DNA of 64,000 nucleotides from assembly GCF_000744775.1 (NCBI RefSeq), contig NZ_JQMP01000001.1:310001-374000 (forward strand). The letters run 5' to 3'. Below the pieces are notes generated by a model. The model ran no database searches, had not been told where the DNA came from, and worked only from the letters and a program-made list of their open reading frames with translations. This document shows positions 1-64,000 of this stretch, one piece after another (positions within the stretch are counted from its first letter, which is position 1; every line of letters starts with the position of its first letter). A program made the position numbers and the translations under genes. Source of the stretch: Thermorudis peleae. Lineage in GTDB: Bacteria > Chloroflexota > Chloroflexia > Thermomicrobiales > Thermomicrobiaceae.

Positions 1-794
1 ATGATCTTGCGCCCGGTCAGCCCGGCGTCAGCCATTGGGCCCCCGACGCTGAAGCTGCCGCTCGGGTTGATGAAGCAGCGGGTCTGGCTGTCCATCAACT
101 CCGTCGGGATCGCCTCAGCAATCACGGCCTCGATCAGCTCAGCGCGCATGCGGGCCGGGTCGACGTCAGGGTCGTGCTGGGCCGAGAGCACGACCGTGTC
201 GACGCGCACGGGCTTGCCTGCGCGATACTCGACGGTGACCTGGCTCTTGCCGTCGGGGCGCAAGTACGGCAGCTGGCCGGTCTTGCGCACCTCAGCCAGG
301 CGCCGGGTCAGCCGGTGGGCCAGCGCGATCGGCAGCGGCATCAACTCGGGCGTTTCCGTGCAGGCGAAGCCGATCATCATTCCCTGGTCGCCAGCGCCAA
401 TGGCATCGAACGGGTCACCCGTGTCGCGCTCACGGACTTCGTAGGCACGCGAGACCCCGGCGCTGATTTCCGGCGCTTGCTCCTTGATGGAGGTGATCAC
501 TGCCATCGTGCGCCCGTCGAGGCCATAGTCGGAACGGGTATAGCCGATCTCCGTGACGACTTGGCGCGCGACCTTCTCATAGTCAATGCGGGCGCTCGTG
601 GTAATTTCCCCGAAGATGAAGAGCAACCCGGTCGTCGTCGCGACCTCGCATGCTACGCGGCCCGCCGGGTCTTGTGCGAGCACAGCGTCGAGCACGGCAT
701 CGGAGACCTGGTCGCAGATCTTGTCAGGATGCCCCTCGGTGACAGATTCTGATGTGAAGAACGTGCGCGGAGCGCGCATCATGCTGATCGTCAC
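1..794 (-). CDS. metK: S-adenosylmethionine synthetase (C-terminus beyond window)
   Basis: Makes S-adenosylmethionine from methionine and ATP in the cytoplasm. The visible N-terminal ~264 residues contain the [10 protein letters not shown] motif near the start, the GAGDQG ATP-binding hexapeptide and, at the window edge, [14 protein letters not shown]. The usual C-terminal third is outside the window. Two ATG codons (782 and 779) are possible starts, but the in-frame GTG at 794 sits about 7 nt after a GAGAGGG-like ribosome site and gives [13 protein letters not shown], so I prefer it. It is the last gene of the mtnA-ahcY-metK operon, 38 nt after ahcY, and should be under the S-box leader at 3251-3369. 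The family is certain; the start is less so. Confidence 0.95.
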
Positions 795-832
795 GGCTCT
801 GCCCTCTCACCTTTCCCAGGAGCAGCACGCAA

Positions 833-3192
<2,360 letters not shown>

Positions 3193-3209
3193 CGTCCCAT
3201 CCGCTCACG

Positions 3210-3236
3210 AAAAACGGCTTCTCCAGAGAGAAGCCG
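3210..3236 (-). terminator. Riboswitch-controlled intrinsic terminator
   Basis: On the minus strand GGCTTCTC and GAGAAGCC form an 8-bp stem with a four-base loop, followed by a run of five T. It sits between the S-box core and the mtnA start, the expected position for transcriptional control by the riboswitch. Confidence 0.88.
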
Positions 3237-3250
3237 GGGGCTTCGGCTCA

Positions 3251-3369
3251 CTCCCATCTCCCAGCGCGCCTCACACAACAGCTCGTCGCTGGCGGACTTG
3301 GCACCGTGCAGCGTTGCTGCCGGTTGCCGGGCTTCCTCGGGCCGTTCCCTCCACCACTCTGGATAAGAG
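3251..3369 (-). promoter_or_regulatory. SAM-I (S-box) riboswitch
   Basis: Read on the minus strand, the leader starts CUCUUAUCC, then has AGAGUGGUGGAGGGAAC, GAAGCCCGGCAACC, GGUGCCAAGUCC and GCUGGGAGAUGGGAG, the conserved S-box core blocks in the right order. The 5' CUCUUAUC and 3' GAUGGGAG ends can pair as an 8-bp P1. It is followed by an intrinsic terminator and then mtnA, so SAM binding should stop transcription of mtnA-ahcY-metK. A possible promoter (TTGGAT, 18 nt, TAGAGT on the minus strand) lies just upstream. Confidence 0.93.
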
Positions 3370-3410
3370 GAGCCCCACCGTTACATTTTCCGTAACTCTA
3401 CCATAGCGCA

Positions 3411-3435
3411 CGAGCCTGATCCAAGCTCAGGCTCG
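3411..3435 (-). terminator. Hairpin over the aroKB stop
   Basis: CGAGCCTGA and TCAGGCTCG form a perfect 9-bp stem with a 7-nt loop spanning the aroKB stop codon. There is no T-run after it, so termination strength is uncertain. It separates aroKB from the S-box promoter region. Confidence 0.4.
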
Positions 3436-5088
3436 CTCGACCTCTGCCTGGCTCACGGCTGCGACAATCGCGGCGACGTCCTCGGCGCTCGGCTGGTCCG
3501 TGATGGTCACCTGGCCAGGAGCTGTTGGCAGCACCCAGGTAAGGCGGCCGTGCACGGCTTTCTTGTCATAGGGCAAGCGGGCCAACACCGCCGCGGCATC
3601 GCCGATGAACTGGCGCGGCAGGCCAAGCCGGTCGAGCAGCGCGTCCTGCCGCGCCACCAGCCTGTCGTCAGCCAGGCCGAGGCGTTGGGCAAGGCGCACT
3701 TCCGCTCGCATGCCCAACGCGACAGCCTCCCCATGACGGTAGCGGTAGGCAGCGGCCTCGAAGGCGTGGCCGAACGTGTGGCCGTAGTTCAGGATGCGCC
3801 GCAGGCCATCCTCGCGCTCGTCGGCTTGCACCACTGCGGCCTTAATCGCCACATTGTGCTGGATCAGCGCGGTCATCTCAGCCGGTTCGAGCCGCAGCGT
3901 CTCGAGCGGTGCTGCCTCCAGCGCGGCAAGCAGCGCCGGATGCGACGCGCCCGTCGCGGTACACTCGATCATCGCGTGTTTGACGACTTCAGCCCAGCCG
4001 GCACGCAGCTCAGCATCGGGTAGTGTTGTGAGCGTCTCCGGGTCGATGACGACCAATGCCGGCTGGTAGAACGCGCCAATGAGATTCTTGCCAAACCGGT
4101 GGTTGACCGCGGTCTTGCCGCCGACGCTCGCGTCGACCATGGCGAGCAGGCTCGTCGGCACCTGGGCAAAGCCAATGCCGCGCAGCACGACCGCGGCAAC
4201 GAAGCCCGCCAGATCGCCGACGACACCGCCGCCGACCGCGACGACGACATCCCGCCGATCAACGCGGCAAGCGAGGAGCCAATCGAGCAGGTCACCAGCC
4301 GTTTCCCACGACTTGCTCGCTTCGCCAGCCGGTACCGCTCGTGACTCGACCCGCAGCCCAGCGCTGGCAAGCGCGTCAGTGACGCGGGTGCCCCAGTGCG
4401 GCCAGACTTGCTGGTCGCTCACGACGAAGGTTGTCCGCGCCTGGGGCCAGCGCTGGCTGACCAATGTCCCCAGTTCTCCAATCACCCCAGGCCCGATGAC
4501 GATGTCGCTGCGGCCAGCCTGGCCCAGCAGTGAGAGCGCAGGCACCAGGCCGCGGCGCTGGCGTTCGGCAACGGCCCGGGCGATCTCGGCTGCGAGTTCT
4601 TCCGGCGTGCGGCCATCAGTATCAACAGTGAGGTCGGCACGGGCGTAGAAGTGGCGGCGGGCTTCCCACAACTGCGCGAGACGTGCGGCAGGATCGCCCT
4701 GGAGCAGAGGACGATCGCGGCCAGGCTGCGCGCCAGACTGCGCTCGCAGGCGGGCCAGTAACGTCGGCAGGCTCGCCCGCAAGTGGACGATGACGCTGCC
4801 CGGGCGGAGCGCGGCCCAGTTTGCTTCGTCAAGCACAACGCCTCCGCCCGTCGCCACCACCGTCCGGCGTTGGCGGGCCGCAATCCGGACGGCCTCGCGC
4901 TCGGCTGCCCGAAAGACCGGCTCGCCGTAGCGCCGGAAGATTTCGGCGACGGGACAGCCAAAGCGCGCCTCAACGAGCGCGTCTGTATCGACGAGCGCGT
5001 AGCCAAGCTGTCGCGCCAGCGCCTGCCCGACGACCGTTTTGCCTGTTCCGCTTAACCCCACCAGCACCACGCGCTCTGGAAGTTGCAT
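3427..5088 (-). CDS. aroKB: Fused shikimate kinase / 3-dehydroquinate synthase
   Basis: Two shikimate-pathway enzymes on one chain of 553 residues. Residues ~1-175 are shikimate kinase: Walker A GLSGTGKT, a DTD motif, RRYGEPVFRAAE and a GGG motif, with the lid RDRPLLQG. Residues ~190-553 are NAD-dependent dehydroquinate synthase: GGGVVGDLAGF, PTSLLAMVDASVGGKT, KNLIGAFYQP, EVVKHAMI and NYGHTFGHAFE, which supply the metal and substrate contacts. The enzymes catalyse the fifth and second steps of chorismate synthesis, so the fusion does not join consecutive reactions. It appears monocistronic and is followed by the S-box leader of the next operon. Confidence 0.95.
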   Translation of the reverse strand: MQLPERVVLVGLSGTGKTVVGQALARQLGYALVDTDALVEARFGCPVAEIFRRYGEPVFRAAEREAVRIAARQRRTVVATGGGVVLDEANWAALRPGSVIVHLRASLPTLLARLRAQSGAQPGRDRPLLQGDPAARLAQLWEARRHFYARADLTVDTDGRTPEELAAEIARAVAERQRRGLVPALSLLGQAGRSDIVIGPGVIGELGTLVSQRWPQARTTFVVSDQQVWPHWGTRVTDALASAGLRVESRAVPAGEASKSWETAGDLLDWLLACRVDRRDVVVAVGGGVVGDLAGFVAAVVLRGIGFAQVPTSLLAMVDASVGGKTAVNHRFGKNLIGAFYQPALVVIDPETLTTLPDAELRAGWAEVVKHAMIECTATGASHPALLAALEAAPLETLRLEPAEMTALIQHNVAIKAAVVQADEREDGLRRILNYGHTFGHAFEAAAYRYRHGEAVALGMRAEVRLAQRLGLADDRLVARQDALLDRLGLPRQFIGDAAAVLARLPYDKKAVHGRLTWVLPTAPGQVTITDQPSAEDVAAIVAAVSQAEVERA

Positions 5089-5199
5089 GCTCGTGTGCGC
5101 TCCTCCCCTGACCCGCGCAACTGGGGTAATTCTAGAGGGTAGCGTGTATGATGTGCGGAGAGCATGGGTGCCTGCGCGTTGCGCATGGACAAAGGATGA

Positions 5200-6141
<942 letters not shown>

Positions 6142-6166
6142 CGACACGCACGAGGAGGAGCGGACG

Positions 6167-7492
6167 ATGGCGACGTTGCGTCCATCCCAGCCTGTCAGCG
6201 ACGAGGCTCGAATGCTGAGCGTCGACGAGGCCCGGGCGCGCATTCTGGCCGCGTTCCTGCCGCTGCCCCCGACCCGGCTACCAGTCTCACGGGCGTTGGG
6301 ACGCGTCCTGGCCGAACCGGTTGTCGCACCGTCGCCAGTGCCGCCGTTCACCAACGCGGCGATGGACGGCTACGCGCTCCGCGCGGCCGACATCGCCGCC
6401 GCCAGCCGCGAGCGCCCGGTCTGGCTCACGGTCATTGGTGAGCTACCGGCCGGGCGCCCGGCGACGTTGCCGCCGCTCGAGCCTGGCCAGGCGGTGCGGA
6501 TCATGACAGGGGCAGTGCTACCGCCGGGCGCTGACACCGTCGTGCGCTTCGAGGATACGAGTGAGGTCGAACAGCCAGGAGCAGGCCGCACTGGCAGCAC
6601 GATCGCTGTCTACCGGCCGACGCCGCAGGGCGAGAACGTGCGGCTGGCCGGCGAGGACGTCCCGGCCGGTCACATGGTCCTGCCAGCTGGCACGGTACTC
6701 TTGCCAGCGCAGCTCGGGCTGCTGTCCGCGCTCGGACTCACCTGGGTGTCTGTGCATCGCGCGCCGCGTGTTGCCATTCTGGCAACCGGCGACGAGGTGG
6801 TTGATCCCGGCTGGCCGCTGCTGCCCGGACAAATCCGGAACAGCAACAACACCATGGTGTTTGGACTCACGCAGCTCTGCGGCGGCGAGCCGACGCTGCT
6901 TGGCGTGGCTCGTGACGATCCGGATGCACTGCGCTGGCGCCTGCGCTACGCTGACGCCTTCGATGTCGTGCTGACCTCAGGCGGCGTCTCGGTCGGCGAC
7001 TACGACCTCGTCAAGGATGTGTTGCGGCAATCCGGCCGGATCGAACTCTGGCAGGTGCAGATTAAGCCTGGCAAGCCGTTAGCCTTTGGTTGGATCGGCC
7101 AGACGCCGCTGATCGGCCTGCCGGGCAACCCGGTGGCAGCCTTCGTTGCTTTTACCCAGTTCGTCCGGCCGGCGCTGCTGCTGATGCAGGGATTCCGCAA
7201 CCTCGACTTGCCGGTCGTTCGGGCGCGTTTGCGCAGCAGCCTCGAGAACAGCGGACGTCGCCACTTTGTGCGCGGGCAACTTCGGTGGGAGGACGGGGAA
7301 TACGTGGTTGAGCCAGTGCCGATGCAGGGCGCTGGCGTGCTCAGCTCGGTCGCGCAGGCCAACGCGCTGATCGTCCTGCCGGAGTCATGTCGCCTGGCAC
7401 CGGCGGGCAGCCTCGTCGACGTCCAGGTGCTGGTGCTCAATCCGTTGGAGCAGCCGCCGTTGCCAGGCATGACTAGCCGAGTAACACCATGA
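6167..7492 (+). CDS. moeA: Molybdopterin molybdenumtransferase MoeA
   Basis: Inserts molybdate into adenylated molybdopterin during molybdenum cofactor synthesis. The 441-residue protein shows an N-terminal FTNAAMDGYALR segment, IMTGAVLPPGADTVV, the MoCF-domain motifs ILATGDEVV and TSGGVSVGDYD, and GLPGNPVAAFVAF, then the small C-terminal domain. ATG 6167 follows GAGGAG with good spacing. Its 3' end overlaps the opposing transporter gene by 20 nt. No molybdoenzyme is nearby; a selenium- or molybdenum-dependent dehydrogenase elsewhere in the genome is a possible user, but that is speculation. Confidence 0.95.
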   Translation: MATLRPSQPVSDEARMLSVDEARARILAAFLPLPPTRLPVSRALGRVLAEPVVAPSPVPPFTNAAMDGYALRAADIAAASRERPVWLTVIGELPAGRPATLPPLEPGQAVRIMTGAVLPPGADTVVRFEDTSEVEQPGAGRTGSTIAVYRPTPQGENVRLAGEDVPAGHMVLPAGTVLLPAQLGLLSALGLTWVSVHRAPRVAILATGDEVVDPGWPLLPGQIRNSNNTMVFGLTQLCGGEPTLLGVARDDPDALRWRLRYADAFDVVLTSGGVSVGDYDLVKDVLRQSGRIELWQVQIKPGKPLAFGWIGQTPLIGLPGNPVAAFVAFTQFVRPALLLMQGFRNLDLPVVRARLRSSLENSGRRHFVRGQLRWEDGEYVVEPVPMQGAGVLSSVAQANALIVLPESCRLAPAGSLVDVQVLVLNPLEQPPLPGMTSRVTP

Positions 7493-8420
7493 TGATGCCA
7501 GCGAGCATGATGAACGCGCCGACGAGCGCGTTGGGGCTTGGCACTTCGCCGAGGAAGAGCCAGGCGAGCACGATAGCGCCGGTAACTTCTTGGGTGAAGA
7601 GCACATTGGCCACGGCGGGATGCACACGGCGCACGCTCGCGTTGTAGAGTGTATGGCCAATGGCGTTCGGCAGCAGGCCAAGCCCAAGCAGGGCAAGCAT
7701 CACCTGCGGGGTGTAACGGCCGAGCGCGCCGAGCGGCAACGGCGCCCGCAGCGCCGCGGCGAGAGCGAACGGCGCAGTCCAGAGTGCCGCAAGCGCGTAG
7801 ACACCGACGGCATAGCCGAGGAGTGGCACTCGCTCGCGGGTCTGCCGGCCGAGCAATGAGTAGAAGGCGAAGGCGATCGCAGAGACGATGGCCCATGCGT
7901 CGCCGAGAAGCAAGCGCGGCGTGAGGTGAGGCTCGAAGCCCGCGAGCACACCGATGCCAACAATGACGACAACGACACCGACGATCTGCAGCCGGCGGAG
8001 TGGCTCGTGCAAGATCACCGCGGAGAGGAGGGCAAGGAAGATTGTCGAGGTGTAGACCAACGGCATGACGTGAGCGACGGGAGCGTAGCGCAGGCCGAGG
8101 TTGTAGCCGATAAAGTGGACCGCTAACGTGAGGCCGTAGACCGCGAAGCGCCGCAGCCCCTCCGTCTGCACAGCACGCCACTCGCCACGGAGCAGCATCG
8201 GCGGCGTGAGGACCGTCGAGGCGATGACGAGCCGCCAGAACGCGATCTCATAGGCGCTGACCTGGCCGGCGAGCCGCACGAACAGTGCACTCGTCGAGAC
8301 GCTCAACACCGCCAGCAACGTCAAGCCGACACCAGAGAGCGAGAGCGCTCGCCGCTGGTGCGCTGCCGGAAGAGTCAACGCTGGAGCTTCAGCATCACCA
8401 CGCTGGTTGTCCACGGTCAT
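7473..8420 (-). CDS. EamA-family (DMT superfamily) transporter
   Basis: Likely inner-membrane metabolite exporter or permease of unknown substrate. The ~315-residue protein has about ten hydrophobic helices in two EamA repeats, each with the typical entry (FVRLAGQVSAYEIAFWR in the first; AWAIVSAIAFAFYSLLGR in the second) and a C-terminal GEVPSPNALVGAFIMLAGI. I chose ATG 8420, which follows AAAGG, over an upstream ATG at 8462 with no ribosome site. Convergent with moeA. Confidence 0.88.
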   Translation of the reverse strand: MTVDNQRGDAEAPALTLPAAHQRRALSLSGVGLTLLAVLSVSTSALFVRLAGQVSAYEIAFWRLVIASTVLTPPMLLRGEWRAVQTEGLRRFAVYGLTLAVHFIGYNLGLRYAPVAHVMPLVYTSTIFLALLSAVILHEPLRRLQIVGVVVVIVGIGVLAGFEPHLTPRLLLGDAWAIVSAIAFAFYSLLGRQTRERVPLLGYAVGVYALAALWTAPFALAAALRAPLPLGALGRYTPQVMLALLGLGLLPNAIGHTLYNASVRRVHPAVANVLFTQEVTGAIVLAWLFLGEVPSPNALVGAFIMLAGIIMVLLG

Positions 8421-8529
8421 CTTGCCTTTCTCTCGGTCATAACGGATACGCTCCGCCTTCATGCTACAATGACGAGCTCATTGCCCGGAAGTCGGCGCAG
8501 GCTTCGATATAAGCAAAGGATGCGAACGG

Positions 8530-9537
8530 GTGGCCCTCAGTATCAGTCAACTGTGGCAGCTTTCGATGACAGCCGAACCGGTTCTGGTACTCGGTATCGA
8601 AATTAGCGGCACGGGCCAGCGTGCAGTCGTCGCTGACCAGCGCGGGCAGGTGCATGGGCGAGCTCACGCCCCGAACGGTGTCGCTGACGCACTCAGCGCC
8701 CTAACCGTCGCCCAGCACCTGGCTGAGGAGGCATGTCGCCAAGCTGGCCTGAGGCCAGAGCGGCTCGCCGGATGTGGCGTAGCCTTCGGCGGCCCGGTCG
8801 ACCCGCAGCGTGGCACAACGCTCTGGTCGCACCGGGCCGCTGGTTTTGAGCAGTTCCCCCTGGTGGCCTTGCTCGAGGAGCGCCTTGGCATCCACGCCGT
8901 GCTCGACAACGATGCCCGGGCAGCGGCGTTGGGCGAGGCCGCGTTCGGCGCTGGGCGAGGCTGCCAGAACATCGTCTACGTCCATCTCGCCAGCGGGGTC
9001 GGCGGCGGGATTATCGTTGATGGCCGGCCGCTCTATGGAACGAGTAGCGCTGCCGGGGAGATTGGCCACATGGTCGTCACGCACGGCGGCCCGCTCTGCT
9101 CCTGCGGTAAACCCGGCCATCTGGAAGCCTATGCCTCGGCACCGGCCATCGTGCGCCGTGCTCGTGAGCAACTCGTCGCCCACCCTGATGATCCAGCCGC
9201 TGGACTCTTTCGGCGGCGGGTACCAAGCCTGCGCCAGCTGTTCCAGCATGCACCGACCAGCCCCGTCCTGGATGAAGTTGTGCGCGAGACGGTCCAGACG
9301 CTCGGCATTGCCCTTGCCAACCTCATCACCGCGCTCAATCCAGAAGTCGTCATCGTCGGCGGGCCAGTAGCCGAGGTCGGCGCCGCGTTCCTTGGCCCAC
9401 TCCAGGCCCGCGTCCGACAGTACAGCTACCCTGCAGCCCTTGGCAGCGTTCGCGTGACCACGAGCGAACTCGGCAGCGATGCCATCGTGTTGGGGGCTGC
9501 GGCACTCGCCTTAGCCCACCAAGCGGCCAGCAGCTAA
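8530..9537 (+). CDS. ROK-family sugar kinase (glucokinase-like)
   Basis: Phosphorylates a hexose, probably glucose or a related sugar. Features in order: N-terminal phosphate motif LGIEISGTGQR, substrate motif GEIGHM, the ROK zinc region LCSCGKPGHLEAY, and a C-terminal nucleotide region NPEVVIVGGPVAE. In the zinc motif CxCGxxGC the last Cys is His here; whether the site still binds zinc is unknown. The start is GTG 8530 after AAGGA; ATG 8566 is an alternative just before the conserved domain. It is monocistronic and no sugar transporter is adjacent. Confidence 0.88.
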   Translation: MALSISQLWQLSMTAEPVLVLGIEISGTGQRAVVADQRGQVHGRAHAPNGVADALSALTVAQHLAEEACRQAGLRPERLAGCGVAFGGPVDPQRGTTLWSHRAAGFEQFPLVALLEERLGIHAVLDNDARAAALGEAAFGAGRGCQNIVYVHLASGVGGGIIVDGRPLYGTSSAAGEIGHMVVTHGGPLCSCGKPGHLEAYASAPAIVRRAREQLVAHPDDPAAGLFRRRVPSLRQLFQHAPTSPVLDEVVRETVQTLGIALANLITALNPEVVIVGGPVAEVGAAFLGPLQARVRQYSYPAALGSVRVTTSELGSDAIVLGAAALALAHQAASS

Positions 9538-9729
9538 CGTCGCCGCACGCTCGGTTGCCGCGCCATCCTGCATTGGCCAGGACGCTGCTCGTCCTAACGG
9601 CAACCTGCCTGGTTGGCGTTCCACCGCCGCTGTGCCCTGCCGGACGACGTGACCCTACCGAGTCGCCATGCTAGCATTGCCCTAACGACGCCGGGCCGCG
9701 GGCATCGCCTGGTGGAACATGGTGTCCCG

Positions 9730-10650
9730 ATGCTGCATCACGGACGAAGCTGGCTCCTCATCCTTCTGATTCTGCTGGAAGTTGCGCTGGTGCGGTCAGG
9801 CTGGCTTTCCGTTCGGGAAGCCGTGGCGATCGTCGTCGCCATTGAGGGGCTGCTGACCGTGGTCGCTGGCATCCAGGCAATGCAAGCGATTCGCCGGTTT
9901 CGTCGCCAGCGCGCCGCTGGACAGCACTGGCTTGATGCGTTCGAAGCAGCGCTCGCCGTGACCATGCCCCAGCGGCTTGCCCGGCTCATAACCCTGGAAT
10001 TGCGCCTCTGGCTTTGCCTGATCCGCTGGCTCTCGCGCCGTTCCCAACTGGGCGAGCACGCGTTCAGCTACCGCACGCGTTCGAGCCTGGGCGCGCTCGT
10101 CGTGCTCGTGCTCGTGACGTCTCCGGCCGAGATCCTGCTCCTCGAACTCCTCATCCCGTGGCCTTGGCTGCGTTGGACACTGCTTACTCTGTCGATCTAC
10201 GCACTGTGCTGGGTGCTCGGGCTCTACGCCTCGCTGGTCGTGCTGCCGCATGCGGTCACGGACGACGGCCTCTGGCTGCGCTACGGGCTGCTCAACGAGG
10301 CATTCATCCCCTTTGCGGCGATCACTGCTGTTCAAGTCGCTCCGCGGGCAGCCCCGAACCACCATGACGGGCTTTATGTTGACAGAGCGGAGCGGACGGC
10401 TTTTCTTGCCGTCGGCGGCCGCACCGACGTGACGATCATCCTGCGGCAGCCGCACGCCTTCCGTACCGCGTTCGGGTACTCGGCCCCGGTCGAGACGATC
10501 CATGCTGCCGTCGACCATCCCCAGCGCCTGGTCAATATGCTCCAAGCCCGACTCACCGATGAGCCGCCAGAGTCTGCCACTCGCGTGATGCTGGATGCGA
10601 GCCATCCGCGAGACTGGGCCGGACACGAGCCGCAAGTGGCCGAAGGCTAA
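9730..10650 (+). CDS. Conserved membrane protein of unknown function
   Basis: A protein of about 306 residues with two N-terminal hydrophobic helices, a basic cytoplasmic stretch (IRRFRRQRAAG), two or three further helices around residues 120-180, then a soluble C-terminal part with GLWLRYGLLNEAFIPF, which recalls bacterial PH-like membrane-attached domains. I do not recognise the family. The frame is open from a TTG at 9613, but ATG 9730 just before the first helix is the more likely start; neither has a strong ribosome site. Confidence 0.6.
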   Translation: MLHHGRSWLLILLILLEVALVRSGWLSVREAVAIVVAIEGLLTVVAGIQAMQAIRRFRRQRAAGQHWLDAFEAALAVTMPQRLARLITLELRLWLCLIRWLSRRSQLGEHAFSYRTRSSLGALVVLVLVTSPAEILLLELLIPWPWLRWTLLTLSIYALCWVLGLYASLVVLPHAVTDDGLWLRYGLLNEAFIPFAAITAVQVAPRAAPNHHDGLYVDRAERTAFLAVGGRTDVTIILRQPHAFRTAFGYSAPVETIHAAVDHPQRLVNMLQARLTDEPPESATRVMLDASHPRDWAGHEPQVAEG

Positions 10651-10899
10651 CTGGGGTGTTCCCTGGCTAGCATGCACCAGTGCTGTAAGAAGCAGCCACG
10701 GGCTGTACAATGCCGCTGGATGCGCAGTGGCTCGCCGTAACCAGTGTTCTTTACGCCCTGCCTTGCCATCATGGTACGCGGCCAGCTCGCGCTCTCCACC
10801 GCTGTGGCTCGCTCAGCTCACCTGCGCCTGCAACAGCGGCAACGTCGGTATAGTCGCGGGAATGGTTGTGTGCGGAACCAACGAACGGAGCGGATTCCG

Positions 10900-12138
10900 A
10901 TGCCAACCGTGGTCTTAGTCGGCACGCTCGATACCAAAGGTGCGGAGTACGGGTACGTGCGCGACCGCCTCCGCGCCGCTGGCTGTGAGGTCATCCTCGT
11001 CGATGCCGGCGTACTTGGGGAGCCGCTTATTACTCCAGACATTTCCCGCGCCGAGGTCGCTCGTGCTGCCGGGACGACCATCGAAGCGCTGGTCGCCCAG
11101 GCCGACCGCGGGACAGCAATCGAGACCATGGCCCGCGGGGCAACCCAGATCGTCCGTACGCTCTTCCAGCAGGGGAAACTCCACGGCATCTTGGGCCTGG
11201 GAGGCTCGGGTGGTTCGGCCCTGGTCACCGCCGCCATGCGGGCGTTGCCGATTGGCGTACCGAAGCTGATGGTCTCAACCCTGGCTGCGGGTGACACGCG
11301 CCCCTACATCGGTGTCAGCGACATTGCCCTGCTCTATCCAGTTGTCGACATCGCCGGCCTCAACCGGCTCTCTGAGCAGATCCTGGCCAACGCCGCTGGC
11401 GCCATTGCCGGCATGGCCCAGGCCTACGAGCAGTACCGCCCGCCCCAGACGGCCAAGCCGCTGATTGGGGCAACGATGTTCGGCGTCACAACGCCATGCG
11501 TCACTGCAGCGCGCCAGCGGCTGGAGGAACTCGGCTACGAAGTGCTGGTCTTCCACGCCACCGGCACCGGTGGCCGAGCCATGGAAGCGCTCGTCACGGG
11601 CGGGTTTCTGGCTGGCGTGCTCGACATTACGACAACTGAGCTGGCCGATGAGCTGGTCGGCGGCGTGCTCTCGGCGGGCCCGGAGCGGCTGGAGGCGGCT
11701 GGGGCGATGGGCATCCCTCAGGTTGTCTCGCTTGGGGCACTCGACATGGTCAACTTCGGCCCCATCGACACGGTGCCCGAACGGTTCCGGCACCGCCGAC
11801 TCTACAAGCACAACCCGACGGTCACGCTCATGCGCACCACTCCCGAGGAGTGTGCGGAGTTGGGACGGATCATCGCCCAGAAGTTGAACCAGGCGCGGGG
11901 GCCTGTCGTTGTCTTCATCCCGAAACGGGGCGTTTCGGCCATTGCGACAGAAGGTGGGCCATTCTACGACCCGGATGCTGACCAGGCGTTGTTCACCGCG
12001 CTCAAAGCCCACCTGCGGCCGGACATTCCGGTCGAGGAGTGGGATACGGACATCAACGACCCGGCGTTTGCGCGGGCTATGGCCGAGCGGCTGGCTGCAC
12101 TGATCGAGGCGCAGGCGCCAGGGGGATGGCGGGCTTAA
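10900..12138 (+). CDS. Tm-1-like ATP-binding domain protein (UPF0261)
   Basis: The 412-residue protein matches the UPF0261 family and the N-terminal half of tomato Tm-1. It begins [19 protein letters not shown], has the glycine-rich [48 protein letters not shown] and a C-terminal [10 protein letters not shown]. The family has two alpha/beta lobes and binds nucleotide; the enzymatic reaction is not established to my knowledge. ATG 10900 follows an ACGGAG ribosome site. The partner gene begins 31 nt downstream. Confidence 0.88.
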
Positions 12139-12169
12139 TGCACTCAATGGGAGGGAGGAACAGAGACCA

Positions 12170-13018
12170 ATGCGCTGGCCGCCGATGACGCGTGCAGAGG
12201 CACTCGAACGGCTTCGCCAGACGATTGCGGCGGGCAAGATTATCATCGGGGCAGGGGCAGGCACCGGGTTGTCCGCCAAGTGTGCGGAGGTGGGCGGAGC
12301 CGACCTCATCATCATTTATAACTCGGGCCGCTATCGCATGGCAGGGCGTGGCTCGCTGGCTGGCTTGCTTCCCTACGGCGATGCCAACGCCATTGTTGTG
12401 GAGATGGCAGCCGAAGTCCTGCCGATCGTCGAGCACACGCCAGTGCTGGCGGGGGTCTGCGGGACCGATCCGTTCCGGATCATGCCGCTGTTCTTGCGCC
12501 AGTTGCGTGAGCTGGGATTTGTTGGGGTGCAGAACTTCCCGACGGTGGGACTCATCGACGGCATCTTCCGGCAGAACCTGGAAGAGACCGGGATGGGCTT
12601 TGCCCTCGAAGTCGAGATGATCCGAATGGCGCACGAGCTGGATCTGCTCACCGCACCCTACGTCTTTGACCCTGAGCAAGCCCGGGCAATGGCCGAAGCG
12701 GGTGCTGACATCCTCGTCCCTCACCTGGGCTTGACGACCAAGGGAATGATCGGGGCGCAGACGGCGGTCAGCCTTGATGAGGCGGTGGAGCGGGTACAGG
12801 CGATGTGCGACGCAGCGAAGGCGGTGAACCCTGACATCATCGTGCTCTGCCATGGCGGGCCGATCGCCGAGCCCGAGGACGTGGCATACGTGCTGGCCCG
12901 CACGCGCGGGGTGGTCGGGTTCTTCGGGGCCTCGAGCGTCGAGCGGCTGCCGACGGAGAAAGCGATGGTCGAGAACATGCAGCGCTTTAAGGCGCTCCAG
13001 GTGTCGCCTTCCGCGTGA
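12170..13018 (+). CDS. PEP-hydrolase-family TIM-barrel protein (Tm-1 C-terminal half)
   Basis: A 282-residue TIM-barrel protein of the family annotated as phosphoenolpyruvate hydrolase-like. Markers are [53 protein letters not shown] and [10 protein letters not shown]. It follows the UPF0261 gene after 31 nt, with GGGAGGGAGG upstream of the start. In tomato Tm-1 the two domains are on one chain, so the pair is a split form of that protein. The substrate is unknown, and ATG 12185 is an alternative start. Confidence 0.88.
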
Positions 13019-13057
13019 CGTTGGCTATACCAACCTTCTGATCACCAGACTCCTTGG

Positions 13058-13102
13058 GCCGAGGGGCACGTGGTGAGTAATGAACGCCGGTTGCCCCTCG
13101 GC
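13058..13102 (+). terminator. Hairpin after the Tm-1-like pair
   Basis: GCCGAGGGGCA and TGCCCCTCGGC form a perfect 11-bp stem with a 23-nt loop, 40 nt past the preceding stop. No T-run follows; it could be a factor-dependent terminator or an operator. Confidence 0.4.
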
Positions 13103-13214
13103 ACCCGCCGGTGTACCGTGTTACACGACAACTGCGCCTGTAACGATTGCGCGAAGCAGGCGAACACCAGTACACTTAGCGGTTGGCATACAGGACGTTG
13201 CGGATGGAGGCGCG

Positions 13215-13385
13215 ATGTCTACAACACCACGCCTGCGTGAGGAGGATCGCGAGCTACTCATCGCCCTGCTCAGCCAGGCGCGCCGGCCGCTGACGACTGC
13301 TGAACTGGTTGCCGCGTTCCGAGCGTCGCTCGCTGAGCGGGCAGGCCAGCCACAATCCTCGACCCGTTCTGCCGAGGAGGAATAA
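13215..13385 (+). CDS. Small protein, possible winged-helix fragment
   Basis: A 56-residue product with ATG 13215 placed 4 nt after GGAGG. It has one predicted helical segment, LIALLSQARRPLTTAELVAAF, of the kind seen at the start of winged-helix domains, and an acidic tail SAEEE. It ends 6 nt before the next gene and heads a tight operon. The following protein opens with a similar segment (VWALLRATGRFF), so the two may be related. Function unknown. Confidence 0.55.
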   Translation: MSTTPRLREEDRELLIALLSQARRPLTTAELVAAFRASLAERAGQPQSSTRSAEEE

Positions 13386-13391
13386 ACCACT

Positions 13392-14984
13392 ATGCCTGAG
13401 ACACTCGAAACAGTCGCCGCTCCGTCTTTCCAGGGCAGTGAGGAGGAACAGCGCCTTGCTGCCCAGGTGTGGGCATTGCTGCGGGCGACCGGACGGTTCT
13501 TCCCTGAAACCGCGCCGATCCGGGCGCCACTCAGCGCGCTTGTCGACTACTTTGCCCAGACCGATCCCTCCCACAGCGCTCCTGAGTGGGAAGCGCAGAT
13601 CCGCCAAAGCGTCCAGCAGAATCCGCATGTCTTCATCCTCGAGGACGATGCGGAGACCGGCACAACTTTCGTCATCACCACGCGTGCCGGCCGGGCGCCC
13701 ACGCCGCAGCCCGAGGTCGACGTGGCGCATATGCTGCCTCGCCGCTTCCAGGATGCGCCTCCGGCAACCGCCGTGCGACCTCGCCGGGCTACTCCAACGA
13801 CGGCACCGGCCGAAACCGCCAAAGTTGCTGCCGAAACGGCAACGCCAGTCGCTGAGACGGTTGTCGACCCGCTGGCACTCGACGAGGCAACGCTTGAGCG
13901 CCTCATCATCGATGAGCTGTCACAGAGCCCGGAGATCGCCCACTTTGGCGACCAGTGGATGCTCGAAGAGGACGTCCCGCGCCTCAGCCGCGGCGACCTG
14001 CGCCGGCTGCGCGATTACATTCTGGAGCAGGGCAAGCCACTCAGCGATGTCGAACTCGTCGAAGTTATCCTCGGCATCCGGCAGACATCGCCCGACTTCA
14101 GCGTCTATCAATTCGGCCTGAACTATCGGCTCGCCCAAGAAGGGGACTTCGAGTTCGTCGGTGTGCCCGGACTGGCGCTCTGGACGACCAAGGGCGCACC
14201 AGGTGTCACCACCAAGCGCCGGGCGGCCGATATCGGCCAGGATTATCGCTTCCTGCTCGATGAACCGATCCCCACCGAGGCGCCAAGCGAGCCGGTTGTC
14301 GACCACGTGCTGACATTCTACGAGCATTATCTCGGTGTCCTGCCCTATGACGCGACGCTGGCGCCCCTGCTGCCCAAGCCGGTGTTGCCCGATCAGCGGG
14401 TCGCGGTGCTCACGTTCGAGTCACCCCAGACCTACGAGACATTCCCCGTCGAGTTGCGCTATCCCTCGGGCAACCGTGGTGGCTACCTGGCTGGGTTCGA
14501 AGCCTTCTTCCAGGCCAATCTCGTGCCTGGCGCGTTGATCACCATCGAGCGCACCGACGAGCCCGGCCACTACCTGATCGAGTTTTTGCCGATCTCCCCG
14601 CGCGATGAGAAGCTGCTGACACTCGACGAAAAGCGCAACCGCTACGTCTTCCGCCAGGTCAGCTACCGTTGCGCGGTGCAGGAGCAGATGCTGCTCAGTG
14701 AAAACCGCTACCCGAAGCTCGCCGGCCAGTCGCCGCTTGACGAGCGCACGCGCCGATCGCCAGAGCGGGTGCTGGCGGTTACCTTCGAGCGGGTCGGCGA
14801 GCAGATCGGCACGCCCGCGCAACCGCGCTACATGGCCCTGCTCGACGACCTGCTCGCGGTGGCCAATGTCGAGCGACCGATGACCGCTGAACTGATTGCG
14901 CAGGTCGTCCACGACCATCCTGACGAGTTCAGTGCCGATCCAGACGCTGAAGGCGTCTACTACTACACACCAAAGGAAGCGTGA
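13392..14984 (+). CDS. Conserved protein of unknown function (530 aa)
   Basis: Soluble protein without signal or membrane segments. Residues ~1-115 look like a small helical domain; ~116-165 is an Ala/Pro/Thr-rich linker (PTTAPAETAKVAAETATP); the rest is a mixed alpha/beta region with a short domain near residues 350-420 (VAVLTFESPQTYETFPVELR) and a final helical segment similar to the N-terminus (YMALLDDLLAVANVERPM). I do not recognise a family. It is co-directional and overlapping with a HEAT-repeat gene, which suggests a scaffold or regulatory pair. Confidence 0.7.
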   Translation: MPETLETVAAPSFQGSEEEQRLAAQVWALLRATGRFFPETAPIRAPLSALVDYFAQTDPSHSAPEWEAQIRQSVQQNPHVFILEDDAETGTTFVITTRAGRAPTPQPEVDVAHMLPRRFQDAPPATAVRPRRATPTTAPAETAKVAAETATPVAETVVDPLALDEATLERLIIDELSQSPEIAHFGDQWMLEEDVPRLSRGDLRRLRDYILEQGKPLSDVELVEVILGIRQTSPDFSVYQFGLNYRLAQEGDFEFVGVPGLALWTTKGAPGVTTKRRAADIGQDYRFLLDEPIPTEAPSEPVVDHVLTFYEHYLGVLPYDATLAPLLPKPVLPDQRVAVLTFESPQTYETFPVELRYPSGNRGGYLAGFEAFFQANLVPGALITIERTDEPGHYLIEFLPISPRDEKLLTLDEKRNRYVFRQVSYRCAVQEQMLLSENRYPKLAGQSPLDERTRRSPERVLAVTFERVGEQIGTPAQPRYMALLDDLLAVANVERPMTAELIAQVVHDHPDEFSADPDAEGVYYYTPKEA

Positions 14985-14989
14985 GGTTT

Positions 14990-15958
14990 ATGACACCGCT
15001 CCGAACGTTGCACCGTCCACCAACACACGAGGAGCAAGAGCAACTCCGTACCCTGTTTGCCCGGCTAACGGCCCGGCCGAAGCCTGCTGCGGGTGACGTC
15101 GCCCAGCTCTCCGACCTGCCGCGCCGGCTGGTTCCGCTCGCCCGAGCCCACTGGCAAACGCTGCCAGTCGAGACTCGGCAGTATGTGGTCGGGCTCATGG
15201 CCGAGCTGGCGGAAAGCACTGTCGAGCTGAATTTTCGCCGCGTCTTCGAAATTGCACTCGATGATCCTGACCCGACCGTACGGGCCAAGGCGGTCGGCGG
15301 GCTCTGGGAAGAGGACGACCCGGCTGTCCTCGACCAGTTGCTTGCTCTGCTCGATCGCGAGACGTCCCAGGACGTCCGTGAGGCCCTCGCCTTGGCCCTC
15401 GGCCGCTTCAGCGCTCAGGCTGCGCTACAGGAACTGGACGAGCCGCGCATCGAGCGGCTGCACGCCGCACTCCAGTCGCTCGCTCGCGATGATGAGCCCG
15501 TCGCCGTCCGTCGCCGTGCGATCGAGGCGCTGGCCTATTTCAGCGATCGTGATCCGACCGTCCATGACCTGATCGCCGCCGCCTACGACGCGCCCGAGCA
15601 TCTGCTACGGGTGAGCGCGCTCTTCGCCATGGGACGCACGCTCGACCGCCGGTGGCTTCCAGTGCTGCTCGCGGAGCTGACAAGCGATGATCCCGAACTG
15701 CGCTACGAAGCCGCTCGCGCCTGTGGCGAACTCGGTGCTCCCGAGGCGGTCGACGAACTGCTCGCGCTTGTCAACGATCCTGATCGCGAGGTGCAAGGCG
15801 CGGCTATCGACGCGCTGGGCCGCATTGGCGGGACGATCGCGGTCAACACCTTGCGCCGCCTGGCACGCTCGTCTGACCCCGTCGTGCGGGATGCTGCTGA
15901 AGAGGCGCTGGAGCAGGCCCTCTTCCTTGTTGATCCTCTCCAGCAACCCGGGCCATGA
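14990..15958 (+). CDS. HEAT-repeat protein
   Basis: A ~322-residue alpha-solenoid. Successive repeats are visible, for example DPTVRAKAVGGLWEEDDP, SQDVREALALALGRF, EPVAVRRRAIEALAYFSDRD, HLLRVSALFAMGRTLDRR, PELRYEAARACGELG and DREVQGAAIDALGRIGG. Such proteins usually act as binding platforms. ATG 14990 (GAGG upstream) or GTG 14981 (AAGGA upstream) may be the start; both are tightly coupled to the previous stop. The next gene overlaps by 4 nt. Confidence 0.85.
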   Translation: MTPLRTLHRPPTHEEQEQLRTLFARLTARPKPAAGDVAQLSDLPRRLVPLARAHWQTLPVETRQYVVGLMAELAESTVELNFRRVFEIALDDPDPTVRAKAVGGLWEEDDPAVLDQLLALLDRETSQDVREALALALGRFSAQAALQELDEPRIERLHAALQSLARDDEPVAVRRRAIEALAYFSDRDPTVHDLIAAAYDAPEHLLRVSALFAMGRTLDRRWLPVLLAELTSDDPELRYEAARACGELGAPEAVDELLALVNDPDREVQGAAIDALGRIGGTIAVNTLRRLARSSDPVVRDAAEEALEQALFLVDPLQQPGP

Positions 15959-16995
15959 CTGTCCAGCAAACACCCCTGGCAAGCGCCATACACTGCGCTG
16001 CGGCGTGGAATGATCAGGTGCTTGCTCTCGGCGGACGGTTGCTGCAGAGCTGGCAGTGGGGTGAGCTCAAGCGCCGGTATGGCTGGATTCCCGTGCGGCT
16101 CTCCAGCGGAGCAGACGATCCACCGCGTTGGGTAGCACAGGTACTGGTGCGCCCCACCGGCCCACTCAGCATCGCCTACATCCCGCGCGGGCCGCTCGCC
16201 CATCCCGGCAGTCAGCCTGATCCCGCGTTTGCTCGCGCCCTCGATCAACTCGCGCGTCGCCACCGAGCCATTGCCATCATCGCCGAGCCCGAGGACGACG
16301 CTGGTGCCGCGTTGCTGGCTGGCTTGCCCGGCTGGCGCCCGTGTCCGGTTCGCTTGCAGCCAGCACGCACCATTCGCGTCCGTGTCGATGCCGATGATGC
16401 GACACTGCTGGCTCGCATGAAACCCAAGACACGCTACAACACCCGCCTCGCCATGCGCCGCGGTGTGCGCGTGCAGCTTGGCGGCCTCGAGTTGCTCGCG
16501 CCGTTCTACCGTCTGCTCCAGGAAACAGCCGAGCGCGACGGCTTCGGCATCCACAGTGCGGGCTACCATGCCGACATCTTGCGTCTCTTTGGCGACGATG
16601 CCGTCATCGTGCTGGCCGAGTACGAAGATGAGCCGGCTGCCGCCGCCCTGATTGTGCGTTTCGGTCCCGAAGCCATCTACCTTGCTGGCGCCTCAGCCAC
16701 CGCGCATCAGCGGCACATGCCGTCCTATCTCGTCCAGTTCACAGCAATGCAATGGGCTCGTGCACGTGGCTGCCAGGTCTACGACCTCTGGGGTATTCCA
16801 GCCAGCGACGAACCACCCGACGAGGCCGACGACGAGCATCGCAACGTCCGGGCTGGTCTGTGGGGCGTCTATCGCTTTAAACTCGGACTCGGCGGTGAGG
16901 TTGTCCGCTATCCGGCACCAGTTGAACGCGTCTACCTACCGCCACTTGTCTGGCTTTGGCGCCGTCTGCGGCCACTAGAACGGGCAGATGCATGA
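15955..16995 (+). CDS. FemAB-family aminoacyl/peptidyl transferase
   Basis: The 346-residue protein looks like the FemX/FemAB family, which uses aminoacyl-tRNA to add residues to the peptidoglycan stem peptide, in a double GNAT fold. Markers are LLQSWQWGELKRRYGW, YIPRGPL, MKPKTRYNTRLAMRRGV, an LVQFTAMQWARARGC helix, YDLWGIP and YRFKLGLGGEVVRY near the C-terminus. It starts inside the stop of the HEAT-repeat gene and murE starts inside its own stop, so it is translationally coupled to cell-wall synthesis. An interpeptide bridge role is inferred. Confidence 0.88.
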   Translation: MTVQQTPLASAIHCAAAWNDQVLALGGRLLQSWQWGELKRRYGWIPVRLSSGADDPPRWVAQVLVRPTGPLSIAYIPRGPLAHPGSQPDPAFARALDQLARRHRAIAIIAEPEDDAGAALLAGLPGWRPCPVRLQPARTIRVRVDADDATLLARMKPKTRYNTRLAMRRGVRVQLGGLELLAPFYRLLQETAERDGFGIHSAGYHADILRLFGDDAVIVLAEYEDEPAAAALIVRFGPEAIYLAGASATAHQRHMPSYLVQFTAMQWARARGCQVYDLWGIPASDEPPDEADDEHRNVRAGLWGVYRFKLGLGGEVVRYPAPVERVYLPPLVWLWRRLRPLERADA

Positions 16996-18515
16996 CGAAG
17001 CTGTGTGATCTACTCGAGCACGTGCCCATCCTCGCGCACCACGGCGATCTGACCGTCCCGATTACCACGATCGTCTACGATTCCCGCCGCGCTACCACCG
17101 GTAGCCTCTTCGTCGCCTTGCGTGGCGGCTACGCCGACGGCCATGACTTTCTGGCCGATGCTCACCAGCGTGGAGCAGTGGCGGCCGTCGTCGAACGCGT
17201 CCCGGACGACGCTCCGCCGTTCACGGCCTTCGTGGTCGTCCCCGATACCCGCGCGGCTTTGGCGCAGCTTGCTGCAGCGTTCTACCACTACCCCTCGCGT
17301 TCGCTCGGCATTGTCGGCGTCACCGGTACTGACGGCAAGACGACCACGACGTTCCTGATTGAGACGCTTCTGCGCAGCGTTGGCCACCATACCGGCCTGG
17401 TCGGCACGGTGACTGCTCGGGCGGACGGCACGCCGCTTCCGTTCGCCAGCCGCAACACGACGCCGGAATCGCTCGAATTGCAGGCGCTCCTGGCGACCAT
17501 GCGCGACCAGGGAATGGAGTGGGCCGTCGTCGAGGCGACATCACACGGGCTCGTCATGCATCGGCTGGACGAGATTGACGTCGACATCGCCGTTGTGACG
17601 AACATCACGCACGAGCATCTCGACTTCCATGGCACCTACGAAGCCTACCGTCAGGCCAAAGCAACCCTGCTGCGCTTCGCCGCACAACGTCGCCCGCGTC
17701 CGTATCCCTGGGGGGTCGTTCTCAACCGCGACGACGCCGGTGCTGCCTCGATCGCCGACGCTGCAGGCCCCGCTCCCGTGCTCTGGTACAGTACCCGAGA
17801 TCCAGCTGCACCGATCCGAGCCAGCGACATCGAGGAACGAGCCGACGGCACGCGCTTTGTGCTCCACACCCCACGCGGCACAGCCTCCGTGCAACTGCAG
17901 TTGCTCGGCGCATTCAACGTGGAAAACGCACTCGCCGCCGCGGGCGTTGGACACCTGCTTGACCTCGATCCCGCAACGATCGCTGCAGGACTTGGCCAGC
18001 TCGCAGCCGTACCAGGGCGATTGCAGCGCATTGACTGCGGCCAACCGTTCCTCGTGCTCGTCGATTATGCCCACACCCCACGCGCGTTCGAGCGCCTGCT
18101 TCCCTTCGTACGCCTCCTCGTCCCCGGCCGGCTGATTGTCGTCTTTGGCAGCGCCGGCGAACGCGACCGGGCCAAGCGCGGTATGCAGGGTGAGCTGAGT
18201 ATGCGGCTGGCAGACTTCGCCATCTTCACCTCGGAAGATCCGCGATTCGAAGATCCCGAGGCGATCATCGCCGAGATCGCAGCCGGGGCTGAACGAGCCG
18301 GCGGGCGTGAAGGTGAGCGCTACCTACGGATTGAAGATCGCCGGGCTGCCATTGCCGAAGCGATGCGCCGAGCCCAGCCTGGCGATGCCGTGCTACTCCT
18401 TGGCAAAGGCCATGAAACGAGTATCATCTACGGCGCCGAGCCTCGCCCCTGGGACGAGGCCGCCGAGGCACGCCGGGCACTGGCAGCCCTCGGCTACGAC
18501 AGAGAGGGGGCTTGA
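16992..18515 (+). CDS. murE: UDP-MurNAc-peptide ligase MurE
   Basis: Adds the third amino acid to the peptidoglycan stem using ATP. The 507-residue protein has the N-terminal UDP-binding domain (YDSRRATTGSLFVALRG), the ATP motif GVTGTDGKTTTT, the NITHEHLDFHGTYEAY segment, and a C-terminal domain with VDYAHTPRAFE and FGSAGERDRAKRG. The residue-selecting motif, DNPR in diaminopimelate enzymes, reads EDPRFEDPE, closer to the DDPRGEDP I recall for the lysine-adding Thermotoga enzyme. The diamino acid is therefore probably not meso-diaminopimelate. The start overlaps the FemAB-like gene by 4 nt. Confidence 0.93.
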   Translation: MTKLCDLLEHVPILAHHGDLTVPITTIVYDSRRATTGSLFVALRGGYADGHDFLADAHQRGAVAAVVERVPDDAPPFTAFVVVPDTRAALAQLAAAFYHYPSRSLGIVGVTGTDGKTTTTFLIETLLRSVGHHTGLVGTVTARADGTPLPFASRNTTPESLELQALLATMRDQGMEWAVVEATSHGLVMHRLDEIDVDIAVVTNITHEHLDFHGTYEAYRQAKATLLRFAAQRRPRPYPWGVVLNRDDAGAASIADAAGPAPVLWYSTRDPAAPIRASDIEERADGTRFVLHTPRGTASVQLQLLGAFNVENALAAAGVGHLLDLDPATIAAGLGQLAAVPGRLQRIDCGQPFLVLVDYAHTPRAFERLLPFVRLLVPGRLIVVFGSAGERDRAKRGMQGELSMRLADFAIFTSEDPRFEDPEAIIAEIAAGAERAGGREGERYLRIEDRRAAIAEAMRRAQPGDAVLLLGKGHETSIIYGAEPRPWDEAAEARRALAALGYDREGA

Positions 18516-18519
18516 CGCG

Positions 18520-19533
18520 ATGGCGAACCGGCACGGGGCACGCAGCCGTTGGGTGGTGCTGTGGCTCGTTATCCTCATCCTTGGAAGCGCCGTGGCAGCC
18601 TGTGCAGGCCCCGACCCTACAGCCGGCACAACGCCCATCGCGCGACCGGGCGCGAATCCCAGCGGCCGCATCCTCTTCGTCCAACACGGCCACCTGGCCG
18701 TTTGGCAGGATGGCAAGATCCAGCAACTCGGCGACGTCAGCGACGCCGCCTGGGCTCGTTGGTCGCCCGACGGCCAGCGCATCGCTTACGTCCGCATGGG
18801 CGACTCCTACTCCGATCTCTGGGTCGCCAATGCCGATGGCAGCGCGGCCAAAGCGCTGACGCGCAATCAGCCGAGTGGACAACCTGGCACCTACAATTAT
18901 GTGCAGCAGGCTGTCTGGGCACTGATGCCGGCCTGGCTTCCTGACGGCTCAACGATCGCCTACATTAGCGACCTCAACACCGCCAAAAACTTCCTCTGGC
19001 TGATCCCCAGCACTGGTGGGCAACCGCGGCTCGTTGGCGCAACGACGAGACTCGGCGACAACATTGAGTGGCCGAGCGTCTCACCCGACGGCCAACGCGT
19101 CGTCTTCGCGCTCCGGGTCACGGGGGAAACCGAGCTGCAGCGGCGCACGGATCTATGGGTTGTTAACCTGACGACTGGCGAAGTTGCGCCGCTCGTGCAA
19201 GGTGGCGACGGCAACTATGCCCCAGCCTGGTCGCCAGATGGACAGTGGATCGCGTTCGTGAGCCGTCACGGCGAGCAGAATGACCTCGCAGTCGTCTCAG
19301 CGCGTGGAGGGCAGCCGGTGCAGCTCACAACGCTCGGCACTGTCGCCGCGCCGGCATGGTCGCCGGATGGACAGCAACTGGCCTTTCTTGTCGCTGAGAA
19401 AGATGGGAGTTTCAGCGTTGAGGCGGTACGCTTCAGCGTCGACGCCAACGGAACGCCACAAGCGAGCACACCCAGCAAACTCTTCTCTGCCCCAGACATC
19501 GACGCCCGCTCCGGCCTCTCCTGGTCTCGCTAA
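18520..19533 (+). CDS. TolB-like beta-propeller lipoprotein
   Basis: A 337-residue exported lipoprotein. The N-terminus is basic, then hydrophobic (WVVLWLVILILGSAVAAC) with Cys ending a lipobox. Five PD40/WD40-like blades follow, marked by RWSPDGQRIAYV, AWLPDGSTIAYI, SVSPDGQRVVFA, AWSPDGQWIAFV and AWSPDGQQLAFL. Such propellers mediate protein contacts; no catalytic motif is seen. It starts 4 nt after murE, so it likely shares the envelope operon. Confidence 0.85.
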   Translation: MANRHGARSRWVVLWLVILILGSAVAACAGPDPTAGTTPIARPGANPSGRILFVQHGHLAVWQDGKIQQLGDVSDAAWARWSPDGQRIAYVRMGDSYSDLWVANADGSAAKALTRNQPSGQPGTYNYVQQAVWALMPAWLPDGSTIAYISDLNTAKNFLWLIPSTGGQPRLVGATTRLGDNIEWPSVSPDGQRVVFALRVTGETELQRRTDLWVVNLTTGEVAPLVQGGDGNYAPAWSPDGQWIAFVSRHGEQNDLAVVSARGGQPVQLTTLGTVAAPAWSPDGQQLAFLVAEKDGSFSVEAVRFSVDANGTPQASTPSKLFSAPDIDARSGLSWSR

Positions 19534-19599
19534 CCGTCCATCACCGCACGCTCGACGCTTCAACTCCCCACCCTCATTGGGGAAAGAAGGCAGCCCCAC

Positions 19600-19629
19600 T
19601 TGACAAGGGGCGCGGGATGGCAGTACACT
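19600..19629 (+). promoter_or_regulatory. Promoter for tRNA-Gly
   Basis: TTGACA (19600-19605), an 18-nt spacer, then TACACT (19624-19629). It is a close match to a housekeeping sigma-70 promoter, ~43 nt upstream of the tRNA. Confidence 0.75.
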
Positions 19630-19671
19630 AAAGAGTGCCAAGCGGGAACAGCCGCTGGCACCAGAGCAAAT

Positions 19672-19747
19672 GCGGAAGTGGCTCAGTTGGTAGAGCACCT
19701 CCTTGCCAAGGAGGAGGTCGCGGGTTCGAGTCCCGTCTTCCGCTCCA
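19672..19747 (+). tRNA. tRNA-Gly (anticodon GCC)
   Basis: A 76-nt cloverleaf: acceptor arms GCGGAAG/CTTCCGC, D-arm GCTCAGTTGGTAGAGC, anticodon stem CCTCC/GGAGG with loop TTGCCAA, T-arm GCGGGTTCGAGTCCCGT, discriminator U and an encoded CCA. Anticodon GCC reads GGC and GGU glycine codons. Confidence 0.98.
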
Positions 19748-19753
19748 ACAGTC

Positions 19754-19789
19754 CCCCGGCTGGTATCCGTCAGCCGGGGTTGGTGTTTT
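19754..19789 (+). terminator. Intrinsic terminator of tRNA-Gly
   Basis: CCCCGGCTG and CAGCCGGGG form a 9-bp stem with an 8-nt loop, followed by TTGGTGTTTTC, seven nucleotides after the tRNA CCA. Confidence 0.85.
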
Positions 19790-20363
19790 CTTCCCCCTCC
19801 ATCACTTGTTCTCATTTCCACACGGAGGAACTGAGCCCGACCGCAAGGCAGGGCTGCTCGCTGCTTTCTTTCCACATACGAGGGAGTAGACCGCAGGCTG
19901 GTCGCCTCATTCTCCTCCTCTTTCCCCGCTCGTTCGCCAGGCACGAGGCAGCGAGTCGTGGGCATTTCCAATTCCCTCTCATTGAGAGAAGCTGGCAACG
20001 CGCGCCGAGTGCGTACTGGTGTCAACTCTGGATCACCGAGTATTGAGCGAAGCAGGTCAGTCAAGGGCAGGGGCGCTTGCATCGCTGATCCCGTTGCCCA
20101 CAAGCATGAGGCAACACGCGCCAGGGCAGGCATTGCGCCGGTGAAGCAGACGCGCGGTGATGACACTGTCCGCGGCCTCGCGCACCCATGGAGACGGATT
20201 CGCGTTGGCCGCGATGAGTAAGTGTGCAGCCGAGTGGCCGTGGGAGCAGGCGATGGGAGAGGACACGATACTTCAGCCCGCGACCTATCACCTCGCTCCG
20301 GGGAGACAGGAGTAGGGGATATGAGGAGCAAAGCGGCACAATTACGATGGGAGATGGTGGCCG
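19790..20363. other. Non-coding stretch between tRNA-Gly and the PEBP gene
   Basis: About 570 nt without a convincing reading frame or known RNA motif. The tRNA 3' end is a frequent integration site, but no integrase gene or repeated tRNA tail is visible here. The last 60 nt are purine-rich and probably carry the leader of the next gene. Confidence 0.4.
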
Positions 20364-20948
20364 ATGCAGCACCGTACACTGACGGTCGCCTGGGTGGTCG
20401 GTATCGGGCTCATCGCCCTCGGCATCATCGCATGCCGGCAGGCATCGCCAGCGCTGCCCTCGCCCACCGCATCCCTCCAGCTCCGCAGCCCTGCCTTCGC
20501 CGCCAATGCCTCGCTGCCGATGGAAGCCACCTGTGATGGCGCGAATCGCTCTCCAGCTCTCGCCTGGAGCGATCCGCCCGCCGGCACGCAGGCCTTCGCC
20601 CTGCTGGTCGACGACCCCGACGCACCCAATGGCGTGTTCACCCATTGGATCCTCTTCAACATCCCGGCAACAAGCCGGTCCTTGCCTGCTGGACTCCCCG
20701 CGGATGCCGTGCTGCCCGATGGGAGCCGGCAGGGTAAGAATGACTTCGGCCATCTCGGCTACAACGGCCCATGCCCACCTCCTGGCCCAGCCCACCACTA
20801 CCGGTTCACTCTCTGGGCACTCGACCAGCCGCTCGACCTCCAGCCCGGCGCTGACCGCGCAGCCTTCCTGGCTGCCGTCCAGCGCCACGCGCTCGCCTCC
20901 GGACAGCTCGTCGGTCTCTACCAGCGCCAGCGTGCCCGCGTATCCTAA
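20364..20948 (+). CDS. YbhB/YbcL (PEBP, Raf-kinase-inhibitor-like) lipoprotein
   Basis: A 194-residue exported protein. A hydrophobic leader ends in LGIIAC, a lipobox. The mature part has the PEBP ligand-binding motifs: CDGANRSPALAWSDPPAGTQ, LLVDDPDAPNGVFTHWILFNIP, and YNGPCPPPGPAHHYRFTLWAL with the conserved HRY-like segment. Bacterial members bind small anions or phosphates, and the physiological role is unclear. It starts at ATG 20364 after GGGAG, and menG follows 57 nt downstream. Confidence 0.92.
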   Translation: MQHRTLTVAWVVGIGLIALGIIACRQASPALPSPTASLQLRSPAFAANASLPMEATCDGANRSPALAWSDPPAGTQAFALLVDDPDAPNGVFTHWILFNIPATSRSLPAGLPADAVLPDGSRQGKNDFGHLGYNGPCPPPGPAHHYRFTLWALDQPLDLQPGADRAAFLAAVQRHALASGQLVGLYQRQRARVS

Positions 20949-21005
20949 AAGCCAGGCCAGTCACGCTGAGCACAGGCTGGCCCGACCGAAGGGAAAGGAA
21001 CACTC

Positions 21006-21740
21006 GTGCACGAAGAGAGCCGCTGGGGCGCACTCCGCCCACCAAGCGAGGTGCGCGCCATGTTTGATCGCATCGCCCCGCGTTACGACCTCCTCAACCG
21101 CGTGATGTCCTGGGGTCAAGACGTCCAGTGGCGCAAGCAGGCAGCCGCGCTCGTCGCCCTGCAGCCCCGCGGTGAGGCGCCCGTGCTTGACCTTGCCACT
21201 GGAACCGGCGACCTCGCCCTTGCGCTGGCGCAGGCCGGCGTCGATCGTATCGTCGGCGTCGATTTCTCGCTCGGCATGTTGCGGCGCGCCCGGCAGAAGT
21301 GCTCCCAGCAGCCGGCCATCTACCTTGTCTGCGGCGATGCCATGCGCTTGCCCTTCCCAAGCGGCACCTTTGCGGCGTGCACCATCGCCTTCGGCCTCCG
21401 CAACCTGCCGGATTATCCCGCCGCCGTTCAGGAGATGGCCCGCGTGCTCCGCCCTGGCGGTCTGCTCGTCGTGCTGGAGACCACGCCCGTGCGCCGCGGC
21501 GGCTTCGGGCACCTCTTCCGGTGGTACTTCGGCCGGCTGGTCCCATTCGTCGGCGGGCTTCTCAGTGGCAACCGCGATGCCTACACCTACCTGCCCCGCT
21601 CGACCGCCGCTTTCCTCGACGTTCCCCAGCTCGTGCGCGTGATGAGCCAGGCGGGACTGCGTGTCGAGTATGCCGCCCAGCTCATGCGTGGCACGGTCGC
21701 GCTGATCGCCGCGCGGCGGATCAGTGCGCCTCGCTGCTGA
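21006..21740 (+). CDS. menG: Demethylmenaquinone methyltransferase
   Basis: SAM-dependent C-methylation of demethylmenaquinone, the last step of menaquinone synthesis. The 244-residue protein carries the UbiE/MenG signature MFDRIAPRYDLLNRVMSWG, SAM motif VLDLATGTGDLALAL, VGVDFSLGML, FAACTIAFGLRNLPD and VLRPGGLLVVLETT. The start is GTG 21006 after AAAGGAA. MenG rather than UbiE is chosen because the window suggests a Gram-positive-like or Chloroflexota host that makes menaquinone. Its 3' end overlaps pepF by 20 nt on the other strand. Confidence 0.9.
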   Translation: MHEESRWGALRPPSEVRAMFDRIAPRYDLLNRVMSWGQDVQWRKQAAALVALQPRGEAPVLDLATGTGDLALALAQAGVDRIVGVDFSLGMLRRARQKCSQQPAIYLVCGDAMRLPFPSGTFAACTIAFGLRNLPDYPAAVQEMARVLRPGGLLVVLETTPVRRGGFGHLFRWYFGRLVPFVGGLLSGNRDAYTYLPRSTAAFLDVPQLVRVMSQAGLRVEYAAQLMRGTVALIAARRISAPRC

Positions 21741-23562
21741 GCCCGTCTGCAGGCAGCAGGCCCAGCGTGCGGAGCGCGCTTTCGAGCGCCGTGACCTCCT
21801 GGGCAAACACACCAAACGCCCGCTCATACGTCTCCGACGCGAGCAGGTCAACGCCAGCATCGCGCAGGAGGTCGAGCGAGTCTTTGGCCGAACCGGATGA
21901 TAGGAAGGTTAGGTAGCGTTCGCGCGCTCCCGGCTCTCCAGCACGTATGGCATCTGCGAGCGCTGTAGCAGCAATCAGGCCAGTCGCGTACTGGTAGACA
22001 TAGAAGGCACGGTAAAAGTGCGGGATGCGGCTCCACTCGACGGCAACCTGCGCATCCACCTCGACGTCTGGCCCGTGGTAGGCGGCAACAAGCTCAGCGT
22101 ATTGCCGGCAGAGCCGGTCGGCGCTAACCCCCTCGCCTCGCTCAACGACCTCATGGAGCCAGCGCTCGAACTCGGCAAACATCGTCTGGCGGTAGACCGT
22201 CGTGCGGAATGTCTCGATTGAGTCCGTCAACAGCGCCGCCCGCATCTGGGGGTCATCGGCACGCTCCAGCAGCGCCGCCGTGAGCAGACGCTCGTTGACC
22301 GTTGAGGCGACTTCCGCGACGAAGATAGTGTACTCAGCTGTCGGATGCGGCTGGGTGCGCGACGAGAACAGCGAGTGCATCGCATGCCCGACCTCGTGGG
22401 CAAGCGTGAACACGTCGCGCTGCGTCTCGCCCCAGTTAAGCAGGATGTAGGGGTGGACACCGTAGACGCCCAGACTGTAGCCGCCCGACCGCTTGCCTGG
22501 CGTCTCGTAGACATCGACCCAGCGAGCAGCCAGCCCCTCAGCCAGCGCCTGCACGTAGTCTTCGCCCAATGGCTGGAGCGCTGCGAGCACAATCTCCCTT
22601 GCCTCGTCGTAGGTGTAGCGGCGTGGTGGCATGAGCACGAGGGGCACGACAAGGTCGTACATCCGCAGACGGTCAAGCCCCAGCACCTGCTTGCGCAGGG
22701 CAAAGTAGCGGTAGAGCACCGGCAGGTGATCACGCACGGCCTGAATGAGCGTACTGTAGAGTTCGACGGGGATATTCTCCGGCTCGAGGGCAGCGTGGAG
22801 CGCGGAAGGATAGCGCCGCGCGTAGGCGTAGAAGGCGTCACGCTGGACGCTGCCTGAGAGCAAAGCCGCGAAGGTGTGCTGATGGGCAAGATACGGCGCG
22901 TTGAAGACCTCGTAGGCTGCTTGGCGTACGCGTCGGTCGCGCCGCTCGAGGAGCAGGCGATAGCGGGCCTTGGTGACCTCAACTGTACTGCCGTCTTCGT
23001 CAACGACAGTGCCATAGGTGATGTCGGCGTTGTCCAGGAAGTGGAAGGCGTTGCCCGTCGCCTGGGCCATTTGGGCCGACGCGGCCAGCAACTCTTCGAC
23101 TTCGGCTGAGCGTGTGTGCGGGCGGCTGCGGATCGCCTGCTCAATCGCGCGGCGGAAGGGCGCGAGCCGCGGTTCAGCCTCGAGCATCGCCCGGAGTTCG
23201 TCATCGGAGAAACTGAGTAGCTCTGGGGTAATCCAGGCGCCCGCACGACCAGCGGCGACGGCCAGCGCCACAGCCTGCTCGTAGCGTTGGGCAGCCTCAG
23301 GTACCCGCGTATCTTCATCACGCGCAAGCAGGGCGTAGGCGAAGAGCTTGGAGACGCGCTGGTCAAGTTCGTCGGCAAACTGGAGCACCTGCAGCACCTG
23401 CTGTGGGCCCTGATGCAACGTGCCCCGCAGCGCCTCAAGCTTTGGCAGCTCGGCCAAGAGTGCCTGACGCTCGGCTTCCCAGTCCTCCGGCGAGGGAAAG
23501 AGGTCAGCCAGGTTCCAGCGATAGGGTTCAGGGATCGCTTCACGGGTCAATGCCTGGGCCAT
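21721..23562 (-). CDS. pepF: Oligoendopeptidase F (M3 family)
   Basis: Cytoplasmic zinc metallopeptidase that degrades short peptides. The 613-residue protein has the N-terminal WNLADLFPSPEDWEAE typical of PepF, and the catalytic FTLAHEVGHAMHSLF (HExxH) with the downstream EVASTVNE glutamate ligand. Length matches the family (~600). ATG 23562 precedes the conserved N-terminus. The frame stays open 90 codons further upstream, but that extension has no family resemblance. A possible -10 (TATACT, minus strand, near 23665) lies upstream. Confidence 0.94.
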   Translation of the reverse strand: MAQALTREAIPEPYRWNLADLFPSPEDWEAERQALLAELPKLEALRGTLHQGPQQVLQVLQFADELDQRVSKLFAYALLARDEDTRVPEAAQRYEQAVALAVAAGRAGAWITPELLSFSDDELRAMLEAEPRLAPFRRAIEQAIRSRPHTRSAEVEELLAASAQMAQATGNAFHFLDNADITYGTVVDEDGSTVEVTKARYRLLLERRDRRVRQAAYEVFNAPYLAHQHTFAALLSGSVQRDAFYAYARRYPSALHAALEPENIPVELYSTLIQAVRDHLPVLYRYFALRKQVLGLDRLRMYDLVVPLVLMPPRRYTYDEAREIVLAALQPLGEDYVQALAEGLAARWVDVYETPGKRSGGYSLGVYGVHPYILLNWGETQRDVFTLAHEVGHAMHSLFSSRTQPHPTAEYTIFVAEVASTVNERLLTAALLERADDPQMRAALLTDSIETFRTTVYRQTMFAEFERWLHEVVERGEGVSADRLCRQYAELVAAYHGPDVEVDAQVAVEWSRIPHFYRAFYVYQYATGLIAATALADAIRAGEPGARERYLTFLSSGSAKDSLDLLRDAGVDLLASETYERAFGVFAQEVTALESALRTLGLLPADGLSSEAH

Positions 23563-23765
23563 GCCATCACCTGTCTTTCCATCCGCATGCACCGACTCTC
23601 GACAGCGCCACGCTACCGGTGAGGATTGCCGTAGAGGCAGCGGAGCGCTGCTCGACCGCTCAGTATACCGACAGGCTACCCAGACCGTCCGCTGAAGGAT
23701 CACAAGCGGCGTCAACCGCACCTCAGCCGTCTCGCACGCCTTGCATGAGGGCAGAAAGTGTACGT

Positions 23766-23851
23766 ACTCAGCGCTTTGGCGGAGTACGTACAAAGCGACT
23801 ACGCCTTTTGTCGTAGTCCGTACACCGCCCAACTACGCCGTTTGTCGTATA
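23766..23851. repeat. Three phased 20-bp palindromes
   Basis: Three related dyads at 23766-23785, 23798-23817 and 23832-23851, with consensus ACTACGCCkTTTGTCGTAGT. The first diverges inside but is a perfect outer palindrome (GTACGTACTC / GAGTACGTAC), and the third merges into CCGTTTGTC-GTATA-GACAAACGG. Start-to-start spacing is 32 and 34 nt, about three helical turns, which favours an operator array bound on one face of DNA. It lies ~200 nt upstream of pepF and ~190 nt beyond the lysX stop. No regulator gene is adjacent. Confidence 0.7.
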
Positions 23852-23969
23852 GACAAACGGCCCTCGCGTGCGGATACAAAGTGGGTAAGCGGCAGCACAG
23901 TGTTGACGGACACGGGGGTGAAACGCCGAAAGCGGGTCGGCACCAGCGCGGAGCAATCCCATCCGTAGG

Positions 23970-24036
23970 AGCAGGCCGGCTTACCATGCGAGGGCCAGGC
24001 GTCTGTTGATTGTTCCACCGTTTAAGCCGGCCTGCT
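23970..24036. repeat. 14-bp perfect inverted repeat after lysX
   Basis: AGCAGGCCGGCTTA (23970-23983) and TAAGCCGGCCTGCT (24023-24036) flank 39 nt. The right arm abuts the lysX stop codon. It could be a long terminator hairpin for lysX, but the minus strand lacks a T-run after it; small non-autonomous element ends are an alternative. Confidence 0.6.
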
Positions 24037-24037
24037 T

Positions 24038-24961
24038 TTATACTGGCTGGCAGTAGGCTGCTTCAGCAGCAAGGCGCGGCACAGCGAGCGGGCCAGCAGG
24101 CGCACGTTGCCCGCGCGCGACGGCGATGGCGTAGTCGATGATTCGGCCGGGGATATCAACGCCAGTCGGCGCGATGCTGTTGCGGAATTCCATCGTGGCG
24201 TTGACTTCGTTGACAAGCAAGCCGTGCTCCGGGTGCTCGAACAGGTCGATGGCCAGCACGCCGCCGCCGAGTGCGCGGGCAACGCGGGCGCAGAGTTCGG
24301 CAAGCTCCGGTGTCACTGGGCAGTTCGTTGCCCGGCCACCGCGGGCCGTGTTGGTGATCCAGTGCGGCGACTCGCGATAGATGGCGCAGATCGTTTCCTC
24401 GCCGATGACGAACGCGCGGATGTCACGCCCCGGCTTGTCGACGTATTCCTGGATGTACAACGTGCCGTGGTGAAACCCACCCAGGGCGGCCTTATGACGC
24501 AGGAGCGTCTCGGCAGCCTGGCGGTTGTGGACGCGAGCGAGTAGTCGCCCCCAGGAGCCGAGTGGCGGCTTGATGACGACGGGATATCCCAACTGCTCAA
24601 TCGCTGCAAGCGCTTCCTCCGGGCTAAAGGCGATCAGGGTGCGCGGCTGAGGTACGCCGGCTGCGGCGAGTAGGGCGGACGTGCGGAGCTTGTCGTTGCA
24701 GCGGTCGAGCAGTTCTGGCGGGTTGATGGTGGGGATGCCCCATGCGGCGAAAATGCTGAGCGCATGCAGCGTGCGTTGTTGGCTCACGCTCCGCCCGAGG
24801 ACGACATCGAACGGTGGCGGTGGGGCAGTGAGGTCGAACTGCAGGCGCTGGTCAAGCATGCGGGTGCAGCGCACGCCCCGCTGGACGCACACTTCGAGGA
24901 GCAGGCGCTCTTCGGCTCGTAGAGGTCCATGAATCAGTGCCAAATGGATTGGTTCTGCCAT
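24038..24961 (-). CDS. lysX: LysX-like ATP-grasp ligase (LysX/ArgX/RimK family)
   Basis: The 307-residue protein is an ATP-grasp amino-acid ligase closest to LysX/ArgX, which join alpha-aminoadipate or glutamate to the C-terminus of the carrier protein LysW in lysine or arginine synthesis. Markers are [53 protein letters not shown] and [14 protein letters not shown]. The start is ATG 24961 with GGAGGGG upstream. No lysW or other pathway gene is adjacent. It is preceded by a T-box leader, so expression should respond to an uncharged tRNA. LysX versus ArgX cannot be settled by eye. Confidence 0.8.
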
Positions 24962-25209
24962 TGTGCATTCCCCTCCATGCCGTATGCTGAACCGCCCAAC
25001 CGACCGCGAACCGGATGCTGGAGCAGCGTTTGGCTTTCGCCGCCCCGGCCAGGCGTTTCAGCACACCAGCTGGGAAGGGCGAGGCAAACACGAGCCGTGC
25101 CGGGAAAGGACAACGTCGCACGAATCCGTGTGGTGTTGGAATACCCATGTCCATCCCCATCATGCCGGTGCCGCCTCACACACCGCCTGTACGCATGCCT
25201 GCAGAACCC

Positions 25210-25247
25210 CAAACAAAAACCGCTCGCTCCCCGACGGGGGCGAGCGG
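25210..25247 (-). terminator. T-box terminator
   Basis: On the minus strand CCGCTCGC and GCGAGCGG (with inner CCCC/GGGG) form a strong stem followed by TTTTTGTTT. It lies directly after the T-box antiterminator sequence. Confidence 0.9.
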
Positions 25248-25500
25248 TCACCTCGCGGTACCACCCCGTTTCGCCACGACCTCGCGGCCCGTGGCCTCGA
25301 CCTGTCGGCTCATGTCAGACCGACAGCTCGCTCGATAACGGGAGCGACCCGTCGCCGCCTACCCCACTGCTGTGGATCGGGGCGAAGCTCCGAGGCCTTC
25401 TTCACCGGCGATCACGGACCGCGTTCCCAGCTTCCCGCGGCTCTCTGGACCGGCCTCGCCGGCTACTCTCCTCATCGCCGCCGCTGCCAACTGCATTGGC
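25248..25500 (-). promoter_or_regulatory. T-box leader (tRNA-sensing) upstream of lysX
   Basis: The minus strand contains the T-box core GGGTGGTACCGCG followed by a terminator, and upstream a Stem I: GAGG-AGAGTA-GCCGGCGA pairing with TCGCCGGT-GAAGAAGG-CCTC, plus a CCAGAGAG bulge segment. The specifier loop strand GAAGAAGG would read AAG (Lys), GAA (Glu) or AGA (Arg) depending on register. The TGGT bulge predicts a tRNA with discriminator A. A promoter (TAGACA, 18 nt, TATACT; -10 at 25507-25512) lies upstream. lysX starts ~250 nt downstream. Confidence 0.9.
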
Positions 25501-25506
25501 ATCAGC

Positions 25507-25536
25507 AGTATACCGTAGCGCTGTCCTGCCTGTCTA
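25507..25536 (-). promoter_or_regulatory. Promoter of the T-box/lysX transcript
   Basis: Minus strand TATACT (25507-25512) preceded 18 nt upstream by TAGACA, within TTGACTAGACA. Its position fits transcription start just before T-box Stem I. Confidence 0.6.
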
Positions 25537-25659
25537 GTCAATTGCCCTTGCGGGCGACCATTCGGGTAGCCTGCGTCGTCAGGCACACTGCCACGATCAC
25601 GGATGACACCGGAGGAGTAAGCCAGGGAGGCCGCCAGCGTGAACGCCGGAACACGTCGG

Positions 25660-26112
25660 TTACCGGACTGTGGCTGGTCCAAGCTCGGCCAGCCTGCCAT
25701 TCAGCTCGCTCACCACGGCTTGGACATCGCTCGACGACGCTTTGCGCTCGACCGCCTCGTGCAGGCGCGCAAATGCGTCATCAAGCGCATTCCGTTGGGG
25801 TTCAGGCACCCGGAGGCGAATTGTTTCCCATTGCTGGCGTGCTCGGCTGACAGCATCACGAGCTGCCTGATATTCTGTGGGCGCGCGAACTGTTCCGTCG
25901 GTCACCACCGCTGTCGTGTAAAGTGACAGGGACAAGACGTCGAGTTCCGCACGGATCTGCTCAACGGTCGGTGCAAGAGGCGGCTCGGCCGTGTTTGTGC
26001 GCCACCAGAGTATGCCGATGCTAAGGCTCACTGCTCCAACGACAATCAGGCCTGCCAGGACAGCAACTGGCAACCAGACAGGACGATGCCGCTGTGGTCG
26101 CACAATCGCCAT
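25660..26112 (-). CDS. Single-pass membrane protein, iron operon
   Basis: A 150-residue protein with a basic N-terminus, one membrane helix (WLPVAVLAGLIVVGAVSLSI, ~13-32) and an extracytoplasmic helical part (EQIRAELDVLSLSLYTT, ALDDAFARLHEAVERKASS) resembling short four-helix or coiled-coil domains. It starts 9 nt after the hydantoinase-like gene and is last in the FTR1 operon. The helical pattern loosely resembles the extracellular helices of the first two operon proteins, but I would not claim homology. Confidence 0.6.
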   Translation of the reverse strand: MAIVRPQRHRPVWLPVAVLAGLIVVGAVSLSIGILWWRTNTAEPPLAPTVEQIRAELDVLSLSLYTTAVVTDGTVRAPTEYQAARDAVSRARQQWETIRLRVPEPQRNALDDAFARLHEAVERKASSSDVQAVVSELNGRLAELGPATVR

Positions 26113-26121
26113 CGCGAGACC

Positions 26122-28179
26122 TCACCCCCGCGCCGGCTGGCCAACGAGCAAGCAGATCGGCTCAGTGGCTGCAAGCGGCCGGAGATCAAGCGACCATCGG
26201 TCGAACTGCAGACAGCGCGCCCCCACAATGGCACATGCGCAACCGTCCTGCCCTGTTCGACATTCCGGCACGGGATCGTCGTGACGCAGCGCACGGCACC
26301 AGCCGTCAGCTGCGCGGAAGCAGACGGTGCCAAACCGGTCGATCACGGCAATAGGGTGACGGACTCGGCGAAATGGCCCTAACCCGCGTTGAACCGTGGT
26401 CGTAAACACGAAATAGTGGGCGTTGGCAAACTGTAGCGAGAGCGCCGCAGGATCGACGCCGAGCGCCTCAGCCGCAAGCCGCTGCGCTGTCTCGAGCCCA
26501 ATCCGGTTACCGATCATCGAGCGCTGCCCGTGATCGACCGCCGTAGCACGAATCCGGACTGCCTCACGCTCAGGAATTGGCTCGACGACAACATGCACAC
26601 TGTCCGGCGCTGCGCCGAGGCGTGTAAGGCGGCTTTCTGCCTGTTCGACGGCACGGAGGATATCCGGACCGGTGCGCACCTGGACTTCGGTCAACAAGTT
26701 GAGTGGCGTCGTTGCCGCGCCGAGTGAGGCCATGACTTCCGCATGCTCGGCAACGACAACCGGAAGACGCAGCTGTGCGGCGAGGAGCGGGACGAGCACG
26801 CCTGCTCCACCGCCGAGGCCCACCACGCGTGCACGCTGCAGACCATATTCGCGCAGCAGTTCTTGGGCAAGCGGCGTAAGCAGCGCAAGCGCGTGATGGA
26901 GGATCTGCCGGGCAACATGCTCAACCGTGTCCCCTCGCTCCGCCGCGAGCGGCTCCAACGCCATCTGGGCGAATGCGGCGTTTCCATGGGCATAGTCGCC
27001 AGCAGGGAGTAACCCGAGGGCATTGGCAGCGTCAGTCAGGGTAATAGCGACAAGTTGGCCGGTGGCGTCACGTACAGCAGCATAGCACGGCTCGTCTCCC
27101 GGCGTTGGCGCAATCCGCTCAAGCCGAAGCGGTGGGTGGAGCGCAGCGACAAAACTGGCATAGGGCAGCCCTGCAATATGCGCACTCCGTGGGCCAACGC
27201 CAACGATACGCCCGCGGTCAAGGCGTACAAGTGAGCCGCCTCCAATACCGGCGACATGCACGTCAACTGAGCGCAGGCAGGTGGGATGACGCATGATCCG
27301 CACATAGCGCAGGGCAGGTCGGCCATCACGAATAACCCCGATGTTCGTGCTTGTCCCACCGACCTCGACAAAGAGCGCATTGACAATCTCGTACTGGCGA
27401 AGCGCTCCAGCTACGCTGGCCGCGGGGCCGGAGAGGATACTGGCAGCCGGCAACGCGCTGAGTTGGTCGAGCGGTGCTACGCTGAGGTCACCGTTCAGCA
27501 CGAGCAAGGGCGCATCGATGCCTGCGTCGCTGAGCGCTTCGTTGACCCACGCTGTCGTTTCGCGCATGCGTGGCAAGATGCTCGCGTTCATCGCGGCAGT
27601 GACGGTGCGCACTTCAAGGCCATAGAGCCCGGTGAGCTGGTGTCCGGCCGTGGCAGGGATGCCGAGCTGCTGGGCAACATCCAGCGCCAGCAACTCGACT
27701 GCCGGATCTTCAACGGCGTAGGCCGCTGAGATGGCCAGCGCACGTGCGCCGCGCTTGGCAAGGTGTTCAAGCGCGGCGCGGAGGCGCTCCCGAGTCACAT
27801 CTTCGCTGTCGAGATAGACATGATGGACAGCAAGCGTGCGTCCGGGGGCAAGAGTAATCTGCTGCAGCCGGGTACGCTCGATCGTCTGTCGCCGCTCTTG
27901 TCGCGGGCCGAGGGCAAGCACGCCAACCGGCACAATATCGCCTTCTACCAAGGCATTGACGGCTTGGGTGGTACTCAACATGACGAGCTGCACCGCCTGC
28001 CGATCAACGTCCCCGCTGGCAAGCACGGCGCGCAGTGCCGCGACCACCCCATCAGCAACGCCATGCTCAGTATGGTGCGTCGTGGGAACAACAGCACGGC
28101 CAAGGAGACGGCCAGTCTCCTGGTCAACGGCAACCGCCTTGGTGAAGGTGCCGCCAACATCAACGCCAATACGGATCAC
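26122..28179 (-). CDS. Hydantoinase/oxoprolinase-family ASKHA protein
   Basis: About 685 residues with N-terminal phosphate motif IGVDVGGTFTKAVAVD, a central VEVGGTSTNIGVIRDG motif and GLGGGAGVLVPLLAAQL, typical of HyuA/N-methylhydantoinase A-type ATP-dependent enzymes. The C-terminal ~130 residues (a Cys-containing CRTGQDGCACAIVGARC stretch) do not resemble the usual tail. GTG 28179 lies 6 nt after GGAGG; the ATG at 28185 touches the ribosome site. It is embedded between FTR1 and a membrane protein, so a role in iron uptake, for example modifying a ligand, is possible but not shown. No HyuB partner is present. Confidence 0.8.
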   Translation of the reverse strand: MIRIGVDVGGTFTKAVAVDQETGRLLGRAVVPTTHHTEHGVADGVVAALRAVLASGDVDRQAVQLVMLSTTQAVNALVEGDIVPVGVLALGPRQERRQTIERTRLQQITLAPGRTLAVHHVYLDSEDVTRERLRAALEHLAKRGARALAISAAYAVEDPAVELLALDVAQQLGIPATAGHQLTGLYGLEVRTVTAAMNASILPRMRETTAWVNEALSDAGIDAPLLVLNGDLSVAPLDQLSALPAASILSGPAASVAGALRQYEIVNALFVEVGGTSTNIGVIRDGRPALRYVRIMRHPTCLRSVDVHVAGIGGGSLVRLDRGRIVGVGPRSAHIAGLPYASFVAALHPPLRLERIAPTPGDEPCYAAVRDATGQLVAITLTDAANALGLLPAGDYAHGNAAFAQMALEPLAAERGDTVEHVARQILHHALALLTPLAQELLREYGLQRARVVGLGGGAGVLVPLLAAQLRLPVVVAEHAEVMASLGAATTPLNLLTEVQVRTGPDILRAVEQAESRLTRLGAAPDSVHVVVEPIPEREAVRIRATAVDHGQRSMIGNRIGLETAQRLAAEALGVDPAALSLQFANAHYFVFTTTVQRGLGPFRRVRHPIAVIDRFGTVCFRAADGWCRALRHDDPVPECRTGQDGCACAIVGARCLQFDRWSLDLRPLAATEPICLLVGQPARG

Positions 28180-28194
28180 GATCATCCTCCTCGA

Positions 28195-29445
28195 CTAGCG
28201 GCCTGACAGGCGGGCCATGGGGCGGGCCGCTGTGCTGCGCTGCCAGGTGCGAAACGCGTAGCCCCATGCTACAAGATAGGCGAGCAGCAATGCGCCTTGG
28301 GCAAGGAGCGTCTCACGCGTCGGATGCAAGCCCAGCAGATCACTCAGCCCACGGTTCATCGGCGGCAACGCAACGACCGTGACCGGAAGATAGCCGAGCA
28401 TCTGCAACTCCCAGACAGCATGGCCGAGGACTGCAATTGACAGAACCATAATCACGATGATGGCGAGCGAGAGAAAGAGACGGAGCGGCAAGCGTGCACC
28501 GAGCCCGATGACTCCCCACGCCAGGGCAGCGAGCGCAAGGGCGGCAGCCACAATCCCAACAACGACCCACAGCTCCAGCCGGCGCGCCATCAGCACCAGC
28601 GACTGGTAGAGCACAGCAGTTTCAGCACCTTCCCGATAGATCGTCGTAAAGCCAAGGAGCGCAACTGCTGATGCGTTGCCGGTTGCCACCGCTTCCCACG
28701 CATGGGCCCGCAGAAATTCCATCCACCGCCGAGTATCAATACGACGCAGCAGCCAGAGGCTGATGGAGATCATGAGCACGACCGCAATCAACGACATCAC
28801 ACTTTCGAGCAGTTCACGGCCCACCGGAACGACGTCAAGCAGCACCACGAGGACCAACCATGTCGCAATGCTCGCTGGAATAGCAAGGGCTGCACCAATC
28901 CACAGGGGCCGTCGGAGTGATGGCTGATGGGTGCGCAAATAGCCCAACAACGCCGCAATGACGAGGATCGCTTCGATGCCTTCGCGAAACAGAACGGAGA
29001 ACGACGCCACGCTGACGAAGAGCGGAGCAGCGTGGCCAGGCGTGCCAACAACCCGCTCCACGTCAACAAGGCCCTGGTCAATGTCGAAAAGCAAGCGCGC
29101 AATCTCCTCTGGCGCGGCGTTTTCCTGGATGAGCTGTCGCCAGCGCGCGAACTTGACTTCCATCGCGAAGGTGAAGTTCGGGTCAGCAACGCGAAGCGGA
29201 ATCTCAATCAACTCGAAGTGGTCGAGATAGGCCTGCCTGGCAAGTTGCAGTGCCTGTTGATGGTCGCCACGACGGTATGCCTCCTGGCTTTGCTGCATCA
29301 GCTGGCGGATCGCGTCGAGTTCTTGCTGGACGGCGACGGTAGGGTCTGCGGTTGTCCGAGCAGCGCTCGCCGCAACGACGCTCGTGAAGCTCAGCACGAG
29401 CCCTACCAGCATTCCAAGAACGAGCCACCTTCGACCGATGGTCAC
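28195..29445 (-). CDS. FTR1-family iron permease (EfeU-like)
   Basis: A 416-residue inner-membrane iron transporter. A signal-like N-terminus leads into an extracytoplasmic helical domain (~30-135, with ARQAYLDHFELIEIPLR), followed by seven or so membrane helices carrying the two iron-binding motifs FREGIEA and YREGAET (REGxE). GTG 29445 follows GAGGAGG by 7 nt and overlaps the preceding stop by 4 nt. It is second in the operon. EfeU normally works with the EfeO/EfeB proteins; here the partners appear to be the lipoprotein upstream and the two genes downstream. Confidence 0.93.
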   Translation of the reverse strand: MTIGRRWLVLGMLVGLVLSFTSVVAASAARTTADPTVAVQQELDAIRQLMQQSQEAYRRGDHQQALQLARQAYLDHFELIEIPLRVADPNFTFAMEVKFARWRQLIQENAAPEEIARLLFDIDQGLVDVERVVGTPGHAAPLFVSVASFSVLFREGIEAILVIAALLGYLRTHQPSLRRPLWIGAALAIPASIATWLVLVVLLDVVPVGRELLESVMSLIAVVLMISISLWLLRRIDTRRWMEFLRAHAWEAVATGNASAVALLGFTTIYREGAETAVLYQSLVLMARRLELWVVVGIVAAALALAALAWGVIGLGARLPLRLFLSLAIIVIMVLSIAVLGHAVWELQMLGYLPVTVVALPPMNRGLSDLLGLHPTRETLLAQGALLLAYLVAWGYAFRTWQRSTAARPMARLSGR

Positions 29446-30575
29446 GACAAGACCTCCTCGACAGTACGCAGGCCGTTCTCGACTTGCTGAATACGTTGCG
29501 CGACTTCGTCCGGTGACCGCCCCTCACGAATCGCGTTCCGCACAGCCATGAAGTCTTTCTCGAGCTGCTCAACGAGATCGCGGTGGCCAGCTTGCAGCAA
29601 GGGCGGCTCAAGCTGCTCAAATCCCTCAAGATAGGCGTTGGCCGCAAGCTCGTACGCACGGTCGGTGTTACCAGCGCGATATTCGGCGAGCGCCTGGTGA
29701 AGATCAGCGCGGATGCGCTCCAGTTGCTGGTCAATGCCTGCTGGCTTCGTCGCGGTAATTCCAAATGCCGCGCGGAGTTCAGCCGCAAGATGGGTCAGGC
29801 GCGCAGCTACCTGTTCTGCGCCATCGATGGTGTCGCCAGCACGGTCGCGAAACTGGCCAAGAGGTCCTTGTGCAAGCGCTTGGTGATCGTCACGGACTTC
29901 TGCAACGGCAGTTGCACCAGTGGCAGGCGCATGCTGCAGCAGCGTAGGCAGATAAGCGTCCAAGACGCGGAAGAACCCCCACGCATCCTGAAACTCTTCA
30001 AGATTCACGAGCTTGCCAGACGCAACCCCTTCGCCGAATTCTGTTGCTGTTGACTCCGCAAGGTCGGCCAGCGCCACCGCGAGTGTGGTGTGCTCCGACT
30101 GACCGGCGAGCACACGATCAATGGCCTGGCGCACAGCCTGGCGGGCAGCGTCGTTCTTGGCGAGCGCATCACTTGCTTGGGCCTTAGCAGCCTCGAGGGA
30201 TGCATCAAGGGCTGGACGCAGCGTGGCTGCAAGCCCCCGCGCAGTAAGCTCAGCACTGATCGCCGCCCAGTACTCAGCAGTGGGATGAGCAGCATGGGCT
30301 TGAGCAAGTGTCCAATTGCCGCGTTCAAGATTAGCCCGGCTTGCCTCAAGATGGCCGAGCATTTCCATGAGCGTTGTCACGACGGCCGCCTCTGCGGTGC
30401 CCGTCGCCACAGTAGCCGTGGTCGTGGCAGAGGATGGCATCGTATGACCAGAATGGGTCGGCGTTGGCATTGTCCCATCTGATGTCGGCGTCGCCGCTGA
30501 GCGGCAGGCAGTCAACCCCACGATAAGCAGTACTATGCTCGCCCCGATCCGAACCGGAAGGGGAAGGCCACGCAT
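29442..30575 (-). CDS. Iron-permease-associated lipoprotein
   Basis: A 377-residue protein. The leader VLLIVGLTAC ends in a lipobox, then a low-complexity Thr/Ser/His linker (HSGHTMPSSATTTATVATG). Two helical regions follow. The C-terminal ~95 residues (QLERIRADLHQALAEYRAGN, YELAANAYLEGFEQLEPPLL, RIQQVENGLRTVEEVL) match the extracytoplasmic domain of the adjacent FTR1 protein (QLARQAYLDHFELIEIPL). It likely binds or delivers ferric iron to the permease, analogous to EfeO. ATG 30575 follows GGAGAAGGAG. Confidence 0.8.
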   Translation of the reverse strand: MRGLPLPVRIGASIVLLIVGLTACRSAATPTSDGTMPTPTHSGHTMPSSATTTATVATGTAEAAVVTTLMEMLGHLEASRANLERGNWTLAQAHAAHPTAEYWAAISAELTARGLAATLRPALDASLEAAKAQASDALAKNDAARQAVRQAIDRVLAGQSEHTTLAVALADLAESTATEFGEGVASGKLVNLEEFQDAWGFFRVLDAYLPTLLQHAPATGATAVAEVRDDHQALAQGPLGQFRDRAGDTIDGAEQVAARLTHLAAELRAAFGITATKPAGIDQQLERIRADLHQALAEYRAGNTDRAYELAANAYLEGFEQLEPPLLQAGHRDLVEQLEKDFMAVRNAIREGRSPDEVAQRIQQVENGLRTVEEVLS

Positions 30576-30632
30576 TTGCACTCCTTCTCCGTTGTGCATG
30601 ACACCGTCCCGGTTCGGCCGCCGGCGACCAAA

Positions 30633-30684
30633 CCCGACTAAACTAGTCGGGATTCATTCTAGGGATAAAGTGCTGGCCTGTCAA
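30633..30684 (-). promoter_or_regulatory. Iron-operon promoter with overlapping operator
   Basis: The minus strand has TTGACA (30679-30684), 17 nt, TAGAAT (30656-30661). A perfect palindrome CCCGACTA-AAC-TAGTCGGG occupies 30633-30651, covering the expected transcription start, so a bound protein would block transcription. The regulator is not identified; Rrf2-type or DtxR/Fur-type iron regulators are candidates. Start codon of the lipoprotein gene is ~60 nt downstream. Confidence 0.8.
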
Positions 30685-30956
30685 GCCATGGTGGATGGGC
30701 ATAGATCGACAAAGCAGGTAGACGAACACTTCACGCGCAGAGAGCGCCGCGGGCGCAGGCGTCCGTATGAGGCGCATTCGCCGTCACAGTACCAACGTTT
30801 CGCTGGTTCACTCCTGCCTCATGCACTGTTTGCATGTTTGAAGCTGCCTCGGTGCATCCCTCTCGAGACATGCTGGAGTGGTACTGGAGGGGGAACCAGT
30901 GGGCCGGTGCCCCTTCCAGTACCCTCGCTTCACTAGAGCGTTGCAACACCTGCGGG
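30685..30956. other. Non-coding stretch between iron operon and ferritin-like gene
   Basis: No reading frame is supported. An imperfect 13-bp inverted repeat (GTACTGGAGGGGG near 30882 and CCCCTTCCAGTAC near 30911) lies ~35 nt past the ferritin-like stop and may end its transcript. Confidence 0.4.
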
Positions 30957-31751
30957 CTATGAGGCGACTTCAGGCTGCTGATATTTGATCCGAGCATAGA
31001 TGGGAGCATATTCTGGATCATTGAAATTGATCGGAGTGTAGGTGAAGGCGTTGCCATCCTGCGGGCTTAAGTAGCCAGCGCCAGCGACCACGTTTGGCGC
31101 ATCGCCAACGCTTTTGATGAGCTGCGGCGCGAAGGCTTGTTCTTCGGCTGGCGCGAGATCAAGCAAGCCGCGCTCGAACCCGAGCCGTCGGCCCACGGTT
31201 CGGTGCCCTTCTTCGACCATTGCGATCATCGCTGCAATACGGGCGAGGTCTGGGCGGCCTTGTGCGGCAAACTCATAGACGGCTGCGATGAATGCAGCAT
31301 CGAAGACGCCCTCGAGTTGCTGCTGGGTTTGCAAGAAGAGCCGCAAGCTCGTAAACGTTTGCTGCCCGTATGGAAAGCTGAAGGCAGTGAATTGATTCAC
31401 CGTGTTCGTGTCCGCGCCGGCAGCGATGAAGAAGTTTTCGTGAATCTGCTCCTCGATCGCGAAGGCTTTTAGTTCATTCAGCATCCGGTAGCTATTGAGT
31501 CTAAGACGTGGAGCATTCCGAATGCCGTTCGTGTAGAAGGTGACAGCCAAACGCTCGGCAATTGCGGCGATAGTGAGAATGGTCGTCACCGAGTCAACAT
31601 TTTGAGCCAGCGTGGCAAGTGGCAGCAGGCTTGCACCAGCCGCCGCAGCGCCTGTGCCAGCTATCGCTTTGAGTAACGTGCGGCGCGACATCCCGTGTGA
31701 TGAGAGATCGTTCAGTACGTGCGTCAAGCTGGAGTAGGGGAGAGGTGTCAT
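30957..31751 (-). CDS. Tat-exported ferritin-like domain protein
   Basis: A 264-residue protein with a twin-arginine signal (MSRRTLLKAIAG, then Ala/Gly-rich and TLAQN cleavage-like region). The mature part resembles the bacterial Ferritin_2-like family: AAIAERLAVTFYTNG, AIEEQIHENFFIAAG and MVEEGHRTVGRRLGF give Glu/His residues suited to a diiron site. Start is ATG 31751 after GGAGGG. Its nearness to the iron-uptake operon is suggestive, but it has a separate transcript. Confidence 0.85.
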   Translation of the reverse strand: MTPLPYSSLTHVLNDLSSHGMSRRTLLKAIAGTGAAAAGASLLPLATLAQNVDSVTTILTIAAIAERLAVTFYTNGIRNAPRLRLNSYRMLNELKAFAIEEQIHENFFIAAGADTNTVNQFTAFSFPYGQQTFTSLRLFLQTQQQLEGVFDAAFIAAVYEFAAQGRPDLARIAAMIAMVEEGHRTVGRRLGFERGLLDLAPAEEQAFAPQLIKSVGDAPNVVAGAGYLSPQDGNAFTYTPINFNDPEYAPIYARIKYQQPEVAS

Positions 31752-31930
31752 CGTTTCCCTCCTTACCGCTGTGCAGCCCGTCACCGCATACCGCAATCGC
31801 GCGATCACCAACAACTACGGGTACTTGGGCGCAGTTGGATCACCGCCGACAGGCTCTGTCATGCTGCCAATTTGACGCGCGATGGCCGTGCCGTGTAGAC
31901 GCGGCGAGAAGCATGCCGGTGGGAGGACAC

Positions 31931-32071
31931 ATGATGAGAAAGCACCTGTCATACTCAACTTCCGGAGACAAACTCTTTGCACAATCTGTCCGACTGGCGG
32001 GCCTGGGTGATGGGATGACTGGGGAGCCTGGTGGGATGCGTGTGCCATTCCTGGAGCGTGAGCGCCGCTGA
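31931..32071 (+). CDS. Possible small protein (46 aa)
   Basis: A short reading frame starting ATGATG directly after GGGAGGACAC, with a plausible ribosome site and a Lys/Arg-rich C-terminus (FLERERR). It has no recognisable domain and no clear promoter. It may be chance in an otherwise empty stretch between two minus-strand genes. Confidence 0.22.
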   Translation: MMRKHLSYSTSGDKLFAQSVRLAGLGDGMTGEPGGMRVPFLERERR

Positions 32072-32198
32072 TCGATGCAGGATTCACTACACAGCGGGGA
32101 ACCATTCAGGCCATGATTGGGCAGCTTCCGATTCTTGTGCACCACTAGCCGACGCTAGCCGGAGCAATTCGGGAGAAGTTTGTCCCAGTTGGCTAGCG
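32072..32198 (-). other. Hairpin at the end of the PilZ gene
   Basis: CGCTAGCC (32153-32160) and GGCTAGCG (32191-32198) pair across the PilZ stop codon with an inner GGGA/TCCC stem, giving a terminator-like structure without a T-run. The rest of the stretch back to 31752, apart from the small frame above, shows nothing recognisable. Confidence 0.4.
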
Positions 32199-32861
32199 TT
32201 CGCGTTTCGCCAGTTCGCGCAGGCGAGCGAAGACGAAGCGCACGATCGTCTCCTGCACGCGCACCGGCACGTCAAGGAAGCGGCAGCCGATGTCCCACCG
32301 CGGCGGGTCGAGCCCCTCCACTGGCGCACAGCGCCGCACCTCGGCTTTGAGTGTAAGCGGCTCGGTGCCCGGCAACCGGAATGTGAGCGTGAGCGCTGCC
32401 CCTACTGGCAACGCTGTGGGAACCCGCAGGCGCGCCCCTCCAGCACTGAGGTCGAGGATGCGGGCAGCGAGTGGCGTTGGCTCCGCACCTGGTTGCGGCA
32501 TCCAGGTGACAGCGTCGGGAACAAGCGCGACCTCAACGCGCACATACTCCCGACGCTGCATCCGCTCCCAGGCGCTCTGCTGCTGCAGTGTCAGTCGAGC
32601 CTGGGGTTCCAGCACCGTCTGGACGACTGTACAAAGTGTGACGTAGAGGGCATCGTTGGCAATGGTCGTGCCAAGATAGACTTGGTCGCCGGTATGGACG
32701 CTGACGTAGTGCAACTGCGCCATCGGCCAGCCAACGACGAACACGCGCTGGCGCTCATCGAGTTCTTCCAGCCGTGTCCGGTACCAGCTGAGCCGACCGC
32801 GCTCTTCAATGCCGAGCTCAACCGGTTGCCAAATCTGCAGTGCTTTCGGCGCAACCGCCAC
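32193..32861 (-). CDS. PilZ-domain (YcgR-like) c-di-GMP-binding protein
   Basis: A 222-residue cytoplasmic protein with an N-terminal YcgR-type beta domain (~1-100) and a C-terminal PilZ domain. The c-di-GMP motifs are present: QRREYVRVEV (RxxxR) and LDLSAGGARL (DxSxxG). Such proteins adjust motility, adhesion or polysaccharide export according to the second messenger. It stands alone, and no flagellar or pilus gene is nearby. A link to the exopolysaccharide genes at 57925-62741 is only a possibility. Confidence 0.9.
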   Translation of the reverse strand: MAVAPKALQIWQPVELGIEERGRLSWYRTRLEELDERQRVFVVGWPMAQLHYVSVHTGDQVYLGTTIANDALYVTLCTVVQTVLEPQARLTLQQQSAWERMQRREYVRVEVALVPDAVTWMPQPGAEPTPLAARILDLSAGGARLRVPTALPVGAALTLTFRLPGTEPLTLKAEVRRCAPVEGLDPPRWDIGCRFLDVPVRVQETIVRFVFARLRELAKRER

Positions 32862-33269
32862 GTCCGGCCTCTCCTCCGCCCCATTCCCTGCTGATGCCTA
32901 TCGGCACACGCGCCGTGTTCTTCAGCCTACCATAGTTCCCACGTTCTGGCTGTCGAGCAGCCTGCTGTCAACTTGTCCTGCGTGTGTCATTCAGGCGCGG
33001 GCAGACACCTCCTGCACGATGATTGTGCTACTGATTTGGCGTATTTCAACCAATGAACCGTGCAATTCGGGGCGCTCTCAGCTACTCATTATGCCGAATC
33101 GTTCCAAAAACATTGCCACATGAGCATGAGGGTTATCAGGCAGTCGAATGCCGGGAGAACAGTGCGGCGCATGGCCAGCGCCTACCACTTTCCACGTCGC
33201 TGCCAGCGCGTTACGATTGGCAGCAAGAACACAGGACGGCACGTGCCCAGTACAGCGTGGAGGTCACGA
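32862..33269. other. Divergent intergenic region, nothing recognised
   Basis: About 400 nt between the PilZ gene and the LutA-LutB fusion. No supported reading frame, strong hairpin or promoter match was found; it presumably holds both promoters. Confidence 0.3.
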
Positions 33270-35480
33270 ATGCCCGCACGGAGCAAGGCCTTTCAGCAGG
33301 CACTCACCCGTGCTCTGCACGACGCAGCCCAGCAAGAAGCACTCCATCGCTCGCTTTCGACATTCCGTCAGCGGCGCGCCCAGGCGTTCGCCGGGATGAA
33401 CTTTGAGGCGATGCGTCAGGATATGCGACGCCGCAAAGCAGCTGCCATCGCTCGCTTGCCCGAGCTGATTGAACAGTTCACGCGCGAGGCCGAAAACGTT
33501 GGCGCGCAGGTCTATCTGGCCCGCACCCCCGACGATGCCTGTGCGCGCATCCGCGAGATCGCCGCCCAGCACGGCGTCCGCTTGGCTATCAAGAGCAAGT
33601 CGATGGCAACCGAGGAGATCCGGCTCAACGCCGCCCTCGAGGCCGCTGGTATTCACGCGATCGAATCTGACCTCGGTGAGTGGATCATCCAGCTCGCTGG
33701 CGAGCACCCTTCACATCTCATCGCCCCGGCGATCCACAAGCGCCGTGAGGACATCGCCGACATCTTCCGGCGCGTGCTGGGCCGCGACGTCCCACCCGAC
33801 CCTGCACAACTTGTCGAGGTTGCTCGGCAAGAACTCCGCCGTGCCTTCCTCGAAGCGGGTATGGGCATCACCGGCGCTAATGCCGCCATTGCCGAGACCG
33901 GCTCGATCATGCTCGTCACCAATGAGGGCAATGCTGAACTCGTGGCAACGCTGCCGCCTGTCCACGTGGCCGTGCTCGGCGTCGAGAAGATCCTGCCTAG
34001 CCTTGACGACGCCGTCGCCATGCTGCGATTGCTGCCTCGCTCAGGCACGGCCCAGAAGCTGACCGTGCGCGTCTCCTTCATCACTGGCCCCACCCGCACC
34101 TCCGACATCGAACTGACACCAGTGCGGGGAGCTCATGGTCCGAAGGCAATGTACATTATCTTGCTCGACAACGGCCGCCTGGCCACGCGCGAGGACCCTG
34201 AACTTGTCGACACACTCTATTGCATCCGCTGCGGTGCCTGCTCAAACGTCTGCCCACCTTACGAAATCGTCAGCGGCCATCTCTTCGGTTACATCTACAC
34301 TGGCCCGATCGGCCTGCCGCTGACTGCTATCCACCATGGACTTGCCGCTGTCGCCGACCCACAGAGCCTTTGCCTCTCCTGCAATGCCTGCGAGACGGTC
34401 TGCCCAGTCGCGATCCCGATTCCACGGCTTATCCTCGATGTCCGCACCCGTGTCGCCGAGCGCCTCGGCTTACCGTGGTACAAGGCGGCGGCCTTCAGCC
34501 GCTGGGCTTCGCCAGCGAGTGGCCAACGGCTTGTCCGCCTCGCGGCGCGTGCCTCGCGGCTGGTTGCTGATCAGGATGGCTACATTGCACACCTGCCCGT
34601 CGTTGACGGGGCCACCGCCAACCGCCACATCCTCGCTCCGACACCTCAGCCGCTGCGTGACCGCCTCAGCAGCAATGGCCGGAAGCCAGCGCCACCGCCG
34701 TTGCTAGCCAGCAGCGCCGTTGCCGGCTCGACCGTTGCCTTCTTCCCCGGCTGCCTCACCGATTGGGTTATGCCGGAGATGGGTGAGGCCGTTGTGCGGG
34801 TGCTTGAGGCTTGCGGATGCCGGGTCGTCTTCCCCCGAGAACAGCACTGCTGCGGGCTTGTCGCCAACAACAGCGGTGATCGGGAGCACGCCAAGGCCAT
34901 GGCCCGCCACACCATTACCGTCCTCGAGCAGGTCGAGGCCGACTGGATCGTCAGCCACTCAACGAGCTGCTACGCCGCCGTGCTCCAGGACTACCAGCAC
35001 CTCTTCCGCACCGAACCAGCATGGCGCGAACGGGCAGCACGCGTCGCCGAGCGCATGGTCGACTTCGTGACCTTCCTCGACCGCATCGCCCGGCTCGGGC
35101 CACAGTCCTGGACGCGACCCGGCCCAACGGTGACGTACCACGACTCCTGCCAGTCGCACAACGCGCTCGGCATCCGTCAAGCTCCCCGACGCCTGCTCAT
35201 CGAGGTGCTTGGCTGCACACTCGTTGAGATGGAAGATTCCAGTGTGTGCTGCGGCTTCGGCGGCTCGTTCTCGATCGACTACCCAGAACTCTCGGCACTG
35301 TTCGCTGGACGCAAGCTCGACAATGCACTTGCCACCGGAGCGAGCGCGATCATCGCCGATAACCCTGGATGTCTCATGCAACTTCGCGGGGCGCTCCACG
35401 CGCGTGGCAGCACAGTGCGAGCGCTGCATCTGGCCGAACTGCTCGCCGAACGGCTTGCCGACCTCGCGCCGGCACGCTGA
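33270..35480 (+). CDS. LutB-LutA fusion, lactate/glycolate oxidation iron-sulfur protein
   Basis: A 736-residue cytoplasmic protein. Residues ~60-330 are an LUD domain (AIKSKSMATEEIRLN, ETGSIMLVTNEGNAE). Two 4Fe-4S clusters follow (CIRCGACSNVCPPYEIVSGH and CLSCNACETVCPVAIPIP), then two CCG domains (FFPGCLTD, EQHCCGLV, CQSHNALGIRQ, VCCGFGGSFS, NPGCLMQL) like LutA or GlpC. In Bacillus, LutA and LutB are separate and with LutC oxidise L-lactate. Here A and B are joined and no LutC is adjacent. ATG 33270 follows GTGGAGG. Confidence 0.9.
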   Translation: MPARSKAFQQALTRALHDAAQQEALHRSLSTFRQRRAQAFAGMNFEAMRQDMRRRKAAAIARLPELIEQFTREAENVGAQVYLARTPDDACARIREIAAQHGVRLAIKSKSMATEEIRLNAALEAAGIHAIESDLGEWIIQLAGEHPSHLIAPAIHKRREDIADIFRRVLGRDVPPDPAQLVEVARQELRRAFLEAGMGITGANAAIAETGSIMLVTNEGNAELVATLPPVHVAVLGVEKILPSLDDAVAMLRLLPRSGTAQKLTVRVSFITGPTRTSDIELTPVRGAHGPKAMYIILLDNGRLATREDPELVDTLYCIRCGACSNVCPPYEIVSGHLFGYIYTGPIGLPLTAIHHGLAAVADPQSLCLSCNACETVCPVAIPIPRLILDVRTRVAERLGLPWYKAAAFSRWASPASGQRLVRLAARASRLVADQDGYIAHLPVVDGATANRHILAPTPQPLRDRLSSNGRKPAPPPLLASSAVAGSTVAFFPGCLTDWVMPEMGEAVVRVLEACGCRVVFPREQHCCGLVANNSGDREHAKAMARHTITVLEQVEADWIVSHSTSCYAAVLQDYQHLFRTEPAWRERAARVAERMVDFVTFLDRIARLGPQSWTRPGPTVTYHDSCQSHNALGIRQAPRRLLIEVLGCTLVEMEDSSVCCGFGGSFSIDYPELSALFAGRKLDNALATGASAIIADNPGCLMQLRGALHARGSTVRALHLAELLAERLADLAPAR

Positions 35481-35556
35481 TCTGCCAGAGAGCGAATAGC
35501 ACCAGGTCTGCCCGTGCCGCGGAGCAGGCGGTGCAAGGTAGGTAAGCGCGCGTGAG

Positions 35557-35877
35557 CTAGGACGGCAATACCTCGCGGAAGCGCTCCCACGGCGTGAGCA
35601 CCCAGGTTTCCGTCGTGGCGTGGCCGTAGGTATGGACGAGGACAGCAACTTTCGCGGCCGTCTCGGCATCCGGCGCCTCGAAGATATCGAGGTAGTCATA
35701 GGGGCCGAGCACGGCATAGCTAGCGATCCAGCGCGCCTCTGGTACCTGCTGCTTGATCGCGGCTGAGACACGGTCACCGATCTCCGCGATCGCCTTGGGG
35801 CCGACCTGCTGTTCACCACCGAAGGGGGCAGTGGGCAGATTCGTGCTGAGACGGGTAAGGAGGGCGAAGAGTGGCAT
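35557..35877 (-). CDS. GYD-domain protein
   Basis: A 106-residue cytoplasmic protein of the GYD family: FALLTRLSTN at the N-terminus, ARWIASYAVLGPYDYLDIFEAPD with the GPYD variant of the family name motif, and a C-terminal WVLTPWERFREVL. Members form small alpha/beta dimers of unknown function. It is convergent with the LutA-LutB fusion and stands alone. Confidence 0.85.
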   Translation of the reverse strand: MPLFALLTRLSTNLPTAPFGGEQQVGPKAIAEIGDRVSAAIKQQVPEARWIASYAVLGPYDYLDIFEAPDAETAAKVAVLVHTYGHATTETWVLTPWERFREVLPS

Positions 35878-36605
35878 GGAACTGCTCCTTTCCGGCGTCA
35901 GGGCCAGCGTGCCGATCGCGCAAACGCGATCCCGCAGTTGCGATGAAGAGCGAGCCGCTTGACTTGCGCGACCTCAGCGCAGAGATCCAACACGAATGCT
36001 GGAACAGGCACGCTTGCCCCTGCCTGAATACATCATGAGCCACTCGCGTGGATCCACTGCTCAGCCTACTGCCTCACCCTCCTCCTGTCAATCCCTTCCG
36101 CTTCTCCTCCATGTGCACGTAACGGAGATTACCAATGCTGCACAAAGTGATCCACAGCGCGAGCGAGCGTGTCGGCACTGAACCATCTCCGCGCTATAAC
36201 CGGCGGCAATCAGCCTAGTGGTTATCGTGAACAAGGACCCCGATGATGATCGTGTGCATCGTCACCTCTCTTCCACAGACAGCGGGCAAGCCGGAATAGA
36301 CGTGTGTGAACGTGCATGTGCAGCAGCACCTGACCTGGGCTAAAGGGGGCGCACAGCGGTATGCGCCCCCATGCTGCGTCGTACGCCTTCGCTAGCCTGT
36401 TCCCTGCCTCATATCACGCTTCCATTACTCGATCCTCCTAGGATGCGGGCAGGGGCGAGGGAAGGGTGTTGCCCGTCCCCTTCCCTCTGCTGTTGCCATG
36501 GAGAGTCGAACGGTTTGCCAGGAGCCGCTGCAGGCAGTCTTCCGACACCCTGTTATCCCAAGGGGAACAACGGGCTCGTTAGCCGAGGGGTGAGAGCACG
36601 CTACC
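35878..36605. other. 728-nt stretch without a gene
   Basis: No supported reading frame. It contains a strong hairpin at 36345-36371 (listed separately) and a second inverted repeat AGGGAAGGG/CCTTCCCT near 36459-36487. The sequence is somewhat richer in A+T than its neighbours, as if decayed coding DNA, but no protein remnant is recognisable. Confidence 0.35.
36345..36371 (-). terminator. Strong hairpin downstream of the multicopper oxidase
   Basis: GGGGGCGCA and TGCGCCCCC form a perfect 9-bp stem with an 8-nt loop; the minus strand continues with TTTAG. It lies ~235 nt past the oxidase stop, rather far, but is the first good terminator on that strand. Confidence 0.55.
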
Positions 36606-38201
36606 TCACGCGATCGTGACAAGACGCATCATGCCGGCCTCCTGGTGATACAGGTGATGGCAGTGGAATGCCCACTGTCCCGGATTGTCAGCGACCCAGT
36701 CAATCGTGAGCGCCTGCATGGGATGCACGAGCACGGTGTCGCGCACCGCGCCGCGTGCCGGATCCCCCACGCGGAAGACATGCCCGTGCAGGTGCATCGG
36801 GTGAGGCATGGTTGTCATGTTTTGCAGGCGAAAGCGCACGCGTTGGCCACGCTGCAGTGCGATCGGCTCGGCCTGGGGGAAGACCTGCCCGTTGATCGTC
36901 CAAACGTACTGGCCCATTCCACCGCCGAGCACAATCGGCAGGTCAACGGCTGGCTCGCCGCCTGCGCCAGGGGTGGCAGCGGTGAAGCGCAGCGCATGCA
37001 GCAGTTCACCGGCAAGCTCGCGTGGCCGGCTGCGAACGAGCGACGCCTGACCGGTGCTACCTTCGTAACGGAGCACGGCTTGCGCTGCCAGTTCTGTTCC
37101 TTCAGCCCAGGCCACCAGCGGCCAAACGCCAGGCTGCTCAAGCCGCACGAGCACGTCGTAGCGCTCCCCCATGCCAATCTGCAGCACGTCCCCAGTGAGC
37201 GGCTCAACCGGATGGCCATCGGCGTGCGTGACTGTGAGGCGGTGCCCGAGGAGCGCGACGCGAAAGATCGTGGCCGAGGCGGCGTTGATCACGCGCAGAC
37301 GCAGCACCTCACCGCGCTTGCCGGTGAACACAAAGGGTGTTTCAGGGGGACGCCCGTTGACGAGGTAAACAGGATAGACAAGGTCTGGCGCAAGCTCCAC
37401 TGGCGCTTCGCCGATCCCCATGCCTGGCATGCCTCCCATCCCAGGCATGGAGTTCGTCCCGGGAGTCATCGGCATAGTGCCCATCCCATGCCCCATGCCG
37501 TGTCCCATGGCATGGTCGCTGTGTCCTCCGGCAACAAGTTGTTGGAGGGCATCCTCAGGCGTCCCACGAATGCCGTCAAGCCAGTCATCAAGCAGAAGGG
37601 TGTATTCGCGGTCATAGCTTAGCGACTCCTGCCTTGGCTCGACGATGAGTGCGCCGTACAGCCCACGATCGAGCTGCAGGCCGACATGGGGATGGAAGAA
37701 ATACGTGCCAGCGACCGGCAAGACAAACTCGTAGACGAAGCGTGCGCCAGGAGCCACCGCTGGCTGCGTGACATCGGGAACACCATCTTGGGCATTGGGC
37801 ACAGGAATACCGTGCCAATGAATGGTGGTTGGCTCAGGCAACCGGTTGATGAGCTCGACACGCAGGGTCTCGCCCTCACGGACCCGAAGCTCGGGCCCGG
37901 GCAACTGGCCATTGTAGACAAACGTGCGGACACGCTGTGAGCCGAGTGCAAGCTCACTGACGCCCGCCTCAAGTGTGTATGTGCGGATTGTCCCAGCAGG
38001 AGCTGTCTCTGCGGGGGTAAGCGCGATAGGTTGCTGCCCTGATCTGCGTGTTGGTGATGGTACAGTGATCGGCGTGCTTCCCGTGTTTGGCTGGGAGCGG
38101 CAAGCTGTGAGGGCAAGCGTGAGCACACTTGCTCCAATGGTACCAAGTGCCGCTCGACGGGTCATGCGTCGTAGGAGCAGCGAAGTGTGCAGGCCATGCA
38201 T
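36606..38201 (-). CDS. CueO-like multicopper oxidase
   Basis: A 531-residue exported oxidase. A twin-arginine-like leader (RRMTRRAALGTIG) ends in LALTAC, a lipobox, so it is likely a Tat lipoprotein. The copper motifs are complete: HWHGIPVP, FFHPHVG, HPMHLHGHVF and HCHHLYHQEAGM (T1, T2 and T3 ligands). A His/Met-rich insert (HAMGHGMGHGMGTMPM, PGMGGMPGMG) sits around residues 235-275, as in CueO where it binds Cu(I). Probable role is oxidation of Cu(I) or other metal ions outside the membrane. ATG 38201 follows GAAGGAGGGA. Confidence 0.92.
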   Translation of the reverse strand: MHGLHTSLLLRRMTRRAALGTIGASVLTLALTACRSQPNTGSTPITVPSPTRRSGQQPIALTPAETAPAGTIRTYTLEAGVSELALGSQRVRTFVYNGQLPGPELRVREGETLRVELINRLPEPTTIHWHGIPVPNAQDGVPDVTQPAVAPGARFVYEFVLPVAGTYFFHPHVGLQLDRGLYGALIVEPRQESLSYDREYTLLLDDWLDGIRGTPEDALQQLVAGGHSDHAMGHGMGHGMGTMPMTPGTNSMPGMGGMPGMGIGEAPVELAPDLVYPVYLVNGRPPETPFVFTGKRGEVLRLRVINAASATIFRVALLGHRLTVTHADGHPVEPLTGDVLQIGMGERYDVLVRLEQPGVWPLVAWAEGTELAAQAVLRYEGSTGQASLVRSRPRELAGELLHALRFTAATPGAGGEPAVDLPIVLGGGMGQYVWTINGQVFPQAEPIALQRGQRVRFRLQNMTTMPHPMHLHGHVFRVGDPARGAVRDTVLVHPMQALTIDWVADNPGQWAFHCHHLYHQEAGMMRLVTIA

Positions 38202-38273
38202 GGGAACTCCCTCCTTCATTCATACCGTCCGTGTGACAACCATCAGCCCAAGCAGGCAGACACCCTGGCCTAC

Positions 38274-38285
38274 GCCTGATCAGGC
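38274..38285. repeat. GATC-centred palindrome upstream of the oxidase
   Basis: GCCTGATCAGGC, a perfect 12-bp palindrome ~75 nt upstream of the oxidase start. It shares the core CCTGATCAGG with 39010-39027. A metal-responsive operator is one possibility. Confidence 0.35.
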
Positions 38286-38307
38286 ACGGTCGAATGAAGG
38301 AGGTTCA

Positions 38308-38850
38308 TCACTTACGGAAACACTGGAACCGAGCAAGCGCGTCAGGTAGACATGGAGGGATGCCCAAGACACCGACAGCCGGCGTAACGCTATTTCCGGA
38401 TAGCAGGTAGAGCACGATCACGCCCAGGGCGCGGTAGCTGAGCCAGCATGTGAGGGCAACGAGGACAATGGCCAGCTGGCAGAAGACGAGTTCGCCTGGT
38501 GGCAACGCGTGGGCGTCGTGAGCTCGAGCGGTAGCATGGCTCAGCAGCTGTGCCCCAAGATGAGCCGCTTGGGGTAGACTTTCGTGTCCTGAAACCATGG
38601 CGACGAGATTGAAAGGAGTTACAACGAGAGCGAGCACCGAATTTGACGGAGTCGCGTCGTACCTCTCTACCGGTCTATCTGGCAACGTGAGCAGAAGGTG
38701 GTCAGGGGTGTGGGCCATCGCATGCGGGAGGGCAGCGATACGGCACAGGAGCAAGGTGAACCCGAGCAACCCAGCCAGCACGAGAGTGTTGCGTCGCAGC
38801 GTTGGTAATGGCATTCGCACCTGTGCGCCTTTGGACATCGTTGCCGACAC
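38308..38850 (-). CDS. Small membrane or exported protein, unknown
   Basis: A possible 180-residue protein starting at GTG 38850 or ATG 38814. A hydrophobic helix (LVLAGLLGFTLLLCRIAAL, ~19-37) leads to an extracytoplasmic stretch rich in His, then a second helix (LAIVLVALTCWLSYRALGVIVLYLL). It ends 106 nt before the multicopper oxidase start in the same direction, so it may be co-transcribed; its His residues would suit metal binding. No family recognised. Confidence 0.5.
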   Translation of the reverse strand: MSATMSKGAQVRMPLPTLRRNTLVLAGLLGFTLLLCRIAALPHAMAHTPDHLLLTLPDRPVERYDATPSNSVLALVVTPFNLVAMVSGHESLPQAAHLGAQLLSHATARAHDAHALPPGELVFCQLAIVLVALTCWLSYRALGVIVLYLLSGNSVTPAVGVLGIPPCLPDALARFQCFRK

Positions 38851-38947
38851 TCCAGACGGCTAGGCATCCGTCTTGCCCAAGCCGTTCCTCTCAATCATAG
38901 CAACACCGCAGAGGACAACCCATGCAGCATCCCCTCATCAACACGCT

Positions 38948-38974
38948 ACCCGCTGTCTTCTTGAGACAGCGGGT
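38948..38974. terminator. Hairpin between protease and membrane-protein genes
   Basis: ACCCGCTGTC and GACAGCGGGT form a perfect 10-bp stem with a 7-nt loop; the plus strand continues TTGTT. It may stop read-through from the protease gene in the minus direction or be bidirectional. Confidence 0.5.
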
Positions 38975-39009
38975 TTGTTGCGAGCGAGGCCGTGGCTGAG
39001 TACTGGCTT

Positions 39010-39027
39010 CCGCCCTGATCAGGGCGG
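39010..39027. repeat. 18-bp perfect palindrome after the protease gene
   Basis: CCGCCCTGATCAGGGCGG, 28 nt past the protease stop. It may act as the terminator hairpin, though no T-run follows on the minus strand. Confidence 0.45.
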
Positions 39028-39054
39028 GAGCCAGAGCACGATGAGAGAATGCGA

Positions 39055-40746
39055 CTAGGATAGGAGCCGCATTTGCCGGGTGAGCAGCTGGGCTCCCAGG
39101 CGGCCGAGGAGTACGTGGTAGGGCACATTGGCCTCGGGATGCGCCTCAAAGCGCTGCCGCTCAAAGTACTGCACCGTGTAGACCTGGCCCGTGTCCGGGT
39201 TCGGCTCGGCGAACGGCTCGCTGATCGGGTAGCCAAAGGTCGCCAGTCCACCGTTCTGCTGCCAGAAGGCGAGGAAGTCGCCGCAGACGTTGTGCCCAGT
39301 CTGGGCGAAGTAGACGCAGCCGGGCGCGTTGTTGGGCTGCGCCGGCAGGAACGGCGCCTGGCCCTGCCGCCCGGCCGTGATCTCGTCACCGAGCAGGCCG
39401 AGCAGCACGTCGTAGCGCTGCGGGAACTGGCCCGGGTGCCACTCGAAGCGGGCGCGTTCGAACCACTGGGTGACATAGCCGGTGGTTGGATCGGTGTACT
39501 CCTCAGTGATCGGGTAACCGAAGATGGCCAGGCCGCCGAACCGCTGCCAGTAGGCCCGAAAACCGTAGCAGAGGTTGTGCTGCGTCTGCGGGAAGGAGAT
39601 GCAGGCCGGGTTCGCGCTGGGCGGAGCGGGCTGGGCAGCGACCTGCAGTGCTGACGGCGGTTGTGGGACCGGGGCAGGCTGCGGTGCTGGCGTCGTCTGT
39701 GGAGCCGGCAGTGGCATTGGTGTCGGCATTGGCTGCGGTGTTGGTTGTGGTGCTGACGTCGGCGACGGTATTGGCGTTGGCATCGGCGTCGGCGTGGGCA
39801 TCGGCACGGGCTGGCTGCTGCTACCAGGTCGCGATACGGCTGCGATCTGGCAACTGTGCTGAACGCAGTAGTTTGTCAAAAATGTGAAGATGTCGGCGGT
39901 GATCCGCCGGGCTACGTTGGCTGATCGCATTTCAAAGGACACAAGGCCGATAATCCCAAGGTCGCTCGTGTTGAGCACTGGACTGCCGCTCATCCCTTCA
40001 GTGAGGGCTGCTTGGGTATCGAGCAACGTGCTCGTCACGCCGGTGAAACCCTGAGCGCTGACCATCCATTGGGTGCCGAGCGGCTTGTCGCCCGGATAAC
40101 CACTAATCAGGTAGGAGAAGCTTGGGCTTGTCACCAGCGCTGTCGACGCGTTCTCCGGCGCGAGCATCCCCGCGTTGCGACCGAGTGGAGTATCAAGGAG
40201 CACAATGCCAACATCATAAGTTGGATCACCACCACTCTGTTGCCAGCCAACCGGCACCGCCCCCTGTACCGCGTTTGCATACCCAAACGGTGCAAACGGC
40301 TTGCCGTTCAGCAAGTCAGCGCCCGGGACGACAAACAGGGTTGAGGAAAACGCGTTGAGGACTGGATCAAAGAGACAGTGGGCAGCGGTCAGCAACACAT
40401 TTGGCCCAATGAGTGCACCCGAGCATAAATAGTTGGTGCCATCAGCCTCTGTGCCAAGGATGAGCGTAATGGCCGAAAACGGGAAGCGGGTTGTATCGGT
40501 AACACGTATTCGATTATCGACGCCGAAAATACGCTGATACGCGGCTCGCTGGGCCACGGTTGCCAACGCGGAAGCAGGATCAACCGGTCGAGGCTGGAAC
40601 GTCCCGACGATCGGCGTCAGTGGGCCGCTGGCGGCTGCCTGTGCTGCTGGTGCCCACACGCTTGCTGGCACCACCGTGCTAGCGAGCCATGTCGGCGCCA
40701 GCAGGCCAAGCACGACCATCACCGCGACAACCACCTGACGAAGCAT
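39055..40746 (-). CDS. Secreted trypsin-like serine protease with C-terminal repeats
   Basis: A 563-residue exported protein. Signal peptide at ~1-38 ending near AQAAA, then an S1/V8-like protease with the triad His (LLTAAHC), Asp ([10 protein letters not shown]) and Ser (TEGMSGSPV). A Pro/Thr/Met repeat linker (~310-365, [14 protein letters not shown]) leads to two ~75-residue repeats: [15 protein letters not shown]...[14 protein letters not shown] and [15 protein letters not shown]...[14 protein letters not shown], each ending in a WFERARFE or YFERQRFE block. Such repeats are common on exported Chloroflexota proteins in my recollection. ATG 40746 follows GGGGGGAAG. Confidence 0.88.
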
Positions 40747-40966
40747 GCGCTCTTCCCCCCTGCTCTCCACTGAACGAGTAGCCCGCTGGCAACCCGGCCC
40801 TGCCTACCATCGGGCCCGTACTGCCGCCGACATACCGATAGTATTGCAGAAGCTGGAAGGAAGGGATTCCCTCTGGCCTCATGTAGCTAGCCCGCGGACT
40901 GGCGTATCGAGAGGATATGCGCTGGCCTAATGAGTCCGCAGGGTGCGGAGAAGGGTGTGCAGTGCG

Positions 40967-42448
40967 TCAGCTGTCGACCGGGCCAGACTGGCCCGCAAGT
41001 GGCTCCGCTCAGCAGAACCACGATTCAGTCAGTCGCGGTGGTGACGGCCGGTGGCTGCGTCGTGGCGGCTCACGCCGTGGCTCAAGGCCTGCCGCTTGAT
41101 CGGCCAATGCCCGCACCGTTGCGAACGTGACATAGGGATCCCAGTCCTCACGGGTCGCTCGCTCAGCCACGGCCGCTACTTGCTGTTGAAGGATGTCCAT
41201 GCGTGGGTCGGGATGCTGCCAGGTGTAGGTGAAGTGAGCCGGATCGAGCGGTCCGACCCACTCGACGGCATCCTCGCGCTCCAGGAGGGCTGAGCCAGGA
41301 GGCACGAGCAGGCGGATTGACAGATGCACTGGGTCGATGTGCTCAATCAGCCCGTGCGTCTCGATAAAGTCCAGCAGGTCACGGTAGTCCTCGAGCGTCG
41401 TCCACGGGGTAAAGGGAAGCAGCGAGGGTCGCATGGCAATGCCGGCATCGTCAAGGATCGCCAGGGCCGCCTCGATGTCGGCTCGCGTATGCCCTTTGTC
41501 AAGTTTGGCAAGCACATGGTCGCTTGGGATTTCGACTGCCGAGACAACGAAGATGCAGCCCAGCGCAGCAAACTCGCGGAAGAGTGTACGGTGGCGCAGG
41601 ATGTGCTCGATGCGAGTCGTGAAGTCGAACGTGACGTCGGGGAAAGTAGCGTGCAGTTCACGACAGATTCGCAGGCTATGCGTTGGCCCGTTGAGGAAAT
41701 CAGGGTCACCGAACGTGATGTGGCGAACGCCTTGCTCCACCTGTCGGCGGATATCGGCTAGCACGACCTGGCGTGGGACAGCAAAGAAACGCCCGCGGTA
41801 GAGCGGGACAATTGGGCAGTGGAGGCAGGTGTGGTGGCAGCCACGCGTGGCTTCAGTATAGCCTGCCGGTACAGCCCGCCCATTCCAAACCAGATGCGCA
41901 TAGTGACGCGGCGACGGTAACTGCTCGCGAGCTGGCACGGCAAAGTCAGTGCGGACAAGCGCGGGGCCAGCACGGTGCTGGCGGTCGCTGACGCCCGGCA
42001 CTGGGCCATGCTCGCCACGTTCGAGTGCCTGTACCAGCGCCAGCAGCGGCTCCTCATATTCTCCGCCGATGACGTAGTCAGCCCACTGGCTCAGCAGGTA
42101 TTCAGCGTTGAGCCAGGCGTAGAGGCCGTAGAAGCAGATGCGGGCCGTGGGGTTCCAGGCGCGCACCTGAGCCGCCACGTCCACTCCCAGCCGCAGCGCA
42201 GTGTGCATCGGCACAGCAATCGCGACGAGGTGGGCAGGCTCAACGTCAGCGGGCGTCAGCGGCGTGACAGCTGTATCGACCGCGCGCGGGCAGTAACCGG
42301 CCCGCTGCAGCACAGCCAGCGGCGAAGCCAGGCTGAACGGCTGGTGGCCGAGTTCGTAGCAGGAGACGAGTAGCACGGCGCCCGCCTCTCGCCAGCTGGC
42401 AGGCGACGGCAGCGTTGCCGATGGTGCACAATCAACATTACCCGGCAT
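40967..42448 (-). CDS. CUAEP-tail radical SAM selenoprotein
   Basis: Radical SAM enzyme read through an in-frame UGA at 41009-41011. From ATG 42448 (GGAGG 5 nt upstream) there are 479 residues, Sec at 480, then AEPLAGQSGPVDS and a stop at 40967-40969, total 493. The N-terminus (~20-150) resembles the cobalamin-binding fold but lacks the DxHxxG motif. The core has ATRGCHHTCLHCP, the 4Fe-4S CxxxCxxC at about 204, 208 and 211, and FGDPDFLNGP. The tail reads ESWFC-U-AEP, matching the family known as CUAEP/CCAEP-tail radical SAM protein. A SECIS-like hairpin begins 16 nt after the UGA starts. Substrate unknown; no Sec machinery in the window. Confidence 0.88.
40979..40995 (-). promoter_or_regulatory. 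Bacterial SECIS-like hairpin
   Basis: On the minus strand CGGGCCA-GTC-TGGCCCG gives a perfect 7-bp stem with a three-base loop, starting at position 17 counted from the U of UGA. The loop with closing pair reads A-GUC-U, close to A-GGUC-U in the E. coli fdhF SECIS, and at nearly the same distance. It would recruit SelB with Sec-tRNA. Confidence 0.78.
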
Positions 42449-42513
42449 GTGCACCTCCCGCTGGCAAGGATACCCCCGCCGCTTCCTTCGCGGCAGCGTC
42501 TCCGTAACCAGGA

Positions 42514-42533
42514 GGCCCAGGACTACCTGGGCC
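42514..42533. repeat. Short perfect hairpin
   Basis: GGCCCAGG-ACTA-CCTGGGCC, 8-bp stem with a 4-nt loop, between the radical SAM gene and the promoter at 42566. Function unclear. Confidence 0.45.
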
Positions 42534-42565
42534 AGTGCCTATGCCACACTGTAGTGATGCCGCAC

Positions 42566-42594
42566 TTGACGCATACAGAGCGGGATATTACACT
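42566..42594 (+). promoter_or_regulatory. Promoter of a degraded ABC-transporter locus
   Basis: TTGACG (42566-42571), 17 nt, TACACT (42589-42594). The next ~140 nt can form several hairpins (GTGACT/AGTCAC; TGCGAA/TTCGCA) enclosed by GGGCAG/CTGCCC, so a structured leader may precede the broken gene. Confidence 0.6.
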
Positions 42595-42735
42595 GCGAGG
42601 CGTGGGCAGGTGACTGACGTGGAGTCACGGTGTGGCACTGCGAAGTTCGTTCGCACTGTCTCAAGCTTTCGTGACACCCCTCGTGACACGTCTGCCCCTG
42701 GCTTGCGCTCAACTACTCTCCCCACACTGCGCGCC

Positions 42736-42889
42736 ATGACGAAGCCGATCGTCTCGGTCCGCCAGCTCACCTTTCGCTACCGTGAACAGAAGTACAACGC
42801 TCTCAACGATGTCTCCTTTGACATCTTCCATTGCCATCGGCGGGTTCATGCTGTCCGGTCGCGAGCAGTTCGTCGAAGAGGCTGAGTAA
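42736..42889 (+). pseudogene. ABC-transporter ATPase fragment (truncated)
   Basis: From ATG 42736 the product MTKPIVSVRQLTFRYREQKY, then NALNDVSFDI, is the start of an ABC ATPase, most like energy-coupling-factor ATPases. It breaks off at ~30 residues, before the Walker A motif. After the break another frame reads IGGFMLSGREQFVEEAE and a stop at 42887-42889, possibly the C-terminus of a partner gene. An internal deletion fusing two genes explains both. The following ~200 nt to 43098 hold nothing recognisable. Confidence 0.7.
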
Positions 42890-43098
42890 AGCCCGACTAC
42901 TGCCTCGGCAGTGCGACGAAGCCGTGAAGTAGGAGGGAATGCACTGGGCCCTGTTCTGGTGCGGGAATAGACGGCACTGCCTGCAGCCTGGCCAGGCTGC
43001 GGGGATCGACGCTGCAGCACGGTCAGCTTAAGCATGGGTGGAGACAGCACGATACGAAGAGCGGCTGGTACACTCTGCGCCGGGGAGGAAAGACCCAC

Positions 43099-44613
43099 GT
43101 GCGCACGATGACGGTCACCGCCCAACGAGGCACGCATCACCGCTGGTACACGCCGCATTGGGCTGCGGTCCTGGCCGCTGTCGTAGCCGGCTGCGTCTGG
43201 CTCGTCGTGCTGCCCCGTATGCTCGTGCGCCTCAATCCGCTCACAGGCGACGAGCCGTTCTACGTCATGACCGCACTGAGCCTGATCCGTGAGCACACGC
43301 TTGATGAAACCCGGGTGTACACTATCGATCGCCTGTTTCTCTCCTTCTATCCGCCGAACCCCCTGCCGGCTGACTGGCAGGGTTGGTCGAGCTTCCCCAA
43401 CCCGCTGCCACCACACGCTGCGCATTCCCGCCTGCCGGGATTGCACACAAAGCACGGGCTGGGACTCTCACTGCTCATCGCGCTGCCGTGGGCGCTCGGC
43501 GGGCGGCTGTTGACGGAGCTGACGTTGCTGGCGATTGCTGTGTTAGTAACAGCGAACATGGCGCTCTTGGCCAGTGAGGCAGGAGCACCACCCTGGCTGG
43601 CTGCACTACTGGCAGTCGCGCTGGCCGTCGTGATGCCAATCGGCCCCTACGCCTTTCTGATCTTCCCTGAATTACCAGCTGCACTCGCCCTGCTCTACGC
43701 TGTGCGCCGCTTGACTGCGCCCGCCAATGCTCGCTGGCAATGGCTGCTGGCTGGGTTGGGCATTGGCTTCTTGCCATGGTTGCACCAACGCTTCGTCTTC
43801 AGCGCGGCAGTACTCGGACTGGTCGCGCTCGGCCGACTGGTTCAGGCCTGGCGGCAAGCTGCCGATTGGCACAGGCCGCTCTGGGCTGTTGTACCGGCTG
43901 CGCTTGGTGGACTGGGGATCGTGGCCTATAACCTGTGGCTCTACGGCACACCCTGGGAGAACCCAGCTGATCACGCTGGGTTCTCTGGCCTTGTTGGCAC
44001 GCTCAATGGAGCGGCTGGGCTGTTACTCGATGCCCAGTGGGGACTCTGGATCGCAGCACCTGTGACGATACTGGCGCTGACAGCCTTGCCCTGGTGGCTG
44101 GCTGCTGACCACTCGCGTGCCCAACTTGCGCTGGCAGCCCTAGCCCCCTATCTCATCCTTGTCGCCGCTTATCGCGTCTGGTGGGGCGAATGGGGTCCGC
44201 CGGCCCGCTACCTCGTACCGGTTGTGCCCTTTGCAGCTGGCTCACTCGGGGCATGGTTGAGCCGAGCACACGGCTGGTCGGCGCGGCTTGGCTGGCTCAT
44301 TGGTGGACTCCTTTGGGTTTGGGGGGCAGCACTCACCGTTGTTGGCTACCTTGATCCGCAGCGTTTCTACCACCATCCCGACGGCGTCAATAAGCTGGTC
44401 AAGGCATTGACGACGTCGTTTGGCCACGACCTCAGCGGCTGGCTTGTGGCTTACCAGTTTTATCATCCCTCACCCGTTCCCCTCCGGCTTGCAGCTGCCG
44501 CTCTCGCTGCGAGCGCTGTGCTCCTCGCGCTCGCGTTAGTTGGCCCGCCACCAACACGCCAGCCATCGCCGCAGCCCCTGGTGAGTAGGTACAATGAGCC
44601 TTCGGGAGGGTGA
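43099..44613 (+). CDS. Polytopic membrane protein, possible GT39-type glycosyltransferase
   Basis: A 504-residue integral membrane protein with ~10-12 hydrophobic helices. The first periplasmic loop has LTGDEPFYVMTALSL, where the Asp-Glu resembles the catalytic acidic pair of dolichyl/polyprenyl-phosphate mannosyltransferases and related PMT/ArnT-like enzymes. A second loop has WWGEWGPPARYLVPVVPF. I infer a polyprenyl-phosphate-sugar transferase, but the family match is loose. GTG 43099 or ATG 43108 may be the start; GGGGAGG is upstream. It ends 4 nt before the next gene. Confidence 0.7.
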   Translation: MRTMTVTAQRGTHHRWYTPHWAAVLAAVVAGCVWLVVLPRMLVRLNPLTGDEPFYVMTALSLIREHTLDETRVYTIDRLFLSFYPPNPLPADWQGWSSFPNPLPPHAAHSRLPGLHTKHGLGLSLLIALPWALGGRLLTELTLLAIAVLVTANMALLASEAGAPPWLAALLAVALAVVMPIGPYAFLIFPELPAALALLYAVRRLTAPANARWQWLLAGLGIGFLPWLHQRFVFSAAVLGLVALGRLVQAWRQAADWHRPLWAVVPAALGGLGIVAYNLWLYGTPWENPADHAGFSGLVGTLNGAAGLLLDAQWGLWIAAPVTILALTALPWWLAADHSRAQLALAALAPYLILVAAYRVWWGEWGPPARYLVPVVPFAAGSLGAWLSRAHGWSARLGWLIGGLLWVWGAALTVVGYLDPQRFYHHPDGVNKLVKALTTSFGHDLSGWLVAYQFYHPSPVPLRLAAAALAASAVLLALALVGPPPTRQPSPQPLVSRYNEPSGG

Positions 44614-44617
44614 TGGC

Positions 44618-45064
44618 ATGACTGCGCGACGCGACGGTACCCGACCACAGGACTTGTTCGACCGTGGGCATCCATTCCAGCCCAAGGCAAAGTCTTCGGC
44701 TCCTCGCCAGCCTGGCTCGTGGCTGGTCACGATCCGCTCGGTGCCCTTCCATCACGACGAGATCAAGCAGGCGATCGAGTCGACCGGCGATGCGCGCGTC
44801 TACTTCAGCGAGACGTTGGCATACCTCAAGGGGCAGGCTGTCTCGCTCTTTCGGATCGAGGCAACCGGACTGCAGTGGGTTGATACGCTCTGGCGTTGGT
44901 GGCAGACGCTCCAGCGGCGTAGCACGATTCCGTTTGACATCGCCGTCTACATCAACAACACGGAGTTGCTCGCTCGCTTCAGCGAGACGACACCAGAGCA
45001 AATCAAAACCTTGATTCGCGAACGTGCACCGCGCTACCAACCGTTTGCCGCACTCGAGTCGTAG
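44618..45064 (+). CDS. Conserved hypothetical protein (148 aa)
   Basis: Soluble protein with no recognised domain. After a basic, Pro-rich first 40 residues, it has a compact alpha/beta region (GSWLVTIRSVPFHHDEIKQA, DIAVYINNTELLARFS). ATG 44618 follows GGGAGGG by 7 nt; a nearer ATG at 44613 stops after two codons. It follows the membrane protein by 4 nt and overlaps the opposing HD gene by 31 nt at the 3' end. Confidence 0.65.
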   Translation: MTARRDGTRPQDLFDRGHPFQPKAKSSAPRQPGSWLVTIRSVPFHHDEIKQAIESTGDARVYFSETLAYLKGQAVSLFRIEATGLQWVDTLWRWWQTLQRRSTIPFDIAVYINNTELLARFSETTPEQIKTLIRERAPRYQPFAALES

Positions 45065-46392
45065 CTGGCACGCTGAAGTGGCAGCGCAGCGAACATCGGT
45101 CGGATGAGTGGCAAGAGCAGCTCTTGCCAGCGTGTTGCTACGATCTGGCGCAGCCGCTCTGTCGTGACGATTCGCACAAGGCGGCGGTGCTGCTCGTAGC
45201 GCAGCAAGTCTTCGTCTCCGAGTCCCACGACCTCGGTCCATGGCATGAGCCGGCGAAAGCCGAGCGGTGGGCGTTCAAAGAGCACCCACACGTCCGTACT
45301 CCAACGCTCGGGCTTCGGGAGGTCGATCAAAATCTCCCAATCGGCGACTGGCTCCCCTGTAAGCGCTGCAAGCCGCTCCGCAAGCACGATCTCCAGCGCG
45401 CGTCGGGCCGCTGGCGCGTAGAACAGCCGGCTTAGCTCGTTATACAGGTCGGTTGCCCGGGCGCTGACCTCAATCGCGCGCTTATGCAGCTGGCGACGGC
45501 GCAGCCGGTCGATCAGGGCTCGGGTGCTTGCTGGCATCGCGGGATCGCTTAGCCGCTCGAGCAAGGAGAAGTCATCGTGGCGTGGCAGCTCCTCGGCGGT
45601 GATCGCTCCAGCCAGCAGCGCGTCTTGCACCGCCCGCTGCAGCATGACCATGCAGGCCCGGTTGGTATGATGCCAGTAGACGTTGTCGAACATCTCCTGC
45701 CGGGCTGTCATCAGCGAGTGGAGCGGGCTCACGCCCTTGTCAGCGACGACGATTCGCCACCGTCCTTCGACCTGAGCAATACGCAGGGAGTCGAGCAATC
45801 GGGCAACATCGACGCCACCGTAGGGGACATTGCAGTGGCGTGCGTCGCGCGGCAAATAGTCGAGCTTGTCGACGTCGAGCGGCCCGCTGAGCAACTGCCG
45901 CGTCAGCTGGTCAGCGAGCGACAATGGCTCCCGCGGGGCGATGAGGTTGGCGACGCGTTCCGGCGAGACACCCCAAACACGCTCGAGCACCTCAGCCAAC
46001 TCGCCACTCATCACCAGCTGCCGGCCCACTTCCTCATGCGGCAGTACCGGCGGCCCCAACTCCTCAATCGCGTGGCTAAACGGGTAATGGCCAACGTCGT
46101 GGAGCAGTGCTGCAGCGAGCGCCGTCTGTGCCGCTTCGTCGTCAATGAGTTGCTGCTGGTCATGTCGACGCAGCGCCGCCAGCGCCTGGCGCATCAGGTG
46201 CAGCACACCAATCGCGTGCTCGTAGCGGGTGTGCTTAGCCCCCGGCCAGACTTTGCTCACAAACCCCAGCTGCTGCACCCGGTCGAGTCGCTGGAATGCT
46301 GCCGTGCTCAGGATTGCGACCTCCGCCGCAGTCAGCGGGATGCGGTCGTAGAGACTATCGCGAATCGTCGTTATCCAGCTGTCGCTGGCCAT
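45034..46392 (-). CDS. HD-domain phosphohydrolase (dGTPase/SAMHD1-like)
   Basis: A 452-residue cytoplasmic metal-dependent hydrolase. The HD residues are visible: His in KHTRYEHAIGVLHL, His-Asp in ALLHDVGHYPFSH and the distal Asp in SGPLDVDKLDYLPRD. It opens with DSLYDRIPLTAAEVAIL, typical of the SAMHD1-like subgroup that acts on (d)NTPs, but the substrate cannot be told. It is transcribed away from the proline dehydrogenase gene; the 164-nt spacer should hold both promoters. Confidence 0.88.
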   Translation of the reverse strand: MASDSWITTIRDSLYDRIPLTAAEVAILSTAAFQRLDRVQQLGFVSKVWPGAKHTRYEHAIGVLHLMRQALAALRRHDQQQLIDDEAAQTALAAALLHDVGHYPFSHAIEELGPPVLPHEEVGRQLVMSGELAEVLERVWGVSPERVANLIAPREPLSLADQLTRQLLSGPLDVDKLDYLPRDARHCNVPYGGVDVARLLDSLRIAQVEGRWRIVVADKGVSPLHSLMTARQEMFDNVYWHHTNRACMVMLQRAVQDALLAGAITAEELPRHDDFSLLERLSDPAMPASTRALIDRLRRRQLHKRAIEVSARATDLYNELSRLFYAPAARRALEIVLAERLAALTGEPVADWEILIDLPKPERWSTDVWVLFERPPLGFRRLMPWTEVVGLGDEDLLRYEQHRRLVRIVTTERLRQIVATRWQELLLPLIRPMFAALPLQRASYDSSAANGW

Positions 46393-46556
46393 CCTACCTC
46401 CTTCGTAGGAATGAGTCTACCACCGAGAACCCATGTTCGTTTCTGCAGCTTGGCAGGCGTGGCATGGTACACTGCTGCCAGCAAAACCGGCCTGAGCAGC
46501 GTGCATCTGGGCCGGCGTGGGCAGTGAAGCGCAGACGAAGGCGAGGAGACAGCGGC

Positions 46557-47477
46557 ATGCCTCTGCTGCGGACGGCGATGCTCTGGATGGCCCGGCAGCG
46601 ACAGCTTGAAGCGCTCGTGCGGGCTGCGCCGCCAGCGCGGCCACTCGTGCAACGCTTCATCGCTGGTGAGACACTCGACGAAGCGCTGGCCGCTGTGCGC
46701 CAGCTCAATGCCCGCGGCATGACAGCCACCCTTGATGTGCTCGGGGAGAACGTTGCCGACGCCCGCGAAGCGCAGGCTGCCGCCGAGACCTACTGTCATG
46801 TGCTCGATCAGATTGCTGCCAGTGGCGTCGAGAGCACAATTTCCGTCAAGCTAACGATGCTTGGGCTCGACATCGACCCAGCGCTGGCCCAGCGTAACCT
46901 CGAGGCGATTGTTGACCACGCGCGCCGACTCGGCAACCGCGTCGCCGTCGATATGGAAGGTTCCCCCTACACGCAGCGCACGCTTGACCTCTTCTACGCT
47001 CTCCACCCCCGCTACGGCGACCATATTGAAATGGTATTGCAGGCTTACCTTTACCGCACCGAGCGTGATGTTGAAGACGCCATCGCCCACCGTGCCCGCG
47101 TTCGCCTCGTCAAAGGCGCCTATGACGAGCCGCCGACAATTGCCTACCCTTCCAAGCGCGCGGTTGACGCAGCCTATCGCCGCCAGCTCGAGCGCTTGCT
47201 TGAACACGGCCACTTCGTCTCCATCGCCACACATGATGAGGCGATCATCCGGGCAGCGCGCGGTTTCATCCGGCGCATGGGCATTGGGCCCTACAAGTAT
47301 GAGTTCCAGATGCTCTACGGCGTACGCCGCGACCTGCAAGAGCAGCTAGTACGCCTCGGTGAGCCACTGCGCATCTACGTCCCGTTTGGCCGCCAGTGGT
47401 ACCCCTACTTCATGCGACGTATGGCTGAGCGCCCAGTGAATCTGCTCTTCGTCTTGCGGGCGATTGCTCGTGGCTAG
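46557..47477 (+). CDS. Proline dehydrogenase (monofunctional)
   Basis: FAD-dependent oxidation of proline to pyrroline-5-carboxylate. At 306 residues it is the short, single-function form. Markers are VSVKL-like ISVKLTMLGLDID, VAVDMEGSPY, RVRLVKGAYDEPPTIAYP, VSIATHDE, EFQMLYGVRRDLQ and IYVPFGRQWYPYFMRRMAERP, which line the flavin barrel. ATG 46557 follows GAGGAG by ~8 nt. No P5C dehydrogenase is adjacent. Its end overlaps the small opposing gene by 4 nt. Confidence 0.95.
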   Translation: MPLLRTAMLWMARQRQLEALVRAAPPARPLVQRFIAGETLDEALAAVRQLNARGMTATLDVLGENVADAREAQAAAETYCHVLDQIAASGVESTISVKLTMLGLDIDPALAQRNLEAIVDHARRLGNRVAVDMEGSPYTQRTLDLFYALHPRYGDHIEMVLQAYLYRTERDVEDAIAHRARVRLVKGAYDEPPTIAYPSKRAVDAAYRRQLERLLEHGHFVSIATHDEAIIRAARGFIRRMGIGPYKYEFQMLYGVRRDLQEQLVRLGEPLRIYVPFGRQWYPYFMRRMAERPVNLLFVLRAIARG

Positions 47478-47746
47478 GCCTCGGGTGGTGCCTTCGGCAC
47501 CATGTAGATTCGTACCCCATGGCGGATGAGATAGTTGAGCATCCGCACGCGTGTCTCAAAGCCAATCCGCCCGATTGGAGCCACGATTGGCACGCCGTGC
47601 AGCGCTCCCTTGGCTACGATCCACTCGCGGAACTGCCGATCGCTCATCTGGGCAACTGTAACGTTCTCGGTGCCATGCCCATCGTCGCGCGGTACGACCA
47701 CGTAAATGCGGTGTAAGTCTTCGAGCGTAATCTCCGGCTGCGTCAT
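47474..47746 (-). CDS. Small conserved hypothetical protein (90 aa)
   Basis: Cytoplasmic protein starting at ATG 47746 with GGAGGAGAAGG upstream. It has TLEDLHRIYVVVPRD, QMSDRQFREWIVAKG and IGRIGFETRVRMLNYLIRHG, a helical pattern without a known motif. It is transcribed divergently from the aminotransferase gene across a 120-nt spacer. Function unknown. Confidence 0.7.
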   Translation of the reverse strand: MTQPEITLEDLHRIYVVVPRDDGHGTENVTVAQMSDRQFREWIVAKGALHGVPIVAPIGRIGFETRVRMLNYLIRHGVRIYMVPKAPPEA

Positions 47747-47866
47747 CGCCTTCTCCTCCCTCACCTTACCGAGGCGAGTATACCCAGCTGTGGGCGGACA
47801 ACTGGTGGAGCGGAGTGGTAGGATGAGACGCCGAGGCTCGTGGTGGAGTGGGAGGAGTATCAGACG

Positions 47867-49105
47867 ATGGATGAACGGGGCAGGATGACGCCGTCGCGCC
47901 GGGCGCAGCAAGTACCGGGGTCGCCGATCCGAGCACTGGGTGCATTGGCCGAGCGCGCCAAAGCCCGCGGCGTGCAGGTGATTCACCTTAATATTGGCCA
48001 ACCCGACTTTGCTCCGCCGCCCAGCATCCCCGCTGCCCTGGCCGAGAGCGCCACCAAGCCCCTCGTCTATGCTCCGTCGCGAGGTCTGCCAGAATTGCTT
48101 GAAGCCTGGAGCGCCTATTTTGCGAGCTGCGGCATCACGGTCGCTCCGGATGAGGTCATCGCTACTGCTGGTGCCAGCGAGGCGATCTGGCTGGCAGCGC
48201 TGGCCACACTCGATCCTGGCGACGAGGTCCTCGTCCCCGAGCCATTCTACGCTCCTTACCACGGCATGCTGGCACTGGCTGGAGCGCGGATCGTCCCTGT
48301 GCCGCCACAGGGCTGGCTTGATCCGCCGACGATTGATGCCTTCACCGCCCGGCTCACGCCACGTACGCGAGCAATCCTGCTCTGTAACCCAGCTAATCCC
48401 TCGGGCGTGATCTACTCGGCTGCATTACTCGCGCAACTTGTCGACCTCGCTCGGGACGCTGGCCTCTTCCTGCTCGTCGATGAGACCTACCGCGACCTTG
48501 TGCTCGATGGCGGTCGCGCGACCAGTGCGCTTGAATTCCCCGCAGCCGCCGAGCATGTGATCGTCCTCGACAGCGTCTCCAAGCGCTTCAATGCTTGCGG
48601 CCTGCGGCTTGGTTGCCTGGTGACGCGCAATGCCGTGGTACGGGCGTCCTTGGCCACACTTGCCGAGTTACGGCTCGCGCTGCCAATCGCCGAGCAGCGG
48701 GCCGTCGTAGCCGCGCTACGGGCACCGCAGCCCTACGTCCAGCAGATTGCCATGGCGTATCGTACCCGCCGCGATGCCTTGGCCACGGCGCTCGAGGCTA
48801 TTCCCGGCGTGCGCGTCCATCGGCCCGCTGGCGCATTCTACGTTGTGGCCCGCCTTCCAGTTGACGATGCCACGGCCTTCGCCGCCTGGTTGCTCGACGC
48901 CTTCACAGACGAGGGTGAGACGGTCATGGTCACACCAATGGCCGGCTTCTACGCGACACCGGGACGCGGCCATGACGAGGTGCGATTGGCGCTTGTGCAC
49001 GAACCTCCGGTGCTTGAGCGGGCCGCACAGATACTCGGGCGCGCCTTGGCCGTCTACCCTGGTCGTCTCACTGAAGCAGCCGAGTTCGCTGTTCGCCGGG
49101 TTTAG
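47867..49105 (+). CDS. Class I/II pyridoxal-phosphate aminotransferase
   Basis: About 412 residues, aspartate-aminotransferase fold. Seen are IHLNIGQPDFAPP (substrate carboxylate region), ATAGASEAIWLA, LLCNPANPSGVIYS, LLVDETYRDL and the PLP lysine in DSVSKRFNACGLRLG. AspC-like or alanine-type specificity is plausible; no pathway neighbours help. ATG 47867 follows GGGAGGAG; ATG 47885 is an alternative. Its end overlaps the opposing DUF4388 gene by 4 nt. Confidence 0.9.
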   Translation: MDERGRMTPSRRAQQVPGSPIRALGALAERAKARGVQVIHLNIGQPDFAPPPSIPAALAESATKPLVYAPSRGLPELLEAWSAYFASCGITVAPDEVIATAGASEAIWLAALATLDPGDEVLVPEPFYAPYHGMLALAGARIVPVPPQGWLDPPTIDAFTARLTPRTRAILLCNPANPSGVIYSAALLAQLVDLARDAGLFLLVDETYRDLVLDGGRATSALEFPAAAEHVIVLDSVSKRFNACGLRLGCLVTRNAVVRASLATLAELRLALPIAEQRAVVAALRAPQPYVQQIAMAYRTRRDALATALEAIPGVRVHRPAGAFYVVARLPVDDATAFAAWLLDAFTDEGETVMVTPMAGFYATPGRGHDEVRLALVHEPPVLERAAQILGRALAVYPGRLTEAAEFAVRRV

Positions 49106-50268
49106 CTCCGGGGTGGGCGTCGCGTTGGTGGCGTTGGGCGTTCGCCAAGCAGATCACGGACCAGCAGTCCCTCAATCTCGTAGAACTCGTACATCCGCAG
49201 CAATTGCCGTGTCTCCGGATCAGCGTGGCGGTAGAGCCCTTCCATCAGTCCCTGCGCCACCACTGGCTCAAACATGTTGGCAAACTTGTTGTTTTGAATG
49301 GCGATGAAGAGCTTATAGCGGTCGATGAGCTCGGTCGAAGAAATGCGTGTCTCGCGATCGGTCTTAATGATCCGCCCAGAAGCCATCCGAACCCGCAGGC
49401 CATGCTGCTGAGCAAACCGGTTGAGCTGATGCTCGAACTCGAGTGCAACCCGGGCGTGATCAAAGAGAATGAGCTTGAGGTAGATCGACTCCACAGCTAA
49501 CGTGAACAGCTCGATGATCTTCTCTCGATCAGGAGGCATCGCTTCAACGTAGCCGCGGCGTGTCAGCTGGTAGAGGGCACGAGCGGCATCGAACTGGGTA
49601 ATGCCAGCATCACGGGCAATCGCTGCCACATCCCGGTGCCCGTCGACCAAGCTGAAAACACGCATCAGCTCAGCCGGGGGCGGGTCGGCCGGAGCATCGG
49701 CCCGGCGGCGGAAGAGCATATGGACGGAGGGTACAACCGGGCTGATCTCGATCCATTCATCGACGCGCCGTGTGCCTTCAATGATGAGCCGCATACTGTC
49801 AACGCTGACGGGCACACCGCCCTCGTAGACGCTCTGGCCGGCTTTGAAGGTAAACACGCAGTTGCGCCAGAGGAAGAGGGTGTAGATCGCGATCTCCAAG
49901 AGTTGTTCTTGACAGCTTTTGATGTCCGACGCTGTGATCTTGCCGCTCGTGAGCAACTGCTGAACGAGCGCTGCTTCGCCCTGGACACCTTGTTCACGAA
50001 GGCGGGCGAGGTCGTCTGGCGTGATTTTACCAGCACGGATGAGCAAATCGGGGATACTCGGCAAGCGCGAACCAGCGGCGACATAGGTAATAGTGCCATG
50101 CTCGAATGTGATGGTTCGGGTATTCCATCCCTGGATCAGGGTCAGGGTACCAGTCTTCTCAGTCAGACTAAGCATCTGCAGTAGGTCAGAGAAAGTGAAG
50201 GCGCCTAGTCGCCCCTGCAGGTCGAACTCGTCTGTCAGCGGCTGAGGAAAGCCGAGATGTCCGGTCAT
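49102..50268 (-). CDS. DUF4388 (PATAN-like) protein
   Basis: A 388-residue cytoplasmic protein. The N-terminus LQGRLGAFTFSDLLQMLSLTEKTG and FEHGTITYV are DUF4388 hallmarks; residues ~70-135 form a helical segment seen with this domain, then a winged-helix-like stretch (VAAIARDAGITQFDAARALYQLTRRG) and a C-terminal helical domain. Such proteins often act in two-component or motility signalling. It ends by overlapping the aminotransferase; its start overlaps the stop of the SGNH gene by 4 nt, so they are co-translated. Confidence 0.85.
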   Translation of the reverse strand: MTGHLGFPQPLTDEFDLQGRLGAFTFSDLLQMLSLTEKTGTLTLIQGWNTRTITFEHGTITYVAAGSRLPSIPDLLIRAGKITPDDLARLREQGVQGEAALVQQLLTSGKITASDIKSCQEQLLEIAIYTLFLWRNCVFTFKAGQSVYEGGVPVSVDSMRLIIEGTRRVDEWIEISPVVPSVHMLFRRRADAPADPPPAELMRVFSLVDGHRDVAAIARDAGITQFDAARALYQLTRRGYVEAMPPDREKIIELFTLAVESIYLKLILFDHARVALEFEHQLNRFAQQHGLRVRMASGRIIKTDRETRISSTELIDRYKLFIAIQNNKFANMFEPVVAQGLMEGLYRHADPETRQLLRMYEFYEIEGLLVRDLLGERPTPPTRRPPRS

Positions 50269-51356
50269 GGCCCAGCTCCTGGCGGCGTCGATGCCGGAGA
50301 CGCCGTCGCAGCGGGTGAAGGCGTCGGCGTGGTTGATAGGCCGAGTGTAACGGTCACGCTGGTCTCGCGGGCGTGACCGGCCGTATCAACGGCACGCACT
50401 GTCAGCGTCGCGCTTGGCTGACCGATCGGGTAGGGCCAGAGCCCAGCCCAGGTCTGCCCGTCTGGGAGCTGGATGAGCGGCGTAGTCGTTTGCCCGTCCA
50501 CGATCTCCACCTCGCTGACGCCGCTTGGGTCACTCGCCTGCACGCGAACGGTCACATAGCGCCGTGGTACCATCCCCGGACGTGGACGTTCGATCACGAG
50601 TGTCGGCGGCTCTCGGTCAATTCCCACTGCCTCCCAGACTAGCCGCGCTATAGCGGCATAGCCATCGTTGGTCGGGTGCACGTCCACAGGATACCACGTC
50701 CATTCGCGAATGTGACCACGAAATGCGCTGGCAAGATCAGCGACGTGGGCACCCTGATGTTGCGCAGCCTGCTGGATCACCGCATTGAACTGAGCTACCC
50801 ACCAGGCGTCCGTGCCTTGCGCACTCGGATCACCTTCGCTCAGATCGTAGACTGTTGTTACGACGAGCGGCACATGCATTCCGACCACTTCGCGGACAGC
50901 TGCCAGCGCCGCTGGATAGTCCTGCTGGAAGCGGGTTAGCCCTGCTTGTCGATCGTTTTGCCCTTTGTCAGCAAGCGCGAGCAGGTCGTTGCCACCCAGG
51001 CTCACCATGACGAGGGCAATCTCGCTCTGCTGGCCTTGTAGACTCGACACCTCCTGGCGCAGGCGCTCCATCTGCTGTCCGGAGAGAAACGAGTGAGTGG
51101 ATTCGCCCGGCACGGCCAGGTTGATCAGCCGCGCTGGCCGACCTGTGTAACGGCCCAGCAGGGTGCACACTTGAGGCGCAAATCCTCGTTCGCTTGGCAG
51201 CGTGCTGCCGAGCCCAGCGGCGATCGAGTCGCCGAGCGCAAGGCAGACCGGCTGCGGCGCTGCTGCGACGCGACTGGCTACCGCTGTAAGCGTCAGCAGA
51301 AGCAGCGCGGCCAGGATTGCCCGCCTGCCTGTGCGGGCCGCGTGCTCAGCACGCAT
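50265..51356 (-). CDS. Exported SGNH/GDSL hydrolase
   Basis: About 363 residues. A signal peptide (~8-34, LAALLLLTLTAVASRVAAA) precedes an esterase domain with LALGDSIAAGLG (nucleophile Ser), SLGGNDLL (Asn) and DVHPTNDGY (Asp/His). The C-terminal ~120 residues hold an immunoglobulin-like segment (VTVRVQASDPSGVSEVEIVDG) and end in a Thr/Pro/Ser tail. The substrate is an ester of unknown type. ATG 51356 overlaps the HIT-NUDIX stop by 11 nt; the three genes form one operon. Confidence 0.87.
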   Translation of the reverse strand: MRAEHAARTGRRAILAALLLLTLTAVASRVAAAPQPVCLALGDSIAAGLGSTLPSERGFAPQVCTLLGRYTGRPARLINLAVPGESTHSFLSGQQMERLRQEVSSLQGQQSEIALVMVSLGGNDLLALADKGQNDRQAGLTRFQQDYPAALAAVREVVGMHVPLVVTTVYDLSEGDPSAQGTDAWWVAQFNAVIQQAAQHQGAHVADLASAFRGHIREWTWYPVDVHPTNDGYAAIARLVWEAVGIDREPPTLVIERPRPGMVPRRYVTVRVQASDPSGVSEVEIVDGQTTTPLIQLPDGQTWAGLWPYPIGQPSATLTVRAVDTAGHARETSVTVTLGLSTTPTPSPAATASPASTPPGAGP

Positions 51357-52254
51357 GGGCCGGCAACAGGCCCAGCCGCACCAGTGCATCGTGCAGCAAC
51401 TGGCGTGCTGACTCGTGTGTCAACGCCTCAACGGCCTCCGCTGGTGGTAAGGCGAGCGTGTCCCGGCCAAGGTGGGTGGAGAAGTCAGGACCAGGTACCG
51501 CGCTGGCCAGGAAGTAGACCACGCGCCGCTGCTCGCCACCGAGCGTGAAGTGGAGCACGCCACCCCAGCCCAGCAGCTGCGCCTGCACTCCAAGTTCTTC
51601 GCGTGCCTCACGCAACGCTGTGCGGTAGGCTGCTTCACCCGGCTCGACATGCCCTTTCGGCAAGACGATCGTGCCATCATGAGCACGGCGCAGCAACACC
51701 TGCCGCTCTGGCTCAAGCAGCGCAATGACGCCTGCCTGTGGCACCGTCTCTGGGTCACCGCCCACGAGCGCCGAGAGTTCCAACTCGCCCCGCAGCTTCG
51801 CATACGTGATCGGGATCAGCTCTGGGATAACCATCGTGTTGGCCAAAATCGGCATGAAATTCGCGTCGCCCTGCCAGCGCGGTACTACATGCACGTGCAG
51901 ATGGTCGCTGATGCCTGCTCCGGCAACGGCTCCCACGTTCAGGCCGATGTTAAAGCCGTCGCAGCCGAGCGCCCGGCGCTGGGCAGTTGTGAGCCAAGGA
52001 ATCAGGCTGAACAACTCTGCGATCGTCGGCTCGTCAAGCTCGGCCAAATCGGCGGCATGTTGAAACGGGACAGCCATGACATGCCCCGTATTGTAGGGGA
52101 AGAGGTTCATAATGAGGAACGCGTGCTTGCCACGGTAGAGGATCAGCTCTTCAACGTCGCGCCCAGCTGCCGGCTTGGTGCAGAAAATGCAGGCCGGTTG
52201 CCGCGCGCCACCTTCGACATATTGCAAACGCCAGGGCGCCCAAAGCCGCTCCAT
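51346..52254 (-). CDS. HIT-NUDIX fusion protein
   Basis: A 302-residue cytoplasmic nucleotide hydrolase/transferase pair on one chain. Residues ~1-160 are a HIT domain of the Ap4A-phosphorylase type: CIFCTKPAAG metal site, NLFPYNTGHVMAVP and ISDHLHVHVVPRW (HxHxH). Residues ~165-300 are NUDIX, with a complete box GHVEPGEAAYRTALREAREELG-like pattern (residues ~195-217). Both act on diadenosine or other nucleoside polyphosphates, so the fusion may clear alarmone-like dinucleotides. It is first in an operon with the SGNH hydrolase and DUF4388 genes. Confidence 0.92.
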   Translation of the reverse strand: MERLWAPWRLQYVEGGARQPACIFCTKPAAGRDVEELILYRGKHAFLIMNLFPYNTGHVMAVPFQHAADLAELDEPTIAELFSLIPWLTTAQRRALGCDGFNIGLNVGAVAGAGISDHLHVHVVPRWQGDANFMPILANTMVIPELIPITYAKLRGELELSALVGGDPETVPQAGVIALLEPERQVLLRRAHDGTIVLPKGHVEPGEAAYRTALREAREELGVQAQLLGWGGVLHFTLGGEQRRVVYFLASAVPGPDFSTHLGRDTLALPPAEAVEALTHESARQLLHDALVRLGLLPAHAC

Positions 52255-52336
52255 GTTGTTCGCTCCTGCTCCTCGCCAGCTCGCTGCACTGGCTTACCCT
52301 TCGCCCTGCGATTGTACCTGCCGACTGCAGTCGCTG

Positions 52337-52379
52337 TTTACATGACATTTACCTTTCCTCGGCCCGGCCCCGCTAGCCT
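52337..52379 (+). promoter_or_regulatory. Possible regulated promoter of the phosphoesterase gene
   Basis: Two TTTAC direct repeats spaced 11 nt (52337 and 52348) precede a weak -10-like TAGCCT (52374). The 11-nt period is that of PhoB/OmpR-type sites, but the sequence is not a known Pho box. Confidence 0.3.
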
Positions 52380-52403
52380 GAGAAGTGGCGAAAGGAGGCT
52401 CCG

Positions 52404-55172
52404 ATGCGTCGTCGTTGGATTGGGCTGATTGTTGCTGTCTTGCTCCTTCAAGTAACAGCGCTCGGCGGTGCACGCTTGCTCGCCGATAACGACGATGCCG
52501 CTGCTCTTGATCCCATGACGGCCCTTGGGCTGCGGCCGCTTATCACTCCGACCGGTCAGGTCATTTCACCGGCCGGCGAGCTCGTGCACTGGGGCAACCC
52601 AGCGCTCGAGAACCACGCGCTCGACATTGCACTCTCACCGAACGGCACTTACGCTGCTGTGCTTGGTCGCTTTGATCTCGCACTCATCGACACCCGCACT
52701 GGTCGGCTGACCTCAACGTTCGCACTTGACAGCAAAACGCAGGGGATCGGCACGTATCAGGGCATCGTCTGGAGCCGAAGCGGCGACCGCTTCTATGTGC
52801 CCACACAAATCGGCGCTGATGTGCCGGCCAAGGACGGGGATAATGGCCTCATTCTTGAAGTCACGGTGGACAGTGGCAAGATCAGCGGGGTCAAGCCGAT
52901 TGCAACCTTTCCACCGAAGGATGGACACCTTCCCATTCCCAATGGCCTGGCGCTCAGCGATGATGGCACGACGTTGTTTGTTGCCCTGAGCGGACAAGAC
53001 CTCGTCGGCATGGTCGACCTCGCCAGCGGCCGGGTCATGACTGCGTCGGCACCTCATTATCCGTACAGTATCGCCGTAGCGAACGGGAAGCTCTACGTTA
53101 CGCAGTGGGGCGGCCGCTTGCCTGCTGACGGGGATCCAACCGCACCCGGTGGCTGGAATGACTACACCTTCACGCTCCAGCAACCACTCGTCGTCGATCC
53201 CAAGAGCGAAGCGGTCAACTCTGGTACAGTGACAGTCTTTACCATCACTGCAGGCCAAGGGCTTCAGCCTGCCGGCGTCATCACCGTCGGTCTGCATCCC
53301 GAGGCAATTACGCGTTCGCCTGACGGTGCATTCGTCTACGTTGCCGATGCAAATAGTGACACCATCAGTGTGATCGATACCCGAACCGACAAGGTCAGTG
53401 AGACGATCCCTGCAAGCCTCCAAGGCGTCCCCTACGGCGCTTCGCCCAACGGCCTCGCGGTTTCACCAGATGGCAAGCGCTTGTTCATTGCTGACGGCAT
53501 GCTCAACGCTGTTGCCGTAGTCGCACTCGGGAAGAATGCCAGCAGCACCGGCAGTGACCCGACGAGCCTCGTGCTTGGGTATATCCCAACTGCGCAGTAT
53601 CCGGCTGGCCTTGCCATTGATCAGAAAGGCCAGCGGCTCTTCGTCGCCGACCTCGAAGGGCTTGGCCCGTATGCCACGACTGATGACCCTAACGACAAGG
53701 CATTCCAGAGCAGTCTGCCTTCGATTCTGACCGGTAAGCCGTTCTCAGCGGCTGGTGCCTATAACGCCCACCGGCAGCTCGCTTACGTCTCACTCATCAC
53801 CCTACCGGATACAAAGACGCTCCAACAGTACACCGAGGTCGTCCTCGCCAACACCCACTACACCCGCGCTCTCGAGGCCCAAAAAGCACTCTCCTTGCCG
53901 CCCCGGCCGAATGTTGCTCCCAAGCCGATTCCGGAACGGCTCGGGGAGCCATCAGTCTTCAAGCATGTCATCCTGATCGTCAAAGAGAACCGCACGTACG
54001 ACCAGGTGCTCGGCGACATGCCTGAGGGCAACGGCGATCCCTACCTCTGTGTCTTCGGCGAATCGATCACACCGAACGAGCACGCTCTTGCTCGCGAGTT
54101 CGCCCTCTTCGACAACTACTACCTCCCCGCCAAAAGCTCAGCGGAGGGGCACCCGTGGGCAGCCACAGCGTATAACACCGACTGGATCGAGAAGAATGTC
54201 CGCGCCTGGTTCCGCGGCTATCCTCACACAATCCTCGATGCCATGGTGCCACCCAGCACGGGCTTCATCTGGGACGATGTCCTGAACCACGGCAAGACAT
54301 TCCGCAGCTACGGCTTCTCAACACTCCCCGTGCTCGATAACCCGAACTTGACCTGGACAGACCTCTGGCAACTGCGACAGCGTGGTCAGATGCCACCTGG
54401 TCTCCGTGTCCGTGGCACCATCGCTAACCTGGTTGCGAACAGTCACCCGCAGTATCCCGGTGAAGATTACCGCTTCTCTGACCAGTTCCGCGCTGACCTC
54501 TTCCTTGCCGATCTTCAACGCTTCGAGCAAACCGGCCAGATGCCCGACTTCATCCTCATGGCCTTGCCCACTGACCATACTGCTGGTACCAAACCTGGCT
54601 TCCCGACACCACAGGCGATGGTTGCCGACAATGACCTTGCCCTTGGCCGAATCATCGAAGGTATCTCTCAGAGTCGCTTCTGGATGGACACTGCCATCTT
54701 TGTGATCGAAGATGACGCGCAGGATGGCTGGGATCACGTTTCACCCTTCCGGGCACCTGTCTTCGTGATCAGTGCCTATTCCCGTCTTGGTCATCCCATC
54801 CACACGTTCTATACAGAGCTTGACTTGCTGCGCACGATCGAGCAGATTCTTGGCATTCCCCCGCTGAACCTGCTGGATATGGGCGGCCGATTGATGACCG
54901 ATGCCTTCACCACCACCCCCGATCCACGTCCCTTTGTCCATCGGCCGAACCAGATCGCCCTCGACACAATGAATCCGACACCGCAGAATGCTACAGGACC
55001 AGCGCTCCACTGGGCACAGCTCGGCGAGCAAATGTCGGCAGCCGTTGATGATCCAGCGAACGATGACCTGCTCAACCACATGATCTGGGCAAGCACCAAG
55101 GGCTACGACACGCCCTACCCGGCAGTCGCTCACGTCGTGTTGCCAGCACGCACGCGTGATGCCGACGATTAG
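52404..55172 (+). CDS. Exported YncE-like propeller / phosphoesterase protein
   Basis: A 922-residue exported protein. Signal peptide at ~1-27. Residues ~60-480 form a seven-blade YncE-like propeller (SPNGTYAAVLG, SDDGTTLFVAL, SPDGAFVYVADANSDTISVID, SPDGKRLFIAD). Residues ~520-830 are a phosphoesterase of the alkaline-phosphatase/acid-phosphatase AcpA-phospholipase C group: HVILIVKENRTYDQVLGDMP, FALFDNYYLPAKSSAEGHPW, LPTDHTAG and IFVIEDDAQDGWDHV, which give the metal ligands. Probable role is extracellular phosphate release. ATG 52404 follows AAAGGAGG. It ends at a strong terminator. Confidence 0.9.
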   Translation: MRRRWIGLIVAVLLLQVTALGGARLLADNDDAAALDPMTALGLRPLITPTGQVISPAGELVHWGNPALENHALDIALSPNGTYAAVLGRFDLALIDTRTGRLTSTFALDSKTQGIGTYQGIVWSRSGDRFYVPTQIGADVPAKDGDNGLILEVTVDSGKISGVKPIATFPPKDGHLPIPNGLALSDDGTTLFVALSGQDLVGMVDLASGRVMTASAPHYPYSIAVANGKLYVTQWGGRLPADGDPTAPGGWNDYTFTLQQPLVVDPKSEAVNSGTVTVFTITAGQGLQPAGVITVGLHPEAITRSPDGAFVYVADANSDTISVIDTRTDKVSETIPASLQGVPYGASPNGLAVSPDGKRLFIADGMLNAVAVVALGKNASSTGSDPTSLVLGYIPTAQYPAGLAIDQKGQRLFVADLEGLGPYATTDDPNDKAFQSSLPSILTGKPFSAAGAYNAHRQLAYVSLITLPDTKTLQQYTEVVLANTHYTRALEAQKALSLPPRPNVAPKPIPERLGEPSVFKHVILIVKENRTYDQVLGDMPEGNGDPYLCVFGESITPNEHALAREFALFDNYYLPAKSSAEGHPWAATAYNTDWIEKNVRAWFRGYPHTILDAMVPPSTGFIWDDVLNHGKTFRSYGFSTLPVLDNPNLTWTDLWQLRQRGQMPPGLRVRGTIANLVANSHPQYPGEDYRFSDQFRADLFLADLQRFEQTGQMPDFILMALPTDHTAGTKPGFPTPQAMVADNDLALGRIIEGISQSRFWMDTAIFVIEDDAQDGWDHVSPFRAPVFVISAYSRLGHPIHTFYTELDLLRTIEQILGIPPLNLLDMGGRLMTDAFTTTPDPRPFVHRPNQIALDTMNPTPQNATGPALHWAQLGEQMSAAVDDPANDDLLNHMIWASTKGYDTPYPAVAHVVLPARTRDADD

Positions 55173-55206
55173 GTACAGAATATTCCAGCGCGACGCTGCC
55201 CCGCGC

Positions 55207-55245
55207 CCCCGCCCGGTCGCCGGTGACCGGGCGGGGCGTTTCTTT
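55207..55245 (+). terminator. Strong intrinsic terminator
   Basis: CCCCGCCCGGTC and GACCGGGCGGGG form a perfect 12-bp stem with a 6-nt loop, followed by CGTTTCTTT. It sits between two convergent genes, ending the phosphoesterase transcript and perhaps the opposing one. Confidence 0.92.
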
Positions 55246-55252
55246 GCGCATC

Positions 55253-56440
55253 CTACGCGAGTTCAAGCATGTTGCCGTGGCTTGTCCCATCTTCACAGAC
55301 AGAACGCCGGTTGCCAATAAACTCGTTGTCCTGCACGACCGTGGCCGTGGTGTGTAGCAGGTAAATGCCGCACTCGCGGTTCTGACGAAACACGTTCTCG
55401 CGCACCACGTGCCGAGTCGAGACGCTCCGGTCGGGGAAATCATGGTTAGCGGGATTCAGCGTCAATGCCACCCCGTACCGTCCGTTGCGGGCGATCAGAT
55501 TAGCACGGATCAACCCGCCCTGACCGTGTTCCCAGTGAATGCCATCAGTGCGGTTGTCAGTGATGACGTTACCCTCAACCGTCGTCTCAATCGAGAACCC
55601 AAGCCAGAAGCCATAGTTACTGCGACAGGCTCGGTTGCTGCGAAACACGTTGCCGCGTGAGAATGTCGCCTCAAAGGCGTTATGATCGGCGTCTGAGCCA
55701 TCATTGCCGACAACACGGTTGTCATTGTTGGGTGGGCTGAACTGGTTGCCGAGGAAGAAGCCATCGCCGCTGAAGCGCAGGTCATTGCCAAGGATCTGGT
55801 TGCGGTGGGAGCCGCCAGTTAGCAGGATGCCTGCCGCATCGCAGCCAGCGCCGCCGCAGCGGTTCACCCATAGCGCCCGGTTACGAGCAACGACGTTGTC
55901 ACAGGATGCCCAGAGGCGGATGCCCCAGGCCGTATTGTTCGAACAATCACAGTCCTCGACCCGGTTGCCGTGGCTCGCCATGAGATTGATCCCGACATCC
56001 TGCTCCCGTGCCACCACTCGGCGCACAACGCTCGCCGTTACCCGGTGCAAAAGCAGACCCCCGCCCGGCGTCGTCTCAAGCGGTGCGAGGATATCGAGCC
56101 ACTGGCCATCGTCACCGCCGGCGTTGCCCGAGAGATCGCAGTCTTCAATGAGGAGTTCCTGGCAGTCTTCGGCGACGATCGCGTAGCGGAATCCCCGCAC
56201 AGTCAGGTTGCGCAACCACACGCGTGCGCGCCCCCGGATAACAATGCCCACACCGGTGCAATGGAGCCCATCGAGTATAGCACCCGCCCCGTCAAGCACA
56301 ATCTCATCACCGGCAATGACCAGCACCCCTTCGCCCGTCTGATCACTGAGGCGGTGCAGGCCCGGTGGCAATCGCACGCTCTGCCGCACGACGATCGGCA
56401 TGGTTTCTGTCAGGTCGAGCGTCGGCAGTGGTATGCCCAT
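55253..56440 (-). CDS. Right-handed beta-helix (NosD-like) repeat protein
   Basis: A 395-residue protein without a clear signal peptide. From ~65 it is a run of parallel beta-helix coils rich in Asn, Gly and Asp, e.g. LLIEDCDLSGNAGG, GNRVEDCDCSNNTAWGIRLW, NQILGNDLRFSGDGFFLGN, GNVITDNRTDGIHWEHGQGG and NVFRQNRECGIYLLHTT. Such folds occur in carbohydrate-active enzymes and NosD/copper-deposition proteins. No catalytic residues can be assigned. ATG 56440 follows AGGAG. Divergent from the cupredoxin gene. Confidence 0.85.
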   Translation of the reverse strand: MGIPLPTLDLTETMPIVVRQSVRLPPGLHRLSDQTGEGVLVIAGDEIVLDGAGAILDGLHCTGVGIVIRGRARVWLRNLTVRGFRYAIVAEDCQELLIEDCDLSGNAGGDDGQWLDILAPLETTPGGGLLLHRVTASVVRRVVAREQDVGINLMASHGNRVEDCDCSNNTAWGIRLWASCDNVVARNRALWVNRCGGAGCDAAGILLTGGSHRNQILGNDLRFSGDGFFLGNQFSPPNNDNRVVGNDGSDADHNAFEATFSRGNVFRSNRACRSNYGFWLGFSIETTVEGNVITDNRTDGIHWEHGQGGLIRANLIARNGRYGVALTLNPANHDFPDRSVSTRHVVRENVFRQNRECGIYLLHTTATVVQDNEFIGNRRSVCEDGTSHGNMLELA

Positions 56441-56805
56441 CCTCAAAGCTCCTCAGCCATGACAACGTGTATCGCAGGGAAGTGTAGTCCAGCCAATCGG
56501 TTGGAGGCACCGTTACCCTGGGGAAGATTCGTGGAAGATTTCGGGAAGATTTCTGCACTACGGTGTGCTGCGGTGACCGATAAAGCCGAACGATACGGCG
56601 ATCGGTGGAGTAATGGGCAAGCCGCAGCTGCACCATGTGGCAACGCGCGGCCCGCCGCCCAGTTGGTGGTGGAGCGGTGGGCCGACAGGATGAGCAGTGC
56701 GGGGGCCGTCATCTTGCCGGCCCACTTGCTGCACTACCACGCGCAGTGTGGCTCAAGGCTTGGTTAAGCGGCGGCAAGCAGAAACAAGCAGAAAGGAGTA
56801 ACAAC
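56441..56805. promoter_or_regulatory. Divergent regulatory region with three 11-bp direct repeats
   Basis: GGAAGATT occurs at 56522, 56533 and 56544, exactly one helical turn apart (GGAAGATTCGT, GGAAGATTTCG, GGAAGATTTCT). Tandem 11-bp half-sites are typical of OmpR/PhoB-type response regulators. The array lies 80 nt upstream of the beta-helix gene and 260 nt upstream of the cupredoxin gene. The remaining sequence up to 56805 shows no supported gene. Confidence 0.65.
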
Positions 56806-57834
56806 ATGGTAAGCATCTCACGACGGCAGTTCCTTGGCGGCCTTGGTGCCGGCCTGGCTACAAGTGTCGCGCTGGGGACCCTTGATCTCGATCCCACTGC
56901 ACTCGGAATCACTCGTGTCAAGGCTGCCCCTGATCCGACGACGCCTCAAACTTGGCTCGTCCGTGCAGGGATTGAAAGCAATGACCACGCCGTCATGGGC
57001 ATGGTCTTCCTTCCCTATCACCTTTGGGTCAACGTCGGTGATACCGTGACCTGGACGATCCTGTCCATGGAATTCCACACGGTAACGTTCCTGCCGCCAC
57101 ACACCCCGCGCCCTCCCTTCAACCCGATGGATCCCCAGCAGGCACAGCCTCAGGGGCCGAGCCACTACGATGGAAAAAGTTATGTCAATTCTGGACTGCT
57201 CTTCCAGGGGCAGAGTTTCCACTTAACCTTCGACGTGCCTGGCGACTTCTTCTACATCTGTTTGATCCACAGCATGATGTCAGGTGTGGTGCACGTGCGA
57301 CCAGCTGGGACACCATACCCGCTGGCACAGGCAGATTATGATCACCTTGCCGAGATCGCCAGCAGTGACATTGTTCGGGCAGGTCAGGCAATGGCGCGCG
57401 AAGCCGAGGACTTTGCACGTCGGTTCAACACCCAGACCCGATTCGGTATGTCCAATGAAGCGCTGGTCATCGCTGGCATTGGTGATGGCGGACTCGACTT
57501 GATGCGCTTCTACCCAGAGACACTCGTGGTACGTGTTGGCCAAGTCGTGACCTTTGTCAACGCCGATCCAGAGGCGCCCCATACCGTCACCTTTGGGGGT
57601 GACCTGTCTGAGGAGCAATCCTTTCCCCCGATCGGCGTGCCACAGGGCTACTTCCCTGGACAGGTCGTCGACTATGCTGGCAATGGATTACTCAACTCCG
57701 GCTATATCGGCGTCGACCCCAACTGGTTCGGCACGACGTTCCGTACGCGCTTCACCCAGCCAGGCACCTATCCTTATCTCTGCGCGCTCCACGATATGAT
57801 GGGGATGAAGGGCACGGTCATCGTCCGCAGTTAA
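56806..57834 (+). CDS. Tat-exported tandem cupredoxin
   Basis: A 342-residue exported protein. Twin-arginine signal (SISRRQFLGGLGAGLA) then two plastocyanin-like domains. Domain 1 has His in EFHTVTFLPP and the C-x4-H-x-M pattern in YICLIHSMMSG; domain 2 has APHTVTFGG and YLCALHDMMGMKG. Both keep the His/Cys/His/Met set for type 1 copper. Such proteins shuttle electrons outside the membrane. ATG 56806 follows AAAGGAG. Possibly coupled to the multicopper oxidase at 36606 or a respiratory complex elsewhere; no neighbour tells. Confidence 0.9.
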   Translation: MVSISRRQFLGGLGAGLATSVALGTLDLDPTALGITRVKAAPDPTTPQTWLVRAGIESNDHAVMGMVFLPYHLWVNVGDTVTWTILSMEFHTVTFLPPHTPRPPFNPMDPQQAQPQGPSHYDGKSYVNSGLLFQGQSFHLTFDVPGDFFYICLIHSMMSGVVHVRPAGTPYPLAQADYDHLAEIASSDIVRAGQAMAREAEDFARRFNTQTRFGMSNEALVIAGIGDGGLDLMRFYPETLVVRVGQVVTFVNADPEAPHTVTFGGDLSEEQSFPPIGVPQGYFPGQVVDYAGNGLLNSGYIGVDPNWFGTTFRTRFTQPGTYPYLCALHDMMGMKGTVIVRS

Positions 57835-57864
57835 ACTGAAAGGAACAAGCCAGCCCAAGGGCAT

Positions 57865-57889
57865 CAGACACGCGATCTTCCTGTGTCTG
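57865..57889 (+). terminator. Weak terminator after the cupredoxin gene
   Basis: CAGACAC and GTGTCTG (extendable with one mismatch to ~10 bp) 30 nt after the stop. The following sequence (GTGTCCTTGCT) is only partly T-rich. A TATACT -10-like element at 57900 may belong to the next gene. Confidence 0.45.
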
Positions 57890-57924
57890 GTGTCCTTGCT
57901 ATACTAGGCCGGTGAGGCGTTGCC

Positions 57925-59475
57925 ATGGGGGACGCTGGGGGTGAAACGACGATGGCAACGCTACCCGGAATGGAAACTGAGGCAGGGCAGGCGCAGGTGA
58001 CACCTGGCGCGCCGGTACGCTTACGCCAGCGCCCACCATCCTGGCAAAGCTGGGGGCGTATCCTTGCCCAACTGGTCATCGATGGGATATTGGTCGCCCT
58101 CGCCTTCTGGCTCGCTTACCTTGTGCGCTATCGGCTCGAACTGGGCGGCGAGGTGCCCGAGCCATTTGTCCAGCCATTCCATGCCTTTACCGGCAAAGTC
58201 GTCCTCCTCGTCGTTGCCACCCTGGCGATCTTCGTCCTCCGCGGCCTCTATCGCCTGCCACGTTGGACAACGTTCCTTGACGAGGCCGCTATTATCGCCA
58301 GCGGCAGCACGACTGCCATGGCACTGGTCATCCTCTACAGCTTCTTAATGCGCTTCTCTCCCTCCCGACTGATCTTCTTCTATGCCTGGGTGCTGATGAT
58401 CGCCCTGCTGGCAACCGAGCGCGTGCTGACGCGCTGGCTGCGCGCGCGTCTGTGGACACGCGGCGTTGGCATTGACCGAGTGCTGGTCATCGGCTCGGGA
58501 CCGGCCGCACAGCGGATCATGCAATACCTCTACAACAACCCACAGGCTGGCTACCGTGTTGTCGGCTACGTCGATGTCGAGCCGCCGGCTGATGAGCTGG
58601 CGCTCGCGACTGAATGGCGTGTTGTTCATCCGCCGTTTCTGGGCCTGCTGAATGATGTCGCTGTGATTGTACGCGCGCACCAGGTCGACGAAATCATCGT
58701 GGCCTTACCGCCGGCCTATCACGAGCAATTACTGGAACTGATCGAGCAGTGCCGCGAGCTCGACGTAGGGTTCTCGCTCGTCCCTGACCTCTTCGAGCTA
58801 TCGCTTGGCCAAGTGCAAATCAGCGAAGTCGCTGGCCTGCCGTTGATCAGTATCAGCGAGAACCAAATTCGTGGCTGGAATTATGGCATTAAGCGGGCGA
58901 TGGACATCGTCATCGCCATCACCGTGCTCACGCTTGCTGCGCCACTCATGCTGCTCATCGCCATCGCCATCAAGCTCGACTCGCCCGGGCCAGTCTTCTT
59001 CCGGCAGGTACGAGTTGGCAAAGGCGGCAAGCCCTTCGTCCTCTACAAGTTCCGCTCCATGGTTGATGGCGCCGAACGGCAGCAGGCTGCGTTGCGCAAG
59101 GCGTATGGCCGTGGCCCCCTGCTCTTTAAGCTCCGCGATGATCCACGCGTGACGCGCGTGGGTCGCATCCTGCGTCGCACGAGCCTCGACGAATTACCGC
59201 AGTTCTTCAACGTCCTCAAGGGCGAGATGAGCGTCGTTGGGCCACGGCCACCGGTGCCGGAAGAAGTTGCGGCCTACGAAGACTGGCACCTGCAACGGCT
59301 TATGGTCACACCTGGCCTCACCGGCCTGTGGCAAGTCAATGGCCGCAGTGATCTCTCGTTCGACGAGATGGTGCGGCTTGATCTCTACTACGCTGAGCAC
59401 TGGTCGCTCTGGCTCGACTTGAAGTTGATCTTGCGTACCATCCCGGTTGTGCTGACAGGCCGCGGTGCTTATTAA
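57925..59475 (+). CDS. Polyprenyl glycosylphosphotransferase (WcaJ/WbaP-type)
   Basis: Initiates exopolysaccharide repeat synthesis by moving a sugar-1-phosphate from UDP-sugar to undecaprenyl phosphate. The 516-residue membrane protein has four N-terminal helices, a CoA-binding-like Rossmann domain ([14 protein letters not shown]), a further helix near residue 330, and the catalytic domain with [58 protein letters not shown] and [17 protein letters not shown] 57925 has GTGAGG upstream; ATG 57952 is an alternative. It leads the exopolysaccharide genes that continue to 62741. Confidence 0.93.
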
Positions 59476-59566
59476 TTCCCCACTGGGAGCTACATTGCTT
59501 TGCATGCTCACCGGTGATCAGCCGAAGGCGGTATCATGAGGAGCCGTGGAGTGGGGGCACGGGATC

Positions 59567-60694
59567 GTGCGAGTTGCACTTGTTCATGACTACCTCAATC
59601 AATATGGCGGTGCGGAGCGCGTGCTGGAAGCGCTCCACACCCTCTTCCCTGACGCACCGGTTTATACGTCGCTCTATGATCCCATCGCCCTCCCAGCACA
59701 CTACCAGACGTGGGACATCCGCACGACGTTTATCCAGCACTTGCCCGGCGCTCCCAGGCGTCACCAGCCCTATCTCGCCCTCTATCCATTCGCCTTTGGA
59801 CGGCTCAAGCTTACTGGCTATGACGTGATCCTGAGCTCGTCAAGCGCGTTCGCCAAGGGAGTGCCGAAGCCGCCGGGTGCGCTCCACATCTGCTATTGCC
59901 ACAGCCCGATGCGCTTTGCCTGGAACTTTGCGCACTACGCCGCCCGCGAGCAGCTTAGTCCGCTGGCTCGACGGCTACTTCCACCGCTCATGGCCTGGCT
60001 GCGCCGCTGGGACGTGCGTACTGCCCGCGCGCTGGATGCCATCATCGCCAACTCCAGCGCAGTCGCTGAGCGGATTCGCCGCTACTGGGGGCGCGAGGCG
60101 ACCGTGATCTTCCCGCCCGTTGATGTTGAGCGAGCACAGCCCGCACCACCCAGCGAGATCGAGGACTATTTCCTCATCGTCTCGCGCCTTGTTCCCTACA
60201 AGCGCCTCGATCTTGCTATCGCCGCCTGCAACGCCCTTGGCCTACGACTGAAAGTCGTTGGCGATGGCCGCGACCGAACGAGACTGCAGGCTCAGGCCGG
60301 TCCCACTGTTGAGTTTCTGGGTACGGTCTCCGATGAGGAGAAGTTTGCGCTCTATGCCCGCTGCCGCGCGGCGATTTTTCCGGCCGAAGATGACTTCGGC
60401 ATCGCTCAAGTCGAAGTCCAAGCAGCTGGGCGGCCAGCGATTGCACTGGCCCGCGGCGGGGCGTGCGACACCGTGATCGACGGCGTAACTGGAGTGCTCT
60501 TCGCTGAGCAGACGGTCGACGGGTTGATTGCTGCGTTGCAGCGCTTCGAGCATCTCACGTTCTCGCCTGAGACCATCGTGGCGCACGCGCGCCGCTTCAG
60601 CCGAGATCGTTTCCTCGGCGAAATACGGACGTTCATCGAATCAGTTCGTGCCGAGCGCGGCGCTCGGGCGCACGCGGCCGCGCTGGTGTCATAG
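59567..60694 (+). CDS. Family 4 glycosyltransferase
   Basis: A 375-residue GT-B enzyme that adds a sugar to the lipid-linked exopolysaccharide. The N-terminus VALVHDYLNQYGGAERVLEAL and the C-terminal ISRLVPYKRLDLAIAA-like block (VSRLVPYKRLDLAIA), EFLGTVSDEEKFALYARC and FPAEDDFGIAQVEVQAAGRP are typical of WcaI/mannosyltransferase-like GT4 proteins. GTG 59567 gives the family N-terminus; a GTG at 59546 is too close to its ribosome site. It follows the initiating transferase by ~90 nt and precedes the chain-length genes by 16 nt. Confidence 0.92.
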   Translation: MRVALVHDYLNQYGGAERVLEALHTLFPDAPVYTSLYDPIALPAHYQTWDIRTTFIQHLPGAPRRHQPYLALYPFAFGRLKLTGYDVILSSSSAFAKGVPKPPGALHICYCHSPMRFAWNFAHYAAREQLSPLARRLLPPLMAWLRRWDVRTARALDAIIANSSAVAERIRRYWGREATVIFPPVDVERAQPAPPSEIEDYFLIVSRLVPYKRLDLAIAACNALGLRLKVVGDGRDRTRLQAQAGPTVEFLGTVSDEEKFALYARCRAAIFPAEDDFGIAQVEVQAAGRPAIALARGGACDTVIDGVTGVLFAEQTVDGLIAALQRFEHLTFSPETIVAHARRFSRDRFLGEIRTFIESVRAERGARAHAAALVS

Positions 60695-60710
60695 AGAGAG
60701 AGGATCGAAT

Positions 60711-61397
60711 ATGGAAATCCGCGACTATCTCGCCATCCTGTGGCGACGTCGTTGGATTCTTGTACTCGTGCCGGCACTGGTCCTGGTCGGCATTATCGTC
60801 CAAGCTGTGCGTGCGCATCCATCATACACGGCGACCGCGCGAATGATCGCAACGCGCATTCCTCAAGAGACCCCAACGACGGTCTTTCGCTATGACGAGT
60901 ACTACAACTATCTTGCCAGTGAGTACACCCTCGACGACTTTACCGAGGTCGTCCGGGGTAATGTTTTCGCGAGTGACGTAGCCCAGGCGCTGAAGGCACA
61001 GGGGATCGACCTAACTCCAGCAAAAGTGCAAGACGCCATCAGCGTCAGCCGCCGGAACCGTGCGTTGGCAATTACGGTCACTGCAACCACGCCAGAGGAG
61101 GCGCTTGCCATCGCCCGCACTGCTGCCCAAGTGCTCGAACAGCACGGTACTGCGTACTTCGGCTTCACTGATCCCCAGAGACAGGCGTTGATCAAAACCA
61201 TCGACCAGCCGGTTGAAGCCAAGTCCAATCGCACGCGCCTCGTGCTCATTTGGGTTGCTGAACTGCTGGTTGGCATCGTTGGAGGCATACTGGTTGCCTT
61301 TTTCGTCGATTACCTCGTTGATACGCTTGACGCGCCCGAGGCCGCTCAGGCCGCGCTCGGTCTGCCGGTGCTTGGTGTTGTCCAGGTGCGGCGGTAG
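60711..61397 (+). CDS. Wzz-type polysaccharide co-polymerase
   Basis: A 228-residue inner-membrane protein controlling polysaccharide chain length. It opens with MEIRDYLAILWRRRWILVLV, a first membrane helix, then a ~150-residue extracytoplasmic helical domain, and a second helix (LVLIWVAELLVGIVGGILVAFFVDYL) followed by the DTLDAPEAAQAALGLPVLG segment that precedes the kinase domain in BY-kinases. ATG 60711 follows GAGAGAGAGG. The next gene starts 3 nt later and is a longer version of the same architecture. Confidence 0.9.
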   Translation: MEIRDYLAILWRRRWILVLVPALVLVGIIVQAVRAHPSYTATARMIATRIPQETPTTVFRYDEYYNYLASEYTLDDFTEVVRGNVFASDVAQALKAQGIDLTPAKVQDAISVSRRNRALAITVTATTPEEALAIARTAAQVLEQHGTAYFGFTDPQRQALIKTIDQPVEAKSNRTRLVLIWVAELLVGIVGGILVAFFVDYLVDTLDAPEAAQAALGLPVLGVVQVRR

Positions 61398-61400
61398 GCA

Positions 61401-62741
61401 ATGCGTCCGGAAGAGTACGTCGCCATCCTCTGGCGACGCTGGTGGGTGCTGGTACTGGCGATGCTGGCGGCGGCAGCCGTTGCCTTCGGCTACAGCCGGT
61501 TCCAGCCCCCCACGTACCAGGTCAGCGTCCGCATTATCGCCCAAGCCCAACCGCCCGATTACTGGCTTGATCTCTATGCCAAAAACCAGCTCGGCGTCTT
61601 TCAGGATATGATCCGCAACGGTGATTTTGTCCGCCAGGCATTGCAGCGAGCTGGCCTGTCAGTTGATCCAGGCTATGCCCTGAGCACGCTTGCACTGGCG
61701 CGCGACCAGAATAGCAACACAGTTCAGCTGGTCGTGACTGATACTGATCCGCAACGCGCCGCGGCCATCGCTAACGCTGTTGCAGATGCCTTTGTGGCGC
61801 AGATGCAAAATCAAATGCAGCAAGTGCTGGCCCAGTTCCGCGATCCACAGACCGGGAAGCCACCCGGCACGCTGCTGGTAAGCAAGCTAGACACCGCAAC
61901 GCCGCCCAGTATTCCGACTGGCCCTCGCGTGAAGCTCAATACTGCGGCTGGCGGCGTGCTCGGGTTGGCATTGGGGGTGTTATTGGCTTTTGCCCTTGAA
62001 TACATCGACGACACGCTCTATACCGAAGCCGATGTGCAGCGAGCACTCGGCCTGGATTCGATAGCCCGACTCAATGGGGTGCGGCGAGGGAGACGTGAGG
62101 AGTACAGGATGGCATCATCAGCGCTTGTCGTTGTCACACAGCCACGTTCGGCTGAGGCAGAGGCCTATCGCGCATTGGCGTTGAGCTTGCGGTTTCGCGG
62201 ACGACAGCAGCCAGTGCGGCGACTGCTACTCGTTAGCCCTGGTGACAGCAGTGCAACTGCGGTGGTCGCGGCCAATGTCGGGCTAGCGCGCGCGCTTGCT
62301 GGCGAGCGGGTTGTGCTTATCGATACTGACTTACGCGGTGGTCACCTGCATCATCTCTTTGATCTGCCGCCGACCCCTGGTTTGGCTGAGTGGCTCAAGT
62401 GCCGTGACCAACGGGAGCCTGCACCACATGCCACTAGCTACGAGCGCCTGGCCGTGCTGCCAGCCGGCCAACTCGGCGAAGGCACGAGCCCAGCTGATCT
62501 CCTCGCTGCGGCCCCACTTGACCATCTGATGACGACACTTGAGTCTCAGGCCGACGCACTGATTCTAACAGCGGCGCCACTACCGACATACGGCGACGCA
62601 CTGGCGCTCGCATCATTGGTCGATGGAGCCTTGCTCCTCGTCGAAGGGGGACGCACGCGTCGAACCGCCGCACAAGAAGCGAAAGCCGCGCTCGAACGGG
62701 CCGGCGCAACCGTACTCGGCGTCGTCTTTACCCGTCGCTAG
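61401..62741 (+). CDS. Wzz / tyrosine-kinase-like protein with degenerate Walker A
   Basis: A 446-residue protein. Residues ~1-215 repeat the Wzz design (MRPEEYVAILWRRWWVLVLA, second helix ~170-190, YIDDTLYTEADVQRALG). Residues ~235-446 resemble the BY-kinase/MinD ATPase domain: VSPGDSSATAVVAANVGLARAL in the Walker A position, VVLIDTDLRGGHLHHLF (Walker A') and ALILTAAPLPTYGDAL. The Walker A lysine is missing (PGDSSAT for PGEGKST), and there is no C-terminal tyrosine cluster, so kinase activity is doubtful. It probably regulates polymerisation structurally. Confidence 0.88.
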   Translation: MRPEEYVAILWRRWWVLVLAMLAAAAVAFGYSRFQPPTYQVSVRIIAQAQPPDYWLDLYAKNQLGVFQDMIRNGDFVRQALQRAGLSVDPGYALSTLALARDQNSNTVQLVVTDTDPQRAAAIANAVADAFVAQMQNQMQQVLAQFRDPQTGKPPGTLLVSKLDTATPPSIPTGPRVKLNTAAGGVLGLALGVLLAFALEYIDDTLYTEADVQRALGLDSIARLNGVRRGRREEYRMASSALVVVTQPRSAEAEAYRALALSLRFRGRQQPVRRLLLVSPGDSSATAVVAANVGLARALAGERVVLIDTDLRGGHLHHLFDLPPTPGLAEWLKCRDQREPAPHATSYERLAVLPAGQLGEGTSPADLLAAAPLDHLMTTLESQADALILTAAPLPTYGDALALASLVDGALLLVEGGRTRRTAAQEAKAALERAGATVLGVVFTRR

Positions 62742-63471
62742 CGCGTGGATCCGCTGGCTGGGCTTCGCGTACTTGCACCAGGCCTAATGCAACGAGTTGC
62801 GCGATGGTACGGTCAAGCCCGTTGAGCGACTGCCCCGTCTCAGCAAGCAAGTCATGGAGCGTGGTGGCTCCGTTGATCAATGCGAGTAGCACGGTGCGCT
62901 CGTTCGGGCGCAGCTGATCGAGCACCGCCGGATCCGGCAAGGTCTCAACCAGTTCGATCAGCTCGGCTCGTCCGCGCGCTGCAAGCCACTCATCAGCCCG
63001 ACGGATTGCGTTAAGGACGAGCGGCTCGAGGGGCGTACCATCGAGCACGGTTTGATCCGGGATAGCCTCGGGGAGCTCCGGAATAAACGCGAACGAGCCA
63101 CCCGGGTGGACGAGAATGCGGAAGAGCGATTCTTCCAGGAGCGCAGCGAGTGCCTCCTTAATCTGTTGTGGAGTTGCGTGCCCAAGGAGGACGAGCAATT
63201 CACCAAGCCGGGCGGGCTCATGGCTCACGCTCTGCAGGGCCAGAGCCTGCTCTAACACTTCTTCTGAGATATAGCCCTTTTCAACGAGCATACGCCCCAG
63301 GCGAAGGCGCCCATCACTCGCCAGGACTGCCGCTACCCGTCCGCGATCGAAGACGAGCGTAATCTCATCGGCTGCAGTGCCAAGCGTCAGGCGGCCTGAC
63401 TTTGCCGTGTGGCTCAGCCCCTGAATAATGAGATGGAGCGGAAAGTCGTCAAGGTCGCCATAGAATGGCAT
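62728..63471 (-). CDS. DUF4388 (PATAN-like) protein
   Basis: A 247-residue cytoplasmic protein. The opening YGDLDDFPLHLIIQGLSHTAKSG and LVFDRGRVAAVLA match DUF4388; the next ~65 residues (RLGRMLVEKGYISEEVLEQAL, RLGELLVLLGHATPQQIKEAL) are two short repeats seen with this domain, and the C-terminal part is winged-helix-like (LINGATTLHDLLAETGQSLNGLD). It shares this layout with the protein at 49102-50268. It is convergent with the exopolysaccharide cluster, overlapping by 14 nt. Confidence 0.85.
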   Translation of the reverse strand: MPFYGDLDDFPLHLIIQGLSHTAKSGRLTLGTAADEITLVFDRGRVAAVLASDGRLRLGRMLVEKGYISEEVLEQALALQSVSHEPARLGELLVLLGHATPQQIKEALAALLEESLFRILVHPGGSFAFIPELPEAIPDQTVLDGTPLEPLVLNAIRRADEWLAARGRAELIELVETLPDPAVLDQLRPNERTVLLALINGATTLHDLLAETGQSLNGLDRTIAQLVALGLVQVREAQPADPRASDG

Positions 63472-63483
63472 GCCTGCCCCTGT

Positions 63484-63951
63484 CTATGGATCAGCATCAA
63501 GCCGTGGCACGACGGTCACCTGGCCAGGATAGCCAGCCTGCTGTAAGGCCTGCTCAACCCGGGCCTGGACTTCACTCGGTTGCAAATGGACGGTAGTAAC
63601 CCGAAAGGTGATCTCCATGCTGCTCAGCGTGTGTGCATGGGCACTAATACAGAACGGGAGCTGGGCCAAGGCTTCACGGAATGCCGCCGCTTGCCGCAGG
63701 CTCGCCACTGGCCGCAGCGTAACCCACCAGCGCCGTAACCCGCTCAAGTCATTGATCTCGAGCAAGCGCTTTGGCGGCTGCACGCGGTCGAGAGCCGCGA
63801 GAACAGATTGCTCCGCGGCGGCGTGCAGGAACGCTTGAAATTCTACGAACGCGTCTTGCACAGCGCCATGCTCATATGGTTCGAGTTCGCCGCCAGCTGC
63901 TTCTGGCGGCACCCCTGCATCCCCGAATGGCTGGCTCGGTTGCTCGGTCAT
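63484..63951 (-). CDS. Conserved hypothetical protein (155 aa)
   Basis: Soluble, acidic N-terminus. The C-terminal ~100 residues (INDLSGLRRWWVTLRPVASL, FREALAQLPFCISAHAHTLS, EITFRVTTVHLQPSEVQARV) contain two short alpha/beta segments with parallel features, possibly a duplicated ferredoxin-like fold. ATG 63951 follows GGGAG. It starts the pair with the DUF4388 gene, 12 nt upstream. Function unknown. Confidence 0.65.
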   Translation of the reverse strand: MTEQPSQPFGDAGVPPEAAGGELEPYEHGAVQDAFVEFQAFLHAAAEQSVLAALDRVQPPKRLLEINDLSGLRRWWVTLRPVASLRQAAAFREALAQLPFCISAHAHTLSSMEITFRVTTVHLQPSEVQARVEQALQQAGYPGQVTVVPRLDADP

Positions 63952-64000
63952 ACCCCCGTCTCCCTGCACCGCGCTTGCCCTTTAGTCTAGCAGGCATGCT

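Follow-up and report, generated by a model that had tools for sequence, protein, structure and literature searches.

The minus-strand gene at 40970-42448 of the window (the entire 64-kb stretch of Thermorudis peleae DNA analysed here) is very probably a selenoprotein of a known radical SAM family, NF040546. We give this reading a probability of about 0.97, because of its match to the family profile, the alternation of UGA and cysteine codons among homologues, the presence of SelA, SelB, SelC and SelD, a covarying hairpin, and the co-occurrence of SelA. The selenoprotein claim is sound and already catalogued, the family with its selenocysteine (Sec) tail standing in NCBIfam and the window gene being a member; new in this analysis are the genomic context, with its link to an amino-acid ligase, and the parallel with ArsL. 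A radical SAM enzyme with selenocysteine in its tail is unusual, and the nearest characterised relative, ArsL, serves to make an organoarsenical antibiotic. The near-obligate tie to a single amino-acid ligase makes a testable two-enzyme pathway out of an orphan family, whose function can be tested now that both the partner ligase and the ArsL parallel have been found. The gene and its parts are listed below.

40970 to 42448, minus strand: CUAEP-tail radical SAM selenoprotein (predicted), frame read through UGA, 493 amino acids from the ATG, with an NF040546 match and an AF2 model.
41816 to 41839, minus strand: CxxxCxxC radical SAM cluster motif (C204, C208, C211), invariant across 70 aligned homologues as well as 4 ArsL-type proteins.
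41009 to 41011, minus strand: in-frame UGA, predicted to be read as Sec at residue 480, adjoining the invariant Cys479; homologues have TGA or a Cys codon here.
40970 to 41008, minus strand: C-terminal extension AEPLAGQSGPVDS, missing if the UGA is a stop; Glu482 and Pro483 are invariant.
40979 to 40995, minus strand: SECIS-type hairpin with a six-pair stem (nucleotides 14-19 with 25-30 after the UGA), loop AGUCU and covariation.
40967 to 40969, minus strand: terminating UGA, beyond which homologues have no conserved motif.

Translation of 40967-42448 on the minus strand, with the first UGA read through, gives a product ending LTESWFC-U-AEPLAGQSGPVDS before the UGA at 40967-40969. The sequence-only reading had proposed exactly this readthrough at 41009-41011 with an end at 40967, and its coordinates and peptide agree with the translation to the letter. 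Up to the first UGA the gene spans 41009-42448, and two start codons are candidates, GTG at 42454 or ATG at 42448, with homology beginning at about residue 20-25. A sequencing error as the source of the UGA was rejected because the same UGA occurs in 32 other loci, and a second Sec at the terminal UGA (40967-40969) was rejected because no conserved motif follows it. Upstream, on the plus strand at 42736-42830, a short stretch, MTKPIVSVRQLTFRYREQKYNALNDVSFDI, resembles the start of an ABC-transporter ATPase before the similarity fades, and is perhaps a gene relic.

Profile search of the extended product against NF040546, the NCBIfam equivalog named 'CUAEP/CCAEP-tail radical SAM (seleno)protein', returned 791.2 bits over profile positions 1-467 of 468, far above the cut-off of 500 bits. 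The family invoked in the sequence-only reading is therefore real, and its judgement that the motif is not a chance occurrence is borne out, the extension completing the NF040546 match and [AS]EP directly following the UGA or Cys codon in 80 of 80 homologous loci. In Pfam, only the radical SAM domain PF04055 was found (41.2 bits, cut-off 29.5). Across 70 aligned proteins, P471, E475, W477, F478, C479, C/U480, E482 and P483 are invariant, with the C[UC]AEP columns as a whole invariant or nearly so. The AF2 model has a mean pLDDT of 92; the tail, its less confident part, stays at about 82 up to residue 480 and falls lower afterwards. The best structural match is AprD4 (Z 27.7, rmsd 3.7, 415 residues), followed by MgmA (Z 26.3 over 360 residues, reaching residue 482), OxsB and TsrM (Z about 25-26 for the last two). 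To our knowledge, no reaction has ever been demonstrated for a member of NF040546. The literature searched contained no mention of CUAEP or RCCLKC, and its matches to CCAEP were unrelated; the family is absent from the text of a 2026 review of the prokaryotic selenoproteome, and the viral contigs and phages searched held no relative of the product.

Four lines of evidence indicate that the UGA is decoded. At the codon following WFC, homologous loci from many phyla carry TGA in 32 of 80 cases and TGC or TGT in the remaining 48, and nothing else. Aligning the homologues, as had been suggested from the sequence alone, places Cys opposite the UGA and reveals that the tail beyond is common to them; all four Sec genes that were to be sought, selA, selB, selC and selD, are present in the genome, each scoring above its own family cut-off (SelA 559, SelB 333, tRNA-Sec 73 and SelD 376 bits). 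Neither of the two outcomes that the sequence-only reading had named as refuting it was obtained. The selD gene (contig C3, 56074-57009) itself contains one in-frame TGA, in the context HCAG-U-AGKLGP, and SelD is therefore probably a selenoprotein of this genome too. SelA exceeds its cut-off in 29 of 30 genomes with the UGA form, the remaining one having a SelA fragment where a contig begins; among genomes with the Cys form the count is 11 of 20 (Fisher p 7e-5 with the fragment counted and 5e-4 without it, kinship being ignored).

A SECIS-type hairpin lies 14-30 nucleotides 3' of the UGA, with a loop that in UGA genes is mostly AGU(U/C)N, and in the predicted fold of the window sequence it forms the core. 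Among 30 distinct UGA sequences, 96% of the hairpin pair cells are standard pairs, compared with 73% on average and at most 80% in 1000 column shuffles, and sliding the 3' arm by 1-3 nucleotides lowers pairing to 16-55%. Pair types vary along the stem: pair 18-26 is C-G in 15 of the 30 sequences and U-A in 13, pair 17-27 is A-U, G-C, G-U or C-G, and pair 15-29 is mostly G-C, U-A or C-G. Of the six pairs, UGA genes form 5.73 on average and Cys genes 2.92, the Cys homologues mostly lacking the hairpin. The folding energy of the window hairpin by itself is not below that of shuffles (z 0.29), and pairs with double changes are no more frequent than in shuffles (207 of 1000 reach the same count), so the evidence for the hairpin is the share of cells paired, the variety of pair types and the contrast with the slid controls. 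Taken together, the sequence evidence shows that the UGA is very probably translated as Sec, the genome having the complete SelABCD system and the gene a conserved SECIS hairpin.

The search for a partner within the 64-kb window yielded none: by the clustering of neighbour genes used, the direct neighbours (a protease-like gene at 39055-40770 and a membrane protein gene at 43099-44613) do not recur in the relatives. In other genomes, the genes that recur close to CUAEP encode an ATP-grasp protein of roughly 430 amino acids (30 loci), a formyltransferase-like protein (18), a DUF169 protein (12), YggX, which acts in iron trafficking (11), and an NfuA-like protein (4); arsenic genes are absent from the recurrent neighbours identified. 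In T. peleae the ATP-grasp, YggX and formyltransferase genes stand together from position 305884 of contig C1, about 1-4 kb before the window begins (C1 310001) and some 44 kb away from the CUAEP gene. The partner ATP-grasp protein combines PF13535 with LAL_C2, and its closest solved structure is the L-amino-acid ligase BL00235 (126.6 bits, residues 24-404); judged by these domains and this structure, it is an L-amino-acid ligase.

This ligase was found in 49 of 50 homologue genomes, in some as contig-edge fragments. In an evenly sampled set of 300 Chloroflexota genomes, it occurs in all 71 that have CUAEP and in 22 of the 229 that do not (Fisher p 1e-49, kinship being ignored), and in at least 39 of the 71, by a hand count of coordinates, no more than about 5 kb separates the two genes. 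In one family of the same class, 8 genomes have both genes, at least 10 of the genomes listed lack both, and none has one alone. The 22 ligase-only genomes contain no close CUAEP protein, only weak matches of the strength of generic B12-type radical SAM proteins; the ligase is thus not dependent on CUAEP. An NfuA-like gene lies beside or near the ligase in 8 of 20 ligase-only loci read, across several families, and in one further ligase-only locus YggX takes its place. The ligase itself may serve some iron-sulfur function, and the presence of YggX, NfuA and DUF169 near CUAEP genes hints at a setting of iron or iron-sulfur metabolism, or else just at the supply of clusters. Neither the partner ligase nor the parallel with ArsL is described in the literature searched.

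ArsL forms a carbon-arsenic bond by transferring the aminocarboxypropyl group of SAM to arsenite (PMC8552651). Between the 70 CUAEP and 4 ArsL-type proteins, 35 invariant positions are common, comprising 33 body residues and the CC pair, and including the cluster cysteines, E32, H206, H282, E306, K318 and the terminal CC. All four ArsL-type proteins, which come from plasmids, end KRCCLKC; the pairing of the CC residues between the two kinds of tail is suggestive only, since the tail alignment crosses a long gap. A redox or metal/cluster role for the tail had been put forward from the sequence alone; binding of a thiophilic substrate would be a more specific reading, because the tail resembles the RCCLKC of ArsL. 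We propose, at somewhat less than even odds, an ArsL-like mechanism. The [4Fe-4S] cluster on C204, C208 and C211 would cleave SAM, while the invariant C-terminal Cys-Sec (or Cys-Cys) pair would hold the thiophilic substrate near the active site; with Sec in place of Cys the tail would be more nucleophilic and would bind more strongly as a ligand. The substrate would then receive the 3-amino-3-carboxypropyl group, or some other fragment of SAM, giving an unusual amino acid, which the L-amino-acid ligase, 44 kb away here and adjacent in many relatives, would couple into a dipeptide. Weighing against this mechanism are the lack of arsenic genes among the recurrent neighbours identified, the low identity between the ATP-grasp proteins of ArsL-type loci and the CUAEP-linked one, and the 22 genomes that have the ligase alone.

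Vicinal Cys-Sec pairs are often redox-active, and the tail could instead serve as a relay in which a Cys-Sec selenenylsulfide returns the enzyme or its cluster to the reduced state or shields it, the enzyme carrying out ordinary hydrogen abstraction on a small molecule with no aminocarboxypropyl transfer. YggX (11 loci) and NfuA (4 loci) beside the gene, both tied to iron-sulfur protection, would suit such a relay, as would AprD4, the best structural match, which is a dehydratase. ArsL, however, is much nearer in sequence to the product than AprD4 is, retains a CC pair close to its very end and performs substrate chemistry with a thiophilic element (PMC8552651). W477, F478, E482 and P483 are invariant as well, which suggests a specific docking role for the tail, and on balance the relay appears unlikely, though still credible.

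A different order of events would have the CUAEP enzyme modify the dipeptide made by the ligase rather than supply an amino acid to it. The co-occurrence is asymmetric, every CUAEP genome in the sample having the ligase and 22 genomes having the ligase alone, and such one-sided dependence is what would be expected if CUAEP acted after the ligase. Against this, ArsL itself uses free arsenite and SAM (PMC8552651), and the ligase-only genomes may employ another amino acid; we consider this order doubtful. Returning to the ArsL-like mechanism, its fullest form is speculative and itself rather unlikely as a whole: in Thermomicrobia, Ktedonobacteria, Nitrospira, Planctomycetes and others, CUAEP proteins would act as Sec-tailed aminocarboxypropyl transferases in a new biosynthetic route. 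Their product would be an amino acid bearing a carbon-heteroatom or carbon-metal(loid) bond, which a dedicated L-amino-acid ligase would convert into a dipeptide, all against a background of iron-sulfur protection.

The homologue on the T. roseum megaplasmid (NC_011961.1, 5953-7389) illustrates what happens when UGA is taken as a stop: the protein is named CUAEP/CCAEP-tail, but its listed coding sequence ends at the UGA and the name-giving tail is therefore missing, the very loss that the sequence-only reading had anticipated. Databases can thus name a member of NF040546 correctly yet list it without its tail. That the UGA is a true stop, with the protein ending at Cys479 and the downstream similarity a leftover, would fit this listed sequence and the unremarkable folding energy of the single hairpin, but is highly improbable given the protein-level conservation past the UGA, the covarying stem, the full Sec machinery and the alternation with Cys codons.

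On a tree built without the tail (a quick tree, no bootstrap), the UGA/Cys state requires at least four changes, two of these being forced by strongly supported branches. Several Thermogemmatispora genes have a Cys codon yet retain five or six of the six hairpin pairs, which in these few sequences would point to a relic SECIS and a Sec-to-Cys change, as if recent. In Thermomicrobium sp. CFH 73360 the gene occurs twice, on separate scaffolds and beside the same neighbours, reflecting either duplication or an assembly artefact.

Compared with known systems, the product is a full-length member of NF040546 with no difference of substance, having the same cluster motif, tail motif and Sec/Cys alternation; only the sequence AEPLAGQ sets it apart from most other members, which have AEPTxxQ. 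Its overall fold resembles that of B12-domain-type radical SAM enzymes (AprD4, TsrM, OxsB and MgmA) at about 16-21% identity, and a fold common to AprD4-type enzymes reveals no function. The partner encoded in the same genome is like the L-amino acid ligases BL00235/BacD over residues 24-404, including the LAL_C2 domain, and falls under the cut-off of every named NCBIfam ligase.

ArsL (NF040542) is the second-best family for the product and has a similar architecture, with a terminal CC pair in both, but the product is not ArsL itself because it scores 330.8 bits against a cut-off of 450. The RCCLKC terminus of ArsL is absent, and the tail WFCUAEP of the product, WFC[UC]AEP in the family, follows an additional segment of about 45-60 residues. 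Of the 4 ArsL-type loci examined, 3, on plasmids of Priestia, Alicyclobacillus and Pantoea, also encode an ATP-grasp protein, with arsM, arsN1 or further arsenic genes next to it, a hint that these loci may yield arsinothricin-like compounds in dipeptide form. LAL_C2 matches in two of these three ATP-grasp proteins are weak and under the cut-off, and the pairing of a radical SAM enzyme with an ATP-grasp protein may be convergent in the two families, since the ATP-grasp proteins share only about 25% identity with the CUAEP-linked ligase. The CUAEP and ArsL families seem to use the same logic, a radical SAM enzyme together with an amino-acid ligase, whether through ancient descent or convergence.
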